Positions 1-64,000 of a stretch of 64,000 nucleotides of DNA are shown one piece after another (position 1 is the stretch's first letter; each line of letters opens with the position of its first letter). Position numbers and translations under genes: made by a program. Origin of the DNA: Bacillota bacterium (GTDB lineage Bacteria > Bacillota > Clostridia > Oscillospirales > Oscillospiraceae); contig JAETOJ010000006.1 of NCBI GenBank assembly GCA_021768085.1, positions 1 through 64,000 on the forward strand. The letters run 5' to 3'. The notes below the pieces were generated by a model. That model saw only the letters and a program-made list of their open reading frames with translations. It searched no databases and had not been told where the DNA came from.

Positions 1-1
1 C

Positions 2-241
2 AAGGAAAAGCACGGCATGCGCTATACGCTTTACAGAGGTCTGGCCCAGGTTTCCAAATGGGTGAGGCTTAAGTTTGCTGCTATGAATCTCAAAAAGCTG
101 GCCAGATGGAAAGCAATATGGCCAGCTCGTCTTCTTTTCCTGCTGTTTTCCGCCCGTACGTATCTTTTATGCTCTGCGGCCTGCCTGGACATTTCCCAGG
201 CAGGCCGCTTTTCGACAGGCTGGAAGCGCCCGGTCGAATGA
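2..241 (+). CDS. Transposase C-terminal fragment (5' end outside window)
   Basis: The frame is open from the window edge and reads HGMRYTLYRGLAQVSKW and then AAMNLKKLARWK. These blocks are typical of the C-terminal end of IS1182/IS5-like DDE transposases, where the conserved region stops around nucleotide 115. The remaining 40 or so residues run through two terminator hairpins and look like non-conserved read-out, so the true protein end is uncertain. It marks the right end of an insertion sequence; inverted repeats could not be defined because most of the element lies outside the window. Confidence 0.6.
   Translation, partial: KEKHGMRYTLYRGLAQVSKWVRLKFAAMNLKKLARWKAIWPARLLFLLFSARTYLLCSAACLDISQAGRFSTGWKRPVE
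176..212 (+). terminator. Intrinsic terminator, 13-bp perfect stem
   Basis: GCGGCCTGCCTGG at 176-188 pairs perfectly with CCAGGCAGGCCGC at 196-208, followed by TTTT. It lies at the end of the transposase reading frame and would end plus-strand transcription from the insertion sequence. Confidence 0.8.
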
Positions 242-254
242 CCGGGCGCTTTTT
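225..254 (+). terminator. Second tandem terminator
   Basis: An 11-bp stem (225-235 with 240-250) with a GAAT loop is followed by a run of T to 254. Together with the hairpin just upstream it makes a tandem terminator before the convergent metQ. Confidence 0.75.
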
Positions 255-286
255 CGCCGCCTCTCTGTCAGGATCCGGACAGAAAA

Positions 287-318
287 ACGCCCCTGATTTC
301 CCGGGAAATCAGGGGCGT
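287..318 (-). terminator. metQ terminator
   Basis: A perfect palindrome with 16-nt arms, followed on the minus strand by TTTTTC. It lies 9 bp after the metQ stop codon. Confidence 0.85.
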
Positions 319-327
319 CTGCCTTGA

Positions 328-1140
328 TTAGCCTACGGCCACCACCGCGCCGCCATAGGTCTCCTGGATGAAGGTTTTGACCTTCTCGGACTGGAGGGCC
401 TTCACCAGGGCCTGGATGGCCTCGTCCTTCTCCCGTCCCTCCTTGACGGCCAACACGTTGACATAGGCGGTGCCCGCGGTGCCCTGGGCGGACTCGATGG
501 CCAGGGCGTCGTCGATCTTCAGGCCCGCGTCAATGGCGTAATTGCCGTTGATCACCGCCACGTCCAGGCTGTCCAGGGAGCGGGGCAGCTGGGCCGCCTC
601 CAGCTCCTCGATCCGGTAGTTGTGGGGGTTGTCCGCGATGTCCAGCTTGGTGGGCTCCAGGCCCACGTTGTCCGCCAGCTTGATCAGCCCCTGCTCCTGG
701 AGCAGCAGCAGGGCCCGGCCGCCGTTGGTGGGGTCGTTGGGAATGCCGATCTGGGCGCCGTCGGGCAGGCTGGCCAGGTCGGCCACCTTGCCGGCGTAGA
801 TGCCGAAGGGCTCGTAGTGGATCTCGGCCACGCTGACCAGATGGGTGCCGTGCTCTTGGTTGAAGTTGTTCATATAGGTGATGTGCTGGAAATAGTTGGC
901 GTCGTTCTCGCCGGACTCCACCGCCTCGTTGGGCACAATATAGTCATTGTACTCCACGATCTCCAGGGTGATGCCCTGCTCCGCCAGGATCTCCTTGGCG
1001 ATCTCCAGAATCTCGGCGTGGGGGGCGGGGGAGGCGCCCACCTTCAGGGTGGTGTTCTGCTTGCCGCCGCAGGCGGACAGCAGGGTCAGGCACAGCGCCG
1101 CGGCCAGAGCCAGGGCCAAAGCCAGAGCTTTCTTCTTCAT
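328..1140 (-). CDS. metQ: Methionine ABC transporter substrate-binding lipoprotein MetQ
   Basis: A 270-aa NlpA/MetQ-family lipoprotein that captures methionine outside the cell for the MetNI transporter. The N-terminus has a Lys-rich start, a long Ala/Leu segment and a lipobox LSAC with Cys24 as the predicted lipidated residue. VGASPAPHAEIL (about 34-45) is the family signature. The start at 1140 was chosen over an upstream in-frame GTG/ATG at 1218 because GGAG sits just upstream and the signal peptide begins there. metQ follows metN-metI but is separated from them by a terminator and has its own T-box promoter. Confidence 0.93.
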   Translation of the reverse strand: MKKKALALALALAAALCLTLLSACGGKQNTTLKVGASPAPHAEILEIAKEILAEQGITLEIVEYNDYIVPNEAVESGENDANYFQHITYMNNFNQEHGTHLVSVAEIHYEPFGIYAGKVADLASLPDGAQIGIPNDPTNGGRALLLLQEQGLIKLADNVGLEPTKLDIADNPHNYRIEELEAAQLPRSLDSLDVAVINGNYAIDAGLKIDDALAIESAQGTAGTAYVNVLAVKEGREKDEAIQALVKALQSEKVKTFIQETYGGAVVAVG

Positions 1141-1216
1141 ATCCGTATCTCCTTTTCGCTTTGATGATATGTGAACCGCTCCCGCGGGATTCACCGGATC
1201 CAGGTTTCCAAGGCAC

Positions 1217-1510
1217 AAAAAAACGCCCCTGACAGATTGTCAAGGACGAGAGCGGCCTGACCGCTTCGTGGTACCACCTTGCTTCACCCGCCCCTCGCGG
1301 AGCTGGGCCTTACCGGGTGCCGACACACCCTGGCGCTGTGACGGGCGCTCCCGTCGCGGCCTATGGCTGGAGTACAGCGGTCGGCCGCGCGGCTCCGAGG
1401 CCATGTTCAGCGCGGCCCTCCGTACCCGTTTCCAGCTCCCCGGGCTCTCTGTGCCGTATCTCCGCGCCTACTCTCCCCATCATTGCCTTTTGTCCACTAT
1501 TTGAATTGTG
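1217..1510 (-). ncRNA. T-box leader of metQ (methionine-type)
   Basis: On the minus strand the T-box core AGGTGGTACCACG lies at about 1279-1267. It contains UGGU, which can pair with the ACCA end of a tRNA with discriminator A. Stem I carries the GAGAGUAGGCG-like block and, in GAACAUGGCC, an AUG specifier at 1404-1402. It ends in an intrinsic terminator: CGTCCTTGACA at 1248-1238, TGTCAGGGGCG at 1234-1224 and seven T at 1223-1217. The specifier and the downstream gene agree on tRNA-Met sensing: uncharged tRNA would favour the antiterminator and turn metQ on. Confidence 0.9.
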
Positions 1511-1516
1511 GTTGTT

Positions 1517-1545
1517 AGTTTAACGCATTGAAGCGCCTTTGTCAA
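1517..1545 (-). promoter_or_regulatory. Sigma-A promoter of the metQ T-box transcript
   Basis: Minus strand TTGACA (1545-1540), 17-bp spacer, TAAACT (1522-1517), just upstream of the T-box leader. Confidence 0.85.
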
Positions 1546-1565
1546 CCAACATACTGCACAGAGAA

Positions 1566-1598
1566 AAAACGGACAAAGCGGCCTGCTTTGTCCGTTTT
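1566..1598 (-). terminator. metNI terminator
   Basis: A 14-bp stem (1566-1579 with 1585-1598) around a GGCCT loop with a T run on the minus strand, directly after metI. It separates metNI from the independently controlled metQ. Confidence 0.85.
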
Positions 1599-1610
1599 CA
1601 CAAGGGCCGG

Positions 1611-2372
1611 TCACATGGCCCCGGGGATCTGCTTGTCCCGCTGGATCTGCTTTTTGAACGCCCTCCGGCCGCCGGAGGCCAGCCGCTTATCCAGCCGGGC
1701 CGCCAGGCGGGAGCCGATGGACTGGAAGATCTGCACCAGGATGACGATCAGCACCACCGCCACCAGCATGACGGCGTAGTTATAGCGGTTATAGCCATAA
1801 TTGATGGCGATTTTGCCCAGCCCGCCGCCGCCGATGGCCCCCGCCATGGCGCCGTAGCCCAGGATGGTGATGAACGCGGTGGTGAAGCTGGAGATCAGGG
1901 AGGGCAGGCACTCCGGCACCATCACCTTGGAGACGATCTGCCAGGTGGTGCAGCCCATGGCCTGGGCGGCCTCCAGCACACCCTTGTCCAGCTCCCGCAG
2001 GGAGGTCTCCACCAGTCGGGCGATAAAGGGCGCCGCGGCAATGATGAGAGGCGGGATGGAGGCGGGGGTGCCGATTTTGGTGCCCAGCAGCACCATGCTC
2101 AGCGGCAGCACGCACAGCATGAGAATCAGGAAGGGCACTGAGCGCACAATGTTGATGACAAAGTTCAGTACCTTCATCAGAGGGCCGGGCAGGGGCCGTA
2201 TGCCGCCCCGCTCCCCCATGATCAGCAGCACTCCCAGCACCAGGCCCAGCAGATAGGCCACCGCGGTGGCGATCACGGTGGAGTACAGCGTCTCCCAGAT
2301 GCCAAACGCGAACTCATTGAAATACTTGGGGTTGGCCAGCATTTCGGAAAAGTCGGCGAAAAACTTATCCAT
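1611..2372 (-). CDS. metI: Methionine ABC transporter permease MetI
   Basis: A 253-aa BPD-type permease with five or more hydrophobic segments. The EAA loop that contacts the ATPase is visible as EAAQAMGCTTWQIVSKVMVP at about residues 134-153. It forms the membrane pore for D/L-methionine with MetN and MetQ. Its start codon overlaps the metN stop by 8 bp, so the two are translationally coupled. Length and topology are normal for the family. Confidence 0.93.
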   Translation of the reverse strand: MDKFFADFSEMLANPKYFNEFAFGIWETLYSTVIATAVAYLLGLVLGVLLIMGERGGIRPLPGPLMKVLNFVINIVRSVPFLILMLCVLPLSMVLLGTKIGTPASIPPLIIAAAPFIARLVETSLRELDKGVLEAAQAMGCTTWQIVSKVMVPECLPSLISSFTTAFITILGYGAMAGAIGGGGLGKIAINYGYNRYNYAVMLVAVVLIVILVQIFQSIGSRLAARLDKRLASGGRRAFKKQIQRDKQIPGAM

Positions 2373-3369
2373 GGTAATCCCGCACCTCCTCCATGGTGAT
2401 GTTGGGCTGGTTTTTCAGGTAGGCTACCGCCTTGGCGGCCTCCGGCGGATCCTCCGGCAGGCCCAGCAGCATGGTGCCGAAGGCCTGGCCGTTCACGTTC
2501 CGGGTGTCCGCCCCCAAAATATTCACCTTCACGCCGCAGTCGATGGCCAGGGACGCGATGAGGGGCTCATAGCTGGAGCCGCCGTTGAAGGCGATGCGGA
2601 TCACCTTGGCGGCGGGGAGCTGGGCGATATGTACTCCGTCGGGGTAGACCAGGCGGCGGCCCGCCTCGGTCTGGGGGTTGGAGAAAACCTCCTCCACCGT
2701 GCCCGTCTCCATCACCCGGCCGTGATCCAGGATGGCCACGTGGGTGCAGATCTCCTCCACCACCGCCATCTCGTGGGTGATCACCACCACGGTGATCCCC
2801 AGCCGCTTGTTGATGTCCTTGATCAGCCGCAGGATGTCCCGGGTGGTTTTGGGATCCAGGGCGGAGGTGGCCTCGTCGCACAGCAGGATCTTGGGATCTG
2901 AGGCCAGGGCCCGGGCGATGGCCACCCGCTGCTTCTGCCCGCCGGACAGCTGAGCGGGGTAGGCGTCCGCCTTGTCGGGCAGGCCCACCACGTCCAGCAG
3001 CTCCCGGGCCCGCTTCTCCGCGTCCGCCTTTTTCACCTTGGCGATCTCCATGGGGAAGCAGATGTTGCGCAAGCAGGTGCGCTGCATGAGCAGGTTGAAC
3101 TGCTGGAAGATCATGCTGATGGAGCGCCGCTGAGCGATGAGCTCCTTCTGACCCATGGCGCACAGATCCGCGCCGTCGATGAGCACCTGGCCGGAGGTGG
3201 GCCGCTCCAGCAGGTTGATACACCGCACCAGGGTGGACTTGCCCGCGCCGCTCATGCCCACGATGCCGTACACGTCACCGTCGCCGATGGTGAGGGTCAC
3301 GTCCGTCAGGGCGTGGAGCTCCCCCTCGGCGGTGGGGAACACCTTGGAGATGTGTTTCAGTTCAATCAT
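2365..3369 (-). CDS. metN: Methionine ABC transporter ATP-binding protein MetN
   Basis: A 334-aa ABC ATPase. Walker A GMSGAGKST is at 38-46, signature LSGGQKQR at 141-148, and Walker B ILLCDE at 161-166. A C-terminal NIL/ACT-like domain of about 80 residues is expected to bind methionine and inhibit transport (known for MetN). First gene of metNI, preceded by an ideal promoter and a GGGGAG ribosome site. No T-box lies upstream of metN itself. Confidence 0.95.
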   Translation of the reverse strand: MIELKHISKVFPTAEGELHALTDVTLTIGDGDVYGIVGMSGAGKSTLVRCINLLERPTSGQVLIDGADLCAMGQKELIAQRRSISMIFQQFNLLMQRTCLRNICFPMEIAKVKKADAEKRARELLDVVGLPDKADAYPAQLSGGQKQRVAIARALASDPKILLCDEATSALDPKTTRDILRLIKDINKRLGITVVVITHEMAVVEEICTHVAILDHGRVMETGTVEEVFSNPQTEAGRRLVYPDGVHIAQLPAAKVIRIAFNGGSSYEPLIASLAIDCGVKVNILGADTRNVNGQAFGTMLLGLPEDPPEAAKAVAYLKNQPNITMEEVRDYHG

Positions 3370-3410
3370 GGGGTTCTCCCCTCTCTCTGGGGTTCTTCAT
3401 AATGGCCTTT

Positions 3411-3439
3411 ATTGTATGCCGAAATGGGGAGATTGTCAA
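3411..3439 (-). promoter_or_regulatory. metNI promoter
   Basis: Minus strand TTGACA (3439-3434), 17-bp spacer, TACAAT (3416-3411), a near-consensus sigma-A promoter about 40 bp before metN. Confidence 0.85.
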
Positions 3440-3451
3440 GGAACGAAAACA

Positions 3452-3476
3452 GCTTCCCTCCGTGGGAGAGGGAAGC
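3452..3476 (-). terminator. Terminator after the PF06541-like gene
   Basis: GCTTCCCTC/GAGGGAAGC stem with TGTTTT following on the minus strand, just past the stop codon at 3478. Confidence 0.7.
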
Positions 3477-3477
3477 C

Positions 3478-4005
3478 TTATTCCATCGCATACCATTTCA
3501 GCACTTCCGTGCTGCCCGCCTGTCGCAGGGCAGCGCAAGACACCACCACGTCCGCCGCCAGCACAATCAGGGCGGGGGGCGTCAGCCAGGCCGGGATCCG
3601 GGCCACCACCCCCGCCGCCAGGGGATGAACCCCATACACCAGCAGCAATGCCAGCGCCGTCCAGCACAGGGAGAACGCCGGACATACCAGCCCTCCCAGG
3701 CTGCCCGGGATGCCCTCATAGTCCCAGAATTTCACCCCCAGGGCATAGCGATAAAAGGCCCCCAGAACCAGCTCCGCCCCGGTGGCCGCCAGTCCTCCGG
3801 ACAGCGCCACCCACAAAGGACCGTTTCCCAGCGGGGCCAGCCCCAGGATCAGGCAGGCCCCCAGGCCATACACCGGGCACAGGGGCAGCAGGATCAGGCA
3901 CTTCCGATCCCGCTTGGGGTGGCCGGACACCCGGGCAAAGGCCACCTCCAGCAGGAAGCCCAAAAAACTATATAGATAAAAATACCAGAGCCACCGCGCC
4001 ATCAA
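3478..4005 (-). CDS. Integral membrane protein, PF06541-like (putative ABC-transporter type IV)
   Basis: A 175-aa protein with about five hydrophobic segments. The N-terminal WLWYFYLYSFLGFLLEVAF pattern resembles the PF06541 membrane family, whose name implies transport but whose function is not established. It stands alone, with a terminator after it and opposite-strand or unrelated neighbours, so context gives no role. The assignment rests on the N-terminal motif and topology only. Confidence 0.6.
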   Translation of the reverse strand: MMARWLWYFYLYSFLGFLLEVAFARVSGHPKRDRKCLILLPLCPVYGLGACLILGLAPLGNGPLWVALSGGLAATGAELVLGAFYRYALGVKFWDYEGIPGSLGGLVCPAFSLCWTALALLLVYGVHPLAAGVVARIPAWLTPPALIVLAADVVVSCAALRQAGSTEVLKWYAME

Positions 4006-4190
4006 AATTCCGCCCTCTCATGTCGTCCTGACGGTTAGGATGGATCAGAGACGGCATTTCATGCGGGGAACTTTTTGGGAACCGCTGGAGAATTTGGTGG
4101 TGCAATTTTTTGACGGAGGCGACGGCCTCGGCGCACCGTCCCTGGTGGTGGGACGTTCAACTCCTGCCGCTCTCCAGATCGTCCACCCTA

Positions 4191-4219
4191 TTGAATCCCG
4201 GCAGAATTTATGGTATTCT
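4191..4219 (+). promoter_or_regulatory. miaA-hfq promoter
   Basis: TTGAAT (4191-4196), 17-bp spacer, TATTCT (4214-4219). Predicted transcription start near 4226, which rules out the in-frame ATG at 4210 as the miaA start. Confidence 0.7.
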
Positions 4220-4254
4220 GTAAAATACTATCCTTTCCGGGAGGAGGCCCCGCC

Positions 4255-5199
4255 GTGAAACCGAACATTCTGGTGATCTGCGGCCCCACCGCCTCCGGCA
4301 AGACCGCCCTGGCCGTGGAACTGGCCCGCCAATTCGGGGGGGAGGTGGTGTCCGCCGACTCCATGCAGATCTACCGCCGCATGGATATTGGCACTGCCAA
4401 GCCCACCCCCGAGGAAACCCAGGGCGTCCCCCACCACATGATCGACGTGGCCCAACCGGGGGAGAGCTACTCCGTGGCCCGGTACGTCCAGGAGGCCGTG
4501 CCCATCGTGGACGGCATCTTGGCTCAAGGGAAGCTGCCCATTGTGGCCGGGGGGACGGGACTTTACATCGACCACCTGGTTGCAGGACGGCAGTTTGCCC
4601 CCTTCGCACCAGACAGCGGCCTGCGGGAGGAGCTTCAGACCCAGGCAAAAGCGGAGGGCCTGCCCGCCCTGTATGCACGGCTGGAGCGGGCGGATCCCCA
4701 GGCCGCCGCTCGCATCCACCCCAACGACGAGAAGCGGATTATCCGAGCACTGGAGGTGTTTTTGTCCACCGGCAAGCCCCTGTCCCAGTTTGATGCGGAG
4801 AGCCGCGCCCTGCCCAATCGCTATACGCCGCTGACCATCGCCCTAAACTTCCGGGAGCGCCCCTGGCTGTGGGAGCGCATCGACCGCCGGGTGGATGAGA
4901 TGATGGCCCGGGGGTTGGAGAGGGAGGTGCGATCCCTGCTGGCAGAGGGGATCCCCCCGGACTGCACCGCCATGCAAGCCATCGGCTACAAGGAGATGGC
5001 CGCCGCCATTTTGGAGGGTCGCCCCGTCCGGTCGGGGGCGGAGGAGGTCAAGCTCCGATCCCGGCAGTACGCCAAGCGGCAGATCACCTGGTTTCGCCGG
5101 AACCGGGAGGCCCACTGGTTTGAATGGGAAAAAATACCAAATCTTTCCGCCGCCCTCTCTTTTTCGACAGAACTTATCAGGGAAGCTGGATTACAATAA
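4255..5199 (+). CDS. miaA: tRNA dimethylallyltransferase MiaA
   Basis: A 314-aa enzyme that adds a dimethylallyl group to A37 of tRNAs reading UNN codons. P-loop GPTASGKT is at 10-17, and DSMQIYRRMDIGTAKP follows at about 35-50, both family signatures. The GTG start at 4255 was chosen because GGGAGGAGG lies about 8 bp upstream and the predicted promoter covers the earlier ATG. hfq follows after 83 bp, the miaA-hfq order seen in many bacteria. Confidence 0.95.
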   Translation: MKPNILVICGPTASGKTALAVELARQFGGEVVSADSMQIYRRMDIGTAKPTPEETQGVPHHMIDVAQPGESYSVARYVQEAVPIVDGILAQGKLPIVAGGTGLYIDHLVAGRQFAPFAPDSGLREELQTQAKAEGLPALYARLERADPQAAARIHPNDEKRIIRALEVFLSTGKPLSQFDAESRALPNRYTPLTIALNFRERPWLWERIDRRVDEMMARGLEREVRSLLAEGIPPDCTAMQAIGYKEMAAAILEGRPVRSGAEEVKLRSRQYAKRQITWFRRNREAHWFEWEKIPNLSAALSFSTELIREAGLQ

Positions 5200-5282
5200 A
5201 CAGGCTCGAATCCAAACGGAACCCGGGGCAAATTCCTGCGCCGGACTGTCCCGCGGCTCCAAAATAAAGAGGAGTGTTTACC

Positions 5283-5528
5283 ATGAGCCTTACATCCACC
5301 ATTTCCGTCAACAAGCAGCCCAACATTCAGGACGCCTTCCTGTCCGCTGCCCGCCGCGCCGCCGCCCGGGTCACCGTCTTCCTGATGAACGGCTACCAGC
5401 TCCGGGGGGTGATCACCGCCTTCGATCCCTATGTGGTGGTGGTGACGTCCGACGGCAAACAGCAGGTCATCTACAAGCACGCCATCTCCACCATTGCCCC
5501 GGAGCACCCTGTTGAACTGGAGGGGTAG
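5283..5528 (+). CDS. hfq: RNA chaperone Hfq
   Basis: An 81-aa Sm-like protein that forms a hexameric ring and promotes small RNA-mRNA pairing. The Sm1 region is at 11-55 (NIQDAFL at 14-20) and the Sm2 signature YKHAIS at 64-69. The start at 5283 was chosen because GAGGAG lies 8 bp upstream; an in-frame ATG at 5274 overlaps that site. It has no long acidic C-terminal tail, as in other Firmicutes. Its presence is relevant to the candidate trans-acting RNA at 9.13-9.28 kb. Confidence 0.95.
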   Translation: MSLTSTISVNKQPNIQDAFLSAARRAAARVTVFLMNGYQLRGVITAFDPYVVVVTSDGKQQVIYKHAISTIAPEHPVELEG

Positions 5529-5550
5529 GGGGGAGCTCCCTTCCCCAATT

Positions 5551-5600
5551 CCCCTACCCCCTGGGGGTGCCGGTGGAACCACCCCCAGGGGTGGTAGGGG
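5551..5600. repeat. Long GC-rich stem-loop after hfq
   Basis: CCCCTACCCCCTGGGGGTG and its complement form a stem of about 19 bp with a short loop. No T run follows on either side, so it is more likely an mRNA-stabilising or processing structure than a terminator. Confidence 0.5.
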
Positions 5601-5630
5601 TGCGCCCCAGAGAAAGAAAGGAACCATACC

Positions 5631-6893
5631 ATGAGAGAAAGCACCCTCGCCACTAAGATAATGATCGCCATTCTCTGCCTGGGGGTGGCGGTCTACCTCG
5701 CCGTCTACTTCGTCCGGGGCTGGGAGGAGCCCCTGGTCACCACCCGCGCCTACGCCTATACCCAGGACGTGGGCATGGAGGCCAGCGGTATTTTGGTACG
5801 ACAGGAGACGATTCTGCCCGACGCCGGAGGCAGCTATGTGGATCACATCCTGGGGGAGGGGGAGAAGGCCGCCGCCGGCCAGGCCGCTGCCCTGCTTTAC
5901 ACCGATCCCGCCGCCCTCACCACCCGGCAGGCCATCCGCACCCTCACCGCCGAGATCGAGCAGCTCCAGTACGCCCTGGACGACCGCACCCAGACGGGGG
6001 ACGCCTCCCGACTGGACAGCCAGGTGCTCGCCTCCATCACCGCCCTGCGATCCCTGACCGCCCAGGGGGATCTCACCACGCTGGAGGACTGTGCCCTCAA
6101 CCTGCGCACCATGGTATTCAAGCGTGACTTCGCCTATGGCGATGGCAGCGCCGCCGGCCAGCTCAGTCAACTTATCCAGAGCAAGCAGGAGCAGCTGGCC
6201 CAGCTCAACGCCTCGCTGAATCAGGTGGCCCGGGTGGTGTATACTCCCTCCACTGGGGTGTTCTCCGGCACGGTGGATGGCTGGGAGGGCCTTATCAACC
6301 CCAGCCAGCTGGACGATCTTACCGCCCAGTCCCTGTCCGCTCTGCTCTCCCAGACTCCCGCCCCCGCCACCGGGCCGGTGGGCAAGCTGATCACCGGCTC
6401 TACCTGGTACTTTGCCGCCCTGGTCCCCGGCACCGATACCGGGCTACAGTCCGGCAAAACCTATTCCCTCACCTTCTCTGGCGACTACTACGGCCAGATC
6501 CCCATGAAACTGGAGCGGGTGTCCCTGGACGGGGAGCAGACCCTGGCCATCTTCTCCTGCCGCACCCATCTGTCCGACACCACCCTACTGCGGGTGCAGA
6601 CGGTGGACGTGGTGATCCACCACCTGGAGGGCATCCGCATCCCCCGAAAGGCCCTGCGGGTGGAGACAATAGAGGAGGAGCAGGAGGACGGCTCCACCCG
6701 GACGGTGAACCGCTACAAGGTCTACATTGTGGAGCGATCCCAGTCCTGGGGCCGAGAGGTGGAGATCCTCTATACCGACGAGAACTTCTACCTGGTGCGG
6801 CCAGTGGATCCCTCTGCCGCCAAACGGCTGCGGGCGGGGGACGAGGTGATCCTGAATTCTTCTGACATCTACGACGGCAAGGTGGTGCGCTGA
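5631..6893 (+). CDS. HlyD-like membrane-anchored adaptor protein of the division cluster
   Basis: A 420-aa protein with one N-terminal transmembrane helix (about 9-29) and a large outside part. It carries a barrel-sandwich-like segment (ASGILVRQE) and a helical region around 95-200, resembling HlyD/membrane-fusion proteins. No transporter genes are adjacent. It lies upstream of yggS-sepF-divIVA, an arrangement I recall for Clostridia, which suggests an envelope or division role rather than classical efflux (inference). Ribosome site AAAGAAAGG precedes the ATG. Confidence 0.65.
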   Translation: MRESTLATKIMIAILCLGVAVYLAVYFVRGWEEPLVTTRAYAYTQDVGMEASGILVRQETILPDAGGSYVDHILGEGEKAAAGQAAALLYTDPAALTTRQAIRTLTAEIEQLQYALDDRTQTGDASRLDSQVLASITALRSLTAQGDLTTLEDCALNLRTMVFKRDFAYGDGSAAGQLSQLIQSKQEQLAQLNASLNQVARVVYTPSTGVFSGTVDGWEGLINPSQLDDLTAQSLSALLSQTPAPATGPVGKLITGSTWYFAALVPGTDTGLQSGKTYSLTFSGDYYGQIPMKLERVSLDGEQTLAIFSCRTHLSDTTLLRVQTVDVVIHHLEGIRIPRKALRVETIEEEQEDGSTRTVNRYKVYIVERSQSWGREVEILYTDENFYLVRPVDPSAAKRLRAGDEVILNSSDIYDGKVVR

Positions 6894-6914
6894 GCAGGGG
6901 AGGGGGCAATGTGG

Positions 6915-7024
6915 GCCGGTGGCACACGTCTATCTTACGACCATGTAGAGGAGGGGCTTGCCCCTCCCGCCTTACCGATGTGCGCCCTGTTCCTCGGGAG
7001 AGACAAGCCCCTCTCCTACAACGT
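6915..7024. repeat. Palindromic intergenic repeat, copy A
   Basis: It contains GAGGGGCTTGCCCCTC and, 50 bp later, CAAGCCCCTCTCCTAC, which is the near-complement of the left arm, so the whole unit can fold. A related unit lies at 24190-24303 in oriC, and the left flanks also resemble each other (CACAC, CATNTA, GGAGGGGC). Probably a small non-autonomous repeat family. Confidence 0.55.
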
Positions 7025-7065
7025 AATGTGCATCGCAGCGTACGAAAATTGGAGGTTGGTGCGGC

Positions 7066-7776
7066 ATGGATATAAAAGAAAACATTGTGAAACTCCAGGC
7101 GGGTATCGCGGAGGCCGCCCGGGCTGCGGGCCGGGATCCGGCGTCTGTCACCCTGCTGGCCGCCACCAAAACCCAGAGCTCGGACACCATCCGGGCCGCC
7201 ATCGCCGCCGGGATCACCGTCTGCGGGGAGAACCGGGTGCAGGAGCTCACCGCCCACTTGGCGGACAACGCCTACCAGGGGGCGGAGATTCACTTCATCG
7301 GCCACCTTCAGACCAACAAGGTGAAGTACGTGGTGGGAAAGGTGGCGCTGATCCACTCCGTCTCCTCGGACAAGCTGCTCCGGGCCATTGCCGCCCAGGC
7401 GGACAAGCTGGGACTCGTCCAGGACATTTTGCTGGAGATCAACCTGGCGGGGGAGGCGTCCAAGTCCGGATTTGCCCCCGAGGAGGCCTTGGCCGCCGCC
7501 CGGCTGGCCGCCTGTCTGGACGGTGTGCGGCTCCGTGGCCTGATGTGTATTCCCCCCGCCGCCCGCTGTTCTGGGGAGAATTTCCACCATTTCATGACTT
7601 TGCGACAATTAGCTGTTGACATAAGACAGAAAATGGTGGATAATAACAGGGATATGGACATGCTGTCCATGGGCATGAGCGGCGATTATCAAGACGCAGT
7701 CGCCGCGGGCTCCACCTGTGTCCGGGTGGGCTCGGCGCTGTTTGGCCCCCGCCCACCTGTTTTGCCGGAGGGCTGA
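7066..7776 (+). CDS. yggS: PLP homeostasis protein YggS/YlmE
   Basis: A 236-aa single-domain PLP-binding TIM-barrel protein (COG0325). Lys35 in LLAATKTQ is the predicted Schiff-base lysine; SMGMSGDYQDAV and the RVGSALFGPR phosphate-binding end are present. The family keeps free pyridoxal phosphate balanced and is usually encoded just before sepF in Firmicutes, as here. Start ATG at 7066 is preceded by TGGAGG. sepF follows after 40 bp. Confidence 0.93.
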   Translation: MDIKENIVKLQAGIAEAARAAGRDPASVTLLAATKTQSSDTIRAAIAAGITVCGENRVQELTAHLADNAYQGAEIHFIGHLQTNKVKYVVGKVALIHSVSSDKLLRAIAAQADKLGLVQDILLEINLAGEASKSGFAPEEALAAARLAACLDGVRLRGLMCIPPAARCSGENFHHFMTLRQLAVDIRQKMVDNNRDMDMLSMGMSGDYQDAVAAGSTCVRVGSALFGPRPPVLPEG

Positions 7777-7816
7777 TCCACCTCCGTTACCCTCTCGATT
7801 GGAAGGAGAACCGTCA

Positions 7817-8266
7817 ATGAGCATTTTTGATGAACTGAAGCGTCTGGCCCGCCCCTACGAGGACGAGGAGGACGAGGACTATGAGGAGGAGTTCGCCCCG
7901 GTAGGGGCCGCCCGGGAGATCCCCAGGGAGCGGGAGCGGGATCGGGATATGGATCGCCGCAGCAATAAAGTGGTGAACATCCATACCACCACCCAGCTCC
8001 AGGTGGTGCTGGTGAGCCCCACCCGGTTTGAGAACGCCTCTGAGATCGCCGACCACCTGCGGGACAAGCGCACCGTGGTGCTCAACCTGGAGCAGACCGA
8101 CAAGAACATCGCCCGCCGCCTCATTGACTTTTTGTCCGGCGTGGCCTACGCCAACGAGGGCACCATCAAGAAGGTGGCCCTGTCCACCTACATCATCACC
8201 CCCTACAATGTGGAGATCCTGGGCGATCTCATCGACGAGCTGGAAAACAACGGGCTGTATTTCTGA
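7817..8266 (+). CDS. sepF: Cell division protein SepF
   Basis: A 149-aa FtsZ-tethering protein. The N-terminal MSIFDELKRLA is the amphipathic membrane-binding helix, followed by an acidic linker (about 14-30) and the core SepF domain from about residue 52, which polymerises and binds the FtsZ tail. The start at 7817 was chosen because AAGGAGAA sits just upstream and this is where the conserved helix begins. The divIVA gene follows. Confidence 0.95.
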   Translation: MSIFDELKRLARPYEDEEDEDYEEEFAPVGAAREIPRERERDRDMDRRSNKVVNIHTTTQLQVVLVSPTRFENASEIADHLRDKRTVVLNLEQTDKNIARRLIDFLSGVAYANEGTIKKVALSTYIITPYNVEILGDLIDELENNGLYF

Positions 8267-8273
8267 TAGACAC

Positions 8274-8302
8274 GGTAACCGCCCCCGGAGGGGGCGGTTA
8301 CC
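8274..8302 (+). repeat. Stem-loop between sepF and divIVA
   Basis: GGTAACCGCCCCC pairs with GGGGGCGGTTACC (13 bp, GGA loop). No T run follows, so it may protect the sepF mRNA end or attenuate weakly rather than terminate fully. Confidence 0.6.
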
Positions 8303-8348
8303 ACCAGTCGAATACTGCAATCGAGATACATAAGGGGGATTGGATCCT

Positions 8349-9068
8349 ATGCTGACACCGCAGGAAGTGGCCAGCCGCTCCTTTGCCAAGGCCACCCTGG
8401 GCGGATATAATCTGGCCCAGGTGGACGAATTTCTGGACACGCTCACCGAGGATTACACGGCGCTTTACAACGAGAACACCATTTTGAAGAACAAGCTGAA
8501 GGTGCTCTCCGACACGGTGGAGGAGTACCGCGCCACCGACGACGCCATGCGCAAGACCCTGCTGGCCGCCCAGAAGATGGCGGACGACCTGGTGGATCAG
8601 GCCAAGAAAAAGCAGGCGCAGCTCATGGGCGACGCGGAGAAGGACGCCCGCAAGCGCATCAAGGAGCTGGAGAAGTCCGTGGCCGCCGAGGAATACCGGC
8701 TAAAGCAGGCCCAGGAGTCCACCGCCGCCTACGTGCGCAAGCTGGCGGAGTTCCACGACAAGGAGATGGAGTTCCTGTCCGGCCTGGGGGAGCTGGTGCC
8801 CCCCGAGCTGGCCCAGGCCCAGGAGGAGAGGGATGATCCCTCCGCTGAGATTGAGGCTGCGGTGGCCGCCCAGGTGTTCACTGAGACGGCGCCTCCCCCC
8901 CAGGAGGAGGACAAGCCCGGCCCTCGGCTGGTGGCAGTGGGACCGGACGACGACGTACCCCCCATGCCCGATGACCTGCTGCCCGGCATGGACGACGGGG
9001 AGCTGGACGCAGACGCCACCCGGCGGTTCTCCGATATGCAGTTTGGGAAGGACTATAAGATCGAGTGA
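8349..9068 (+). CDS. divIVA: DivIVA-domain cell division/polarity protein
   Basis: A 239-aa coiled-coil protein. LTPQEVASRSFAKATLGGYN and VDEFLDTLTEDY (residues about 2-35) form the DivIVA lipid-binding domain that recognises curved membrane. A heptad-rich coiled coil spans about 35-150, and the acidic Pro-rich tail is variable. The ATG at 8349 is preferred, with AAGGGGG 11 bp upstream; a TTG at 8340 is possible but too close. Last gene of the yggS-sepF-divIVA cluster. Confidence 0.9.
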   Translation: MLTPQEVASRSFAKATLGGYNLAQVDEFLDTLTEDYTALYNENTILKNKLKVLSDTVEEYRATDDAMRKTLLAAQKMADDLVDQAKKKQAQLMGDAEKDARKRIKELEKSVAAEEYRLKQAQESTAAYVRKLAEFHDKEMEFLSGLGELVPPELAQAQEERDDPSAEIEAAVAAQVFTETAPPPQEEDKPGPRLVAVGPDDDVPPMPDDLLPGMDDGELDADATRRFSDMQFGKDYKIE

Positions 9069-9091
9069 CAGGTTGCCGGGGAAATTCCCGC

Positions 9092-9120
9092 TTGCATTTT
9101 TTGGCCGGCCGTGTTATACT
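9092..9120 (+). promoter_or_regulatory. Promoter of the orphan antisense RNA
   Basis: TTGCAT (9092-9097), 17-bp spacer, TATACT (9115-9120). It aligns with the antitoxin promoter at 13573-13601 (minus strand): both have TTGC, a T6 run, TATACT and then ATAGCCAA. Confidence 0.75.
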
Positions 9121-9235
9121 GGAAATAGCCAAGGAATGTTATTGCCAGTTCCATAAATCCACCCCCTTCCTGTTGCCAGTATGGGGAAGGGCAGCGCACT
9201 CATTTTACCGCAATTCGACAGCCCGCACAAGGCGT
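9116..9235 (-). pseudogene. Toxin-less relic of an Fst-like type I toxin locus
   Basis: On the minus strand a toxin-type promoter (TTGTGC-17-TAAAAT), the leader GCTGCCCTTCCC...GGAAGGGGGTGG and an ATG at 9154 align with the intact locus at 13300-13400. The coding part keeps only MELAITFL (intact toxin: MELVISFL). It then runs straight into sequence matching the antitoxin promoter side of the intact locus (GGCTAT...AGTATA). This is what recombination between the two direct repeats would leave. The remaining 33-codon frame (to 9053) has no transmembrane segment. Confidence 0.65.
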
Positions 9236-9278
9236 GGATCAAAAAAGCCCGCACGGTTCTCACCGTGCGGGCTTTTTG
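9127..9278 (+). ncRNA. Candidate orphan antitoxin-like small RNA
   Basis: Predicted RNA of about 150 nt from the promoter at 9092-9120 to the bidirectional terminator at 9247-9277. Nucleotides 9159-9195 are complementary to 13337-13373, the 5' leader of the intact 31-aa toxin mRNA, with 36 Watson-Crick pairs and one G-U wobble. The duplex would start at the predicted first nucleotide of the toxin mRNA and cover its Shine-Dalgarno. It overlaps no intact gene. The trans role is inference. Confidence 0.6.
9247..9277. terminator. Bidirectional terminator (gapA / small RNA)
   Basis: GCCCGCACGGT/ACCGTGCGGGC with a TCTC loop, six A before and five T after. It serves gapA on the minus strand and the predicted RNA on the plus strand. 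Confidence 0.9.
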
Positions 9279-9297
9279 TACTGGTAACGGGTTCGGA

Positions 9298-10358
<1,061 letters not shown>

Positions 10359-10430
10359 CTCTATCCCGCCTCCAAAGGGAAGGGGATTTGTGAAAAAATT
10401 TTCAATCTTTTTTGGCGGATTTTTGGCCGT

Positions 10431-10940
10431 TTACTCTATGGTGAGCTGGATGTTTTTGGCGCTGGCGTCAAATTCCTTGAGAATGCCGTCGTCGTTGGTG
10501 GTGTAGGCGAAGGCGTAGGTCTTATCAGCGTTGATGGACACCAGGATCTGGGTCACCTGCTGGCCCTCATATTCCAGGACATAGCTGTACTGATAGGCGG
10601 GCAGGCCGCACACGGGATCCTTGGTGAAGTAGCGGTCGGTGATGGTGGGCTCGCTGCCGTATTGCTCCTTCCAGGCGGAGCTAATGGTATCCCGGGCGAT
10701 GTCGGCGGTGATGGCCTTAAAAGCGGCGTTGGCCGTGCTGGCCTTGGCGGTGATCTTCAGGTTGACGTTGCCGGTCAGTCCGGCGTTGGCCCAGCAGGCG
10801 TCCACGCCCTCCATCTCAATCTCCTCAAAGCCGGCGGGCAGGTCGATCTGATAGTCCGTCACGTGATCGTTGAGCTTGGGCCCGCAGCCCGCCAGGAATA
10901 CCAGCATCAGGGCAAGCAGGGGCAGGATTTTCTTCTTCAT
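10431..10940 (-). CDS. Small secreted lipoprotein of unknown function
   Basis: A 169-aa protein with lipoprotein signal MKKKILPLLALMLVFLAGC; Cys20 is the predicted lipid site. The mature part is a single small domain of mixed strands and helices that I do not recognise. The start at 10940 has GAAGGAGAG upstream and begins the signal peptide; an earlier in-frame start adds 26 unlikely residues. It has its own promoter and no operon partner. Confidence 0.75.
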   Translation of the reverse strand: MKKKILPLLALMLVFLAGCGPKLNDHVTDYQIDLPAGFEEIEMEGVDACWANAGLTGNVNLKITAKASTANAAFKAITADIARDTISSAWKEQYGSEPTITDRYFTKDPVCGLPAYQYSYVLEYEGQQVTQILVSINADKTYAFAYTTNDDGILKEFDASAKNIQLTIE

Positions 10941-10989
10941 TGCACTCTCTCCTTCACAGCAGCATTGTCCGGCCCGGAGGCCGGCCTCC

Positions 10990-11018
10990 ATTATAGCATC
11001 CCCAAAGGCGTGGCGCAA
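10990..11018 (-). promoter_or_regulatory. Lipoprotein gene promoter
   Basis: Minus strand TTGCGC (11018-11013), 17-bp spacer, TATAAT (10995-10990) with an extended TG. Confidence 0.65.
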
Positions 11019-11077
11019 CCCCTTGACAGGGCTGGTATGATAAGGGGTGGATTCTCTTTGAGAAACGGAGGAAAACC

Positions 11078-12373
11078 ATGAGTATGGAGCTGAAAAACCG
11101 GATCCGGGCGGCGGGGCCCTCCCTCCGGACGCTGGGGCGCTGGCTGGTGCTGGCGGGATTGACGGGGCTGGCCTGCGGGCTGGCGGGGGCGGCCTTTACC
11201 TGGACGGTGGCGGAGGCTACGGCCCTGCGGGGGCAGTTCCCCTGGCTGCTGTTCCTGATGCCGGCGGCGGGGCTGGCCATCGTGTTCTCCTACCGGGCCG
11301 CCGGCCTGGAGCACGACACCGGTACCAACCAGATCATTGCCAGCGTCCGGGGCGGGGCGCGGCCCCCGCTGCGGCTGGCACCACTGATCTTCCTGGGCTC
11401 CGCCCTCACCCACCTCACCGGCGGCAGCGCGGGCCGGGAGGGCGCCGCCCTCCAGATCGGCGGAAGCCTGGCCGCCGGGCTGGGCCGCCTGCTCCGGCTG
11501 GATCAGCGCAACACCAACACCATCATCCAGTGCGGCATGGCGGGGCTGTTCTCCGCCCTGTTCGGCACGCCGGTGGCCGCGGTGGTGTTCAGCCTGGAGG
11601 TCATCAACGTGGGCCATTTCCACTACGCGGCCTTGTTTCCCTGCCTGCTGTCCGCCCTCATCGCCGCCGGGGTGCCCCCTCTGCTGGGCCTGCCCGGGGA
11701 GCGGTACGTCCTGTCAGGTGCCCCCGATCCCACCGCCCTGCCGCTGCTCCAGTGCGGGGTGCTGGCGGTGGGGACGGCGGTGCTGTCCATCCTGTTCTGC
11801 GTCCTCATGCACGGCGCGGGGCGGCTGTATCAAAAGTACCTGCCAAACCCCTATCTGCGGGTGCTGGCCGGGGCGGGGCTGGTGATCCTGCTCACCCTGC
11901 TGGAGGGCAGCGGCGACTACAACGGCGCGGGAGGCCACATCATCCAGCTGGCGGTGGAGGGCCAGGTACACGTGCCCTGGGCCTTCGCCTGGAAGCTGCT
12001 GTTCACCGCCCTCACCCTGGGTGCGGGCTTCAAGGGGGGCGAGATTGTCCCAACCCTGTTCATCGGTTCCACCTTCGGCTGCGCCGCCGCCCCTCTGCTG
12101 GGGCTGGATCCCGCCTTCGGGGCGGCCATCGGCATGATCGCCCTGTTCTGCGGGGTGACCAACTGCCCCCTGGCCTCCCTCTTTCTGGCCGTGGAGCTGT
12201 TTGGCGGCGGCGGGCTGCCCTTCTTCGCCCTGGCCTGCGCCCTGGCCTTCCTGCTCAGCGGGCGGTACTCGCTGTATTCCAGCCAGCACCTGGTTTACTC
12301 CAAGCTGGACGCCCAGCTGGATGAACAATACAAGAAAGACAAAGAACTGGAAAAGGAGCACATATCATGTTAA
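11078..12373 (+). CDS. CLC-family chloride channel / H+-Cl- antiporter
   Basis: A 431-aa polytopic membrane protein. GGSAGREGA (115-123) is the CLC anion-filter motif with the gating glutamate Glu121, and GFKGGEIVPTLFIG (about 320-333) corresponds to the GxFxP region. No C-terminal CBS domain is present. The N-terminal part before TM1 is short. ATG at 11078 has CGGAGG upstream. The downstream acetyltransferase overlaps by 7 bp and is translationally coupled. Confidence 0.88.
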   Translation: MSMELKNRIRAAGPSLRTLGRWLVLAGLTGLACGLAGAAFTWTVAEATALRGQFPWLLFLMPAAGLAIVFSYRAAGLEHDTGTNQIIASVRGGARPPLRLAPLIFLGSALTHLTGGSAGREGAALQIGGSLAAGLGRLLRLDQRNTNTIIQCGMAGLFSALFGTPVAAVVFSLEVINVGHFHYAALFPCLLSALIAAGVPPLLGLPGERYVLSGAPDPTALPLLQCGVLAVGTAVLSILFCVLMHGAGRLYQKYLPNPYLRVLAGAGLVILLTLLEGSGDYNGAGGHIIQLAVEGQVHVPWAFAWKLLFTALTLGAGFKGGEIVPTLFIGSTFGCAAAPLLGLDPAFGAAIGMIALFCGVTNCPLASLFLAVELFGGGGLPFFALACALAFLLSGRYSLYSSQHLVYSKLDAQLDEQYKKDKELEKEHISC

Positions 12374-13224
12374 GACTGATCAAAGAAGCGGAATTTGACC
12401 GCTACATCGGCTTCGCCTACGAGCTGGCCCTGGATCCCGCCCGGTCGGGCTACCACGTCTACTACGACGGGATGAAAACCCGGGAGGACTTTGTGTCCCG
12501 CGCCCGGAAGGCCCTGGAACGCCCCGGCGAGGACGTCCTCCTGTTTGAGGAGGACGGGGAGGTGGAGGGCCTCATCGCCTTTGAGCATCCGGAGGAGGAG
12601 CACTACCTCCACACCTTTATCTTCAGCATCCGGCGGGACACGGGGACGGCCCTGGCGGAGTTTCTGGACTACTGCCGGGAGCGGTGGCCGGGATTCACCC
12701 TGGATCTGGCCTTCCCGGCGGAGAATGTGGAGGCCACGAGCTGGCTGGAGGGACAGGGAATCCCCTGCAACGAGCGGTCATGGAACTTCCTGCTCAACTT
12801 GGATCGGTATAAGCCCCTGCCGGAGCCCTCTGGGGTGAAGCGGATCACGGCGGAGAATTTTGAGGAGTTTGCCGCCGTCCACCGCCAAATCCAGGAGGAT
12901 ATGTTCTGGAACTGCGAACGGGTGCGGGCCGCCCTGAACCGGTGGGTCATCTTCGTCACCGGGGAGGGAGAGACCGCCGGGGAGGTGCTCATGACCCTGG
13001 ACGGCAAGCCCCACGAGGAGATTTTCGCCCTGGAGTTTGTGGACGGGCAATCCCATGACGAGGCCTTCCAGGCGCTGCTCACCGCCGCGCTGAACCTTTT
13101 GAACGCCCACGGGACAAAGTGGCTCACCTTCTTTGTGGACGAGGGCTGCCCCCAGGGGGAAACGCTGAAGACCCTGGGCTTCCGGCTGGTGGGGACGTTT
13201 GTCTGCCACCGGGTGGCGCTGTAA
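12367..13224 (+). CDS. GNAT-like acetyltransferase, probably two tandem domains
   Basis: A 285-aa soluble protein. The C-terminal half (about 155-285) has GNAT-like order: ETAGEVLMTL strand, ALLTAALNLLNAHG helix and LKTLGFRLVGTFV end. The N-terminal half (1-150) looks like a second degenerate GNAT fold (LLFEEDGEVEGLIAF). The substrate is unknown. The start overlaps the clc stop (ATGTTAA), so it is expressed with the transporter. The acetyl-CoA binding loop is not clearly conserved. Confidence 0.6.
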   Translation: MLRLIKEAEFDRYIGFAYELALDPARSGYHVYYDGMKTREDFVSRARKALERPGEDVLLFEEDGEVEGLIAFEHPEEEHYLHTFIFSIRRDTGTALAEFLDYCRERWPGFTLDLAFPAENVEATSWLEGQGIPCNERSWNFLLNLDRYKPLPEPSGVKRITAENFEEFAAVHRQIQEDMFWNCERVRAALNRWVIFVTGEGETAGEVLMTLDGKPHEEIFALEFVDGQSHDEAFQALLTAALNLLNAHGTKWLTFFVDEGCPQGETLKTLGFRLVGTFVCHRVAL

Positions 13225-13253
13225 AAACCGGGTCCTGTCCGTGTGGACAGGCT

Positions 13254-13288
13254 GAGAGGGCCGGGATTGCTCCCGGCCCTCTCTTTTT
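13254..13288 (+). terminator. Terminator of the clc-GNAT operon
   Basis: A 13-bp stem GAGAGGGCCGGGA/TCCCGGCCCTCTC with a TTGC loop, then TTTTTCTTTT. Confidence 0.9.
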
Positions 13289-13301
13289 CTTTTCTGGTAC
13301 C

Positions 13302-13330
13302 TTGTGGAACTTGTCGAATTGTGTTATTCT
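13302..13330 (+). promoter_or_regulatory. Toxin mRNA promoter
   Basis: TTGTGG (13302-13307), 17-bp spacer, TATTCT (13325-13330). Predicted transcription start at about 13337, the first base of the 37-nt block shared with the relic locus. Confidence 0.75.
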
Positions 13331-13378
13331 GTGTTTGCTGCCCTTCCCTATACTGGCAACAGGAAGGGGGTGGCTTGA

Positions 13379-13474
13379 ATGGAGCTCGTAATCAGCTTTT
13401 TGGTGTCGGTAGGAGCGAGTGTAGTTGGCTACTACATAAGCAAGTGGCTGGACCGGCACGGCAAGGGCAGCTAA
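13379..13474 (+). CDS. Fst/Ldr-like type I toxin, 31-aa membrane peptide
   Basis: A 31-aa peptide with a hydrophobic segment (residues 3-20, LVISFLVSVGASVVGYYI) and a polar tail KWLDRHGKGS. That plan, including the Trp-Leu-Asp before a basic end, is the Fst-superfamily pattern. The Shine-Dalgarno GGAAGGGGG (13362-13370) lies 8 bp before the ATG and can pair with CCCTTCC at 13341-13347 in its own leader, so translation is likely self-masked. A direct repeat starts at 13386 inside codon 3; a convergent antisense RNA lies downstream. Toxic activity is inferred. Confidence 0.75.
   Translation: MELVISFLVSVGASVVGYYISKWLDRHGKGS
13386..13400 (+). repeat. Direct repeat DRa in the toxin coding start
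   Basis: TCGTAATCAGCTTTT, identical to 13548-13562. In Fst/par systems such repeats give the antitoxin RNA its complementarity to the toxin mRNA. Confidence 0.85.
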
Positions 13475-13486
13475 CCAGCACATAAG

Positions 13487-13527
13487 GAGACGCGGGGAGT
13501 GGCTACCTCCCCGCGTCTCAATTTTTT
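13487..13527 (+). terminator. Toxin mRNA terminator
   Basis: GAGACGCGGGGAG/CTCCCCGCGTCTC, a 13-bp perfect stem, then AATTTTTT. The convergent antitoxin RNA runs into the same stem, but no T run lies on its side. Confidence 0.9.
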
Positions 13528-13547
13528 GCGTGGCTCGCATGGTTGTG

Positions 13548-13562
13548 TCGTAATCAGCTTTT
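13548..13562 (+). repeat. Direct repeat DRb at the antitoxin 5' end
   Basis: Second copy of TCGTAATCAGCTTTT, placed just after the antitoxin transcription start on the minus strand. Confidence 0.85.
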
Positions 13563-13572
13563 GGCTATCTTT

Positions 13573-13601
13573 AGTATACCACTATCAGATAAAAAACGCA
13601 A
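13573..13601 (-). promoter_or_regulatory. Antitoxin RNA promoter
   Basis: Minus strand TTGCGT (13601-13596), 17-bp spacer, TATACT (13578-13573), a stronger -10 than the toxin promoter has. Confidence 0.75.
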
Positions 13602-13609
13602 GGAGAATT

Positions 13610-14896
13610 TTATCTCTGATATTCAAACTCCAGGTTGTAAAGGCACACCACGTCCCCGTCCTGGATGCCCCTGTCCTCCAGCTGCTGGTACACCCCCGCG
13701 TCCCGGAGCCGCCGCTCGAACCAGTTGCGGCTCTCGTAGTCGCCGAAGTTCACGTTGGCCATGAGCTGGCGCAGCCAGGGCCCGTCCACCAGCCAGGTGC
13801 CGTCCTCGTCCCGCTGGATATCCAAGGCGGCGGATGTGTCCACCTCGGGGGGCCGCTCCACGTAGGTGGGCTCGAACACGATCACCGGCGGCAGGTCGGA
13901 CAGCTCCCGGGCGGCGGCGTACATCAGCTCCTTCGTCCCCTGGTGGGTGGCGGCGGACAGCTCGAACAGGGGGCAGCCCTTGGCCTCCACGTGCTGGCGG
14001 AGCTTCTGCAAAAGCTGGGGATCCTCCATGATGTCCACCTTGTTGGCCGCCACCAGCATCCGCCGGGAGGCCAGCTCGGGGGACCAGCGCTGGAGCTCCT
14101 CGCAGATGGCGTCGAAGTCGGCCACCGGATCCCTGCCCTCGCTGCCGGACACGTCCACCACGTGGATGAGCAGGCGGCACCGATCCACATGGCGCAGGAA
14201 GTCGTGGCCCAGCCCCGCGCCGTCGGCGGCGCCCTCGATGATGCCGGGGATATCCGCCAGCACGAAGGAGGTGTCCTCGTCCACCGCCACCACGCCCAAA
14301 TTGGGGAACAGGGTGGTGAAGTGGTAGTTGGCGATCTTGGGCTGGGCCCGGGTGACCACGCTGAGCAGGGTGGACTTGCCCACGTTGGGGAAGCCCACCA
14401 GCCCCACGTCCGCCAGCAGCTTCAGCTCCAGCAGTACTTCCCGGGTCTGCCCCGGCAGGCCCGCCTTGGCGAACCGGGGGCACTGGCGGGTGGGGGTGGC
14501 GAAGTGCTGGTTGCCCCAGCCGCCGTTGCCACCCCGGGCCAGCACGAAGTCCTGATCCCCGGACATATCGCAGATGATCTCCTTCGTCTCCAGATCCCGC
14601 ACCACGGTGCCCCGGGGTACCCGGATCACCAGATCATTGCCGTCCTTGCCGGAGCACCGCTTGCCCTGGCCCTCCTTGCCGTTCTCCGCCACGTATTTCC
14701 GCTTGTAGCGGAAGTCCATCAGGGTGGACATATGGGGATCCACCCGGAGGATGATATCCCCGCCCCGGCCGCCGTCCCCGCCGTCGGGGCCACCGGCGGC
14801 CACGTACTTCTCCCGGTGGAAGGCCACGGCCCCGCCGCCGCCGTCCCCGGCCCGGACGGTGATCCGGGCGGTGTCGATGAATTGATTGCTGGCCAT
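13610..14896 (-). CDS. obgE: GTPase Obg/CgtA
   Basis: A 428-aa ribosome-assembly and stress GTPase. The Gly-rich Obg fold is at 1-158 (GDGGGG, GGPDGGDGGRGG), the G domain with P-loop GFPNVGKST at 168-176 and DIPGIIEGA, and a C-terminal OCT domain of about 80 residues typical of Firmicutes. ATG at 14896 is preceded by AAGGAGG. Minus-strand neighbours rplU-prp-rpmA lie further upstream, the common order in Firmicutes, but here two acetyltransferase genes sit between rpmA and obgE. Confidence 0.96.
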   Translation of the reverse strand: MASNQFIDTARITVRAGDGGGGAVAFHREKYVAAGGPDGGDGGRGGDIILRVDPHMSTLMDFRYKRKYVAENGKEGQGKRCSGKDGNDLVIRVPRGTVVRDLETKEIICDMSGDQDFVLARGGNGGWGNQHFATPTRQCPRFAKAGLPGQTREVLLELKLLADVGLVGFPNVGKSTLLSVVTRAQPKIANYHFTTLFPNLGVVAVDEDTSFVLADIPGIIEGAADGAGLGHDFLRHVDRCRLLIHVVDVSGSEGRDPVADFDAICEELQRWSPELASRRMLVAANKVDIMEDPQLLQKLRQHVEAKGCPLFELSAATHQGTKELMYAAARELSDLPPVIVFEPTYVERPPEVDTSAALDIQRDEDGTWLVDGPWLRQLMANVNFGDYESRNWFERRLRDAGVYQQLEDRGIQDGDVVCLYNLEFEYQR

Positions 14897-14950
14897 AATG
14901 ACCTCCTTCTTTTGTCAGCGCTTCCGCCCAGCTTGCCGGCGGAGGGCCCG

Positions 14951-15568
14951 TCAACCGGAAATCTTGTCCCAGGGGATTTTCCGATCTTTGAAATAGTATT
15001 CCCGGTCGTGCTCGTTTATCTCCCGCAGCACCCGGCAGGGATTGCCCGCCGCCACCACGTTGGAGGGGATGTCCTTCGTCACCACGCTGCCCGCGCCCAC
15101 CACCGTATTGTCGCCGATGGTGACGCCGGGCACCACGATCACCCCCGCCCCCAGCCAGCAGTTACGGCCGACGCGCACCGGGGCGTTATACTGGTAGACC
15201 TGCTCCCGCAGCTCCGGCAGGATGGGATGGCCCGCCGTGGCCAGCACCACGTTGGGGCCCAGCTCGGTGTAGTCCCCTACGTAGATGTGGGTGTCGTCCA
15301 CAAAGGTGACATTAAAATTGCAGTAGACGTACTTGCCGAAATGGACGTGGTGTCCGCCCCAGTTGGCGTGGAGGGGCGCCTCCACGTAGCAGCCCTCGCC
15401 CACCTCCGCCAGCATCTCCTTCAGCAGGGCGGCCCGCTCCTTCTGCTGGCTGGGGCGGGTCTGGTTGTACTCGTACAGCTTGTCCAGACACTGGAACTGC
15501 TCCACCAGAATGGCCTCGTCCATGCACTGGTACAGCGCTCCGCTGTGCATTTTTTCCCGGAAGTCCAT
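14951..15568 (-). CDS. Maltose/galactoside O-acetyltransferase-like (LbH) protein
   Basis: A 205-aa protein of the maltose acetyltransferase/LacA type. The N-terminal helical domain (about 1-60, MDFREKMHSGALY) is followed by hexapeptide repeats forming a left-handed beta helix (GVTIGDNTVVGAGSVVTKDI, about 160-185); the catalytic His is in TAGHP. It transfers acetyl from acetyl-CoA to sugar hydroxyls in the family. Start at 15568 with AAGGAGGAG upstream; 10 bp after the GNAT stop, so the two are co-transcribed. Confidence 0.88.
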   Translation of the reverse strand: MDFREKMHSGALYQCMDEAILVEQFQCLDKLYEYNQTRPSQQKERAALLKEMLAEVGEGCYVEAPLHANWGGHHVHFGKYVYCNFNVTFVDDTHIYVGDYTELGPNVVLATAGHPILPELREQVYQYNAPVRVGRNCWLGAGVIVVPGVTIGDNTVVGAGSVVTKDIPSNVVAAGNPCRVLREINEHDREYYFKDRKIPWDKISG

Positions 15569-15578
15569 AAGCTCCTCC

Positions 15579-16019
15579 TTATAAATCCAGTTGATAGATC
15601 CGGTGCCGGGGGATGCCCTCGTACCAGGCAAAGTATTCCCTGGGCAGCTCGCAGATCTCCAGCAGCCGCCCGCCCAGCCCCTCAATGGTATGCCAGGAGG
15701 GGGCGTTGTCCTCCGTGCAGGTGATATAGAGCCGGCTCATCCCAGGGAACCGGGCCACGTCCAGCACCAGCTCGCAGGCCCGGCGGGCATAGCCGTGCCC
15801 CCGGGCCCCCTCGTCCACCTCGTAGCCGATGTGGCCGTTGTAGTAGGTGTGGAAGTTGTCCCCGATGCGGATGCTGATCTTCCCAACCGGTACGTTGTCC
15901 ACAAGGATCTCATAATAGTAATAGGGAAGCTGTACCCTGCCGGCCTCTTTTTTCTCAATGATTCGCAGGGTCATATCTTCGTTGTCTATCCTATCAAAGC
16001 GATCCAGAAATTCAAACAT
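15579..16019 (-). CDS. GNAT family N-acetyltransferase
   Basis: A 146-aa single GNAT domain. GARGHGYARRACEL (about 82-95) matches the acetyl-CoA pyrophosphate loop Q/RxxGxG/A; the final strand and helix follow. The substrate cannot be told. It has AAAGGAGG upstream and is followed closely by the LbH acetyltransferase gene, so the pair forms a small operon inserted between rpmA and obgE. Confidence 0.8.
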   Translation of the reverse strand: MFEFLDRFDRIDNEDMTLRIIEKKEAGRVQLPYYYYEILVDNVPVGKISIRIGDNFHTYYNGHIGYEVDEGARGHGYARRACELVLDVARFPGMSRLYITCTEDNAPSWHTIEGLGGRLLEICELPREYFAWYEGIPRHRIYQLDL

Positions 16020-16045
16020 GGCCCCGCCTCCTTTTGAACAAAAAA

Positions 16046-16072
16046 GCCGCGAACGGGGAACCGTCCGCGGCC
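16046..16072 (-). terminator. rplU-prp-rpmA terminator
   Basis: GCCGCG...CGCGGC stem followed by TTTTTT on the minus strand, just after rpmA and directly upstream of the GNAT ribosome site. Confidence 0.8.
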
Positions 16073-16086
16073 TTCTGCGTCAAAAC

Positions 16087-16371
16087 TTACTGGGCGATCT
16101 CTACAATAGAAACCTGCTTGCGATCCTTGCCCAGGCGCTCGAACTTCACCTTGCCGTCCTTCAGGGCGAACAGGGTGTCGTCGCTGCCCTTGCCCACGTT
16201 GACGCCGGGGTGGATGTGGGTGCCGCGCTGGCGCACGATGATGTTGCCCGCCAGCACGAACTGGCCGTCGCTGCGCTTCACGCCCAGCCGCTTGGCGTTG
16301 GAGTCGCGGCCGTTCTTGGTGGAGCCGCCGCCCTTTTTATGGGCGAAAAACTGGATATTGAGCTTCAGCAT
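16087..16371 (-). CDS. rpmA: 50S ribosomal protein L27 with cleavable N-terminal extension
   Basis: 94 aa. The protein starts MLKLNIQFF and continues [15 protein letters not shown]. In Firmicutes the first nine residues are cut off by the Prp protease before L27 functions at the peptidyl-transferase centre (known). The start at 16371 was chosen for this conserved extension; a GTG/ATG-type start at 16395 would add eight odd residues. The prp gene is directly upstream, as expected. Confidence 0.97.
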
Positions 16372-16398
16372 TGTCGTTTCCGTCCTTTCTGTCAAAGG

Positions 16399-16755
16399 TT
16401 AAGGATTTCCATCCTTGTCGTCCTCGTCATCTAACATGACGGTGAGATTGTCGGGGTATTCCTCCCCCATGGCCTGGAGGTAGACCAACAGGCCGGTGAG
16501 CAGCGTCTGGCACAGGCTGTCGCTGGCCTCGTTCAGCTTGGGGGGGAGCTTGAGGGAGATGCGGGCGCTGCCCTCCTTGGCCTTCACCGGGGCGCCCAGG
16601 CCCATCACCTCGTTGATGGTGCACTCGGTGAGCCCCACGGCGGCGGAGATGGCGGCGCACACGATGTCCGCGCCCGCCTCGGCGTACCCGCTGTGGCCCT
16701 CCACCACGAAGCCGTCCAGACGGCTGTCGGCGCTGTGGAAGGTGACGGTAGTCAT
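16399..16755 (-). CDS. prp: Ribosomal-processing cysteine protease Prp
   Basis: A 118-aa YsxB/Prp family protein. GH(21) and D-I-V-C(33)-A in EGHSGYAEAGADIVCAAIS give the His-Cys dyad that trims the N-terminus of L27. The start at 16755 begins the conserved domain, with GAGAGGG about 10 bp upstream; the longer in-frame reading to 17160 is a shifted overlap of rplU. Order rplU-prp-rpmA is the standard Firmicutes operon. The acidic C-terminal tail (DDEDDKDG) is extra. Confidence 0.94.
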   Translation of the reverse strand: MTTVTFHSADSRLDGFVVEGHSGYAEAGADIVCAAISAAVGLTECTINEVMGLGAPVKAKEGSARISLKLPPKLNEASDSLCQTLLTGLLVYLQAMGEEYPDNLTVMLDDEDDKDGNP

Positions 16756-16769
16756 GATCTTAAGCCCTC

Positions 16770-17081
16770 TCAGGCGTTGACCTTGGTGATCTCCACCTTG
16801 GTATAGGGCTGACGATGGCCCTGACGGCGGCGGTAGTTCTTCTTGGGCTTGTACTTGAACACCAGAATCTTCTTGCCCTTGCCGTTCTTCACCACGTTGG
16901 CGGTGACGGAGGCGCCGTCCACAGTGGGGGCGCCGAACCTGGCGCTGTCGCCGTCCACAACGGCCAGCACCTTGTCGAAGGTGACGGAATCGCCGGCCTC
17001 CACGTTCAGCTTCTCGATGTAGAGGGTGTCGCCCTCGGCCACCTTGTACTGCTTGCCGCCGGTCTCGATGATCGCGTGCAT
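16770..17081 (-). CDS. rplU: 50S ribosomal protein L21
   Basis: A 103-aa L21. [14 protein letters not shown] at the start and [21 protein letters not shown] near the end (about 75-98) are signatures; it binds 23S rRNA. The start at 17081 has AAAGGAG upstream; an in-frame reading from 17168 would extend into the leader. First gene of rplU-prp-rpmA, expressed from a near-consensus promoter with a 100-nt leader. Confidence 0.97.
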
Positions 17082-17175
17082 ATCTGCACTCCTTTCCTTT
17101 ATTACGGGCTCGCTGTCGGGGGCGGGGAGCGTGTCCCTCTTTCCTGTGGACATACCACACCCATTCAAAGCGGCT
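17082..17175 (-). promoter_or_regulatory. rplU leader, possible L21 autoregulatory leader
   Basis: About 95 nt between the predicted transcription start and rplU. It contains GGGTGTGGTATGTCC and GGGACAC segments that could pair. Its position matches the L21 leader known in Firmicutes, but I could not verify the consensus fold. Confidence 0.4.
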
Positions 17176-17180
17176 ATGAC

Positions 17181-17209
17181 AGTATATCAGTGGAAATTTG
17201 GAATGTCAA
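17181..17209 (-). promoter_or_regulatory. rplU operon promoter
   Basis: Minus strand TTGACA (17209-17204), 17-bp spacer, TATACT (17186-17181). Confidence 0.9.
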
Positions 17210-17241
17210 GGGGTTTCCCCTGGCTTTTTTGAAAAATTGTG

Positions 17242-17270
17242 TTGACAGACGAAAAAAAACAGGTTATACT
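17242..17270 (+). promoter_or_regulatory. rpmH promoter
   Basis: TTGACA (17242-17247), A-rich 17-bp spacer, TATACT (17265-17270). Divergent from the rplU promoter, with about 30 bp between the -35 boxes. Confidence 0.9.
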
Positions 17271-17378
17271 TTTTGGTACGCGATTCCGCGTGTATGGTTT
17301 GCCAACCGCGCCCCCGCGGGGGCGTTGTGGAGGGCCGCGCTCCGGCGCGTGCCAACATGATACAGGAGGTGTTCCCGC

Positions 17379-17513
17379 ATGGTTCGTACCTATCAGCCCA
17401 AGAAGCGCCAGCGTTCCAAGGTGCACGGCTTCCGCAAGCGCATGGCTACCGCCAACGGCCGGAAGGTTCTGGCCCGCCGCCGCGCGAAGGGCCGCGCCCG
17501 CCTGAGCCATTGA
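17379..17513 (+). CDS. rpmH: 50S ribosomal protein L34
   Basis: A 44-aa basic protein, [18 protein letters not shown] then [20 protein letters not shown]. It matches L34 along its full length except Val2 (often Lys) and Gln11 (often His). CAGGAGG lies about 10 bp before the ATG. First gene of rpmH-rnpA-yidD-yidC-jag. In Bacillus this cluster points away from dnaA; here it points toward it. Confidence 0.97.
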
Positions 17514-17604
17514 TGGCGCACACATCGGGATAGACATACACCACCGGGGCGCGGGAGATTTCCCTCGCCCCTAAGTGCATTTGGCCTGTCCCAACGGAGG
17601 TCGT

Positions 17605-17955
17605 ATGAAAAACACCGTTTCGCTGAAGGAAAACCATCTGTTCCGCCGGGCCTACAGCCGGGGCAAGACCGCCGCCGACGGCAGGCTGGCCCTCTACGTC
17701 CGCCGGAACGGCGGCCGGGGCAGCCGTCTGGGGCTCACCGTGTCCACTAAGGTGGGCTGCGCCGTGGTGCGCAACCGGGTGCGCCGCCGCCTGCGGGAGA
17801 TCTACCGGCTCAACGAGAGCAGGCTGATCACCGGCTGCGACGTGGTGGTGGTGGCCCGTGTGCGGGCGGCGGAGAGCAGCTACCGGCAGCTGGAGAAGTC
17901 CTTCCTCCGGCTGGCGGACAAGCTGGCCCTACTGAAAAAGGAGCCGGTGGCATGA
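17605..17955 (+). CDS. rnpA: Ribonuclease P protein component
   Basis: A 116-aa protein subunit of RNase P that helps the RNA enzyme bind pre-tRNA leaders. The RNR motif is [15 protein letters not shown] (about 54-68), and LTVSTKVG precedes it. Start at 17605 begins at the conserved [15 protein letters not shown] lies just upstream. It overlaps yidD by 4 bp. Confidence 0.95.
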
Positions 17956-18191
17956 AGCGCCTGCTGCTGGCCCTGATCCGGTGGTACAGGCGGGATATCT
18001 CCCCCTGCCGGCCCCCCTGCTGCCGGTTCATCCCCTCCTGCTCCGCCTACGCCCTGGAGGCGGTGGAGGTGCACGGGGCGGTGAAGGGCGGGCTGCTGGC
18101 CCTGTGGCGGATTTTGCGCTGCCACCCCCTGCACCGGCAGAAAACCTTTGTCTACGACCCCGTCCCACCCAAGAAAATCCGAAAACTGTAG
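17952..18191 (+). CDS. yidD: Membrane protein insertion efficiency factor YidD
   Basis: A 79-aa DUF37 protein. [22 protein letters not shown] is the family signature, with Cys residues and an N-terminal amphipathic helix; it assists YidC-dependent insertion. ATGA overlap with rnpA and 10 bp to yidC show an operon. Confidence 0.94.
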
Positions 18192-18201
18192 GAGGCCAAA
18201 C

Positions 18202-19533
18202 ATGGATATTTGGCAAATACTCATGACGCCGTTCAGCTGGCTGCTCAAGCTGTTCTGCCAGGTGTTCAACAGCTACGGCATCGCCCTGTTCCTGTTCACC
18301 CTGGTGGTTAAGGTCGTCCTCTTTCCCCTTAACCTGAAGGGCAAGAAAAGCATGATCAAGCAGAACGTGCTCAACGGCCAGATCCAGGAGATCCAGAAAC
18401 GGTGTGGAAACGACAAGGAGCGTTACAATCAGGAACTCCAGAAGTTCTACGCCGAGAACAACGTCAATCCCTTGGGGGGCTGCGGGTGGTCTCTGCTGCC
18501 CATCGTGTTCCTGTACCCCCTGTACGCCATCATCCGCCGCCCGCTGAAGTACATGATGTGGCTCTCCGAGGAGGCCGTCACCGCCGTGGCCCACGCCCTG
18601 GGCTGGGCCGACTTCCAGATCGGCGGCTACAATGAGCTGACCCTGGGCGCCATGATGAACGCGGGCAACTTGGAGACCGCCAAGGCCGCCGTGGGCGCGT
18701 CTGCCGCCAGCCTGTTCGTCGTCAACTTCAACTTCTTCGGCATCGACCTGTCCCAGATCCCCCAGCTCAAGTTCTGGGAGAACGGGATCACCTGGGGCAG
18801 CGTGGGGCTGTTCCTGCTGCCCCTGATCTCCGCCGCCCTGTCCCTGGCGTCCATGTTCGTGTCCCAGAAAACCAACCAGATGAACAAGGATCAGCAGGTG
18901 AAGATGAGCTTCACCATGATCCTCATGGGCCCGCTCATCTCCCTGTGGATCGGCTTCGCCATGCCCGCCGGCCTGTGTATCTACTGGATCGCCAACTCCC
19001 TGCTGGGCATGGTGCAGGAGGTCATCTGCGGCCAAATGCTCCGCAAGGACTACGAGGCCGCCCAGCGGGAGATCGCGGAGCAGCAGAAGAAGGCCAAGGA
19101 GGCCGAGAAGGAGCGCCGCCGCAAGGCCGCTGAGAAGAAGGCCGCCGCCATCGCCGCCGGCAAGTCCGGCAAGAAGCAGCCCCAGGCCAAGCACAAGGGC
19201 GTGGATCTGTCCGCCAGCCGGGAGGGCCTGCGCACCTACGCCCGGGGCCGGGCCTATGACCCCAACCGCTACCCCACCACCCCCTACCGGGATCCCAACG
19301 GCCCCGCCAAGCCTGTGGAGGAGGAGCCCAAGGAGCTCACCGAGGAGGAGAAGGCCATCCTGGCCGAGAGCAACCCCGAGCTGATGGCCCAGGCGGAGCA
19401 GGCCTCTAAAGCCGATCTGACCTTTGTCCCCCTCGGAGAGGAGATCGTCATTGAGGCCGCGCCCAGCGACGGCCAGCCCCCGGAGGAGGAGGGCTACGAG
19501 GAGGCCTACTCCGACGAGGACGAGGAGCGGTAA
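18202..19533 (+). CDS. yidC: Membrane protein insertase YidC/OxaI (SpoIIIJ type)
   Basis: 443 aa. The first hydrophobic helix is at about 21-44 (YGIALFLFTLVVKVVLFPLN), with Lys37 probably filling the place of the conserved groove Arg/Lys. Further helices lie at about 95-115, 170-190, 200-225 and 240-265. A very long charged coil and tail (280-443) follows, richer in Ala/Lys/Glu than Bacillus SpoIIIJ, with no further membrane span. Start at 18202 has TAGGAGG upstream. There is no signal peptidase II lipobox. Confidence 0.93.
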   Translation: MDIWQILMTPFSWLLKLFCQVFNSYGIALFLFTLVVKVVLFPLNLKGKKSMIKQNVLNGQIQEIQKRCGNDKERYNQELQKFYAENNVNPLGGCGWSLLPIVFLYPLYAIIRRPLKYMMWLSEEAVTAVAHALGWADFQIGGYNELTLGAMMNAGNLETAKAAVGASAASLFVVNFNFFGIDLSQIPQLKFWENGITWGSVGLFLLPLISAALSLASMFVSQKTNQMNKDQQVKMSFTMILMGPLISLWIGFAMPAGLCIYWIANSLLGMVQEVICGQMLRKDYEAAQREIAEQQKKAKEAEKERRRKAAEKKAAAIAAGKSGKKQPQAKHKGVDLSASREGLRTYARGRAYDPNRYPTTPYRDPNGPAKPVEEEPKELTEEEKAILAESNPELMAQAEQASKADLTFVPLGEEIVIEAAPSDGQPPEEEGYEEAYSDEDEER

Positions 19534-19562
19534 CCAATCAACAAAAAAGGAGTGCGTTTCCT

Positions 19563-20411
19563 GTGTTGAAATATATCGAAGTCACCGGCAAAACCGAGGA
19601 CGAGGCCGTCGCCAAGGGTCTGGCCCAGCTTGGTCTGGAGCGGGACGACGTGTCTCTGGAGATCCTGGAGCGGGGCAGAACCGGCTTTTTAGGCATCGGC
19701 TCCGTCCCCGCCAAGGTCAAGCTGACCTACGAGGCCCCGGACGCACCTGCGGTGACACCGGAGCCTGAGCCTATCCCTATTCCTCCCGTGGAGGAGGTCA
19801 AACCCCAGCCGAAACCCCAGGCCAAGCCTGTCCAACCCAAGCCCAGGCCCGCGCCCAGGGCGGAGGCCCAGTCTCAGACTGCCCAGTCTCAGACTGTTCC
19901 GCCCCAGGCTGCCGCCCCCGCTCCGGAGCGGGCCCAGGCCCCCGCCGCGGACGACGACGTGGCCGCGGCCATTGTCAAGTTCCAGACCGGGCTGTTTGAG
20001 CATATGGGCGTGGCCGCCACCCCCGTGGTCACCCGGGAGGGGGACACGTATCAAGTGGTGCTGGAGGGGGAGAACATGGGCGCCCTCATCGGCCACCGGG
20101 GGGAGACCCTGGACGCCATCCAGCAGCTCACCGGCTACGCCGTCAACAAGGGCCGCAGCCACCGGGTGCGCATCCACGTGGACGCGGAGGGCTACCGGGC
20201 CCGCCGGGAGGAGTCGCTGAACCGTCTGGCCCGCAAGACGGCGGGCAAGGTGGTGAAATACCGCCGGAACATCACCCTGGAGGCCATGAACGCCTACGAG
20301 CGGCACGTGATCCACACTGCCTTGCAGGACTACCCCGGCGTCACCACCTACTCCACCGGCACCGAGCCCAACCGCCGCACGGTGGTGGCTTACGACCCCA
20401 GCAAGCAGTAA
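19563..20411 (+). CDS. jag: RNA-binding protein Jag/KhpB (SpoIIIJ-associated)
   Basis: 282 aa with three parts: Jag-N domain (1-55, MLKYIEVTGKTEDEAVAKGL), a Pro/Gln/Ala-rich linker (60-135), then KH-II (about 138-205 with GALIGHRGETLDAIQ) and R3H (about 210-280, RHVIHTALQD). The KhpB family binds RNA and affects cell elongation. The start is a GTG at 19563, 10 bp after AGGAG; TTG at 19566 is possible. mnmE and mnmG, which often follow jag, are absent here. Confidence 0.93.
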   Translation: MLKYIEVTGKTEDEAVAKGLAQLGLERDDVSLEILERGRTGFLGIGSVPAKVKLTYEAPDAPAVTPEPEPIPIPPVEEVKPQPKPQAKPVQPKPRPAPRAEAQSQTAQSQTVPPQAAAPAPERAQAPAADDDVAAAIVKFQTGLFEHMGVAATPVVTREGDTYQVVLEGENMGALIGHRGETLDAIQQLTGYAVNKGRSHRVRIHVDAEGYRARREESLNRLARKTAGKVVKYRRNITLEAMNAYERHVIHTALQDYPGVTTYSTGTEPNRRTVVAYDPSKQ

Positions 20412-20425
20412 AATTTAGGAGGGAG

Positions 20426-20456
20426 CAGCCCGGCGCGTTTGCGCCGGGCTGTTTTT
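20426..20456 (+). terminator. Terminator of the rpmH-jag operon
   Basis: CAGCCCGGCGC/GCGCCGGGCTG with a GTTT loop, then TTTTT. Confidence 0.9.
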
Positions 20457-20459
20457 ATA

Positions 20460-20488
20460 TTTACAAACACAGAAAAATATCGTATGAT
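20460..20488 (+). promoter_or_regulatory. Promoter of the MBL-hemZ operon
   Basis: TTTACA (20460-20465), 17-bp spacer, TATGAT (20483-20488), directly after the jag terminator. Confidence 0.75.
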
Positions 20489-20518
20489 GGAACAAATCAA
20501 ATGACAGGAGCGAGTTTC

Positions 20519-21148
20519 ATGGAGATCAACATCCTTCCATTGGGCCAGCTTGGCACCAACTGCTATATCTTCCACCAGAAGGGCAACTCCAAATGCGGCA
20601 TTGTGGATCCCGGCGATCAGGGGGAGCAGCTGGCCCAATGGCTGAAAAACAAGGGCCTGGAGCCAGAGGCCATTTTGCTCACCCACGGGCACTTTGACCA
20701 CATTTTAGGCATTCCCGGCCTGCGGACCGTCTGGCCCGACCTGCCCATCTACTGCCACCCCGCCGACTTCGGGACGGGGGAGACCACCAACCTGTTCGGC
20801 CAGCGCTTCCCCACCGTCTCCTCCTTCGGGAACGTCACCCCCTGGCGGGAGGGGGATCGGGTGACCGTGGCGGGGGTGGAGCTGGAAGTTTTGGAGACCC
20901 CGGGCCACACCCCCGGCTCGGTGACGCTGCGGGCGGGGGACACGCTGTTCACCGGGGACACCCTGTTCGCCGGGTCCATGGGCCGCACCGACTTTGAGGG
21001 CGGGAGCGAGGAGGATATGATGGCCTCCCTCCGGCGGCTGGCAGAGCTGGAGGGGGACTACCAGGTGCTCCCCGGCCACGAGGGGCAGACTACCCTGGAC
21101 GTGGAGCGGAAAACCAACTACTGCGTCCACATGGCCATGAGGGGCTGA
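20519..21148 (+). CDS. MBL-fold metallohydrolase, glyoxalase II-like (YqgX type)
   Basis: A 209-aa metallo-beta-lactamase-fold hydrolase. THGHFDHI (55-62) is the metal-binding HxHxDH motif; later His in TPGHTPG and PGHEG and Asp in TGDTLF complete the site. Similar proteins cleave hydroxyacyl-thiol esters. Start at 20519 has CAGGAG 8 bp upstream. hemZ starts 1 bp after its stop, so the two are co-transcribed. Confidence 0.87.
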   Translation: MEINILPLGQLGTNCYIFHQKGNSKCGIVDPGDQGEQLAQWLKNKGLEPEAILLTHGHFDHILGIPGLRTVWPDLPIYCHPADFGTGETTNLFGQRFPTVSSFGNVTPWREGDRVTVAGVELEVLETPGHTPGSVTLRAGDTLFTGDTLFAGSMGRTDFEGGSEEDMMASLRRLAELEGDYQVLPGHEGQTTLDVERKTNYCVHMAMRG

Positions 21149-21149
21149 G

Positions 21150-22685
21150 ATGAAGATCTGGCTCACCTCGGACAATGTGGAGTGGGACACCCGGCGCTAC
21201 CGCTACCCCACAGAGCAGATGCTGCTCACCCTGTTTCCCGGCGAGCGGCCGGAGTATCCCGATGATCCCGCCCCTACTGCTCTGGATGCAGAGCGCAACG
21301 CCGTGATCATTACCCTTCACCGGGGAAAAAAGCTTACCAATCTGAGTGCCCTGATTCTCCGGGGCGGGCGTTGGCACAATGGGGTGGTACGCTTCCCGTC
21401 GAACAAACTGGACGAGCCCGACGAGCAGGTGTACCACACCGTCTCCCACGCCCTAAAGCAGGCGTTTTATAAGGCCGGGACCGCTCTGCTGGACCATGAC
21501 CTGCCCTGGGGCTCGCTGACGGGGGTGCGGCCGGTGAAGCTGCCCACCCGGGCCATGCTGGCAGGGAAGACGGCCAGACAGGCCCAGCGGGAGCTGGAGC
21601 AGGACTACCACGTCTCCGCCCCCCGGGCGGCGCTGGCGGTGGAGTGTGCCCAGGCGGCGCTGGACGTTGGCCGGGGTCTCGCCCGGAACGGGATGGCGCT
21701 GTACCTCGGCGTACCCTTCTGCCCCACCCGGTGCGCCTACTGCTCCTTCATCTCGGCCGACGTGAAGGGCTCGCTGGCCCTGGTGGAGCCCTACGTGGAC
21801 GCCCTGTGCCGGGAGATTGAGCTGGCGGGTACGCTTTTGCGGGAGCGGGGGCTGGGGATTTCCTGCGCCTATATGGGGGGCGGCACTCCCACCACCCTGT
21901 CGGCGGAGCAGCTAAATCGGGTGCTGGCCGCGGTGGAGCGCTGTCTGCCCATGGACGGCTGCGAGGAGTTCACCGTGGAGGCGGGCCGACCGGACACCAT
22001 TACTGCGGACAAATTGAACGTGCTGCGCGCCCACGGAATCCAGCGCATCTCCATCAACCCCCAGACCATGGAGGACGATGTGCTCAAGGCCATCGGCCGG
22101 GCCCATACCGCCACTCAGATCGAGCAGGCCATGGCGCTGGCGGAGGAGCGGTTCGGGGGGCTGGTGAACATGGATCTCATTGCGGGCCTGCCCACAGACA
22201 CGCAGGAGGGCTTTGAGCGCACTCTGGACAGAGTGCTGGCCATGGCTCCGGCCAATATCACTGTCCACACCCTGGCCCTGAAAAAGGGCGCCCGGCTCGC
22301 GGAGGAGGGTGCCCCAGGGGCTGGCGGGACGGCCTGTATCCCGGAGACGGTGGAGGCCATGCTGGAACTGGCGTCCCGGCGACTGCGGGGGGCTGGGTAC
22401 ACGCCCTATTACCTCTACCGGCAGAAATATATGTCTGGCTCCTTTGAGAACGTGGGCTGGACACAGCCGGGGGCGGTGTGCGCCTACAACATCGTGATGA
22501 TGGAGGAACTGCAAAGCGTACTTTCCCTGGGGGCGGGGGGGATCACCAAGTTGGTGGATCCAGACAGGCGGAAGATCGTCCGGCTGAACAACCCCAAGTA
22601 TGCCAGGGAGTACCTGGATCGCTGGGAGGACGTGGCCGCGGACAAGCGAGCCGCTGCCGACTTCCAGGTGGAACTTTTGAAGTAG
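21150..22685 (+). CDS. hemZ: Coproporphyrinogen III dehydrogenase-like radical SAM protein HemZ
   Basis: A 511-aa radical SAM enzyme. Cys191, Cys195 and Cys198 in CPTRCAYCSF bind the 4Fe-4S cluster, and GGGTPTTL is the SAM-binding stretch. An N-terminal extension of about 180 residues is the HemZ type (the HemN/HemW types lack it). HemZ in Bacillus is linked to oxygen-independent coproporphyrinogen oxidation, but activity in organisms without full haem synthesis is uncertain. The gene sits between jag and dnaA, an unusual place. Confidence 0.88.
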   Translation: MKIWLTSDNVEWDTRRYRYPTEQMLLTLFPGERPEYPDDPAPTALDAERNAVIITLHRGKKLTNLSALILRGGRWHNGVVRFPSNKLDEPDEQVYHTVSHALKQAFYKAGTALLDHDLPWGSLTGVRPVKLPTRAMLAGKTARQAQRELEQDYHVSAPRAALAVECAQAALDVGRGLARNGMALYLGVPFCPTRCAYCSFISADVKGSLALVEPYVDALCREIELAGTLLRERGLGISCAYMGGGTPTTLSAEQLNRVLAAVERCLPMDGCEEFTVEAGRPDTITADKLNVLRAHGIQRISINPQTMEDDVLKAIGRAHTATQIEQAMALAEERFGGLVNMDLIAGLPTDTQEGFERTLDRVLAMAPANITVHTLALKKGARLAEEGAPGAGGTACIPETVEAMLELASRRLRGAGYTPYYLYRQKYMSGSFENVGWTQPGAVCAYNIVMMEELQSVLSLGAGGITKLVDPDRRKIVRLNNPKYAREYLDRWEDVAADKRAAADFQVELLK

Positions 22686-22695
22686 GTTTTGATCA

Positions 22696-22731
22696 GGGCG
22701 GTTCCGGCACATCTGACGGAACCGCCCTTTT
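22696..22731 (+). terminator. hemZ terminator
   Basis: GGGCGGTTCCG/CGGAACCGCCC with a 10-nt loop and TTTT. Confidence 0.85.
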
Positions 22732-22778
22732 GCCACCGCTCTGTCTTACATTATTAAAGAAGAATTGTGGAAAATGGC

Positions 22779-22807
22779 TTGTGTCAAACACCTCTTTCTG
22801 GTATAAT
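22779..22807 (+). promoter_or_regulatory. dnaA promoter with an upstream DnaA-box-like site
   Basis: TTGTGT (22779-22784), 17-bp spacer, TATAAT (22802-22807) with extended TGG. TTGTGGAAAA at about 22765-22774 just upstream resembles an inverted DnaA box and could autoregulate. Confidence 0.8.
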
Positions 22808-22847
22808 AGGTTAGTTAACACTCTATGCTTTTTAGGAGGCCCTGCCC

Positions 22848-24170
22848 ATGAAATCTGCCGCCGACGTCTGGGAAAAAGTAAAGAGCCTGATGGAGGGGAC
22901 AATGACCGCCGTGGCCATTGAAACCTGGTTCGGCGACATGGAGGCGGTGGCCCTGGAGGACACCCGGCTGGTGCTGTGCGTCCCCACCGACTTCAAGCGG
23001 AACATCATCCGCACCCGGTTCCAGGCCAACCTGGAGCAGGCCCTCCGGGAGCTGTTCTCCTTCGACGTGGACGTGGCCCTGCTGCTCCCGGAGGAGCGGG
23101 ACGCCTATCTGGCCCGGGCCGCTACCCCTGCTCCCGTCGGCGGAGAGGGCGCCGAGCGGTACACCTTCGAGCGGTTCGTAGTGGGCTCCACCAACCGCTT
23201 CGCCTACACCGCCGCTAAGAAGGTATCGGACGAGCCAGGAGGAGCCTATAACCCCCTGTTCATCTATGGCCAGTCGGGGCTGGGCAAAACCCATCTGCTC
23301 CACGCCATCGCCAATCAGGTGCGCCATGACCATCCGGGCTTCCGAATCCTGTACGTCCAGAGCGAGGATTTTGTCAACGAGCTCATCAGCAGCTTGCGCC
23401 GAGGCATTGATATGCAGGGCTTCCGGGACAAGTACCGGAACGTGGATCTGTTCCTCATGGACGACGTACAGTTTATCGCCGGGAAGGACTCCAGCGAGGA
23501 GGAGTTGTTCCACACCTTTAATACTCTATATGAGCAAAAGAAACAGATTGTGTTCACCTCCGACCGTCCCCCCCACGAGATGCTCCGGTTAGAGCAGCGG
23601 CTGAGAACCCGGTTTGAGCAGGGCCTGCCCGCCGATATCCAGCCTCCGGACTATGAGACCCGGGTGGCTCTGCTGAAAAACAAAGCGGTAGAGCGGGGCA
23701 TCTCCCTGCCTGACCCGGTGCTGTCCTACGTGGCAGAGAACATCACCTCCAACGTGCGGCAGATCGAGGGTGTAGTCAACAAGATCATGGCCTTCCAGGA
23801 GCTAATGGGCGCCCAGGTGGACGTGGAAACCACTGTGCGGGCAGTGCGAGACATTCTCCGAGCCAAGGAAAACTTTCTCCCCTCAGCGGACACCATCATT
23901 CAGGAGGTGGCCCGGTTCTACGAGTTGGACGGAGCCGCCCTCCGGGGCCAGAGCCAGAACAAGGAGATCAGCACCGCCCGGAACGTGGCTATGTATATTA
24001 TCCGAGAGATGACCCAGCTATCCCTGGCGGAGATCGGCCAGCAATTCGGCGGCCGGCACCACTCCACGGTGCTCAACTCCATCAATCGGGTGGAAAAGAT
24101 GATGAAGGCCCAGCCGGAACTGTCCGAGATCATCCGGGATATCACCAACGCGGTGAATTCGGCCTATTAA
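22848..24170 (+). CDS. dnaA: Chromosomal replication initiator DnaA
   Basis: 440 aa. Domain I is at 1-80 (VWEKVKSLMEG), a short domain II at about 85-103, the AAA+ domain with Walker A GQSGLGKT at 141-148 and Walker B LFLMDDVQF at about 203-211, and domain IV with the DNA-binding signature FGGRHHSTVLNSI at about 402-414. It opens the origin in the dnaA-dnaN gap. ATG with AGGAGG 9 bp upstream. Confidence 0.98.
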   Translation: MKSAADVWEKVKSLMEGTMTAVAIETWFGDMEAVALEDTRLVLCVPTDFKRNIIRTRFQANLEQALRELFSFDVDVALLLPEERDAYLARAATPAPVGGEGAERYTFERFVVGSTNRFAYTAAKKVSDEPGGAYNPLFIYGQSGLGKTHLLHAIANQVRHDHPGFRILYVQSEDFVNELISSLRRGIDMQGFRDKYRNVDLFLMDDVQFIAGKDSSEEELFHTFNTLYEQKKQIVFTSDRPPHEMLRLEQRLRTRFEQGLPADIQPPDYETRVALLKNKAVERGISLPDPVLSYVAENITSNVRQIEGVVNKIMAFQELMGAQVDVETTVRAVRDILRAKENFLPSADTIIQEVARFYELDGAALRGQSQNKEISTARNVAMYIIREMTQLSLAEIGQQFGGRHHSTVLNSINRVEKMMKAQPELSEIIRDITNAVNSAY

Positions 24171-24535
24171 GGATCTTTAGGGGAAGGTCGATGTGTGCCA
24201 GCGTGCACACCCATCGTCAACCATATAAGGGAGGGGCAAGCTTCTCCCAATGAAAGGCCTTCTGACCTTTCAAGACGGGAGGAGCTTGCCCCTCTCCTAC
24301 GGAATTTTTTATTTCCACAATTTTGCGAGCTGTGGTGTGGAGGGTTGTGGAAGGATATTTGGCTTGTTTTTGAGCGGTGGGGAATGTGGAATATCTGCGG
24401 ATCCCACTGTGGAGGGCAAACTCCCTGGCATAACTGGGCTTGCAGAGTTTTCCACAGCTTCCGCAGCCCCTGCGATCTACTACGAAATATTAAATCCCTC
24501 CCTCTCCTGCGGAGGGGGGAGAAAGGATGCTTCCT
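24171..24535. other. oriC: Replication origin oriC (dnaA-dnaN intergenic region)
   Basis: 365 bp with no gene. The consensus DnaA box TTTTCCACA lies at 24448-24456. Near-matches are ATTTCCACA at 24311-24319 and, on the minus strand, TGTGGAATA at 24385-24393 and TGTGGAAGG at about 24346-24354; other GTGGA motifs lie between. AT-rich stretches flank the boxes (24301-24325 and 24480-24495), the latter with TACTACGAAATATTAAAT. The left third is occupied by palindromic repeat copy B. Confidence 0.85.
24190..24303. repeat. Palindromic intergenic repeat, copy B, inside oriC
   Basis: GGGAGGGGCAAGC (about 24229) and GGAGCTTGCCCCTCTCC (24280-24297) can pair across an inner hairpin GAAAGGCCTTCTGACCTTTC (24251-24270). 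It resembles copy A at 6915-7024 in its arms and left flank. Confidence 0.55.
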
Positions 24536-25654
24536 ATGAAATTTTCCTGTGAAAAGGCGATCCTACAAACCGCTGTCACCACTGCCGGTCGGGTGGTAGC
24601 TGCAAAGAGCACCATTCAAGCTCTGGAGGGCGTGCTACTGGAAGCAGAAGGAGATGGCCTGCGGATCAGCGGCTACAACCTGGAAACCGGGATCGTCACC
24701 CGGGTGGAGGCCGCCGTGACCGAGCCCGGAGCCATCGTGCTGTCCGCCCGCCTATTGGGGGAGATCCTACGGCGGATGCCGGACGACGCAGTGTCCCTGT
24801 CCGCCGGGGCAGATCTATCTGTCCATATCCAGTGTGGGCCCACCTCCTTTGACATTAAAGGCAGCAGTGACGAGGATTTCCCGGAATTGCCCTCCGTCAG
24901 CGAGGGAAAGGGACTGGCCATCGCCCAAGGGGAGCTGCGCTCTATGATCGCCCAGACCATTTTTGCCGTCAGCGACAACGAAAGCCGCCCCATCCACACC
25001 GGGGCCCTGTTTGAGACGGAGGGGGACAGGCTCACCATGGTAGCTGTGGACGGCTACCGATTGGCCCTGCGCCGGGGAAAGCTGGCCCAGGAGGAGGCAG
25101 AGTCCCTATCCTTTGTGGTGCCCGGAGCTGCCCTGAGCGAGGTGGAGAAGATCTGCGCTGACAGTGACGACCCCGCCGCTATCACCCAGGGGGATCGACA
25201 TGTCACTTTTGAGATCGGCGGCACCTTGCTGGTAGCCCGCCGGCTGGAAGGGGAGTTTCTCAACTACCGACAGACCATTCCCCACAATAACTCCATTGTC
25301 CTGGAGGCGGACACCGCTGACCTCCAGCGATCCATCGACCGGGCGTCCCTCATCATCAACGACAAGCTGAAAAGCCCGCTACGTTGTAAGTTTGAGGATG
25401 GATCCCTGTCCATCACCTCTAAAACCGCCATTGGCTCCGCTTTTGACCGCTGCCCCATCTCCGGGGACGGCAAGGGGCTGGAGATCGGCTTCAACAACCG
25501 CTTTCTCATGGACGCGGTAAAGGCGGCCCCTGCCCAGCGGGTACGGTTGGAGCTGAACACCCCCACCTCCCCCTGCCTGGTACTTCCCCCAGAGGGCGCG
25601 GAGGACAGCTTCCTGTATATGGTGCTGCCTGTCCGCCTGCGTGCAGGAGAGTAA
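24536..25654 (+). CDS. dnaN: DNA polymerase III beta sliding clamp
   Basis: A 372-aa processivity clamp made of three similar domains (about 1-125, 126-250, 251-372). VDGYRLALRR (about 172) is the usual central signature, and MVLPVRL ends the protein. The ATG at 24536 is preferred to the ATG at 24527, which abuts the GGAGAAAGG ribosome site. It follows oriC and precedes an S4 gene and recF in the classic order. Confidence 0.97.
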   Translation: MKFSCEKAILQTAVTTAGRVVAAKSTIQALEGVLLEAEGDGLRISGYNLETGIVTRVEAAVTEPGAIVLSARLLGEILRRMPDDAVSLSAGADLSVHIQCGPTSFDIKGSSDEDFPELPSVSEGKGLAIAQGELRSMIAQTIFAVSDNESRPIHTGALFETEGDRLTMVAVDGYRLALRRGKLAQEEAESLSFVVPGAALSEVEKICADSDDPAAITQGDRHVTFEIGGTLLVARRLEGEFLNYRQTIPHNNSIVLEADTADLQRSIDRASLIINDKLKSPLRCKFEDGSLSITSKTAIGSAFDRCPISGDGKGLEIGFNNRFLMDAVKAAPAQRVRLELNTPTSPCLVLPPEGAEDSFLYMVLPVRLRAGE

Positions 25655-25680
25655 TTCCTTTTTCTCCAGAGAAAAAGGAA
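25655..25680. repeat. Hairpin resembling the end of the 615-bp element
   Basis: TTCCTTTTTCTCCAGAGAAAAAGGAA followed by CCGATAAGG...CTTAG, immediately at the dnaN stop. It resembles the outer hairpin and flank of the two-copy element (TTCCTTTCT...AGAAAGGAACCGAAAG...CTTAG). Possibly a solo end. Confidence 0.5.
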
Positions 25681-25798
25681 CCGATAAGGGTCTTAGACCC
25701 GCGAGCTTGAAGGCGTTACCTTTGCTGGCGGTTGAGGGAAAGTTTTATGTCAGCGACGAGATGGATTCTTCATGGAGAAGGAGTACAGGCAGATTTTT

Positions 25799-26008
25799 AT
25801 GGAAGAACGGATTAAAATTGAGACCCCGTTTATCAAGCTTCATGACCTGCTCAAATTTGCCGGGGCGGTGGAGACCGGCGGAGAGGCCAAGGTGCTCATA
25901 CAGGAGGGCGAGGTCAAGGTCAACGATCAGGTTTGCACCATGCGGGGCAAGAAGCTCTACCCCGGGGACTGGGCGGAGCTGGACGGCCGCCGGTTTGTGG
26001 TGGAATGA
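25799..26008 (+). CDS. yaaA: S4-domain RNA-binding protein (YaaA/RlbA type)
   Basis: A 69-aa S4 domain: [18 protein letters not shown], then [14 protein letters not shown] and GKKLYPGD. Found between dnaN and recF in most Firmicutes. Start is uncertain: ATG 25799 fits family length, whereas ATG 25772 adds [15 protein letters not shown] lies between the two, too far (about 17 bp) from 25799 for an ideal site. ATGA overlap with recF. Confidence 0.85.
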
Positions 26009-27114
26009 CCGTCGATCAGATCAGCCTGGATTTTTTCCGAAACTACGTCCACGGGGAGGCGGACTTCCACCCCGGAGTGAATGTCATCGCCGGGGAAAAC
26101 GCCCAGGGCAAGACCAATTTGCTGGAGGCGGTGGCCTATCTGTCCTCCGCTTCCTCCCACCGGGCTCGATTTGACCGGGAGTTGATCCGTCACGGGGTGG
26201 ATCATGCCTATGTGAAGGCGGGGATCACCAGCCGGGGGCGGCAGCTGACGCTGGAGGCGGATCTCCACCGGGGCCAACGGCGGCAGCTGCGGTGCAATGG
26301 GGTGCGGCTGAAAACGGCGGGGGAGCTGTCCGGCCTGCTGAGAACGGTGCTGTTTTGCCCGGAGGATCTGTACCTGATCCGGGAGGGGGCAGAAGCTCGG
26401 CGGCGGTTTTTAGACAGCTGCATCTGCCAGCTCCGACCCCGGTATGCCCAGGCTCTGGCGGAGTACAAGAGGCTGTATCAGCACAAGACCCGGATTTTGA
26501 AAGACGGGTCGGAGCACCCCGCCCTGCTGGACACGCTGGATGACTTCTCCCTGCGAATGGCCCAGTGTGGGGCAATTCTCATTCACTACCGGGCCCACTT
26601 TGTCCGCCGCCTGGAGGATGCCGCCCCAGAAATTCACCGGGACTGTTCGGGGGGACGGGAGAAGCTGAGTCTGCGGTATGAGACGGTGTCTACCGTCACT
26701 GACCCGGAGGCCACACCTAAAGCCCTCTTGCCCCAGCTGCTGGCCCACCAAGAGGCCCACCGGCGGGCGGAGATCGAGTCCCGCTGCTGTCTGTCCGGCC
26801 CCCACAAGGACGAGCTGGTGGTGGAGATCGACGGCGCCCTGGCGAAAAGCTATGCCTCCCAGGGCCAAACCAGGACGGCTGCGCTGGCGTTAAAACTGGC
26901 GGCTCGGGAGATTTTCCACGCAGACGGCGGTGAATGGCCTGTGCTCTTGCTGGACGACGTGCTCAGTGAGCTGGATTCCCGGCGGCAGGAGTTCGTGCTC
27001 AACCGGATCACCTCCGGGCAGGTGTTCATCACCTGCTGCGAGGAGGAGAAGCTCACCCAGCTTCGGGAGGGGAAGGCCTTCCGGGTGGAAGGGGGAAGGC
27101 TTATCCCCTCATAG
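26005..27114 (+). CDS. recF: DNA replication/repair protein RecF
   Basis: A 369-aa SMC-like ATPase. Walker [10 protein letters not shown] is at 30-38, the signature [12 protein letters not shown] at about 258-269, and Walker [12 protein letters not shown] at about 314-324. It loads RecA at gaps with RecO/RecR. Start overlaps the S4 stop (ATGA). The large non-coding element begins 18 bp after its stop codon. Confidence 0.96.
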
Positions 27115-27131
27115 GGGATGGGGGCAGGGTT

Positions 27132-27744
27132 CGCCCTGCCGGGGGCGTTCCTTTCTGCTCGTGCAGAAAGGAACCGAAAGACACGCTTAGGGGGTGGCCA
27201 CCGGTTCGACTCCGGGCCGAAGGGCGGCCCTGCGCTCACAGGATGGCCACCCCCTAAGAACCCCCTTTTTACGGGGGCTGTCAGATCGAGGGGTGGGTGG
27301 ATACCCTTCCGGCGCGGAGCGAGTACGGACGCAGATCCACCTCTTGCCGCTGCCGCTGAATGGTGTGGGTACTGAAGAATGGGTGGGATCCATGGACAGT
27401 GCGCCTAAAAATCTGGTGGTGCCCACCGCGGCGGCAATCGGGCGCGTTCCTGCACCATGGTAGTTAGCCCGAGAAATTCAGGCGTTTCAAAGAGAACCCC
27501 GCGTCATCAGTGCCTGAGAAACGCAGGCCCGGTGTGGGCCGGAAATCAAAGGGAAATCCGTTCGTAAACAGCACAAGCCGGTCACTCTCCCACCGCGCCC
27601 AAATCGGCGTGCCCTTGACCTTAACGGGGGTTCTTAGGGGGTGGCCGACTAAGGACGCGAAGCGTCCGCCGGAGGTCTCCCCCTAAGCGCGCTCTTTGGT
27701 TACTTTCTCTCGCGCGAGAGAAAGTAACGCCCCCCGCAGGGGCC
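27132..27744 (+). repeat. 615-bp non-coding element, copy 1
   Basis: About 613 bp with no plausible gene. The ends are inverted repeats of about 65 bp, each holding an outer hairpin (CTTTCTGCTCGTGCAGAAAG left, CTTTCTCTCGCGCGAGAGAAAG right) and an inner hairpin CTTAGGGGG...CCCCCTAAG with a variable loop. The core (27263-27634) starts at AACCCCC and ends at GGGGGTT. It aligns with copy 2 at 49189-49805 over its length, with scattered substitutions. AGTGCGCC (27398-27405) can pair with GGCGCGTT (27441-27448). No known RNA family or IS is recognised. Confidence 0.85.
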
Positions 27745-27782
27745 CCCCGAGGGTGGCAATCCTCAGAAAGGAGTCCTACAGG

Positions 27783-28046
27783 TTGTATCTGCATTTGGGC
27801 CAAAATATTATGGTGCGGACACAGGATGTGATCGGCATATTCGATCTCGATAACACGACCTGGTCTTTCCGCACCCGCCGCTTTCTGGAGCAGGCGGAGC
27901 GAGAGGGCAGGGTGATCCCTCTGGGGGAGGATCTGCCCCGCTCCTTCGTTCTGGCGGATGGAGAGGAGGGAACCCCCGTGGTCTACCTGGTTCCCCTGTC
28001 TCCGGCGGCCCTGTCCGCTCGGGGGTCGCGAAATTTGCCTATATAG
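27783..28046 (+). CDS. remB: Extracellular matrix regulator RemB (YaaB)
   Basis: An 87-aa RemB/YaaB protein. YLHLGQNIMV, IGIFDLDNTTWS and RTRRFLEQAE (about 1-40) match the family, which in Bacillus activates biofilm genes and is encoded between recF and gyrB, as here. The TTG start at 27783 was chosen because AAGGAG lies 9 bp upstream and this is where conserved sequence begins; earlier in-frame ATG at 27696 lies in the repeat element. Confidence 0.85.
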   Translation: MYLHLGQNIMVRTQDVIGIFDLDNTTWSFRTRRFLEQAEREGRVIPLGEDLPRSFVLADGEEGTPVVYLVPLSPAALSARGSRNLPI

Positions 28047-28073
28047 GGAAACGAAAAAAGGAGGCTTGTTTCT

Positions 28074-28493
28074 ATGGAGTCTATCGAATACCTGTGGAGG
28101 GATCGCAAGCGCCGCCTGGGGCTGCCCCTATCCTTCACCCGGTATGCCCTCTGTGAGGATCGGCTGTTCTGCGAGACAGGGTTTCTGAACCTGAGATCCG
28201 ACGAGGTGCTGCTCTACCGGGTGCAGGATCTGGAGCTTACCATGACCCTGGGCCAGCGGATATTCGGAGTGGGCACCGTGTGCGTCCACTCGTCGGATAA
28301 GAGTATGCCCCACTTGGATCTGAAAAACGTAAAACACCCCCGGGAGGTGAAGGAGCTCATCCACCAGAACGTGGAGGAGGCCAAGAACCGCCGGCGCATG
28401 CGGGCTACGGAGCTGCTGAGCCAGGACGATGGGCCGTCCTATCACGATGGGGACGAGCTGGATTTTGACGACGACGGGTGCGAAGCCGACTGA
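28074..28493 (+). CDS. Bacterial PH-domain protein (bPH2/DUF304-like)
   Basis: A 139-aa soluble protein. SFTRYALCEDRLFCETGFLN and EVLLYRVQDLEL (about 20-55) are typical of bPH2 domains, here without the usual membrane helices. The C-terminus is acidic (DELDFDDDG). Located between remB and gyrB; function not known. Strong AAGGAGG upstream. Confidence 0.7.
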   Translation: MESIEYLWRDRKRRLGLPLSFTRYALCEDRLFCETGFLNLRSDEVLLYRVQDLELTMTLGQRIFGVGTVCVHSSDKSMPHLDLKNVKHPREVKELIHQNVEEAKNRRRMRATELLSQDDGPSYHDGDELDFDDDGCEAD

Positions 28494-28529
28494 TTTAGGG
28501 CGGCCAAACCCCAAAGAAGCACAGATTAG

Positions 28530-30500
<1,971 letters not shown>

Positions 30501-30518
30501 GCAGGAGGATCCTGTAGC

Positions 30519-33002
30519 ATGGCAAAGAATGATGAATATATGACCAGGGATATCTCCTATCCCAACCAGAAGATCGTGGAGATCAACCTGGAGCACGAGA
30601 TGCAGAGCGCGTACATCGAGTACGCCATGTCGGTGATCAAGGGTCGGGCTTTGCCCGACGTGCGGGACGGCCTGAAGCCCGTCCACCGCCGCATTTTGTA
30701 CTCCATGTATGACACTGGCTTGACCTCGGACAAGCCCTTCAAAAAATCCGCCACCTGCGTGGGCGAGGTGCTGGGCAAATACCACCCCCACGGCGACCAG
30801 TCCGTGTACGACGCCCTGGTGCGGCTGGCCCAGGACTTCTCCATGCGCTATATGCTGGTGGACGGCCACGGTAACTTCGGCTCCGTGGACGGCGACCCCC
30901 CCGCGGCCTACCGGTATACCGAGGCCCGTATGTCCAAGATCGCCAACGAGATGCTGCGGGACATTGACAAGGACACCGTGGACTGGGATCCCAACTTCGA
31001 CGAGTCCCTGAAGGAGCCCCGGGTGCTGCCCAGCCGATTCCCCAATCTGCTGGTGAACGGCTCCTCCGGCATCGCCGTGGGCATGACCACCAACATCCCG
31101 CCCCACAACCTGCGGGAGGTCATCGACGCGGTGATCTGCGTGCTGGACAATGAGCACGCCACCCTGGACGACCTGATGGAGCACATCAAGGGCCCGGATT
31201 TCCCCACCAAGGGCATTATCCTGGGCCGCTCCGGCATCCGGGCGGCCTACGCCACCGGGCGGGGGAAGATCCAGGTCAGGGCCCGGACGGAGATGGAGGA
31301 GTTCGGCCAGGGCCGCACCCGGATCATCGTCACCGAGCTGCCCTACCAGGTGAACAAGTCCCGGCTGGTGGAGGCCATTGCCGAGCAGGTGAAGGACAAG
31401 CGCCTGGAGGGCGTGTCTGGCCTGCGGGACGAGTCCGACGGCAAAAAGGGGATGCGGATCGTCATCGAGCTGAAAAAGGACGCCAACCCCCAGGTGACGC
31501 TGAACCGGCTGTTTGCCCAGACCCAGATGCAGATCACCTTCGGCGTGATCCTGCTGGCCCTGGTGGACAACCAGAAGCAGCCCCGGATCCTCACCCTGCG
31601 CCAGATCCTGGACGAGTACATCGCCTTCCAGGAGGAGGTGCTCACCCGGCGCACCCGGTACGACCTGAAAAAGGCCCAGGAGCGGGCCCACCTGTTGGAG
31701 GGGCTGCTCATCGCCCAGGACAACATCGATGAGGTCATCCGCATTATCCGCTCCAGCTACGACAACGCCAAGGAGCGGCTGATGGAGCGCTTCGGGCTGG
31801 ATGATATCCAGGCTCAGGCCATTTTGGAGATGCAGCTGCGCCGCTTGCAGGGCCTTGACCGGGAAAAGCTGGAGACGGAGTACAAGGAGCTGGAGGAGCG
31901 CATCGCCTATTTCCAGGGCCTGCTGGCCGACGAGGGAAAGCTCCGGGGCGTGCTCAAGGACGAGCTTATCGAGATCCGGGACAAGTACGGCGATGAACGC
32001 AAGACCGAGATCGGCTTTGCGGAAAACGACATCGACATCGAGGATCTGATTGAGGAGGAGCAGTCCGTCTTTACCATGACGGCCAACGGCTATATCAAGC
32101 GCACCTCCGCCAGCGAGTACGCCGCCCAGGGCAAGGGCGGCGTGGGCCGCAAGGGCATGACCGCCCGGGAGGAGGACTACGTGAACACCGTGTTCACCGC
32201 CTCCACCCACGACTATATTCTGTTCTTCACCGACAAGGGCCGGGTGTTCCGCAAGAAGGGCTACCAGATCCCGGAGGCGGGCCGCACCGCCAAGGGCACC
32301 AACATCGTCAACGTGCTCCAGGTGGAGGCGGGGGAGAAGGTGGCCGTCATGATCCACACCCGGGACATCAGCGAGGGGGAGAATCCACGCTACCTGACTA
32401 TGTTCACCCGGCGGGGCACCGTAAAGCGGCTGGACGCCTCGGCGCTGAAGAACCTGCGCAACAACGGCCTGCGGGTGATCACCCTGGAGGAGGGTGACGA
32501 GCTCATCGAGGTGCGGGAGACGGACGGCAAGCAGAACCTGCTCATCGCCACCCATGACGGCATGGCCGCTTGCTTCCCCGAGGAGGAGATCCGCACCACC
32601 GGCCGCACCTCCATGGGTGTGCGGGGCATCAAGCTGCGGGAGGGCGACTACGTGGTGGCCGCCGCCCGGGCCAAGCCGGGGAAGGCGGTGCTCACCATCA
32701 CGGAGCACGGCTACGGCAAGCGTTCCCCGGTGGAGGACTACCGGATCACAAAACGGGGGGCCTACGGCATTAAGAACTATGGTCTTACCGATAAGACCGG
32801 CCCGGTGGCCGGGGTGAAGGTGGTGGACGGCAGCGAGGATCTGCTGCTGGTCACCCAGTCGGGCACCATCATCCGGTTGGATGTGGACGAGATCCGGCTC
32901 ATGGGCCGCTCTACTCAGGGCGTCATCGTCATGCGGTTCAAGGAGGAAGGGGATCGGGTGATCGCCCTGTCTCTGGCAGACAAGGAGCCGGAGGAGGTGT
33001 AA
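30519..33002 (+). CDS. gyrA: DNA gyrase subunit A
   Basis: 827 aa. Catalytic Tyr133 lies in AYRYTEARM, and the C-terminal beta-pinwheel runs from about 510. The GyrA box is variant (QGKGGVG at about 538 instead of QRRGGKG). In the quinolone region the sequence is [13 protein letters not shown]: Gln94 occupies the position of E. coli Ser83, where Ser or Thr is usual in susceptible gyrases. Co-transcribed with gyrB. Confidence 0.98.
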
Positions 33003-33046
33003 GGGGGGATCCCCCTTCTCCGGATTTTCCCCCTTGCCCTGTGGGG

Positions 33047-33069
33047 TTGGCAGGGAGCATCCCTGCCAA
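33047..33069 (+). repeat. Hairpin before rnhA
   Basis: TTGGCAGGGA/TCCCTGCCAA with a GCA loop, 7 bp before the rnhA ribosome site. A second palindrome GGGGGATCCCCC lies at 33004-33015. Without a T run these may modulate read-through from gyrA. Confidence 0.6.
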
Positions 33070-33085
33070 GGAAAGGAATCCTGTG

Positions 33086-33523
33086 ATGAAAACCGTAACG
33101 TTATACACTGACGGCGCCTGCTCCGGCAACCCCGGCCCCGGGGGCTGGGGGGCCATCCTCATGCTGGGCGAGCACAAGAAGGAGCTCAGCGGCGGCGAGG
33201 CGAGCACCACCAATAACCGCATGGAGCTCACCGCCGTCATCCGGGGCCTGGAGGCCCTGAAGGAGCCCTGTGTGGTGGAGCTTTACTCCGACTCCAAATA
33301 TGTGATCGACGCCTTGGAAAAGGGATGGGCTAAGGGCTGGCGGGCCCGGGGCTGGATCAAATCCGACAAGAAGCCCGCCCTCAATCCCGACCTGTGGGGG
33401 AGGCTGTTGGAGCTGTGTGAGCTCCACACCGTCAAGCTCCACTGGGTCAAGGGCCACGCGGACAACCCCTTTAACAACCGCTGTGACGAGCTGGCGGTGT
33501 CCGAGTGGCAAAAGCTGAAATAA
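33086..33523 (+). CDS. rnhA: Ribonuclease HI
   Basis: A 145-aa RNase H that cuts RNA in RNA-DNA hybrids. Metal-binding residues are visible: Asp9 in [11 protein letters not shown], Glu47 in NRMELTAV, Asp in YSDSKYV (about 69) and the C-terminal Asp in [15 protein letters not shown] is the handle/His loop. Start at 33086 with AAGGAAAGG upstream. Confidence 0.95.
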
Positions 33524-33566
33524 TTCACCCGCAGGGCGGGAAAAAATAAAGAAAGAAGGCAGTAAA

Positions 33567-33944
33567 ATGGGTAAATTTGTGATTTCCAAGGCGAAGAATG
33601 GCGAGTATACCTTTAACCTGAAGGCGGGCAACGGCGAGGTGATCCTCTCCGCCTCCGAGACCTATGCCTCCCTGGACAGCTGCAAGGCCGGGGTGGAGTC
33701 CGTGCGGAAAAACGCCGGCGCCCACGTGGAGGATCAGACCAAGGAGGGCTTTGAGCAGCTCACCCATCCCAAGTTTGAGCTCTACGCCGACAAGGCCGGG
33801 GAGTTCCGCTTCCGCCTGAAGGCCCGCAACGGCGAGAACATCGGCCGCAGCGAGGGCTACAAGGCCAAGGCCAGCGCCCTGAACGGCATCGCGTCTATCG
33901 GGAAGAACGCCCCGGAGGCCGATGTGGTGATCGAGGAGGAGTAA
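33567..33944 (+). CDS. YegP/DUF1508 family protein
   Basis: A 125-aa protein with two tandem DUF1508 repeats (FVISKAKNGEYTFNLKAGNGEVI at about 4-26; FELYADKAGEFRFRLKARNG at about 70-89), each about 50 residues. Small soluble family of unsettled function. Ribosome site GAAAGAAGG. Confidence 0.85.
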   Translation: MGKFVISKAKNGEYTFNLKAGNGEVILSASETYASLDSCKAGVESVRKNAGAHVEDQTKEGFEQLTHPKFELYADKAGEFRFRLKARNGENIGRSEGYKAKASALNGIASIGKNAPEADVVIEEE

Positions 33945-33975
33945 CCCGCCGCGGCCGGGTAGGTCGATGGGAATA

Positions 33976-34003
33976 AAAAGCGCCGGGTTACCCCGGCGCT
34001 TTT
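33976..34003. terminator. Bidirectional terminator (yegP / RHH gene)
   Basis: AAAAGCGCCGGG/CCCGGCGCTTTT, A and T runs on both sides. Confidence 0.85.
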
Positions 34004-34165
34004 CTATTCCTGTGTTTTGTCCAACTCCGCCAGATGCTTTCGCAGAACAAGATTGATATAGCTTGATACTCCCCGGTCATCCATGTCTGCCAATTCTTTG
34101 ACCCTCTCATAGATCGGCTCATCAATCGTAATACTGATTTGTGTTTTTAGTGGTTTCTGTTTCAT
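34004..34165 (-). CDS. Small ribbon-helix-helix DNA-binding protein
   Basis: A 53-aa protein, MKQKPLKTQISITIDEPIYE, then RVKELADMDDRGVSSYINLV. The strand TQISITID followed by two helices is the CopG/Arc fold. ATG at 34165 has AGGTG just upstream; an in-frame ATG at 34171 is also possible. The gene is clearly AT-rich compared with its neighbours. It is divergent from a two-gene unit, so it probably represses that unit or itself. Confidence 0.75.
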   Translation of the reverse strand: MKQKPLKTQISITIDEPIYERVKELADMDDRGVSSYINLVLRKHLAELDKTQE

Positions 34166-34185
34166 AAGCATCACCTATACAAATT

Positions 34186-34237
34186 ATACCATTTCTTATG
34201 ATTACATATTGACATATGATTTAGAATGATATAAACT
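34186..34237. promoter_or_regulatory. Divergent promoter region with candidate RHH operator
   Basis: Plus strand TTGACA (34209-34214), 17-bp spacer, TAAACT (34232-34237). On the minus strand TGGTATAAT precedes the RHH gene at about 34192-34184. TATGATTA/TATGATTT direct repeats about 19 bp apart flank the -35 and are a plausible operator. AT content is far higher than in the flanking sequence. Confidence 0.6.
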
Positions 34238-34253
34238 ATTATAGGGTGATGTG

Positions 34254-34457
34254 ATGAACCGGTTTAATTTGGATAAGGTCTTGTCTGCATTTGTGGACAG
34301 CCCGGAGTGTCAAAAAATAAATGAAGCGCTGCTGGAGACGGTGTGCGCGGCATATGAAGCGGGTTGGAATGCGGCAGCGGAGGCCAGACAGATCGACGGT
34401 GGACAAACGGCGCCGGGTGTGGTATCATATTTGATAGGGGGGGAGACAGATGCTTGA
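34254..34457 (+). CDS. Small hypothetical protein
   Basis: A 67-aa protein, helical, no membrane segment. The ATG at 34254 was chosen; the ribosome site AGGGTG is weak. First gene of a two-gene unit divergent from the RHH gene. I do not recognise it. Confidence 0.55.
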   Translation: MNRFNLDKVLSAFVDSPECQKINEALLETVCAAYEAGWNAAAEARQIDGGQTAPGVVSYLIGGETDA

Positions 34458-34797
34458 TGAAAAGGACATACAGGTCATTTCCCAGCTTCTTAACCAGCAG
34501 CTTTCCCAGCAGCTTTCCCAACAGAAGAAGGAGATCATGGAAGAACTCAGGGGGGAAATGGATACTCGATTTGCCCAGCAGAAAAAAGATATTATGCACG
34601 AGGTCAATCTGCTGATGGAATCCTATTTCGACCCCAAGTTCAACGCCCTTGCCGATGGGCTGGAGCTGCTCAAGGAGAAGTGCGTCAGCCGTGAGGATTT
34701 GGAGGAGACCACCGACCGAATCGATGTGCTGGAGGCGGTGGTAAAAGTCCACAGCCGGGAGATCGAAAAGCTCAAGAAGTCCAACCATATCGCGTAA
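34450..34797 (+). CDS. Coiled-coil protein of unknown function
   Basis: A 115-aa, almost wholly helical protein. Gln-rich heptads (QVISQLLNQQLSQQLSQQKK) open it, and the end VLEAVVKVHSREIEKLKK is a pattern I recall in small clostridial coiled-coil proteins. It overlaps the upstream gene by 8 bp and has AGGGGGG before the ATG. Context suggests it is controlled by the divergent RHH protein. Confidence 0.65.
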   Translation: MLDEKDIQVISQLLNQQLSQQLSQQKKEIMEELRGEMDTRFAQQKKDIMHEVNLLMESYFDPKFNALADGLELLKEKCVSREDLEETTDRIDVLEAVVKVHSREIEKLKKSNHIA

Positions 34798-34803
34798 AAT
34801 GTG

Positions 34804-34833
34804 AAAGCGCCGGGAACGCTCCCGGCGCTTTTT
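34804..34833. terminator. Bidirectional terminator (coiled-coil gene / aspS)
   Basis: AAAGCGCCGGGA/TCCCGGCGCTTT with an ACGC loop and TT on the plus side. Confidence 0.85.
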
Positions 34834-34834
34834 G

Positions 34835-36613
34835 TTATTCTTCCTCTTTGGCGGTACAAGCGATGTTCAATTCGTCCAGCTGCCGCTGATCCACAAAGCT
34901 GGGCGCGCCCATCATCACGTCCTGGGCGTTCTTGTTCATGGGGAAGGGGATGATCTCCCGGATGGAGTCCTCCCCGGCCAGCAGCATCACCATGCGATCC
35001 ACCCCCGGGGCGATGCCCGCGTGAGGGGGCGCACCGTAGGTGAAGGCGTTATACATGGCCGGGAACTTGGACTTTACGTCCTCCTCGCCCAGGCCCACCA
35101 TCTGGAAGGCTTTGATCATGATCTCCGGGTCGTGGTTCCGCACCGCGCCGGAGGACAGCTCCACGCCGTTGCACACCAGATCGTACTGGTCGGCGGTGAT
35201 GCTCAGCGGGTCGATCTCCCCGGCAATGGCCTTCTCAATGGTGGCCAGCCCGCCGGAGGGCATGGAGAAGGGGTTGTGGCAGAACTCCAGCTCCCCGGAC
35301 TCCTCCCCGATCTCGTACATGGGGAAGTCCACAATCCAGCAGAACTCGTACCGCTCCAGATCCATGTGGCCGGGGCAGAAGGCCCCAAGCTTGTTGCGCA
35401 GCACGCCGGCGGTCTTTTGAGCGACCAGCAGAGGGCCAGCCGTCAGCCCCACGAAGCAGCCGGGGGTGAGGCCCAGGGCCTCCACCACCTGATCCTTAAC
35501 GGGCTGGACAAACTTAGCGATGCCGCCTACGATCTCCTGGTTCTCGTCATAGCGGAACCAGTAGGCCTTCTCGCCGGACTGCACTTCCACATCGGCGCAC
35601 AGCTTGTCGATCTGCTTCCGGGTGCCCTCAAAGTTGGACACCACGATGGCCTTCACAGTGTTCCCCTCGAAGGGGCCAAAGCCGCAGCCGGCCAGCAGCG
35701 CTGTGGCATCGGTGAGGGTCAGGTCGATGCGCAGGTCGGGCTTGTCGGAGCCGTACTTGTCCATGGCCTCCAGATAGGGGATGCGGGCAAAGGGGGCGGC
35801 GGAGGCCACATTGTATTTGCCGTACTCGGCGAAGATGGGGGGGAGCACCCGCTCCAGCACGGCGAACACGTCCTCCTGGCTGGCGAAGGCCATCTCCATG
35901 TCCAGCTGGTAGAACTCGCCGGGGGAGCGGTCGCCCCGGGCGTCCTCGTCCCGGAAGCAGGGGGCGATCTGGAAATACTTGTCGAAGCCGGAGGCCATGA
36001 GCAGCTGCTTGAACTGCTGAGGGGCCTGGGGCAGGGCGTAGAACTTGCCGGGATGCTTGCGGGAGGGCACCAGATAGTCACGGGCCCCCTCCGGGGAGGA
36101 GGCGGTCAAGATCGGGGTGGTGATCTCCAGGAAGCCCTCGGCCAGCATGGCGGCCCGGAGGGCGGCGACGACATTGCACCGCAGAATGATGTTGTTTTTC
36201 ACCTCGGGGTTGCGCAGGTCGAGGTAGCGGTACTTGAGCCGCTGGGTTTCGTCCGCCTCCCGGGAGCGGTTGATCTGGAAGGGCAGCTCGTTGTGCTGGC
36301 AGCGGCCCAGCACCTCGATTTTGGAGGGCACCACCTCAATGTCGCCGGTGGGCAGCTTGGGGTTCTTGCTGTCCCGCTCCCGGACCACGCCCTCCACCGA
36401 GATGGTGGACTCCTTGTTCAGCTCTTTGACGGCGGCCATCATGTCCTCGGTCTCGATGACGATCTGGGTGGTGCCGTAGAAGTCCCGGAGCACCACGAAG
36501 GCCAGGTTCTGGCCCACCTCCCGGACGTTCTCCATCCAGCCCACCAGCTTGACCTGCTCCCCCACGTGTTTTAGGCGCAGGTCGTTGCAGGTATGGGTGC
36601 GTGATTGAACCAT
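34835..36613 (-). CDS. aspS: Aspartyl-tRNA synthetase
   Basis: A 592-aa bacterial-type class II synthetase. OB-fold anticodon domain (about 1-105, VKLVGWMENVREVGQ), motif 2 FRDEDARGDRSPGEFYQLDMEM (about 211-232), a GAD insertion and motif 3 GIAPGVDRMVM near the end. Start at 36613 (MVQSRTHT) has GGAG 9 bp upstream; two earlier in-frame codons would overlap that site. Whether it also charges tRNA-Asn cannot be told from this window. Confidence 0.96.
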   Translation of the reverse strand: MVQSRTHTCNDLRLKHVGEQVKLVGWMENVREVGQNLAFVVLRDFYGTTQIVIETEDMMAAVKELNKESTISVEGVVRERDSKNPKLPTGDIEVVPSKIEVLGRCQHNELPFQINRSREADETQRLKYRYLDLRNPEVKNNIILRCNVVAALRAAMLAEGFLEITTPILTASSPEGARDYLVPSRKHPGKFYALPQAPQQFKQLLMASGFDKYFQIAPCFRDEDARGDRSPGEFYQLDMEMAFASQEDVFAVLERVLPPIFAEYGKYNVASAAPFARIPYLEAMDKYGSDKPDLRIDLTLTDATALLAGCGFGPFEGNTVKAIVVSNFEGTRKQIDKLCADVEVQSGEKAYWFRYDENQEIVGGIAKFVQPVKDQVVEALGLTPGCFVGLTAGPLLVAQKTAGVLRNKLGAFCPGHMDLERYEFCWIVDFPMYEIGEESGELEFCHNPFSMPSGGLATIEKAIAGEIDPLSITADQYDLVCNGVELSSGAVRNHDPEIMIKAFQMVGLGEEDVKSKFPAMYNAFTYGAPPHAGIAPGVDRMVMLLAGEDSIREIIPFPMNKNAQDVMMGAPSFVDQRQLDELNIACTAKEEE

Positions 36614-36641
36614 TGGAATCATCTCCATTTAGTAAAATAAG

Positions 36642-37400
36642 TCACTGTGATAACACTTTAGAATCACTTTCCACAACAAGTTTTTCCAAGAACAGGTAGA
36701 CTTCCCGGTAGAATGCCTCCTGATCCGCCACGGCGCAGTACACCTGTGTCTTGTTTTCACCATAATCATAGCTCAGATCCAGCTTGTGGGGGAAAAAGCT
36801 GTCCATGGAAAGGTGCAACCCCCCGCCCAACCCAAATTGCCATTGGAAGGGGCTTTTCTCCGTGGAGGTGTAGGCCTGCGGCCGGGGTAGCAGGCTGGTG
36901 AGGCTGCGGCGGTAGGTCTGGGCGTTCAAAATCTGGAGCAGTTCCTCGATGGCCTCGCCGGCTTCCTCACCATACAGGTTCACGGAATGGAAAAGCGTAT
37001 CTACTTTTCCGTCCAAATGGGTTTCTTGGACTTTACAAGAACTGGATAGGGAAGTGACCTTACCCCGATCCAGTCCGGGGCACAGCTCGCCCAGCGTCAT
37101 GGGCCGGGTGTACCACAGCGCGGCCCCAATCAGCGCCGCCAAAACCACCGCCGCGCAGAGGATCCGCCTGCGCACAGCCCGCCGGTGCTGGGCCTGCCCC
37201 TCCCGGAAGCGCGTCCAAAAGGCGTCCTCCTCCGGCTCGGGGGGGAGGGACACCGGGGCCCGGAGCTTTCCCAGTTCATCCCGGCAGGCGGGGCAGTCCT
37301 TCAGATGCTCCCGCACCAGCTCTGCGCTCTCCTCGCTGGCCGCCCCGTCCTCGTACAGGGGCAGCAGATCCCGGATGACCTCGCAGCTAACCTCTTTCAC
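36642..37400 (-). CDS. Zinc-finger anti-sigma factor
   Basis: 252 aa. The N-terminus carries the zinc anti-sigma motif His32-x3-Cys36-x2-Cys39 (HLKDCPAC), one transmembrane helix at about 80-98, and an external domain of about 150 residues that I do not recognise. The start is a GTG overlapping the end of the sigma gene, so the pair is translationally coupled. It should hold the neighbouring ECF sigma at the membrane until a signal is sensed. Confidence 0.85.
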   Translation of the reverse strand: MKEVSCEVIRDLLPLYEDGAASEESAELVREHLKDCPACRDELGKLRAPVSLPPEPEEDAFWTRFREGQAQHRRAVRRRILCAAVVLAALIGAALWYTRPMTLGELCPGLDRGKVTSLSSSCKVQETHLDGKVDTLFHSVNLYGEEAGEAIEELLQILNAQTYRRSLTSLLPRPQAYTSTEKSPFQWQFGLGGGLHLSMDSFFPHKLDLSYDYGENKTQVYCAVADQEAFYREVYLFLEKLVVESDSKVLSQ

Positions 37401-37884
37401 CGTTGATCGCCTCCATATGCTCCATAATCTGTACCTTGGCCCGGTAGAAGGTCACCCGCGCCCAGTTGGCGCTCTTGCCGAACAGCCGCCCGATCTTCTC
37501 ATAGGGCAGCTCCCCGAACACCCGCAGGGTGAACACCTCTTTGTAGGGCTCCGCCATGCCGTGGAGGAACTGGTGGATGGCAAAGGCGGTCTCCCCGTCC
37601 TCCACCTTGTCCTCGATGCGCACGCCGCTGGGAAGCTCCTGGGGGAGATCCTCCGCGGAGATGACGCGCTTGTGGGCGCGGCAGTAGGAGTACCAGGCGT
37701 TGCGGGCGATGGTGAACAGCCACGCCCGGATGTCCTTGGAGCCGTCAAATTTGTCCACGGCCTTCAGGGCCTTGAAAAAGGTCTCCTGGGTGATCTCCTC
37801 CGCCAGGGCCTCGTCCTGGGTGAGCCCCCGGGCGAAGCGGTAGACATCCCGGAAATACCGCCGGTAGATCTCCTCAAACAGCAT
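37387..37884 (-). CDS. ECF sigma factor
   Basis: A 165-aa sigma-70 family member with region 2 (about 5-75, AEEITQETFFKAL, WLFTIARNAW) and region 4 (about 110-160, LPYEKIGRLFGKSANWARV). ATG at 37884 has AAGGGGGTGG upstream; an earlier ATG at 37917 lies over the predicted -10 element. The typical ECF promoter just upstream suggests autoregulation. Confidence 0.9.
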   Translation of the reverse strand: MLFEEIYRRYFRDVYRFARGLTQDEALAEEITQETFFKALKAVDKFDGSKDIRAWLFTIARNAWYSYCRAHKRVISAEDLPQELPSGVRIEDKVEDGETAFAIHQFLHGMAEPYKEVFTLRVFGELPYEKIGRLFGKSANWARVTFYRAKVQIMEHMEAINGERG

Positions 37885-37906
37885 GGCCTCCACCCCCTTC
37901 ACCTTA

Positions 37907-37934
37907 CTAACGCACAAGAGGCGGGTTTGTTACA
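37907..37934 (-). promoter_or_regulatory. ECF-type promoter of the sigma/anti-sigma operon
   Basis: Minus strand TGTAAC (37934-37929), 16-bp spacer, CGTTAG (37912-37907), resembling the AAC/CGT promoters of ECF sigma factors. Confidence 0.6.
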
Positions 37935-37976
37935 GATTATGTTGAATTTTTTGGCGGTCAAACGCTCCTTTCCTGT

Positions 37977-39347
37977 TCAGGTGTGCTCCGGCTCTCGGAT
38001 GGGCGGGGCGGAACGGGCCGCGGCCAGCCCGGACAGGATCCGCTCTGCCGCCTCATCGGCGGTGACCAGCGTCTGTTCCCCGGTGGCCATGTCCTTGAGG
38101 GAGGCTTTCCCCTGAGTAATTTCATCCTCGCCCAATAACAGGATGTAGGGCACGCCCAGCTTGTCGGCGTAGGACATCTTTTGCTTGAACTTCTTCTGTT
38201 CGGTGTAGAGCTGGGTGCGCACCCCCGCCTCCCGCAGCCCGGTGGCCAGTGCAATGGCGGGGGAGAGATCCTCCGTCATAGGCAGCACCAGAACGTCGGC
38301 GGGGGCGGTGGCCATCGCGTCGTTCAGGTAGTTCTGCTCCTGGAGCACGTAGAACAGTCGGGTGAGGCCGATGGAGATACCTACACCGGGGAGTTGTTTA
38401 TCGGTGTAATATTCCGCCAGGTTGTCATACCGTCCTCCGGAGCAGATGGAGCCGATCTCCGGGTGATCCAGCATGAAGGTCTCGTACACGGTGCCGGTGT
38501 AGTAGTCCAGCCCCCGGGCGATGGTGAGATCCACAGCGAACTTGTCCTCCGGTACCCCGAAAGCCCCCAGGTACTTCACCACGGTGTTCAGCTCGTCCAG
38601 GCCGGCGTCGAACAGCTCATGGCGGCCTTTGTATTCCTTTAGGGCAGAAAGTACCGTTTGATTACTCCCCGTAATGGAAATGAACTTCAAAATCTCGTCC
38701 GCCTGCGCCCCGGTGAGGGCCAGCACCTCGTCGGTGAGCAGCTCCCGTACCTTGTCCGGGCCAATCTTGGGCAGCTTGTCCACCACCCGCATGATGTCCC
38801 CGGACTTGTCCGACAGGCCCAGCATGGCATAAAACCCGCTGAGGATCTTCCGGTTGTTCACCCGGATCTGGAACCGCTCCAGCCCAAGGGCGGTAAAGGT
38901 GCGGCAGATGACGGCTGGGATCTCCGCCTCGTTGACGATGTCCAGCTTGCCGTCGCCGATGACGTCGATGTCTGCCTGGTAGAACTCCCGGAACCGGCCC
39001 CGCTGGGCCCGCTCCCCCCGGTAGACCTTGCCGATCTGGAACCGGCGGAAGGGGAAGGACAGCTCCGCGTAGTGCAGGGCCACGTATTTGGCCAAGGGGA
39101 CGGTGAGGTCAAAACGGAGGGACAGATCGCTGTCCCCCTTGTGGAAGCGGTAGATCTGTTTTTCCGTCTCGCCGCCGGCCTTGGCCAGCAGCACCTCGCT
39201 GGCCTCGATGATGGGGGTGTCCAGGGGGGTAAAGCCGTACAGGGCATAGGATTGACGGAGCAGCTCGGCCATCCGGTCAAATTTCATCTGATCGGCGGGG
39301 AGCAGCTCCATAAAACCGGACAGCGTCCGGGGTTTTTGTTTAGCCAT
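37977..39347 (-). CDS. hisS: Histidyl-tRNA synthetase
   Basis: A 456-aa class II synthetase. Motif 2 is RGERAQRGRFREFYQADIDV (about 109-128), the His-A motif LTIARGLDYYTGTVYE lies around 265-280, and SGGRYDNL follows, with a C-terminal anticodon domain from about 365. The His-A motif is present, which points to the aminoacylating enzyme rather than HisZ. The C-terminus ends with a short Arg/Pro tail. Confidence 0.95.
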   Translation of the reverse strand: MAKQKPRTLSGFMELLPADQMKFDRMAELLRQSYALYGFTPLDTPIIEASEVLLAKAGGETEKQIYRFHKGDSDLSLRFDLTVPLAKYVALHYAELSFPFRRFQIGKVYRGERAQRGRFREFYQADIDVIGDGKLDIVNEAEIPAVICRTFTALGLERFQIRVNNRKILSGFYAMLGLSDKSGDIMRVVDKLPKIGPDKVRELLTDEVLALTGAQADEILKFISITGSNQTVLSALKEYKGRHELFDAGLDELNTVVKYLGAFGVPEDKFAVDLTIARGLDYYTGTVYETFMLDHPEIGSICSGGRYDNLAEYYTDKQLPGVGISIGLTRLFYVLQEQNYLNDAMATAPADVLVLPMTEDLSPAIALATGLREAGVRTQLYTEQKKFKQKMSYADKLGVPYILLLGEDEITQGKASLKDMATGEQTLVTADEAAERILSGLAAARSAPPIREPEHT

Positions 39348-39371
39348 GGGTAGATCTCCTTTTTGTTCAGC

Positions 39372-39785
39372 TTACACCTTGAGCGGCTTGGTGGGCTTGA
39401 TGATCTCCCGCCAGTCCAGGTCGCCCCGGGCCAGCCCGTGGATGAGCATCTCAGCGGTGGCGGCGTTGGTGGCCATGGGCACGTTGTGCTGATCGCACAG
39501 GTTGTTGATATAGTGGAGATCCTTATCCAGATCCTCCGAGTTGGGATCGTTGAAAAACAGCACCATATCGATCTCGTCGTAAGCGATCCGGGCGCCGATC
39601 TGCTGGCTCCCCCCCTGGGCGTGGGCCAGGAACAGCTGCACGGGCAGGCCGGTGGCCTCGGCAACCTGACTGCCGGTGTCGTGGGTGGCGCAGACCGTGT
39701 GCTTGGACAGGATGCCGCAGTAGGCAATGCAGAACTGCACCATCAATTCCTTTTTGTTGTCGTGGCTCATCAGCGCGATGTTCAT
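39372..39785 (-). CDS. Methylglyoxal synthase-fold protein with altered active site
   Basis: 137 aa, close to MgsA in fold and start (MNIALMSHDNKKELMVQFC; His8-Asp9 match E. coli His19-Asp20). The phosphate loop reads ATHDTG instead of ATGTTG, and Ser60 in QGGSQQIG replaces the catalytic Asp (E. coli Asp71 in GGDQQ). A His equivalent to E. coli His98 is not evident; Asp80 (FFNDP) is kept. It may have lost or changed the dihydroxyacetone-phosphate reaction. Followed by hisS after 24 bp in the same direction. Confidence 0.75.
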   Translation of the reverse strand: MNIALMSHDNKKELMVQFCIAYCGILSKHTVCATHDTGSQVAEATGLPVQLFLAHAQGGSQQIGARIAYDEIDMVLFFNDPNSEDLDKDLHYINNLCDQHNVPMATNAATAEMLIHGLARGDLDWREIIKPTKPLKV

Positions 39786-39875
39786 GAAACCCTTCCTTTC
39801 CCAGAGGTGCTGGGCGCCCTGCTGCGGCTCCCAGGCGTGTATTAGGCGGACAAATCGCAGGGGGGATATTTCAAG

Positions 39876-40607
39876 TCAGCGAATGCGCAGCAGGGGCACG
39901 CGCTGGCCCAAAATTCGTTTGGAGATGTTGAGATAGGCGTGGGCCGCTCGCCTGTGGGAGGCCAGCACCAGAGGAACCCCTGCGGCGGCGGACATGGTGA
40001 CGGCGGCGTCCTCGGGCACCACACCTAAGAGAGGCAGGCCCGCTGCGTCCATAGCGTTGTCGATGGAGGTGCGCAGCTTCCGGATGAGCCTGGGCTGCAC
40101 CCGGTTCATCACCAGATGGAGCTGGGGCAGGTCGTGGAGCTCGGCCACTGCCCGCTGGGCGTCCCGCAGGGCGGCGGGATCTACGGCGGACACCACGATG
40201 GCCCGGTCGGCTGCGGTTCGGGCCAGCTGGAAGCCCACTCCCAGCCCCGCGGGGGAGTCCATGAACACGTAGTCAAAGGCGTCCTTCGCCTCGTCCACCA
40301 GCTCCCGGAACCGCTGTAAGTCCAAACCGTCTCCGTCCAGGGGGGCGGTGAGCAGGAACAGGCCCTTGATCTCGGGTTGCTCTACCGCGGCGGACAGCAG
40401 GGAACAGCGGTAGGCCATCACGTCAGAGAAGTCCATCACCGCCCGGTCGGACAGGCCCAGCACCAGATCCAGGTTCCGCAGGCCCACATCCAGGTCGATG
40501 CACAGCACCCGGCTGCCCAGGGCGGCCAGGCAGGAGGCAACCCCCGCGGTGAGGGAGGTTTTCCCCGTGCCGCCCTTTCCCGATGTGATCATGAGGGCGC
40601 ATCCCAT
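39876..40607 (-). CDS. minD: MinD/ParA-like septum-site ATPase
   Basis: A 243-aa P-loop ATPase with the deviant Walker A KGGTGKT at 11-17, CIDLDVGLRNLDLVLG (MinD-like) and a C-terminal amphipathic end (ISKRILGQRVPLLR) resembling the MinD membrane-targeting helix. It is slightly short for MinD and has no minC or minE next to it. Start at 40607 has AAAGGAGGAGG upstream. Confidence 0.75.
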   Translation of the reverse strand: MGCALMITSGKGGTGKTSLTAGVASCLAALGSRVLCIDLDVGLRNLDLVLGLSDRAVMDFSDVMAYRCSLLSAAVEQPEIKGLFLLTAPLDGDGLDLQRFRELVDEAKDAFDYVFMDSPAGLGVGFQLARTAADRAIVVSAVDPAALRDAQRAVAELHDLPQLHLVMNRVQPRLIRKLRTSIDNAMDAAGLPLLGVVPEDAAVTMSAAAGVPLVLASHRRAAHAYLNISKRILGQRVPLLRIR

Positions 40608-40638
40608 GGGGCCTCCTCCTTTCAAATGCACTATGCAA

Positions 40639-40667
40639 AGCATACCACAATTAAGGGAAAATGACAA
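40639..40667 (-). promoter_or_regulatory. minD promoter
   Basis: Minus strand TTGTCA (40667-40662), 17-bp spacer, TATGCT (40644-40639) with extended TGG. Confidence 0.75.
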
Positions 40668-40759
40668 CAAATTTTTGAATAGAATTTTCAAAAACGGCGT
40701 TTTTTTGGAGCATTGCGATCTGAGATTTGCAAAAAGGGGACGCGGCTGCCAACCGGCCC

Positions 40760-41494
40760 TCAGCGGAGCGCAGAGCTGGCTTTTTGGGCCTCCTTTTGAA
40801 TTTTAGCCCATCGCCGAGGGTATTGAGACGGAGTGGCCGCGATTTTTTTAATCCGCACCACCCGATGGGTTACCTCGGTATGAGGGATGGCGTAATCCTC
40901 CACCCCCTCCAGCCGTCCACCCAGAGCCACGATCAGTGGCTGGGCCTGCTCCAGCTCTTGGTCGCAGTCCGTCCCTTTCATGGCCAGGAACCAGCCTCCC
41001 ACCTTGACAAAGGGCAGGCACAGCTCCGCCAGCACTCGCAGGTCGGCCACAGCCCGGGCTGTGGCGAAGTCAAACCGCTCCCGCAGATCCGTATACCGGC
41101 CCGCCTCCTCCGCCCGGGCCTGGAGGGCGCGGGCGTTGGAAAGGCCAAGAGCTTTACAGGCTTCCCCCAGCCACTCCACCCGCTTGTTCAGCGAGTCCAG
41201 CAGGGTGACCTGGAGGGAGGGGGCCAGCACGGCCAGGGGCACGCCGGGGAACCCCGCCCCGGTGCCCACGTCGATAAGGGTTTTACCCTCAAAGTTGGCG
41301 CAGTTCAGCAGGGCGGCGCAGTCCAGCATATGCAGGGTAGCCACGTCCCGGGGTTCGGTGATGGCGGTGAGGTTCATCACCCGATTCTTCTCCACCAGCA
41401 GCGCCCCGTACCGGGCCAGCAGGGCGGGGGCCTCCTTGGGGACGCGTCCGGCCTGGCCCAGCTGGGCCAGGCCGGTTTGAATCAGCGTTTCCAT
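40760..41494 (-). CDS. rsmG: 16S rRNA (guanine527-N7)-methyltransferase RsmG
   Basis: A 244-aa SAM methyltransferase (GidB). The SAM motif is LIDVGTGAGFPGVPLAV at about 73-89, and NLTAITEPRD precedes it. It methylates G527 in 16S rRNA. Usually next to mnmG and parA; here it lies about 6 kb downstream of the parAB genes on the same strand, without mnmE/mnmG. Confidence 0.95.
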   Translation of the reverse strand: METLIQTGLAQLGQAGRVPKEAPALLARYGALLVEKNRVMNLTAITEPRDVATLHMLDCAALLNCANFEGKTLIDVGTGAGFPGVPLAVLAPSLQVTLLDSLNKRVEWLGEACKALGLSNARALQARAEEAGRYTDLRERFDFATARAVADLRVLAELCLPFVKVGGWFLAMKGTDCDQELEQAQPLIVALGGRLEGVEDYAIPHTEVTHRVVRIKKIAATPSQYPRRWAKIQKEAQKASSALR

Positions 41495-41497
41495 CTG

Positions 41498-41830
41498 TCA
41501 CACCCCCAGGGCGGCCAGCAGGGCGGGCACACCCAGCGATAGGCCGGTGACCACGCCGACGGCGCATGCGGCCAGCACGGTCACGCCTCCTGCGGTTCCT
41601 CCGGCAACGGTTCCATTTCTCATGCGGTGGACGACGACCACCGCCAGGGTGACGGACACTGGAACCAGAAACAAGGGGAAGGTGCCGGGCAGTTCCCGCC
41701 CGCCAGTGTAGATGGCGAAGGTGATCACAAAGGAGGTCATGAGCACGTACACGATGCCCATCCAGGCGGCGGCCCGCTTCTCGAAGGAGGCCGGGGTATA
41801 GCCGCCCTGCTCGTTGTTCTGCTCAGCCAT
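41498..41830 (-). CDS. Small membrane protein, unknown function
   Basis: A 110-aa protein with three predicted membrane segments (about 22-43, 49-67, 78-105) and a soluble Gln-rich start. It overlaps mscL by 8 bp and precedes rsmG by 3 bp, so it is in that operon. I do not recognise the family. Confidence 0.7.
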   Translation of the reverse strand: MAEQNNEQGGYTPASFEKRAAAWMGIVYVLMTSFVITFAIYTGGRELPGTFPLFLVPVSVTLAVVVVHRMRNGTVAGGTAGGVTVLAACAVGVVTGLSLGVPALLAALGV

Positions 41831-42257
41831 TGCCCTTCTCCTTCAGCAGATCCCGGATTTCGGTGAGCAGCTTTTCCTCGTTGGAGAGCTCGGGCGGGGG
41901 AGGTGGCGCGGCCTCCTCTTTCTTTTTGGCAGCGTCCATGACCCGGTTCACCGCCTTGACAATGCAGAACACCACCAGGGCCAGGATCAGGAAGTTGATG
42001 ACGGCGGAAAGAAAGCTGCCGTAGTTCAGGGTGTTGGGGGGCGCATCCGCTGCCACCGCATAGAAGGTGGGCAGGGCCACGTTCATGGCGGAGAAGTCCA
42101 CCCCACCCAAAAAGATGGACACGATGGGCATGATGATATCGTTAGTCAGGGAGGTGGTGATGGTGGAGAAAGCGCCGCCAATGATCACGCCCACCGCCAG
42201 CCCCAGCACGTTGCCCTTGCTGATGAACTCTTTGAACTCGTGAAAAAACTTTTTCAT
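41823..42257 (-). CDS. mscL: Large-conductance mechanosensitive channel MscL
   Basis: A 144-aa channel. FFHEFKEFISKGNVLGLAVGVIIGGAF (residues 4-30) spans the N-terminal helix and TM1, and TM2 lies at about 78-98. It releases solutes on hypo-osmotic shock. The C-terminal helix carries a Pro5 stretch and is acidic. Start 42257 begins the conserved MKKFFHEF. Confidence 0.95.
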   Translation of the reverse strand: MKKFFHEFKEFISKGNVLGLAVGVIIGGAFSTITTSLTNDIIMPIVSIFLGGVDFSAMNVALPTFYAVAADAPPNTLNYGSFLSAVINFLILALVVFCIVKAVNRVMDAAKKKEEAAPPPPPELSNEEKLLTEIRDLLKEKGNG

Positions 42258-42267
42258 GGAGTGTCCC

Positions 42268-42678
42268 TCAGAATTCCGGGTCAAAGTCCGCGGCGGTGGC
42301 CTCGTCTGCGGCGGCCTGGGCTTCATCCGCGGCAGCCTGAAGCTCATCGGCAGCGACCTGGGCCTCGTCCGCGGCGGCTTGGAGGTCGTCGGCTACGGTC
42401 TGGAGCTCCTCCGGATCCAGGGCGGCCTCGGCGGGGTCGTCGGTGAACATCTCCGACTCCCGGACGGCCCCGGCCAGCTTGCGGCCCAGGTCGGTGAGCA
42501 CGCCCTCGCCCAGGTTGACGCCGATGTCGATGGCCTTACTCTCCTGGTCGGTATCCACATCCAGCGAGAGCAGCAGGGACTGGAAGGTCTGTTTGCCGGT
42601 CTCCTCATCCTTCCGATAGCGGACGGGGACAAGGGCGGCCAGGGTGACGACGCCAAGGGCTTTCCAGAACTTTTTCAT
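42268..42678 (-). CDS. Small Ala/Asp/Glu-rich repeat protein
   Basis: A 136-aa protein starting MKKFWKALGVVTLAALVPVRYR (one hydrophobic helix, possibly a membrane anchor). It ends in four to five imperfect 7-residue repeats of the type AADEAQV / AADELQA (about 97-130), probably coiled coil. Function unknown; it sits 10 bp upstream of mscL. Confidence 0.7.
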   Translation of the reverse strand: MKKFWKALGVVTLAALVPVRYRKDEETGKQTFQSLLLSLDVDTDQESKAIDIGVNLGEGVLTDLGRKLAGAVRESEMFTDDPAEAALDPEELQTVADDLQAAADEAQVAADELQAAADEAQAAADEATAADFDPEF

Positions 42679-42776
42679 GGGAATCTCTCCTTAAAATTAG
42701 TGTTCCGGCAGATGGGGCAGGGGAGCCCGCCGGTGGGACGGGATCCCGCCCCTATATAGAGTATGCGGTGGGCCGT

Positions 42777-44078
42777 TCACTTTTTCGGGATCAGCATCTG
42801 GGTTCCGCCCATGTAGGGCTGGAGGACGGCGGGAATCTTCACCGAGCCGTCGGCCTGGAGGTTGTTTTCCAGCAGGGCGATGAGCATACGGGGGGGCGCG
42901 GCCACGGTGTTGTTCAGGGTGTGGGGCAGGTAGGTGCCCCCCTCGCTCCGGACGCGCATCTTTAGGCGGCGGGCCTGGGCGTCGCCCAGGTTGGAGCAGG
43001 AGCACACCTCGAAATACTTCTTCTGCCGGGGGCTCCACGCCTCAATGTCGCAGGACTTCACCTTCAGGTCGGCCAGGTCGCCGGAGCAGCACTCCAGCTG
43101 CCGCACCGGAATGTCCATGGAGCGGAACAGCTCCACGCTGTACCGCCACATCTTGTCGTACCAGGCCATGGAGTCCTCCGGCTTGCAGACGACGATCATC
43201 TCCTGCTTCTCGAACTGGTGGATGCGGTACACCCCCCGCTCCTCAATGCCGTGGGAGCCCTTCTCCTTCCGGAAGCAGGGAGAGTAGGAGGTCAGGGTCT
43301 GGGGCAGGGTGTCCTCGGGGATCATCTGGTCGATGAACTTGCCGATCATGGAGTGCTCGCTGGTGCCGATGAGGTAGAGATCCTCCCCCTCAATTTTATA
43401 CATCATGGCATCCATGTCGGTCTGGGACATGACGCCCTCCACCACGTTGCCGTGGATCATGAAGGGGGGCACGCAGAAGGTGAATCCCTTGCCGATCATG
43501 AAATCCCGGGCGTAGGCCAACACCGCCTCGTGCAAACGGGCAATATCTCCCATCAGGTAGTAGAACCCGGCGCCGGACACGCGGCCCGCCGCGTCCATGT
43601 CCACTCCGTTAAAGGACTCCATGATCTCGGTGTGGTAGGGGATCTCAAAGTCGGGCACCACCGGATCCCCGAACCGCTCCACCTCCACGTTGGCGGAGTC
43701 GTCCGGGCCGATGGGTACGGAGGGGTCGATGATGTTGGGGATCTGGAGCATGATGTGCCGGATCTGGGTAGCCAGCTCCCCCTCCAGCTTCTCCAGCTCG
43801 GCTAAGCGGTCGGCGTTGGCTTTCACCTTGGCCTTGGCCTCCTCCGCCTCCTGGAGCTTGGAGGGATCCTTCTTGGCCTGCCCCATGAGCATCCCCACCT
43901 GCTTGGACAGGGTGTTCCGGGCGGAGCGCAGGTTGTTGGCCTCGGTCATGGCGTCCCGGTTGCGGCGGTCAAGCTCGATGACCTGATCCACCAGGGGGAG
44001 CTTTTCGTCCTGGAACTTCTTCTTAATGTTTTCCTTGACGATCTCCGGGTTCTCCCGGAGGAATTTGATGTCTAACAT
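42777..44078 (-). CDS. serS: Seryl-tRNA synthetase
   Basis: A 433-aa class II synthetase. The N-terminal coiled-coil arm (about 28-100, RRNRDAMTEANNLRSARNTL) binds tRNA-Ser; motif 2 is PCFRKEKGSHGIEERGVYRIHQF (about 272-294), and motif 3 NTVAAPPRMLIALLEN lies near the end. No T-box precedes it: only 33 bp separate it from the upstream gene. Start ATG has AAGGTG-like sequence. Confidence 0.96.
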   Translation of the reverse strand: MLDIKFLRENPEIVKENIKKKFQDEKLPLVDQVIELDRRNRDAMTEANNLRSARNTLSKQVGMLMGQAKKDPSKLQEAEEAKAKVKANADRLAELEKLEGELATQIRHIMLQIPNIIDPSVPIGPDDSANVEVERFGDPVVPDFEIPYHTEIMESFNGVDMDAAGRVSGAGFYYLMGDIARLHEAVLAYARDFMIGKGFTFCVPPFMIHGNVVEGVMSQTDMDAMMYKIEGEDLYLIGTSEHSMIGKFIDQMIPEDTLPQTLTSYSPCFRKEKGSHGIEERGVYRIHQFEKQEMIVVCKPEDSMAWYDKMWRYSVELFRSMDIPVRQLECCSGDLADLKVKSCDIEAWSPRQKKYFEVCSCSNLGDAQARRLKMRVRSEGGTYLPHTLNNTVAAPPRMLIALLENNLQADGSVKIPAVLQPYMGGTQMLIPKK

Positions 44079-44111
44079 AAAATCACCTTTCTTTTGTGTT
44101 TCGTCTCCTGG

Positions 44112-45152
44112 TCAATCCAGGATATAGGGCCCAAAGTTGCCGTCCTCCGAATGACCCGGAAGGAGGAAGGGCAGATTGACGCGGATCCCTTCGCCGCCGG
44201 CGTCGGTGGCCGCGTACAGGGCGGGGCCGCACTTCAGCGCGCCGTCCGCCTCCTCCGCCAGATAGCCCTGGGCCACCAGATCCGCGCGGAGCCAGTCATA
44301 GAGCGTAAGGACGTACTCGCTGGCGCTGTCCTGGAGCCGCTGAGGATAGGGAAAGGCCGGATCGTCAACGCCCAAGGGCTCATACTGATAGACGAACAGG
44401 ATGCCCGCGGCGTTGCCGGGGTTCTCTTGCACGCAATACTGATCCAGGGCGCACCACAGGATGCCCAGCGCCGCCGTGTCGGGGTTTTTGCTTGGATCCC
44501 ATTTATCAGTAAATTTGATGCTGGTGCTGCCCAAGACCGTTTCCTGATCGCTTGGCTCCCGGAGATAACCCCGGTCAAACAGCTCCTGACGGCAAGACCG
44601 ATACTGCTCCAACTGTGCCGGGTTGTCGATGGCGAAAAAGCCGTCTGCCGACAGTTTGACCGCCAGCGCCGCCATTTGGTACTCCCCCCGCTCTATGAAC
44701 TGCCCGATGTGCCACAGATAATTCAGGTCGTGCTTTTGCCGGGAGAGGTCGCTGATTTGCAGGTCGTTGTCCCAGAGCCGCTGGTCGGTTTTCTGGGCGG
44801 CATCCTCCGCCTGCTTCAACTGGTTCTCCAAATCGTCCACTTCCTTCTGGAGCTCATCCACCGCCCGGATCTCCTCTATGGAGGCCTGGAGCCCATCCAG
44901 CCGGGCGTTCACCGAAAAGAGCTGGAACCCCAGCACCAGTGCCGCCACCACTGCCCCACCCAACAGAACGCCCAGCCAGGGCAGCAGCCGCTCCGCCATC
45001 GAAGGCTTTTCCGCCGCCGGGTCCGGCGGGGGGCTGTCCTCCGGGGGCGGCGGGTCAAATTTGGCCGGATAGGAGACGGGGGAGGGGAGGGGCTGTTCTG
45101 ACCGGCTCATGATCTCGTCCAGGATATCCACCGGGTCTTTTTGTTCGTCCAT
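44112..45152 (-). CDS. Membrane-anchored coiled-coil protein, paralog 1
   Basis: 346 aa. Pro-rich cytosolic start (FDPPPPEDSPPPDP), one membrane helix at about 60-80, then a coiled coil (about 90-125) and an unrecognised outer domain. The first 95 residues are nearly identical to paralog 2 (about 46205-45920), including DILDEIMSRSEQPLPS, while the rest differs. AAAGGAGG precedes the ATG. Confidence 0.7.
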   Translation of the reverse strand: MDEQKDPVDILDEIMSRSEQPLPSPVSYPAKFDPPPPEDSPPPDPAAEKPSMAERLLPWLGVLLGGAVVAALVLGFQLFSVNARLDGLQASIEEIRAVDELQKEVDDLENQLKQAEDAAQKTDQRLWDNDLQISDLSRQKHDLNYLWHIGQFIERGEYQMAALAVKLSADGFFAIDNPAQLEQYRSCRQELFDRGYLREPSDQETVLGSTSIKFTDKWDPSKNPDTAALGILWCALDQYCVQENPGNAAGILFVYQYEPLGVDDPAFPYPQRLQDSASEYVLTLYDWLRADLVAQGYLAEEADGALKCGPALYAATDAGGEGIRVNLPFLLPGHSEDGNFGPYILD

Positions 45153-45188
45153 GACGACCTCCTTTCCTGGATTGCATGGGGGCGGGGC

Positions 45189-46205
45189 TCAGTCAGGCAG
45201 ACTTTCCCCCAAGGGAACCATGGCAAGATCATTCCGGTCGTCATAAAGGACAACCTCAAGCACCGTCCCGTCCTCGTCCTCCTCCAGGCGGCCCCGGCGG
45301 ATCAGGTCGTCCTTCAGCTGCTCCAGCAGCTTCCGGGTGGAGGGCTGGAAGGCCCCGTTTTCCAAGGCGGCCATCAGCTCCTCGTCGCCGTAAAAGTGGG
45401 CCATGTCGTAGGCGGCGTGGTTAAGGTAACTGGTGGAGTACCAGAGGATTGCCCACAATCGTGTGGCGGCGGCCTGCTCTCCCGGCCCGAATTTGTCCTC
45501 CGCCAGGGAGATCCAGAGCATGGGGTTATCCTCCGTGGCCCGGGGGTTGGGCTCCGCGATCAGGTAGTCCGAGCGATCCAGCACCTCCTGCCGCAGCTCC
45601 CGGTACCGGGCCTGCTGGCCGGGGAGGGGGGGCTGCCCGCCGAGGGGCGGCGTGATCCAGTTCCAGTCGTACCACTGGTTGTAGGATTCGATCCCGACGG
45701 CGGCCATGAGGTAGTCCCCCTCCCGGACAAATCGCTCCAGCCAGGCCAGCATCTGGCCCTTTTCCCGATCCAGGTTGGCATCCTCCAGCTGCGTACCGAG
45801 ATACGACACATCCTGTTTCAGTTCTTCGTTGCGGGCTAATAAGTCCTGCTGGTTGGCTACCGTGTCCTGTATGGAGGTTTTCAGCCTGTCATTTTCTTCC
45901 CGCAGCTCATCCACCGTCCGGATCTCCTCTATGGAGGCCTGAAGCCCGTCCAGCCTGGCATTCACGGAAAAGAGCTGGAACCCCAGCAGCAGTGCCGCCA
46001 GCACCGCCCCGCCCAACAGAACGCCCAGCCAGGGCAGCAGCCGCTCCTCCAGTGGGGGCTTTTTCGCCGCCGGGGACGGTGGGGGGCTGTCCTCTGGAGG
46101 CGGCGGGTCAAATTTGGGCGGATAGGAGACGGAGGAGGGGAGGGGTTGTTCCGACCGGCTCATGATCTCGTCCAGAATGTCCGCCGGGGGCTTTTTTTCG
46201 TCCAT
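45189..46205 (-). CDS. Membrane-anchored coiled-coil protein, paralog 2
   Basis: 338 aa with the same plan: the shared MDEKKPPADILDEIMSRSEQ start, Pro-rich stretch, helix at about 60-80 (LLPWLGVLLGGAVLAALLLG), coiled coil, then a different outer domain. Start at 46205 has AAAGGAG upstream. It is directly downstream of the parS site at 46310. Confidence 0.7.
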   Translation of the reverse strand: MDEKKPPADILDEIMSRSEQPLPSSVSYPPKFDPPPPEDSPPPSPAAKKPPLEERLLPWLGVLLGGAVLAALLLGFQLFSVNARLDGLQASIEEIRTVDELREENDRLKTSIQDTVANQQDLLARNEELKQDVSYLGTQLEDANLDREKGQMLAWLERFVREGDYLMAAVGIESYNQWYDWNWITPPLGGQPPLPGQQARYRELRQEVLDRSDYLIAEPNPRATEDNPMLWISLAEDKFGPGEQAAATRLWAILWYSTSYLNHAAYDMAHFYGDEELMAALENGAFQPSTRKLLEQLKDDLIRRGRLEEDEDGTVLEVVLYDDRNDLAMVPLGESLPD

Positions 46206-46309
46206 GGGGGTCTCCTTTCTAACGGGCCCTCCCACGAAAGCGCCCATCCGCTTTCGTGGGGAGAGGTGGGGCAGGGGAGCAGACGCAAGGAACCTTGTTT
46301 GCCCTGACG

Positions 46310-46325
46310 GGTTTCACGTGAAACA
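46310..46325 (+). promoter_or_regulatory. parS site 1
   Basis: GGTTTCACGTGAAACA, one base from the consensus TGTTTCACGTGAAACA, between two membrane coiled-coil genes. The hairpin CCCACGAAAGCG/CGCTTTCGTGGG lies about 50 bp to the left (46231-46260). Confidence 0.85.
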
Positions 46326-46333
46326 ATCTGCCA

Positions 46334-47113
46334 TCAGCCCTGCTGCTCCGGCTCCGCCGGTTCCGGAGTACCGAACAGCCGATTTGCAGGGTCGTCCTCG
46401 TCCAGGTAGCCCCGTTCTATCAGGATATCGCAGATCTCCCGCATCCGCGCCAGGGCGCTGTCCGAATCCGGCAGGTTGAGGCTGCCGGAGCTGGCCAGCG
46501 TCTGGAGGAAGTGGGCGCAGGCCTCGTAGTCCCGGGCCAGGAAGCCCTCCTCCAGTACCCAGAAGTTCAGCCAGCCCTCCGTCTTCTTATGCTGGTCGGA
46601 GAAATCGTCGAGCAGCTCGGCGTGCTGCTCTCGGAGTTCGTCCAGCTGTTTTTTCAGGTCGTCCCGCTCCTCCTGGAGCTGGCCGGCCTGCTCCTCCAGC
46701 GCCGCCTTTTCCTCCTTCAGAGCGTCGATCTCCTCCATCAGCTCCGCCCGGGACAGGTTCATGGTGTCCCGCAGGTCGCTGATGGCGGTCTCGCTGCTGC
46801 GCTGCTGGATGAAGTAGGCCAGCAGCAGCAGGACGAAGGCCGCCCCGAACAGCACCAGCAGATAGCGGTAAACGGAGGTGCGCTTGTTGGCCGGGGTGGA
46901 GGGCTTTTCCTTTTCCGGGCCGGGGGACGGCTTTGCGGAAACCTCGGCGGGGGTCTCCGGTGTTTCACGTGAAACTCGTCGGGACGAGCTGCGCTCACTC
47001 GCTTCCGCCTTCGGCGAAAGCTCCTCCGCTCCGCTGTCCCTCCTCTCCCCATCGAACCCGCGACCCTGGGCTTCGATGGGGGCCCCGGAAGCGTCAAAGG
47101 GCTTGTCGCTCAC
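46334..47113 (-). CDS. Membrane-anchored coiled-coil protein next to parB
   Basis: 259 aa. Acidic soluble start (1-80), membrane helix at about 83-103 (YRYLLVLFGAAFVLLLLAYF), long coiled coil (about 118-172) and a small domain. Shares its overall plan, and ICDILIERGYLDEDD-like end features, with the two paralogs downstream. The GTG start overlaps the parB stop (GTGA), so it is translated with parB. A parS site (46961-46976) lies inside its coding region. Role unknown. Confidence 0.7.
   Translation of the reverse strand: MSDKPFDASGAPIEAQGRGFDGERRDSGAEELSPKAEASERSSSRRVSRETPETPAEVSAKPSPGPEKEKPSTPANKRTSVYRYLLVLFGAAFVLLLLAYFIQQRSSETAISDLRDTMNLSRAELMEEIDALKEEKAALEEQAGQLQEERDDLKKQLDELREQHAELLDDFSDQHKKTEGWLNFWVLEEGFLARDYEACAHFLQTLASSGSLNLPDSDSALARMREICDILIERGYLDEDDPANRLFGTPEPAEPEQQG
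46961..46976 (+). promoter_or_regulatory. parS site 2 (inside a coding region)
   Basis: TGTTTCACGTGAAACT, 15 of 16 bases of the consensus. It encodes part of RVSRETP in the minus-strand gene. Confidence 0.85.
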
Positions 47114-48012
47114 GCCTCAACGCCCCCTTCCTCCGGTCGCTGAGCAGGCTTGAGCTGGGCCAACTGCTCCAGCAGGTCGTTCAGATCGTCCACATTATAA
47201 TATTCCAGTTCCAGCCTGCCCTTCTTCCGTCCGTTGGAGATGGTCACCTTCCGGCCCAGCCGCTGGGACAGATCCTTCTGGGCGCTCTCGATATACAGGC
47301 GGTTCTCGTCGGCGGGCCTGGGCTTTTTCTCCTTGGGGGGCTCCAGGGTGAAGTGCTTGGCGGCGCTCTCCGCCTGCCGGACGCTCAGGCCCTCGTCCAC
47401 AAGCTTTTGGGCGAAGGCGGTCTGGGCCTGCTCTCCCTCCACCATGAGGATAGCCCTGCCGTGTCCGGCGGACAGCTTCCCCTCCACCAGCAGCTCCCGC
47501 ACGGCGGGGGGCAGGGCGGTGAGCCGCAGGGCGTTGGCGATGGCGGGCCGGGACTTGCCCATCCGCCGGGCCAGCTCCTCCTGGGTCAGCCCGTAGTCGG
47601 TGAGCAGGGCCAGGTAGCCCTCTGCCTCCTCCACCGGGTTCAGATCTTCCCGCTGGAGGTTTTCAATGAGGCCGATCTCCATCACCTTGCGGTCGTCCGC
47701 CTCGATGATAACCACCGGCACCTCCTTCCGGCCGGCCAGCTTGGCCGCCCGCCACCGCCGCTCGCCGGCGATGATCTGATAATAGCCGGTGGACAGCCGC
47801 CGCACCGTCAGCGGCTGAATGATGCCATGCTCCTCAATGGAGGCGGACAGATCCGCCAGTGCCTCGTCATCAAACCGCTTTCTGGGCTGGTTCAGCCCCG
47901 GCTCCACCTGGGAGATGGGCAGCATCACGGAGCCCGCCTCCTGGCTTTGCAGGGTGGTGGCGTCCCCCATAAGGGCGTCCAGCCCCTTGCCCAGACCTTT
48001 GGCCTTTCCCAT
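47110..48012 (-). CDS. parB: Chromosome partitioning protein ParB/Spo0J
   Basis: 300 aa. GLGKGLDALMG start, ParB-N CTPase domain with GERRWRAAKLAG (about 85-96) and ENLQREDLNP (about 119-128), HTH LTQEELARRMGKSRPAIANAL (about 144-164) for parS binding, and a C-terminal dimer domain. It loads condensin and drives segregation with ParA. Start at 48012 (ATGGGAAAGGC) has GGAG upstream; the longer reading frame overlaps parA. Confidence 0.96.
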   Translation of the reverse strand: MGKAKGLGKGLDALMGDATTLQSQEAGSVMLPISQVEPGLNQPRKRFDDEALADLSASIEEHGIIQPLTVRRLSTGYYQIIAGERRWRAAKLAGRKEVPVVIIEADDRKVMEIGLIENLQREDLNPVEEAEGYLALLTDYGLTQEELARRMGKSRPAIANALRLTALPPAVRELLVEGKLSAGHGRAILMVEGEQAQTAFAQKLVDEGLSVRQAESAAKHFTLEPPKEKKPRPADENRLYIESAQKDLSQRLGRKVTISNGRKKGRLELEYYNVDDLNDLLEQLAQLKPAQRPEEGGVEA

Positions 48013-48031
48013 CTGGTTCACTCCATTTCTT

Positions 48032-48802
48032 CTATTTCTTCGCGGCGATAGGGTTCTTGGTGAGAAATTCTTTCGCCAGAGCCACATAGGCGTCCGTCCC
48101 CCGGGAGAGGGGGTCGTACACCGTGACAGGCACCCCGTGGCTGGGGGCCTCGGACAGACGGACGTTCCGCGGAATCACCGAGGCGTACACCTTGCCGGGG
48201 AGGTGCCGCTTGACCTCCTCCGCCACTTGGAGGGACAGGTTGGTGCGTCCATCGTACATGGTCAGCACCACTCCTTCCAACTCCAGGGCGGGGTTGAGCC
48301 GCTGCTTGGCCAGCCGGACGGTATACATCAAATCGCTCAGCCCCTCCAGGGCATAGTACTCGCACTGTACCGGCACCAGCAGGGTGTCGGCGGCGCACAG
48401 CCCATCCAGAGTCAGCAGTTCCAGGGAGGGGGGGCAGTCGATAAACAGGAAGTCGTAGCGATCCTTGATCTCCTCCAGCGCGTCCCGCAGCCGGAACTCC
48501 CGCCGATCCAGTCCAATGAGTTCCACCGTGGCCCCAGACAGGGCCTTATTAGAGGGAACCACGTCCGCCCACTTGGTGGGTACAATGGCCTTGGAGATGG
48601 GGACGCCCCCCAAGATCACGTCATAGACGCTGGGGGAGCGGGTTTTGTCCAGCCCGAAGCCGGAGGTGGCGTTGCCCTGGGGGTCGAAGTCGCACACCAG
48701 CACCCGTGCGCCCTGGGCAGTGAGGGCGGCGGCCAGATTGACGCAGGACGTGGTTTTACCCACGCCGCCCTTTTGGTTGACAACGGCAATACTTTTGCCC
48801 AT
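48032..48802 (-). CDS. parA: Chromosome partitioning ATPase ParA/Soj
   Basis: A 256-aa deviant Walker ATPase: VVNQKGGVGKTT at about 7-18, CDFDPQGNATSGFG, and FLFIDCPPSLELLT. It works with ParB-parS for origin segregation and DnaA control. Start at 48802 begins the conserved MGKSIAVVNQKGG, with AGGGGGA upstream. parB follows after 19 bp. Confidence 0.96.
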   Translation of the reverse strand: MGKSIAVVNQKGGVGKTTSCVNLAAALTAQGARVLVCDFDPQGNATSGFGLDKTRSPSVYDVILGGVPISKAIVPTKWADVVPSNKALSGATVELIGLDRREFRLRDALEEIKDRYDFLFIDCPPSLELLTLDGLCAADTLLVPVQCEYYALEGLSDLMYTVRLAKQRLNPALELEGVVLTMYDGRTNLSLQVAEEVKRHLPGKVYASVIPRNVRLSEAPSHGVPVTVYDPLSRGTDAYVALAKEFLTKNPIAAKK

Positions 48803-48858
48803 AGGAGAATCCCCCTTTTTGCTGCGAACGCGCACCGCGGCGCGTCTGGGCCACCAGA

Positions 48859-48874
48859 TGTTTCACGTGAAACA
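48859..48874 (+). promoter_or_regulatory. parS site 3 (perfect)
   Basis: TGTTTCACGTGAAACA, a full 16-bp palindrome, 57 bp upstream of parA. About 90 bp further right is a hairpin CCCCACAAAAGCG/CGCTTTTGCGGGG (about 48949-48980). Confidence 0.95.
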
Positions 48875-49188
48875 ACGTTGGGGCGAAGTCCACATTGTTC
48901 CGCATTCGGCCCTGCCGAAAGCTCCACACACTCCCTCGCCCCTCCGCTCCCCACAAAAGCGGAAAGACGCTTTTGCGGGGATCCTGGGCGCCCGCTGTGC
49001 CCGCGTTGGCGGGTAAAATTCATTATATCCTGTTTGACGGTTGATTGCAACTGTTTGGGGAAAAAAGATGGGGTGGGGTTCCTTCTGTGAACCCCCTGCG
49101 GGGGCGGGCAGTCACACCGGTCGGGTGTGACATGGAGGCCGGTTGCCCCCAGGCCCCTGAGCCCCAAGGGGAAGGGGTGGTGGGGCTG

Positions 49189-49805
49189 CGCCCTGCCGGG
49201 GGCGTTCCTTTCTGCTCGTGCAGAAAGGAACCGAAAGACACGCTTAGGGAGTGGCCTCCGGCGGACGCTTCGCGTCCTTAGTCGGCCTCCCCCTAAGAAC
49301 CCCCTTTTTACGGGGGCTGTCAGATCGGAGAATGGGTGGATACCTTTCCGGCGCGGTGGTGATACGGACGCAGATCCCCCTCTCGCCGCTGCCGCTGAAT
49401 GGTGTGGGTACTGAGAAATGGGTGGGATCCATGGACAGCGCGCCTGGAGGTCGTGTGGTGCCTGCCGCGGTGGCCTTCGGGCGCGCTCCTGGAACATATG
49501 GCAGTTAGCCTGAGAAATTCAGGCGTTCAAAATAGAACCCCGCATTCTCAGTGCCCGAGAAAGGCAGGCCCGGTGTGGGCCGGAAAACGAAGGGAAATCC
49601 GTTCGTAACCCGCAAAAGCCGGTCACTCCCCCACCGCGCTAAAAACGGCGTGCCCTTGACTTTAACGGGGGTTCTTAGGGGGTAAGCCGCCTGTGAGCGA
49701 GGGAGCGCCCTTTGCTCCCGAAGTCGAACCGGCGGCTTACCCCCTAAGCGCGCTCTTTGGTTACTTTCTCTCGCGAGAGAGAAAGTAACGCCCCCGGCAG
49801 GGGCT
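49189..49805 (+). repeat. 615-bp non-coding element, copy 2
   Basis: Second copy, same core orientation as 27132-27744. Outer hairpins CTTTCTGCTCGTGCAGAAAG (left) and CTTTCTCTCGCGAGAGAGAAAG (right) are kept, and the core (49300-49678) again begins AACCCCC and ends GGGGGTT. The inner hairpin loops are swapped relative to copy 1. AGCGCGCC (49437-49444) pairs fully with GGCGCGCT (49480-49487), where copy 1 has two wobble pairs. Region 48803-49188 and the flanks hold no gene. Confidence 0.85.
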
Positions 49806-49908
49806 CCTGCCCTAAAGGGTGTTCAGGGAATTTCCCTGAAACCATTGCCCCCATTTTTGTGTTATGATAGGTGAAAGATGTCTTTCGACCCAAGGAGGTG
49901 AACTACCA

Positions 49909-50475
49909 TTGACTGAGGAACAGTTGGTCAAATCCCTGGCCCAGGGCGAGCCGTCCGCCCTGGAGGTACTTATCGACCGCTATACGCCCTATGTGTCCGC
50001 CGTGATCTCCCGCATTCTGCGGGGGCGTCAGGCGGATGTGGAGGAGCTGACGGCGGACGTATTCCTGGCGGCCTGGGACAACCGGGGCAAGCTGCGCTCC
50101 GGACAAGTGAAGGGCTACCTGGGGGCCATTGCCCGGAACCGGGCGTTCAACTTGCTCCGGGCCAGCCGGGAGAGCCTGCCCCTGGAGGACGACGTGCTGC
50201 TGCTGGAGACGGAGGGCCCCGACCGGGCGCTGGACAAAAAGGAGACGGCCCGATTGGTGAACCAGGCGCTGTCCCGGCTGGACAAACCCCAGCGGGAGCT
50301 GTTCGTGCGCCACTACTACTACGGCCAGACGGTGCAGGAGGCGGCGCTGGTCATGGGACTGAACCAGTCCACCGCCAAGACCTGGCTGCGCCGGGGGCGG
50401 GAGACGCTGAAAACAATCTTAGAACAGGAGGGCTACGGACATGAAGCGGTTGGAGATCTCCAAGCTGATGGATGA
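49909..50475 (+). CDS. Sigma-70 family (ECF-like) sigma factor
   Basis: 188 aa. Region 2 (about 10-80, RYTPYVSAVISRIL, DVFLAAWDN) and region 4 (about 125-175, HYYYGQTVQEAALVMGLNQSTAKTWLRRG). TTG start at 49909 with AAGGAGG 10 bp upstream; an in-frame ATG further up at 49864 would cover the ribosome site. It overlaps the next gene by 35 bp, which encodes a membrane protein likely to be its partner. Confidence 0.85.
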   Translation: MTEEQLVKSLAQGEPSALEVLIDRYTPYVSAVISRILRGRQADVEELTADVFLAAWDNRGKLRSGQVKGYLGAIARNRAFNLLRASRESLPLEDDVLLLETEGPDRALDKKETARLVNQALSRLDKPQRELFVRHYYYGQTVQEAALVMGLNQSTAKTWLRRGRETLKTILEQEGYGHEAVGDLQADG

Positions 50476-51139
50476 ATACATGGACAACGAGTTTTGCCCG
50501 GAGGAGGGGAGCGCCACCAGTACGGCGGCGGTAAAGGCCCGGGTGCTGGCCCAGGCTTCCCCGGCGAAGAAGCGGCGGATGCCGCGTTGGAAAACGGCGC
50601 TGATTGCAGCGGCGCTGGCGGTGGGAGCCGTGCTGTGCATCGCGGCGGGCCTGCCCGCAACGGTGTATTATCTTCTCAACGGCGGCACTGTGACCGTCCA
50701 GCAAGGGCCAAACGGCTATAAATCCTATGATTTCTCAAATCAGTTCCCCACTGAGCCTGTGGTGCTGGAGGATGGGCGGCTCTGGCTGGTTCTGGACGGA
50801 GAGCGCACCGACATTACCGACCAGATCAATATGGAGACACCTTATATTATGGAGCGTACGGATCCGGAAAGCGGCCTCACCAACTTCCTGATTGTGGGCG
50901 GTACGCCGGAGGACTTTGGCTACTGCTCGTATCAGGAAGTACCGTCCGGCGGGTTTGCGGGCGGTGGAAGCGGTGGCTGCTATACGTCCTATTCCACCAT
51001 TGACGGGGTGCCCTATGATGTGCGCGACCTCACCCCGGAGCAGTATGAACAGAGAGACCCTGGCGGGGACTATGACGAGTGGCGGCCCTGGTATCTGAAC
51101 GCCATGGAGCAGCTACGTGAGCGGGGATACAACTGGTGA
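50441..51139 (+). CDS. Membrane protein, probable partner/anti-sigma of the upstream sigma factor
   Basis: 232 aa, soluble start (1-50), one helix at about 53-75 (TALIAAALAVGAVLCIAAGLP), then an outer domain rich in Gly and aromatic residues. It lacks a zinc-finger motif, so the anti-sigma role rests on context: it starts 35 bp before the sigma gene ends. The outer domain is not recognised. Confidence 0.6.
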   Translation: MKRLEISKLMDEYMDNEFCPEEGSATSTAAVKARVLAQASPAKKRRMPRWKTALIAAALAVGAVLCIAAGLPATVYYLLNGGTVTVQQGPNGYKSYDFSNQFPTEPVVLEDGRLWLVLDGERTDITDQINMETPYIMERTDPESGLTNFLIVGGTPEDFGYCSYQEVPSGGFAGGGSGGCYTSYSTIDGVPYDVRDLTPEQYEQRDPGGDYDEWRPWYLNAMEQLRERGYNW

Positions 51140-51170
51140 CCCCTTCCCTTTTTCCCGCGCCTGTGATACA

Positions 51171-51201
51171 ATGGACTCCCCCACGGGGGAGTCCATTTTT
51201 A
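51171..51201 (+). terminator. Terminator of the sigma operon
   Basis: ATGGACTCCCCC/GGGGGAGTCCAT, 12 bp with a 2-nt loop, then TTTTT. Directly followed by parS site 4. Confidence 0.85.
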
Positions 51202-51202
51202 A

Positions 51203-51218
51203 CGTTTCACGTGAAACA
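51203..51218 (+). promoter_or_regulatory. parS site 4
   Basis: CGTTTCACGTGAAACA, 15 of 16 consensus bases, between the terminator and tadA. Confidence 0.85.
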
Positions 51219-51237
51219 TCGGGAGGCGTATTTACCA

Positions 51238-51714
51238 TTGACTGATCAAGACTATATGCGCGAAGCCCTGAAGCTGGCAGGGGAGTGCCTCCCCCACAGG
51301 GATGTCCCCGTGGGCTGCGTCGTCGTCTCCCCAGACGGCGCGATCATCGGCCGCGGCCGCAACCGCCGGGAGGAGCTGGGCCGCGCCACCGCCCACGCCG
51401 AAGTGGAGGCCATCGAAGCTGCCTGCGCTGCCCTGGGAAGCTGGCGGCTGGAGGGCTGCCGGCTGTACGTCACCCTGGAGCCCTGCCCCATGTGCGCCGG
51501 GGCCATTATCAACGCCCGGATCAAAGAGCTGTACTTCGGCGCCCGGGAGGGGAAATCCGGCTGCTGCGGCTCCATTTTGAACCTGTTTTGTGAGCCCTTC
51601 AACCATCACCCTCGGGTATACGGCGGGCTGCTGGAGGAGGAGTGCCGCGCTCTGCTGGAGGACTTCTTCCGCACCCTGCGGGAGAGGCCGGGCCGGGGAA
51701 ATTTTCCCGGATAG
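51238..51714 (+). CDS. tadA: tRNA-specific adenosine deaminase TadA
   Basis: A 158-aa zinc deaminase: HAE motif at 53-55 (His53, Glu55) and PCPMC at 82-86 (Cys83, Cys86). Converts A34 to inosine in tRNA-Arg(ACG). TTG start at 51238 with GGGAGG upstream. An in-frame start at 51136 would run through the parS site, so it is rejected. YitT gene follows. Confidence 0.93.
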   Translation: MTDQDYMREALKLAGECLPHRDVPVGCVVVSPDGAIIGRGRNRREELGRATAHAEVEAIEAACAALGSWRLEGCRLYVTLEPCPMCAGAIINARIKELYFGAREGKSGCCGSILNLFCEPFNHHPRVYGGLLEEECRALLEDFFRTLRERPGRGNFPG

Positions 51715-51718
51715 CCCC

Positions 51719-51747
51719 TTGCCGTTTTGGGAAAACTCTGGTAGAAT
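51719..51747 (+). promoter_or_regulatory. Promoter of the YitT gene
   Basis: TTGCCG (51719-51724), 17-bp spacer, TAGAAT (51742-51747). The transcript then carries a leader hairpin GGCCCCGGTG/CACCGGGGCC (51753-51776) upstream of the ribosome site. Confidence 0.6.
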
Positions 51748-51803
51748 AGCAAGGCCCCGGTGTTCCCACCGGGGCCATCTGTGTGGAAAGAGGGCCAAAC
51801 ACC

Positions 51804-52658
51804 ATGCGTCAGAAACTCGCGGCGGTACGGGAGTACGCCATGCTCACCCTGGGCACCTTCCTGGTGGCTGCTGGCGTCTACTTCTTTAAGTTTCCCAACC
51901 AGTTCAACACCGGAGGCGTCACCGGCCTGGCGGTGATCCTCAACGCGGTGATCCCGGCGGTGAGCGCCTCCACCTTCGCCTCCGTTATCAACATCGCCTT
52001 CCTGGTGCTGGGTTTTGTGGCCCTGGACAAGAGCTTCGGGGTGCGCACTGTGTACTGCACCATCCTGTTTTCCGCCATGCTGTCCGGGCTGGAGTGGCTG
52101 TGTCCCCTGTCCGCCCCGCTGACGGATCAAAAAACCCTGGAGCTGTTCTTCGCGGTGATCCTGCCCTCCCTGGGCTCGGCCATCCTGTTCAATCTGCAAA
52201 GCTCCACCGGCGGCACCGACATCCTGGCCATGATCCTCAAGCGGTTCAGCAGCATGGACATCGGCATGGCCCTGCTGTATGTGGACGTGCTCATCGCCGC
52301 CTCCACCCTGTATTTTGTGGGCATGGAGGCGGGGCTGTACTCCATTTTGGGTCTGGTGCTGAAATCGGTGGTGGTGGACACAGTGATCGAGTCCCTGAAC
52401 CGCCGCAAGAGCTTTATCGCCGTCACCTCCTGCCCGGAGGAGGTGTGCGATTTCATCACCCATAAGCTGAACCGCTCCGCCACCTTCTGGGAGGCCCAGG
52501 GGGCCTACTCCCACGAGGCCAAGTGGGTGGTGCTCACAGCGCTGTCCCGTTCCCAGGCGGTGGCGCTGCGGGTGTACCTCAAGTCGGCGGATCCCCACGC
52601 CTTCATCCTGGTGACTAACTCCAGCGAGATCTTCGGCAAGGGTTTTATGCGGGCATAA
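51804..52658 (+). CDS. YitT family membrane protein (DUF2179)
   Basis: 284 aa. Five to six membrane helices in the first 180 residues (GTFLVAAGVYFFKFPNQFNT, STGGTDILAMI) followed by a soluble DUF2179 domain (about 200-284, SCPEEVCDFITHKLNRSATF). YitT proteins are membrane proteins of undefined function. Start at 51804 (MRQKLAAVREY) with AAAGAGGG upstream. Confidence 0.85.
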   Translation: MRQKLAAVREYAMLTLGTFLVAAGVYFFKFPNQFNTGGVTGLAVILNAVIPAVSASTFASVINIAFLVLGFVALDKSFGVRTVYCTILFSAMLSGLEWLCPLSAPLTDQKTLELFFAVILPSLGSAILFNLQSSTGGTDILAMILKRFSSMDIGMALLYVDVLIAASTLYFVGMEAGLYSILGLVLKSVVVDTVIESLNRRKSFIAVTSCPEEVCDFITHKLNRSATFWEAQGAYSHEAKWVVLTALSRSQAVALRVYLKSADPHAFILVTNSSEIFGKGFMRA

Positions 52659-52663
52659 CAAAG

Positions 52664-52689
52664 GCCCTCCCCCCGGAAGGGGGGAGGGC
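52664..52689. terminator. Terminator between YitT and azlD genes
   Basis: GCCCTCCCCCC/GGGGGGAGGGC around a short loop, with TTATTGT on the plus side; convergent genes share it. Confidence 0.7.
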
Positions 52690-52708
52690 TTATTGTATGG
52701 CAGCCTCC

Positions 52709-53035
52709 TCAGAACACCACCTGTACCAGCACCATATAGAGGATAGTGCCCCCCACAATGGACAGCATGTTGTTCTTTTTCCAAAGGTGGAGGGCCACCA
52801 CCGCCGCCCCGGCGATAAGTCCCGGGGCCCAGCCCGCAGGTGAGGCAAAGCTGGTGCCCCGGTAGCAATAGACGATGAGCATGGCGATGACCGCCGGGGG
52901 CAGGAACCGCCCCAGATAGAGCACCACCTCCGACGGCTTCCCGCCCCGGCCGAACAGCAGGAAGGGTAGCGCCCGGGTCAAAAAGGTCACCACGGCCATC
53001 ACCACCACCAGCGCCGCGATCTGCCCGGTTGTCAT
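52709..53035 (-). CDS. azlD: Branched-chain amino acid exporter small subunit AzlD
   Basis: 108 aa with four hydrophobic segments (about 5-24, 38-58, 67-86, 90-108). AzlD works with AzlC to export branched-chain amino acids or analogues. It overlaps the azlC stop by 4 bp (ATGA). Confidence 0.88.
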   Translation of the reverse strand: MTTGQIAALVVVMAVVTFLTRALPFLLFGRGGKPSEVVLYLGRFLPPAVIAMLIVYCYRGTSFASPAGWAPGLIAGAAVVALHLWKKNNMLSIVGGTILYMVLVQVVF

Positions 53036-53748
53036 AGCTCATCGCCTCCCTTCGGTCTGTCATTTCCCTCCAGCAGGGGCCGGAGGAGGAGCAACCCCAC
53101 CACCAAAATGCCCAGGGCGGGGATCAGGAACCGCCCGTTGTCCGGGCCCAGCACCAGTAGACAGGCCAGCGTCCCCAGCGCGCCCAGGTAGACCGGGGCG
53201 TGTTTTTCATTGGATTGCCACTGCTCCACGGCGATGACCAGGAACAGGGCGGTCATGGCGAAGTCAATGCCCTCAGTGTTGATGGTGATCAGCGCCCCCG
53301 CCACCGCACCTAAAATGGAGCCGGCGATCCAGTAGAGGTGATCCAGCAGGGCGATGGTAAAGTAGAAGTCCTTGGCGTCCACGTCCGACGGAGCCTCCAC
53401 TCCGGCCAGCAGGGCGTAGGTCTCGTCGGTAAGGGAAAAAATCATGTAAAGCTTCCGCCAGCCCATACCCTGGAACTTCTCCAGCATGGACAAGCCGTAG
53501 ACCAGATGGCGGAAGTTGATCATCAAGGTGAGGAAGGCGGCGTCCGCCAGGGGGGAGGCGTTGGCCAGCAGATCCACCCCCAGGTACTGGCCGCTGCCGG
53601 CGTAGATGGTGACGGACATGATAGCTGCCCAGGTGGGGGCGAAGCCGGCCGCTGACAGCATCCAGCCGAACACCAGGCCGATGGACAGGTAGCCCATCAG
53701 CACTGGGACGGTGTGGGGGAAGGCAGCGGCCAGGGTTTTCCGGTTCAT
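53032..53748 (-). CDS. azlC: Branched-chain amino acid exporter large subunit AzlC
   Basis: 238 aa, polytopic. Motifs typical of AzlC: GYLSIGLVFGWML, YAGSGQYLGVDLL and MINFRHLVYGLSM, with TDETYALL. Start at 53748 (MNRKTLAAAF) with AGGAAGTG upstream; earlier in-frame codons to 53925 lie across the promoter. Probably transports branched-chain amino acids outward. Confidence 0.9.
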   Translation of the reverse strand: MNRKTLAAAFPHTVPVLMGYLSIGLVFGWMLSAAGFAPTWAAIMSVTIYAGSGQYLGVDLLANASPLADAAFLTLMINFRHLVYGLSMLEKFQGMGWRKLYMIFSLTDETYALLAGVEAPSDVDAKDFYFTIALLDHLYWIAGSILGAVAGALITINTEGIDFAMTALFLVIAVEQWQSNEKHAPVYLGALGTLACLLVLGPDNGRFLIPALGILVVGLLLLRPLLEGNDRPKGGDEL

Positions 53749-53782
53749 TGGGGTCACTTCCTGGAGAATTTTTGACAGATTC

Positions 53783-53812
53783 ATTATACCGTCCAGGCCA
53801 CCCCTCTGGCAA
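53783..53812 (-). promoter_or_regulatory. azlCD promoter
   Basis: Minus strand TTGCCA (53812-53807), 18-bp spacer, TATAAT (53788-53783). Confidence 0.7.
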
Positions 53813-53836
53813 GGGCAGGGTTTTACAGAATGTTCA

Positions 53837-53865
53837 TTGTATTCCAGCCAGGTTTTGGGTATAAT
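53837..53865 (+). promoter_or_regulatory. Lipid kinase promoter
   Basis: TTGTAT (53837-53842), 17-bp spacer, TATAAT (53860-53865), divergent from azlCD. Confidence 0.75.
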
Positions 53866-53905
53866 ACAGTTCCCCAGAGAATCCATATGGAGTGAGAACG
53901 GAGCC

Positions 53906-54820
53906 ATGAAAACGCTGTTGTACATCTATAACCCCACCGCCGGGCGCAAGACGGCCAAGGCAACCCTGTCCGACGTGGTGGAAGTCTTTTCCCGGCAGGG
54001 GTACGGGGTCACCGTCCACCCCACCCAGGGGCGGGGGGACGCCACCCAAACTGTGATAGAGCAGGGCGCCGCCTTTGACCGGGTGGTGTGCTGCGGGGGG
54101 GACGGCACCCTGAACGAGACGGTGCAGGGCCTGCTGGCCCTTCCGGCGGACAAACGCCCGGTGCTGGGCTACATCCCGGCGGGCACCACCAACGACTTCT
54201 CCCGCACCCTGGAGCTGCCCCGCGCCCTGCCCGAGCTGGCGGAGGTGGCGGGGGAGGGGGCGCCCCGGCCGGTGGACGTGGGGGAGGCGGAGGGCCGCCC
54301 CTTTACCTATGTGGCCGCCTTCGGCCTGTTCACCGACGTATCCTACTCCACCCCTCAGGCCAACAAGAACCTGCTGGGCCATTTTGCCTACGTGCTGGAA
54401 GGGATGGGCCGGCTGGCCAACATCCCCAGCTATCACATGAAGGTCACCGTCCCTGACGGGCCAGAGGTGGAGGGGGACTTCATCTATGGCATGGTGGGTA
54501 ACACAGTGTCGGTGGGGGGGCTGGTGAATCTGCCCCGGGATAAGGTGCTGCTGGACGACGGCCGGTTTGAGGTGATCCTGATCCGCCAGCCCAAGACAGC
54601 CAAGGACTGGCAGGACATCCTCACCGCCCTGACCACCCTGGAGCTGTCCGGGGATGGGGCGGTGGTGGGTTTCTCCGCCGGCGAGGTGGTGTTTGCCTGC
54701 GACACCCCGGTGGCCTGGACCGTGGACGGCGAGTTCGGCGGGGAGCAGGCGGTGACCACGGTGAAAAACCTGCCTTGCGCCCTGACGATTGCCTGCGGCA
54801 CAGGGGGCACGGAAGCGTAA
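53906..54820 (+). CDS. Diacylglycerol kinase family lipid kinase (DgkB/YegS type)
   Basis: 304 aa. YNPTAGRKTA at 8-17, GGDGTLNE at 64-71 and PAGTTNDF at about 94-101 are the DAGK catalytic motifs. It phosphorylates diacylglycerol or a related lipid using ATP, recycling lipid from envelope synthesis. The neighbouring LtaS-like synthase releases diacylglycerol in known systems, so the two may be linked. Start at 53906 with ACGGAG upstream. Confidence 0.9.
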   Translation: MKTLLYIYNPTAGRKTAKATLSDVVEVFSRQGYGVTVHPTQGRGDATQTVIEQGAAFDRVVCCGGDGTLNETVQGLLALPADKRPVLGYIPAGTTNDFSRTLELPRALPELAEVAGEGAPRPVDVGEAEGRPFTYVAAFGLFTDVSYSTPQANKNLLGHFAYVLEGMGRLANIPSYHMKVTVPDGPEVEGDFIYGMVGNTVSVGGLVNLPRDKVLLDDGRFEVILIRQPKTAKDWQDILTALTTLELSGDGAVVGFSAGEVVFACDTPVAWTVDGEFGGEQAVTTVKNLPCALTIACGTGGTEA

Positions 54821-54831
54821 CACAGGTACAA

Positions 54832-54868
54832 AAAGCGGCCCGGAGCGCTTGCTCCGGGCCGCTTTGTT
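54832..54868. terminator. Bidirectional terminator (lipid kinase / ltaS-like)
   Basis: AAAGCGGCCCGGAGC/GCTCCGGGCCGCTTT around GCTT, with TTGTT on the plus side. Confidence 0.85.
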
Positions 54869-57007
54869 CTATTCAGGCAGCGGCACGTGGGCGTAGTAGT
54901 CCTCCTGGATGATGAGCTTGGAGTAGTTCACCTTGGCTGCCACCAATCGGTGCACCCGGGACACGTACTCGTCGTCCACAGTGACGCCGGGGTTGGGGGT
55001 GAAAGTCTTGGTGTTGGCCTCATAGGTGCCCGCGGCGGTGATCCAGCTATTGCCCTTGCCCATGTTGTTGGCAAACACCACCAGGGGCATACAGTTGGAG
55101 TACTGATCTACCTGGTAATTCTCCGCGAAGATATCCCGCCCGGAATAAAGCCGGGAATCGTAGTTCAGCCCAAACAGGTTGCACAGGGTAGGCACGATAT
55201 CGGGGGTGTAGCAGGGGGTGTCCACTGGAATAGGGGTTTCGATGGCCCCGCTCCACATGAGCAGGGTGTTTTTGTACCGGGAGGTGTCCCCCTCACTGTC
55301 CTCGAAGCCCCGCAGCTCGTTGTAGTAGTCCGCGCCGCCTTTCTCCACCATCAAATAAGGATAGTGGTCGCCGGTCATGACGATCAAGGTGTCATCGGCG
55401 ATGCCCGCCGCCTCCAGCTTGTCCACCAGGTATTCCAGCGCCAGATCCAGCTCCATATTGCAGGCCAGATAGGCCTGGGAGGTCTCGGACAGATTGGGGT
55501 ATTTGGCCTCCACCGTCTCCCGGTGCTTCCGGGACATGGCGTTGCCTCCCCAGGAGTAATAGCCGTGTCCGCTCACCGTCATATAGTAGGCGTGGAAGGG
55601 CTTGCCATTCTGAACATAGTCATTGATATAGCCGTCCACCGTGGCCTCCATCATCTCTAAATCGGAGTTGGGCCAGACAACGTGGGCCAGCTCCAGCCCA
55701 TTACCCACGCCCTTGTAGTCATAGCCGTAATTGCCCAGGTATTTGTCTCGGCCGTAGTAGGTGTAGGTGTGATTGTGCCACGCAGGAACGGCGTACCCCT
55801 TGGCGGCGAACAGCTTGGCCAGGGTGTTGGGCATGGAGATGTCCGCGCTGGCATTGGCGGCAAGCCCGCCGTTGACCCAGTTGGGGATGATGCCGGTGGT
55901 GATGGCAAACTCGCCACCGCAGGTGGACTGGGTCCAGTCCGGCTGGTAGAAGTTGCTGAATACAAAGCCCTGATGGGTCAGCTTATAGAGGGTGGGGGTG
56001 AGCTCCTGGTCGATGGCATAGGGGGAGAAGCCCTCGGCGGTGAGCAGGATCAGGTTCTTGCCCTCAAACATTCCAGTGTACTGGTTTTTCTCCGAGGGGG
56101 TAAGGCTGGCCATATACTGGTGAATGTTCTGGATTTTCTGGTTGGACTCGCCCTCCGCCAGGGCCGCGAAGTCGATGTTTAGGGTGTTGGGTCCGGTGGG
56201 GATGGGCCGGGTGGGCTCCGCCGACGGGTGGTTGGAGGGATCAACCGTGGGGTCGGGGGTCCCGGAGCCGGTGGGGGCGGAGGAGTCCACCGGGTCGATG
56301 AACTCGCTCAGGGGTGGATCGGGGATACCCAGCAGGGCGTACTCCAGCTCCAGCCGCAGGGAGGTCATCACCCCGAAGTGGGGGATGGAGACGTTGGCGG
56401 TGTATTCATAGGTGTAGTAGCTGGACGCGCCGCCAAAGGCGGACAGGGCCCAGCCCCCCAGCTGGAAGATCACCAGGCCCACGGCCAGGATGATCCGGGT
56501 AAGACTGTCCTGGCCCTCCTCCTGGAATACCATTTGTCGTAAGAGGAGGTAGGCCACCAGCGGCACAAAGGACAGCAGAATGAAAGGGATCATGCTCAGG
56601 ATCACCGACGTCACGGTGGAGCCGAAATCTCCGGTCACGTCCCCGGCCATGCCGCCCATGAAGCCCAGGCCATAGTAGAGATTGAAGGTGGCCCGGCAGC
56701 CCCGCTCCACGCAGAACAGCACCGTGCCCAGCCCCAGGAGCACTCCCCCGGCGATGCGGGCGGCGCCCTTCCAGGGCAGGAGATCCAACAGGAGGAACAT
56801 CAGCAGCCCCGCTGCCAGAGAGAATAGCAGGATCCGCAGCAGGGCGAGGTCAAAGAAGGGGGTGCTCCGGTCAAAGGCCCGCAGCAACAGCTCGTGATAG
56901 AGGAGGGCGGCGGGGAAGAACAGGGCGGACATCAGGGGGGAGCCGGCGGAGCGCCGCCCGGTGTGGCGATAGGGGGCGGCCCGCTTTCCTTTGCGGGAAT
57001 AACTCAT
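54869..57007 (-). CDS. LtaS-like lipoteichoic acid synthase family sulfatase
   Basis: 712 aa. Four to five N-terminal membrane helices (about 20-200), then an outer alkaline-phosphatase-fold domain from about 300 with QSTCGGEFAITTG, where Thr is the likely nucleophile, and GDHYPY. Makes polyglycerolphosphate from phosphatidylglycerol in the family; some members modify other glycopolymers. A Pro/Ser/Thr linker lies at about 238-275. The GTG at 57019 overlaps the ribosome site, so ATG at 57007 is preferred. Confidence 0.85.
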   Translation of the reverse strand: MSYSRKGKRAAPYRHTGRRSAGSPLMSALFFPAALLYHELLLRAFDRSTPFFDLALLRILLFSLAAGLLMFLLLDLLPWKGAARIAGGVLLGLGTVLFCVERGCRATFNLYYGLGFMGGMAGDVTGDFGSTVTSVILSMIPFILLSFVPLVAYLLLRQMVFQEEGQDSLTRIILAVGLVIFQLGGWALSAFGGASSYYTYEYTANVSIPHFGVMTSLRLELEYALLGIPDPPLSEFIDPVDSSAPTGSGTPDPTVDPSNHPSAEPTRPIPTGPNTLNIDFAALAEGESNQKIQNIHQYMASLTPSEKNQYTGMFEGKNLILLTAEGFSPYAIDQELTPTLYKLTHQGFVFSNFYQPDWTQSTCGGEFAITTGIIPNWVNGGLAANASADISMPNTLAKLFAAKGYAVPAWHNHTYTYYGRDKYLGNYGYDYKGVGNGLELAHVVWPNSDLEMMEATVDGYINDYVQNGKPFHAYYMTVSGHGYYSWGGNAMSRKHRETVEAKYPNLSETSQAYLACNMELDLALEYLVDKLEAAGIADDTLIVMTGDHYPYLMVEKGGADYYNELRGFEDSEGDTSRYKNTLLMWSGAIETPIPVDTPCYTPDIVPTLCNLFGLNYDSRLYSGRDIFAENYQVDQYSNCMPLVVFANNMGKGNSWITAAGTYEANTKTFTPNPGVTVDDEYVSRVHRLVAAKVNYSKLIIQEDYYAHVPLPE

Positions 57008-57085
57008 CAGAATCTTCACTTCCTATGGTATCTGCGGCAAAACTGGGCGAACGGCCCTTTTATGTCTACCGAATTTTGCTTTCAT

Positions 57086-57114
57086 ATCATACCATAGGGG
57101 TTGGAAAATTGCAA
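57086..57114 (-). promoter_or_regulatory. ltaS-like gene promoter
   Basis: Minus strand TTGCAA (57114-57109), 17-bp spacer, TATGAT (57091-57086) with extended TGG. Confidence 0.75.
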
Positions 57115-57204
57115 CGCTCCTGGGAAATTTAATAGAATCCTCATAATTGCTCCGGACTGAAAACCAGCGGCGGCGCAGGGTTTTCCCTGCGCCGCATGTG
57201 CTTG

Positions 57205-57849
57205 TTACGGATTGTCCGCCGCCTGCTCCAGTGCGTCCAGATTGCCGGATTGGATGGCGTCGAGATGGGCGGAGATGGTTTCCACGGGCCAATCCCACCA
57301 GTGCAGGGCCTGAAGGCGGGCGATGTCCGCCTCGCGGAACCGCCGGCGGATGGGCTTGGCGGGGACGCCGCCCACGATAGTGTAGGGCGGTACGTCCCGG
57401 GTGACCACCGCCCGGGCGGCGACAATGGCTCCGTCCCCGATGGTGACGCCCGCTAAAATCACAGCCTCATAGCCGATCCACACGTCGTTGCCCACCACGA
57501 TATCGCCGTGGTTGTCCCAGGCCTCTGGGATACGCTCCACGTCCAGCCCCCACTCCTCGAAACAGATGGGGAAGGGGTAGGTGGACAGGGAGCCCAGGGT
57601 GTGGTTGGCGCTGTTGAACAGGAACTTTGCCCCGCAGGCGATGGAGCAGAACTTCCCGATCACCAGCCGCTCGTGGTTGACGGGGTAATGGTAGAGCACA
57701 TTGTTTCGTTGAAAGTCCCTGGGGTCGCGGACGAAATCATCGTATATGGTGTACTCGCCCACGGTGATGGACGGGTCGTCAATAACGTTTTGCAGGTAGA
57801 CCGTGCTGTGCCCCTGGGAGCGAGGATAAATTTTCCATTGCGGGATCAT
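57205..57849 (-). CDS. Vat/CatB-like xenobiotic acetyltransferase
   Basis: A 214-aa left-handed beta-helix acetyltransferase of the XAT family. [19 protein letters not shown] and GNDVWIG then [12 protein letters not shown] are shared with Vat (streptogramin A) and CatB (chloramphenicol) enzymes; His82 in NSANHTLG is the expected catalytic residue and LHWWDWP the conserved end. It could inactivate a streptogramin or another hydroxylated compound; specificity cannot be told. AGGAGG upstream and a leader ORF before it. Confidence 0.8.
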
Positions 57850-57878
57850 CTTATGTACCTCCTAAATGATGTAAGCTG

Positions 57879-57917
57879 TCAAAGGACGATCCCGCTCAGG
57901 ACAATGCAGCGCCTCAT
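57879..57917 (-). CDS. Possible 12-aa leader peptide of the Vat-like gene
   Basis: MRRCIVLSGIVL, then TGA, with GGAGAGGG about 9 bp before its ATG and lying on the predicted leader transcript of the acetyltransferase. The peptide is 29 bp upstream of the main ATG. A drug-responsive attenuation role, as for cat and erm leaders, is inference; the expected alternative hairpins were not proven. Confidence 0.4.
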   Translation of the reverse strand: MRRCIVLSGIVL

Positions 57918-57947
57918 GGCATACCACCCTCTCCGGTTGATGGCTTC

Positions 57948-57976
57948 AGCATACCACATCCCCGCCTGGGTTTCAA
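57948..57976 (-). promoter_or_regulatory. Promoter of the Vat-like gene
   Basis: Minus strand TTGAAA (57976-57971), 17-bp spacer, TATGCT (57953-57948), leaving a leader of about 90 nt. It overlaps the last bases of spoIID. Confidence 0.65.
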
Positions 57977-59040
57977 TCCCCGGTGAGGCCGTCCTGAAGC
58001 TCCGCCCCGGTGTAGTAGTGGGCCAAAATCTCCCGCCAGCCCTTGCCCTGTTTGGCCAGGGCGTTGGCCCCGTACTGGCTCAGCCCCACCCCGTGACCGT
58101 AGCCCGTGACGGAGAAGGTGAACGTACCCGACTCCTCGCTCACGTCAAAGGCGGTGGAGCGCAGGGAGAACAGCGACCGGGCCGCGCCGCCGGACAGCTC
58201 CGCGCCCCCCAGCTTCAGCGAGGCCACCCGGCCGGAGGCGCTTCGCACAAGATCCGTAAACCAGCCGGACGGCTCCCCGGACAGGTCGCAGCCCAGGCCC
58301 GCCCCCTCCGCCAAGGCCCTCACCTCGTCCGCCGTGAGGGAGACGGTGGAGTGGTAGTTGGGCACCTCGTCCCCCTCGGGGCTGTCCACCGGCACCAGAT
58401 AGGGCAGGGCTCGGCCCCAGACCTCCTCCGCCCCGGCGGTGGAGCCCGCCGCCGATGAGAAGAACACCGCCTGGATGGGGGCGCCCCCGTAGGTGAGCAC
58501 CTGGCCGTCGGTGTCCGCCACCGCCTCAGCGATTTTCTGGGAATAGGGCTGGGCATTGGCCCCCCACTTCTGGGTGGCATCCTCGGGGGTGAGGTAGGCC
58601 TGACAGCAGGTGGAGTCGGCGCACACGTCCGCCCCGTCCTCCTTGTGGCTCTGGGCGCTGAGCCGCCACAGGGCGTAGGTGCGGGCGCACACCGCCTGAG
58701 CCCGTAGGGCGTCCGGCTCAAAGGAGGCGGGCATCTCCGCCGCCACCACCCGCCACAGGTAGTCCCCCATGGACATGGTTTCCACCGTGCCGTCCTTTTG
58801 CAGCACCCGCAGGGTACGGGCACTGTCCCGTTCCCCGGGCGGGGGGAGGGTGGGGGCGGGGGATCGGGCCGGGGTGGGGACGGCGGGAAGGGTGGGGATG
58901 TCCGGCTGGGCCGCCGCCCCCTCCCCTAAAGCCGCCAGCGAGAGCAGCATCAGGGCCAGGCTCAGGCACAGCCCGGTGAGGAAGGGGGCGCGGAGCGCGC
59001 GCCATGCGTCCTGATTTCGCAAGTTTAACACCTCAATCAT
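57973..59040 (-). CDS. spoIID: Stage II sporulation protein D (SpoIID/LytB)
   Basis: A 355-aa lytic transglycosylase of the engulfment machinery that cleaves glycan after peptide removal. One N-terminal membrane helix (about 20-40), a Pro-rich stretch (45-70), then the SpoIID domain with DYLWRVVAAEMPASFEPDALRAQA (about 91-114) and SVTGYGHGVGLSQYGA near the end. The start is uncertain: ATG at 59040 lacks a clear ribosome site, whereas TTG at 59022 has GAGGTG 6 bp upstream. Evidence that the organism makes spores. Confidence 0.9.
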   Translation of the reverse strand: MIEVLNLRNQDAWRALRAPFLTGLCLSLALMLLSLAALGEGAAAQPDIPTLPAVPTPARSPAPTLPPPGERDSARTLRVLQKDGTVETMSMGDYLWRVVAAEMPASFEPDALRAQAVCARTYALWRLSAQSHKEDGADVCADSTCCQAYLTPEDATQKWGANAQPYSQKIAEAVADTDGQVLTYGGAPIQAVFFSSAAGSTAGAEEVWGRALPYLVPVDSPEGDEVPNYHSTVSLTADEVRALAEGAGLGCDLSGEPSGWFTDLVRSASGRVASLKLGGAELSGGAARSLFSLRSTAFDVSEESGTFTFSVTGYGHGVGLSQYGANALAKQGKGWREILAHYYTGAELQDGLTGD

Positions 59041-59115
59041 TCAAAATTCGGAACATCGGAAGGAAAGGAGGTTGAAAATTCAGGGAGCTTGTAAAAATCC
59101 ATTGACAAATTTGAA

Positions 59116-59144
59116 TTGACTTGAATGGGAAGTTGCGTTATAAT
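59116..59144 (+). promoter_or_regulatory. Citrate synthase promoter
   Basis: TTGACT (59116-59121), 17-bp spacer, TATAAT (59139-59144). Confidence 0.85.
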
Positions 59145-59196
59145 GAACTTTACAACCATTGGAAACCAACTGGAACACGTAAGGAGGCGAGTCATC

Positions 59197-60609
59197 TTGG
59201 GTTTAAACATCTATGAGACGCTGGTGGAGGCCCAGCGGAAGGCAGTGGAGCAGTACAATTCGTCGGTGGATTTCATTCAAGGGATATGCGGGGAGTTTGA
59301 GAAGTATACCCAGATCTCCCCCCGGTACTATGAGAAATACAACGTGAAGCGGGGCCTGCGCAACCAGGACGGCACCGGCGTTATGGCTGGAGTTACCCTC
59401 ATCGGCGACGTGAAGGGCTATGTGGTACAGGACGGGGAGAAGGAGCCCGCCCCCGGCCAGCTCTTTTACCGGGGCATCGACGTGGAGGATCTGATCCGGG
59501 GCTTCACCGCGGAGGGCCGCTTCGGCTATGAGGAGACGGCGTACTTACTCATGTTCGGCGGCCTGCCCACCCCGGCGGAGCTGGAGCAGTTCCAGGATAT
59601 CCTGTCCTACTACCGGGAGCTGCCTCCCAACTTCACCGAGGACATGATCCTCAAGGCCCCCAGCCACGACGTGATGAACAAGCTGGCCCGGTCAGTGCTG
59701 GCGCTGTACTCCTACGACCCCGATCCGGACAACAACACCCTGCCGGTGGAGATGCTCCAGGCGCTGAAGCTCATCGCCCGGTTCCCGGTGATCACCGCCC
59801 ACGCCTTTGCCGCCAAGCAGCACTATTTCGACCGGCAGTCCCTGTACCTCCACCGGCCCCAGCCCGGGCTGTCGGTGGCGGAGAACTTCCTGTACTCCGT
59901 CCGGCACGACACCCAGTTCACCCCCGAGGAGGCCCATCTGCTGGATCTCTGCCTGGTGCTCCACATGGAGCACGGCGGCGGCAACAACTCCGCCTTCGCC
60001 TGCCGAGTGCTGTCCTCCTCCGGCACGGACATCTACTCCGCCATCTCCGCGGCGGTGGGCTCCCTGAAGGGCCCCAAGCACGGCGGGGCCAACCAGCGGG
60101 TGATGAAGATGTTCGCCGAGATCGAGGCCAACGTGAAGGATTGGAAGGATGAGGACGAGGTGTCCGCCTACATCGCCAAAATTCTGAAGAAGGAGGCGGG
60201 GGACGGCTCCGGCCTGGTGTACGGCATGGGCCACGCCATCTACACCCTGTCCGACCCCCGGGCGGTAATTTTGAAGCGGTTCGCCAAGAAGCTGGCGGCG
60301 GACAAGGGGATGCTGGACGAGTTCGAGCTGTTTGAGACGGTGGAGAAGCTTACCCCCGACCTGTTCCACTCCATCACCGGGCAGGAGAAGGCCATGTGTG
60401 CTAACGTGGACATGTACTCGGGCCTAGTGTATAAGATGATGGGCATCCCCCCGGAGCTATACACGCCGCTGTTCGCCATTGCCCGCATTGTGGGCTGGTG
60501 CGCCCACCGGGTAGAGGAGATCTACAACCCCTATGGGCGGATCATCCGCCCGGCCTACAAGGCGGTGGCCCCCCGTCGAGAGTTCGTGCCGTTGACGGAG
60601 CGAGGCTGA
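59197..60609 (+). CDS. gltA: Citrate synthase
   Basis: A 470-aa Si-type-family fold: RGIDVEDLIRGF, VLHMEHGGGNNSAF with a catalytic His, GPKHGGANQ and GMGHAIYTLSDPR. It condenses acetyl-CoA with oxaloacetate, feeding 2-oxoglutarate synthesis. The start is a TTG at 59197 with AAGGAGG 9 bp upstream; an ATG at 59143 overlaps the -10 box. No aconitase or isocitrate dehydrogenase gene is adjacent, so the rest of the pathway lies elsewhere. Confidence 0.93.
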   Translation: MGLNIYETLVEAQRKAVEQYNSSVDFIQGICGEFEKYTQISPRYYEKYNVKRGLRNQDGTGVMAGVTLIGDVKGYVVQDGEKEPAPGQLFYRGIDVEDLIRGFTAEGRFGYEETAYLLMFGGLPTPAELEQFQDILSYYRELPPNFTEDMILKAPSHDVMNKLARSVLALYSYDPDPDNNTLPVEMLQALKLIARFPVITAHAFAAKQHYFDRQSLYLHRPQPGLSVAENFLYSVRHDTQFTPEEAHLLDLCLVLHMEHGGGNNSAFACRVLSSSGTDIYSAISAAVGSLKGPKHGGANQRVMKMFAEIEANVKDWKDEDEVSAYIAKILKKEAGDGSGLVYGMGHAIYTLSDPRAVILKRFAKKLAADKGMLDEFELFETVEKLTPDLFHSITGQEKAMCANVDMYSGLVYKMMGIPPELYTPLFAIARIVGWCAHRVEEIYNPYGRIIRPAYKAVAPRREFVPLTERG

Positions 60610-60618
60610 GAGAAGCAA

Positions 60619-60650
60619 ACACCCCCCGACAAAAGTCGGGGGGTGTTCCT
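60619..60650 (+). terminator. Citrate synthase terminator
   Basis: ACACCCCCCGAC/GTCGGGGGGTGT with an AAAA loop; TTCCTTAT follows. Confidence 0.8.
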
Positions 60651-60657
60651 TATATGC

Positions 60658-61542
60658 TCAAATACTGAGCAGCACAATACTGAGCACAGATAGCCCGATC
60701 CCTGCCACCGTCCGCCGGGTCATTTTTTCCTTCAGCACCACCGCACACAGCAGGGCGGAGGCCACCAGAAGCCCGCCATTGCAGATGGTGAACAGGATGT
60801 AGCTGGGGATATAGGCCAGCAAGAGCATGAGAAGAAACACGGCAAAGGCGGCGCACACGCTGCTGCCCACGGCGAAACCCAGGGCGGCATGGCCCATCTG
60901 GAAGGCGGCAAGGGCCTGTTCCCGCTGGGTGATCAGCAGGTAGGCCAGCGACACCCCGGCGGAAGACAGGAAGGTGATCAGGATCATCTCGTTGCGCTGC
61001 TCGGGCAGAAGTCGCTGCTGGGCGTCCATCAGTACGCCATAGAAACCGTTGGAGAAGAACAGCAGAACCACCCAGAAAAAGTACTCCTTCTTCACGCCGG
61101 AAAAATCCACGCCGCCGCTGTTGAGCACCACGAAAGCCACCAGCATCACCCCGATGCCCACCAGCTGGGCTGGGCCCATTCTGTCTCCCCACCACAGGGC
61201 GGAGAACACCAGGCACACCACGATGCTGCCAAACAGCATGACAATGCTCTGGAAGGCGTAGGGCCCCGAGCGGGCGGCCCGGATCATGCCCAGGTTATAG
61301 AGGAACAGCACCACGCCGGTGGCGCAGCCCAGCAGTACCGTCTCCAGAGAGGGGGCGAACCGGAAGCCCGCCAGACACAGCGTCACCACCGCCACAATCC
61401 CACCGAACAGAGTGGCGTACACCGGGGTGGCCGCCGCCGGGGGGCCCTGGTACCGCATGGAAAACAATTTGTTGAAAAAACCCTGCCCGGTATAGCAGGC
61501 GATGCACAGCACCACCACCGGGATCACCATGCCCTGGGGCAT
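60658..61542 (-). CDS. EamA/DMT family transporter
   Basis: 294 aa with about ten hydrophobic segments in two homologous halves, the drug/metabolite transporter plan (ACYTGQGFFNKLF start; LVASALLCAVVLKEKMTRR in the final pair). Substrate unknown. 16 bp after the response regulator gene, so possibly co-transcribed with it. Confidence 0.8.
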   Translation of the reverse strand: MPQGMVIPVVVLCIACYTGQGFFNKLFSMRYQGPPAAATPVYATLFGGIVAVVTLCLAGFRFAPSLETVLLGCATGVVLFLYNLGMIRAARSGPYAFQSIVMLFGSIVVCLVFSALWWGDRMGPAQLVGIGVMLVAFVVLNSGGVDFSGVKKEYFFWVVLLFFSNGFYGVLMDAQQRLLPEQRNEMILITFLSSAGVSLAYLLITQREQALAAFQMGHAALGFAVGSSVCAAFAVFLLMLLLAYIPSYILFTICNGGLLVASALLCAVVLKEKMTRRTVAGIGLSVLSIVLLSI

Positions 61543-61557
61543 TGACGATTCCTCCTC

Positions 61558-62247
61558 TCAAGACTGGGGCTGGGCCTCCGCCCCCGGATCCTCCAGCCGG
61601 TAGCCCACCTTCCGCAGGGTGGCGATGGACGCCCGGGAGCCCAGGTAGAACAGCTTCTTGCGCAGGAAGGAGATGTAGGCCTCCAGATTGTTGTCCTCCG
61701 CGCCGCCCCACAGCGTCTCCAAAATCTCCCCCTTGGGGCACACCGTCCCCGGCCGGGCCATGAGCAGCCGCAGCAGCTCGTACTCCTTGGGGGACAGCTG
61801 CACCGATTTCTCCTCCCGGCACAGAGAGTGGGAGGAGGTGTCCAGCCGCAGGTCGGCAAAGACGGGCCCGGCCGGGGCGGGGGCCTCCCCCTGCCGCCGG
61901 GTGAGGGCCCGAATCCGGGCCAACAGCTCCTCCGGGGCGAAGGGCTTGGTCATGTAGTCGTCCGCCCCGCAGTCCAGCCCCTCCACCTTGTCCGCCACCC
62001 CTGTCCGAGCGGTGAGCATCAAAATGGGCAGGGGATTCCCCTCCGCCCGGAGGGTCCGGCATACCCCGAAGCCGTCCAGCCCGGGCAGCATCACGTCCAG
62101 CACCGCCAGGCCGTAGCCCCCCGAGCGGGCCAGGGCCAACCCTGTGGGACCGTCCGCCGCCGTGTCCGCTTGGTAGCCCCCGTCCCGCAGCAGCTGGGCC
62201 AGGGCCTCCGCCAGCCGGGGCTCGTCCTCCACCACCAGGATCTTCAT
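61558..62247 (-). CDS. OmpR-family response regulator (orphan)
   Basis: 229 aa. Receiver domain: Asp8-Asp... (VVEDEP), phosphorylated Asp51 in LDVMLPGLDG, Thr about 79 (LTAR) and Lys about 101 (TKPF). Winged-helix DNA-binding domain at about 130-222 (LSPKEYELLRLL). No histidine kinase lies next to it within the window. ATG at 62247 with GGGAGGG upstream is preferred to the start at 62265, which overlaps the birA stop. Confidence 0.88.
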   Translation of the reverse strand: MKILVVEDEPRLAEALAQLLRDGGYQADTAADGPTGLALARSGGYGLAVLDVMLPGLDGFGVCRTLRAEGNPLPILMLTARTGVADKVEGLDCGADDYMTKPFAPEELLARIRALTRRQGEAPAPAGPVFADLRLDTSSHSLCREEKSVQLSPKEYELLRLLMARPGTVCPKGEILETLWGGAEDNNLEAYISFLRKKLFYLGSRASIATLRKVGYRLEDPGAEAQPQS

Positions 62248-62261
62248 GGCCATCCCTCCCG

Positions 62262-63239
62262 TCAAAGCATGGTCACCGTGCCAGAGGACACGGTGTAGTC
62301 CCGGCCGTCGTCCCCCGCCGTCAGCAGGGCGAACTGGCCGTCCACCCCGGCGGCGGTGCCGGTTTTCAGGCCGTCCGCCGTCTCAAAGGACACCCGGCGG
62401 CCCAAGGTGAGGCAGTGGGTCCGATAGCGCTTCAGATAGTCCGCCCGTTTGTCCGGGAAGTCCTGCACCATCTGCTCCAGGGCGGTGAGCAGGCAGACGG
62501 CCAGCCGGTTGGGCTCCACGGGGAAGCCCTCCAGGGCCAGGGAGGTGGCGATGTCCCCCAGGCCCTGGGCCCGGAAGGTCTCGGCGGTCTGGCTCATGTT
62601 CACCCCCATGCCCGCCACCACGTAGTCCGGCTCGCCGCTCTCCCCCAGAAAGGACAGCTCGGTGAGGATGCCGCACAGCTTCCTGCCGTTGAGATAGAGG
62701 TCGTTGAGCCACTTGATCCGGACGGGGGCGCCGCTGGCCTGCTCCACCGCGTCCCGCGCCGCCACCCCCACCCAGCCCGTCAGGGTGAGCAGATCCTCCA
62801 GCCGGGTGAGCCGGGGCCGCAGCAGCACCGACAGGTACAGCCCCTCCCCCCGGGGGGACTGGAAGGCGCGGCCGTGGGTGCCTCGCCCGCCGGTCTGTTC
62901 CTGAGCGATGAGGACGGTTCCGGTGGGAGCTCCCGCCGCGGCCATGCCCTTCAGCCGGGTGTTGGTGGAGTCCACCACCGATTCCACCAGAACCCTGCCC
63001 GCGAACAGGCTGTCGGGTGGGAGTTGGGCGGAGATGTAGGCCGCCGACAGCGCCGGGGGCGGCCCCGCTAAAAGATATCCCTTCCGGGTGGAGGACTGGA
63101 TGGGCCAGCCCGCCTGCCGGAGGGCGTCGATCTCCTTCCACACCGCCGCCCGGGTGACCCCCAGCGTCCGGCTCATCTCCTCCCCCGAGAGGTAGCCCTT
63201 GGCCCCGGCCAGCAGCGCCGCCACCTGTTCCCTGTCCAT
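62262..63239 (-). CDS. birA: Biotin operon repressor / biotin-protein ligase BirA
   Basis: 325 aa. N-terminal winged HTH (about 1-60, MSRTLGVTRAAVWKEIDALR), catalytic domain with GGRGTHGR at 117-124 and KWLNDLYLNGRKLCGIL (about 174-190), and a C-terminal SH3-like domain. It makes biotinyl-AMP, biotinylates carboxylases and represses biotin genes. The HTH is intact, so it is probably bifunctional. Response regulator gene follows closely. Confidence 0.94.
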   Translation of the reverse strand: MDREQVAALLAGAKGYLSGEEMSRTLGVTRAAVWKEIDALRQAGWPIQSSTRKGYLLAGPPPALSAAYISAQLPPDSLFAGRVLVESVVDSTNTRLKGMAAAGAPTGTVLIAQEQTGGRGTHGRAFQSPRGEGLYLSVLLRPRLTRLEDLLTLTGWVGVAARDAVEQASGAPVRIKWLNDLYLNGRKLCGILTELSFLGESGEPDYVVAGMGVNMSQTAETFRAQGLGDIATSLALEGFPVEPNRLAVCLLTALEQMVQDFPDKRADYLKRYRTHCLTLGRRVSFETADGLKTGTAAGVDGQFALLTAGDDGRDYTVSSGTVTML

Positions 63240-63261
63240 GACAACTCCTCCTCATAAAAAT

Positions 63262-63289
63262 GGGCGGCCCCAACCCAGCGGGGCCGCCC
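63262..63289 (-). terminator. htrA terminator
   Basis: GGGCGGCCCC/GGGGCCGCCC around 8 nt, then ATTTTTATG on the minus strand, between htrA and birA. Confidence 0.8.
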
Positions 63290-63296
63290 CTGTCGT

Positions 63297-64000
63297 CTAT
63301 TGCTCGTCCAGCTTATCCACCAGGGGAAAGGAGATGGGGATCTCCACCCCGTTCCGCACCACAATACAGTGGAACTCCTCGTCCATGCCGGCGCGATAGA
63401 TGACCCGGCGCAGATCCGTTAGGGTGGATACCGGCTGGCCGTTGGCGGACACAATCAGATCTCCCGGGCGCAGACCCGCAGTCCGGGCGGGTACATCCCG
63501 CTCCACCTCTTTGACCTGGATGCCGGTTCGCCCGTCCACCGCCGACTCGAAGCAGGTGACGCCGATGGAGGGCCGCCAGCTCTTGCCGGTGGCCAGGATC
63601 CGGTTCACAAAGGGGAGAATGTCGGAGATGGGCAGGGCCAGACCGATGTTCTCCAGCACCGCCGCGTCCTCCAGATCCTCGTTGTCCTCCCGCATCAAGC
63701 CGGTGATCTTGGCGGAGGTGATGCCCACCACCTGGCCCCGCTGGTTCACCAGCGCCCCGCCGGAGTTCCCCGGGTTCAGGGCGGCGGAGGTCTGGATCAT
63801 GCCCAAGCCCCGGCTGTTCACCTCGTCCTCCCGCTCCAGGGCGGAGACGATGCCCTCGGTCATGGTGCCCGTCAGGTAGCCCAGGGGGTTGCCCACGGCG
63901 TACACCGGGTCGCCCACCGCCAGCTGATCGGAGTCCCCCAGCGCGGCGGGGGTGAGGCCCAGCCCCTCCCCGTCGAACTTCAGCACGGCCACATCGAACT
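63297..64000 (-). CDS. Trypsin-like S1C serine protease HtrA/DegP (N-terminus outside window)
   Basis: The last 234 or so codons. The catalytic Ser is in ALNPGNSGGALVN, preceded by a VGNPLG loop, and one PDZ domain follows (about the last 95 residues, GIQVKEVERDVPARTAGLRPGD). The reading frame stays open to the window end, so the catalytic His, Asp and any membrane anchor are outside. A surface or extracytoplasmic quality-control protease in the family. Confidence 0.92.
   Translation of the reverse strand, partial: FDVAVLKFDGEGLGLTPAALGDSDQLAVGDPVYAVGNPLGYLTGTMTEGIVSALEREDEVNSRGLGMIQTSAALNPGNSGGALVNQRGQVVGITSAKITGLMREDNEDLEDAAVLENIGLALPISDILPFVNRILATGKSWRPSIGVTCFESAVDGRTGIQVKEVERDVPARTAGLRPGDLIVSANGQPVSTLTDLRRVIYRAGMDEEFHCIVVRNGVEIPISFPLVDKLDEQ

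Follow-up and report, generated by a model that had tools for sequence, protein, structure and literature searches.

A family of modular DNA elements with mirror-patterned hairpin ends in a Bacillota bacterium and its relatives

The window, a stretch of 64,000 nucleotides analysed here as a whole, contains two copies of a non-coding repeat (copy 1, 27132-27744; copy 2, 49189-49805), which are 82% identical over their whole length in a sequence comparison within their own genome and 86% identical in their shared core. Both are located on contig C64 of this 2.94 Mb genome, which is assembled in 110 contigs. According to gene names that we assigned on Pfam matches, the neighbours of copy 1 are dnaA, dnaN, recF, a RemA-like gene (remB), gyrB and gyrA, and those of copy 2 are parB and a sigma-70-type gene. 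A previous sequence-only reading had described two copies with outer hairpins, inner CTTAGGGGG hairpins and a common core, all of which are present at the places it gave (Table 1). It had also seen no protein-coding gene inside the copies, and the ORFs there are indeed short or mechanical; a 293-aa ORF (48616-49497) overlapping copy 2 had no Pfam match in a scan limited to this ORF. Taken as a whole, that observation held for the repeats and hairpins and failed for the count of two copies, the single core and the covariation.

Table 1. Positions of the two window copies and their parts (window numbering)
Feature	Position	Strand	Remarks
Copy 1	27130..27745	.	between recF (ORF end 27114) and remB-like gene; absent from orthologous G044 site
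Copy 1 left outer hairpin, type C'	27147..27174	+	GTTCCTTTCTGC-TCGT-GCAGAAAGGAAC
Copy 1 left linker	27175..27185	+	CGAAAGACACG; AAAGAC within mirrors the hairpin arm
Copy 1 left inner hairpin	27186..27258	+	CTTAGGGGG...CCCCCTAAG
Copy 1 left terminal module (model R1)	27259..27428	+	blocks TTCCGGCGC, GCTGCCGC, GCGCC
Copy 1 right terminal module	27451..27634	-	reverse-complement relative of left module
Copy 1 right inner hairpin	27633..27687	-	
Copy 1 right linker	27688..27698	-	CAAAGAGCGCG (reverse strand), mirror AAAGAG
Copy 1 right outer hairpin, type A	27699..27728	-	13-bp stem
Copy 2	49189..49805	.	upstream of sigma-70-type gene
Copy 2 left outer hairpin, type C'	49204..49231	+	
Copy 2 left inner hairpin	49243..49297	+	
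Copy 2 left terminal module	49298..49467	+	
Copy 2 right terminal module	49514..49673	-	
Copy 2 right inner hairpin	49674..49748	-	
Copy 2 right outer hairpin, type A	49760..49789	-	

The element is not limited to these two copies. The own genome contains 48 matching pieces, which we grouped into about 16 places, 10 of them with both ends: six short copies (two in the window and two cut by contig ends), four longer ones and six partial ones. This is a lower bound, because several partial copies sit at contig ends. Contigs C1, C34, C60 and C103 of G000 terminate within element copies, and the assembly therefore hides some copies. A pattern of linker plus inner hairpin gave 88 exact matches in 14 of the 42 genomes of the genus (reversed control, 0), all of which were fetched except two, on contigs C76 and C92 of G055; an exact 24-base version of the pattern matched 11 stretches across the contig database, all in metagenome-assembled records. 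Judged by eye, the 88 matches include 17 convergent pairs with spacings of 0.5-1.4 kb, after which the next larger spacing of this kind is about 19.5 kb. The 60 regions fetched from genomes of the genus, together with 13 from the own genome, yielded 40 elements with both ends in eight genomes of one genus, with lengths of 0.5-1.45 kb. No paper on these elements was found among the matches listed in the open-licence PubMed Central literature.

From the outside inward, each end consists of a G+C-rich stem (sometimes absent), the outer hairpin, a linker, the inner hairpin (CTTAGGGGG...CCCCCTAAG with variable content between) and a conserved block of ~150 bp, in which TTCCGGCGC, GCTGCCGC and GCGCC are largely invariant across 55 aligned modules (55 of 57 references, leaving aside L112 and the second module of L159). 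The outer stem is perfect over at least 9 bp in 109 of the 112 ends located by linker and inner motif. Profiles of the left and right halves of the core match each other in reverse complement, and the element is therefore an inverted pair of terminal modules; the core cannot be taken as one unit, as had been assumed, since its halves are inverted relatives. Solo modules also exist, some adjoining gene ends and some at matching sites of different species with different hairpin types (e.g., L147 and L156). Within the family, model R1 gave matches in 13 of 300 genomes, those of G000 and G007 being strong and those of the other 11 weaker; loci were read from its matches in G007, G019, G090 and G327, with G011 and seven genomes of a single weak match omitted. 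Members of two other genera of the family, G090 (L267, L280) and G327 (L268), display the same plan with other hairpin sequences, and at L268 a chain of small G+C-rich hairpins lies outside the element end. A further repeat (CGCCTTCGGCTCGGTCGGCGCTGG... or close) abuts several element ends, in the flanks of L062, L066, L067 and L116, indicating that repeats lie inside or beside one another.

Counted from the A-run of the arm, the linker repeats the 3′ arm of the outer hairpin in mirror image, as in the arm...linker pairs GAGAAAG...CAAAGAG, GGGAAAAG...CAAAAGG, GCAGAAAG...CAAAGAC and AAAGAAAAAG...CAAAAAGAAA. Arm and linker change together across 18 hairpin types from three genera, taken from this genus and from diverged relatives that model R1 had located. 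We chose the set ourselves, merging sequence types and adding D, E, L267L, L268R, L269L and L269R from loci inspected by eye. Over these 18 types the summed common prefix is 99 versus a permuted mean of 69.7, and none of 100,000 permutations reached 99; the letters beyond the A-run amount to 27 versus 10.8 when permuted (0 of 100,000); the control, a direct copy without mirroring, gave 14 versus 14.2. Related hairpin types are not independent, which is answered in part by a test with 10 collapsed types (57 versus 40.0 permuted; 2 of 200,000 permutations). The A-runs of arm and linker are of equal length in 15 of the 18 types, the unequal ones being L284L, L284i and L267R, and the mirror is limited to the A-run in F, both L280 ends and L267L.

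The mirror pattern also locates the ends. A scan that required hairpins of 10 bp or more together with a mirrored stretch no shorter than 6, thresholds that were set after the ends were known, gave exactly four matches in the 64 kb window, every one of them an end of the two elements, and zero matches in each of 20 Markov sequences. Applied with the same post hoc thresholds to 392,720 bases of G000 and G044, it gave 39 matches (34 at element ends and 5 elsewhere), and 34 of the 37 profile-located ends carried the motif. Poly-pyrimidine-type hairpins at L229:13382-13409, L234:15134-15165 and L243:7069-7096 obey the mirror rule without the CTTAGGGGG inner hairpin and look like stand-alone triplex-type repeats.

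Judged from its letters, a linker that mirrors an arm marks a potential intrastrand triplex, which is a motif of a known kind. As a matter of criterion comparison only, some of the hairpin loops exceed the 1-6 nt limit of ITxF if extra stem pairs are counted as loop. The mirrored stretch is all purine in 13 of the 18 types, as a purine-motif third strand requires, and this speaks against the view that the mirror rule by itself, with no triplex, arises from a DNA-binding protein reading arm and linker. However, in the remaining five types the stretch holds a pyrimidine, which departs from the canonical triads of the purine motif and, like the types mirrored in the A-run alone, counts against a triplex; such a protein is therefore a reading to be kept, although we hold it to be on the unlikely side; the joint occurrence of hairpin type and linker type would suit it, whereas no protein candidate is known. 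It would be compatible with the explanation of the elements that we prefer below.

Comparison between genomes indicates where the elements sit and how their contents vary. The remB gene was found in 41 of the 42 genomes of the genus and 30 loci were obtained as sequence, with the recF-remB gap measured in 29 of them. By the end profile, an element occupies the recF-remB site in five of the 30 loci (G000, G002, G054, G055 and G042), and element sites that are empty in related genomes also occur. The orthologous site of copy 1 in G044 is empty, in a pattern compatible with a deletion scar; GCAGGG occurs on both sides when copy 1 is set against this empty site, the one site examined closely, an arrangement that a deletion scar would produce as well. 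A target-site duplication could not be demonstrated, the close look being confined to the copy 1 site versus G044. At the recF-remB site of G002 (L196), the motif of the recF 3′ end occurs twice next to the element, at a distance of ~210 bp, which looks like a duplication of the gene end.

Seven element sites common to G000 and G044 were compared. At four of them both copies match a paralogue in the same genome better than the orthologue, and at the other three, all with cargo, the orthologue is closest. The flanking blocks are mostly about 87-98% identical, and the bodies and hairpin types differ; one common site carries XRE+RHH cargo in G000 and XRE+DUF6809 cargo in G044, and there both ends as well as the flanks can be aligned. 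Copies at different sites of G017 are up to 97% identical to each other versus 75-83% to part of the window core, and amplified subfamilies exist in both G017 and G044. This fits amplification within lineages plus replacement in place. Several element sites are common to different species, which counts against demonstrating present-day transposition.

Small genes lie between the modules in 16 of the 40 elements, according to our reading of the ORF list, and in neither window copy; cargo also occurs in some one-ended copies. The usual cargo is a divergent pair of an XRE-type protein (HTH_3) and a partner, which in Pfam scans of representatives was RHH_1/CopG-type, DUF6809 or of no assigned family (three DUF6809 partners were scanned, one scoring below the Pfam cut-off). 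Two of the 16 cargo elements, L067 and L115, contain partner-type genes without an XRE gene. Defence or toxin-antitoxin cargo was considered and rejected, as the HTH and RHH proteins gave only sub-cutoff or general similarity in NCBIfam and PADLOC. For one DUF6809 cargo protein, searches of phages, plasmids and viral contigs gave nothing.

No transposase was seen among the ORFs of the 40 elements, which were inspected by eye and partly scanned. A longer autonomous version was looked for as convergent exact ends 1.4-10 kb apart, and none was found by eye among the 88 matches of the 42 genomes, a search that might overlook a diverged parent. The Y1 transposase domain PF01797 (Y1_Tnp) is absent from G044, G017, G054, G055 and G002, all of which have elements; in G000 only a piece with a stop was found, and matches occur in G007 and, weakly, in G020, both with elements. 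Several of the genomes in this search are incomplete. Mobilisation of the RAYT/IS200 type was rejected since the presence of PF01797 does not track the elements, and so was a phage or plasmid origin, copy 1 having no match in phages or plasmids. The elements are read as non-autonomous and mobile-type because no transposase was seen, nothing was found between distant ends, Y1_Tnp is absent from five genomes and no phage or plasmid match was obtained.

Combined with the above analysis, the window copies probably belong, as members without cargo, to a lineage-specific family of DNA elements that are modular, non-autonomous and of mobile type. The inverted terminal modules, the linker mirroring the arm, the optional regulator cargo and the near-identical copies at different sites are directly seen, and so is the fact that hairpin types, bodies and, once, cargo differ at sites common to two species. 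The ends could act as folded single-stranded DNA, with the hairpin and a third strand forming an intrastrand triplex; the folded ends may be recognised by an enzyme encoded elsewhere, and recombination between dispersed copies would cause the exchange in place. More tentatively, and with considerable doubt, the mirror covariation might be taken as evolutionary evidence for a selected three-stranded fold of one DNA strand, serving as the end signal of a transposition or cassette-exchange system that shuffles regulator pairs among fixed sites. As arm and third strand change together and the motif lies at defined element ends, the role and the reader of the third strand become testable. Through such elements, gut bacteria may also swap small regulator genes at fixed positions.

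Common sites with changed contents, as well as solo modules beside gene ends, would also be expected of chromosomal structural repeats (terminator-, boundary- or nucleoid-type, like REP/BIME) that are not mobile now, are spread and homogenised by gene conversion and receive cargo by recombination. Small regulator genes within inverted ends look more like a mobile element, however, and the amplified subfamilies in G017 and G044 and the sites that are empty in related genomes likewise argue against this alternative, which we consider rather unlikely.

The sequence-only reading had interpreted the core as a structured RNA. Its repeated, non-coding, hairpin-bearing inverted-repeat element stands, whereas the RNA core is unsupported so far. 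That no known RNA family is involved was borne out, with no Rfam match at gathering score in the window, two sub-threshold matches of copy 1 at E<=1 and no match in 20 further loci. The quoted helix, in which AGTGCGCC/GGCGCGTT becomes AGCGCGCC/GGCGCGCT, is present in the two window copies but fails over the 17 aligned copies (20 matches minus L120, L132 and the spurious L069:263), where 89.0% of cells pair versus 88.9% in shuffles and one cell is changed on both sides versus 3.2 in shuffles. The consensus fold of the 55 modules is poor, having 10 pairs of which one covaries; 21 single-sequence folds did not agree, and a mutual-information scan was dominated by lineage structure. On the one hand, the invariant blocks TTCCGGCGC, GCTGCCGC and GCGCCT in 55 modules, a single column pair rich in compensatory states (the scan was uncorrected) and strong folding would suit a functional RNA with the repeats as its spreading vehicle, and none of 60 column shuffles folded as well in five of eight group-and-strand tests. 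On the other hand, this result was obtained on both strands, copy 1 folds about equally well on both (z -8.55 and -8.33), and there was no signal in the group to which the window copies belong (24 and 30 of 60 shuffles folded as well). With the named helix lacking covariation, the core divided into two inverted relatives, longer relatives holding genes mid-element and the clearest structural signal sitting at the ends, a functional RNA core is improbable.

Among known systems, MITEs are short and multicopy, with inverted ends and no transposase gene, and PIT elements are intrastrand triplex motifs. The short copies described here resemble MITEs in being multicopy and non-coding with inverted ends, and the window copies have no transposase gene; unlike MITEs, the family has hairpin ends, regulator genes in several members and differing contents at common sites, and neither a target duplication nor a parent transposon was found. 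With the REP/BIME repeats of RAYT systems (PMC2817692), they have in common palindromic units that occur in inverted pairs and singly, an intergenic location and non-autonomy. They differ from RAYT-mobilised REP/BIME in that PF01797 is absent from five element-bearing genomes, and their units of about 270 bp are far longer than REPs.

The intrastrand triplex motifs reported in bacteria by Holder et al. 2015 (PMC4666352) are chiefly the G/C-rich TM_ECO of ~36 nt, which the authors link to local genome variation and around which, they state, mobility functions were never found. TM_ECO and the ends described here have in common a pyrimidine arm, a loop, a purine arm, a short spacer and a mirror-image purine third strand, and both are intergenic, with some in inverted pairs. 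Unlike TM_ECO (PMC4666352), the ends in our case are A/T-rich and of many sequences, with arm and third strand co-changing, and the motif bounds defined elements, in which hairpins are nested, modules are conserved and gene cargo is sometimes present.
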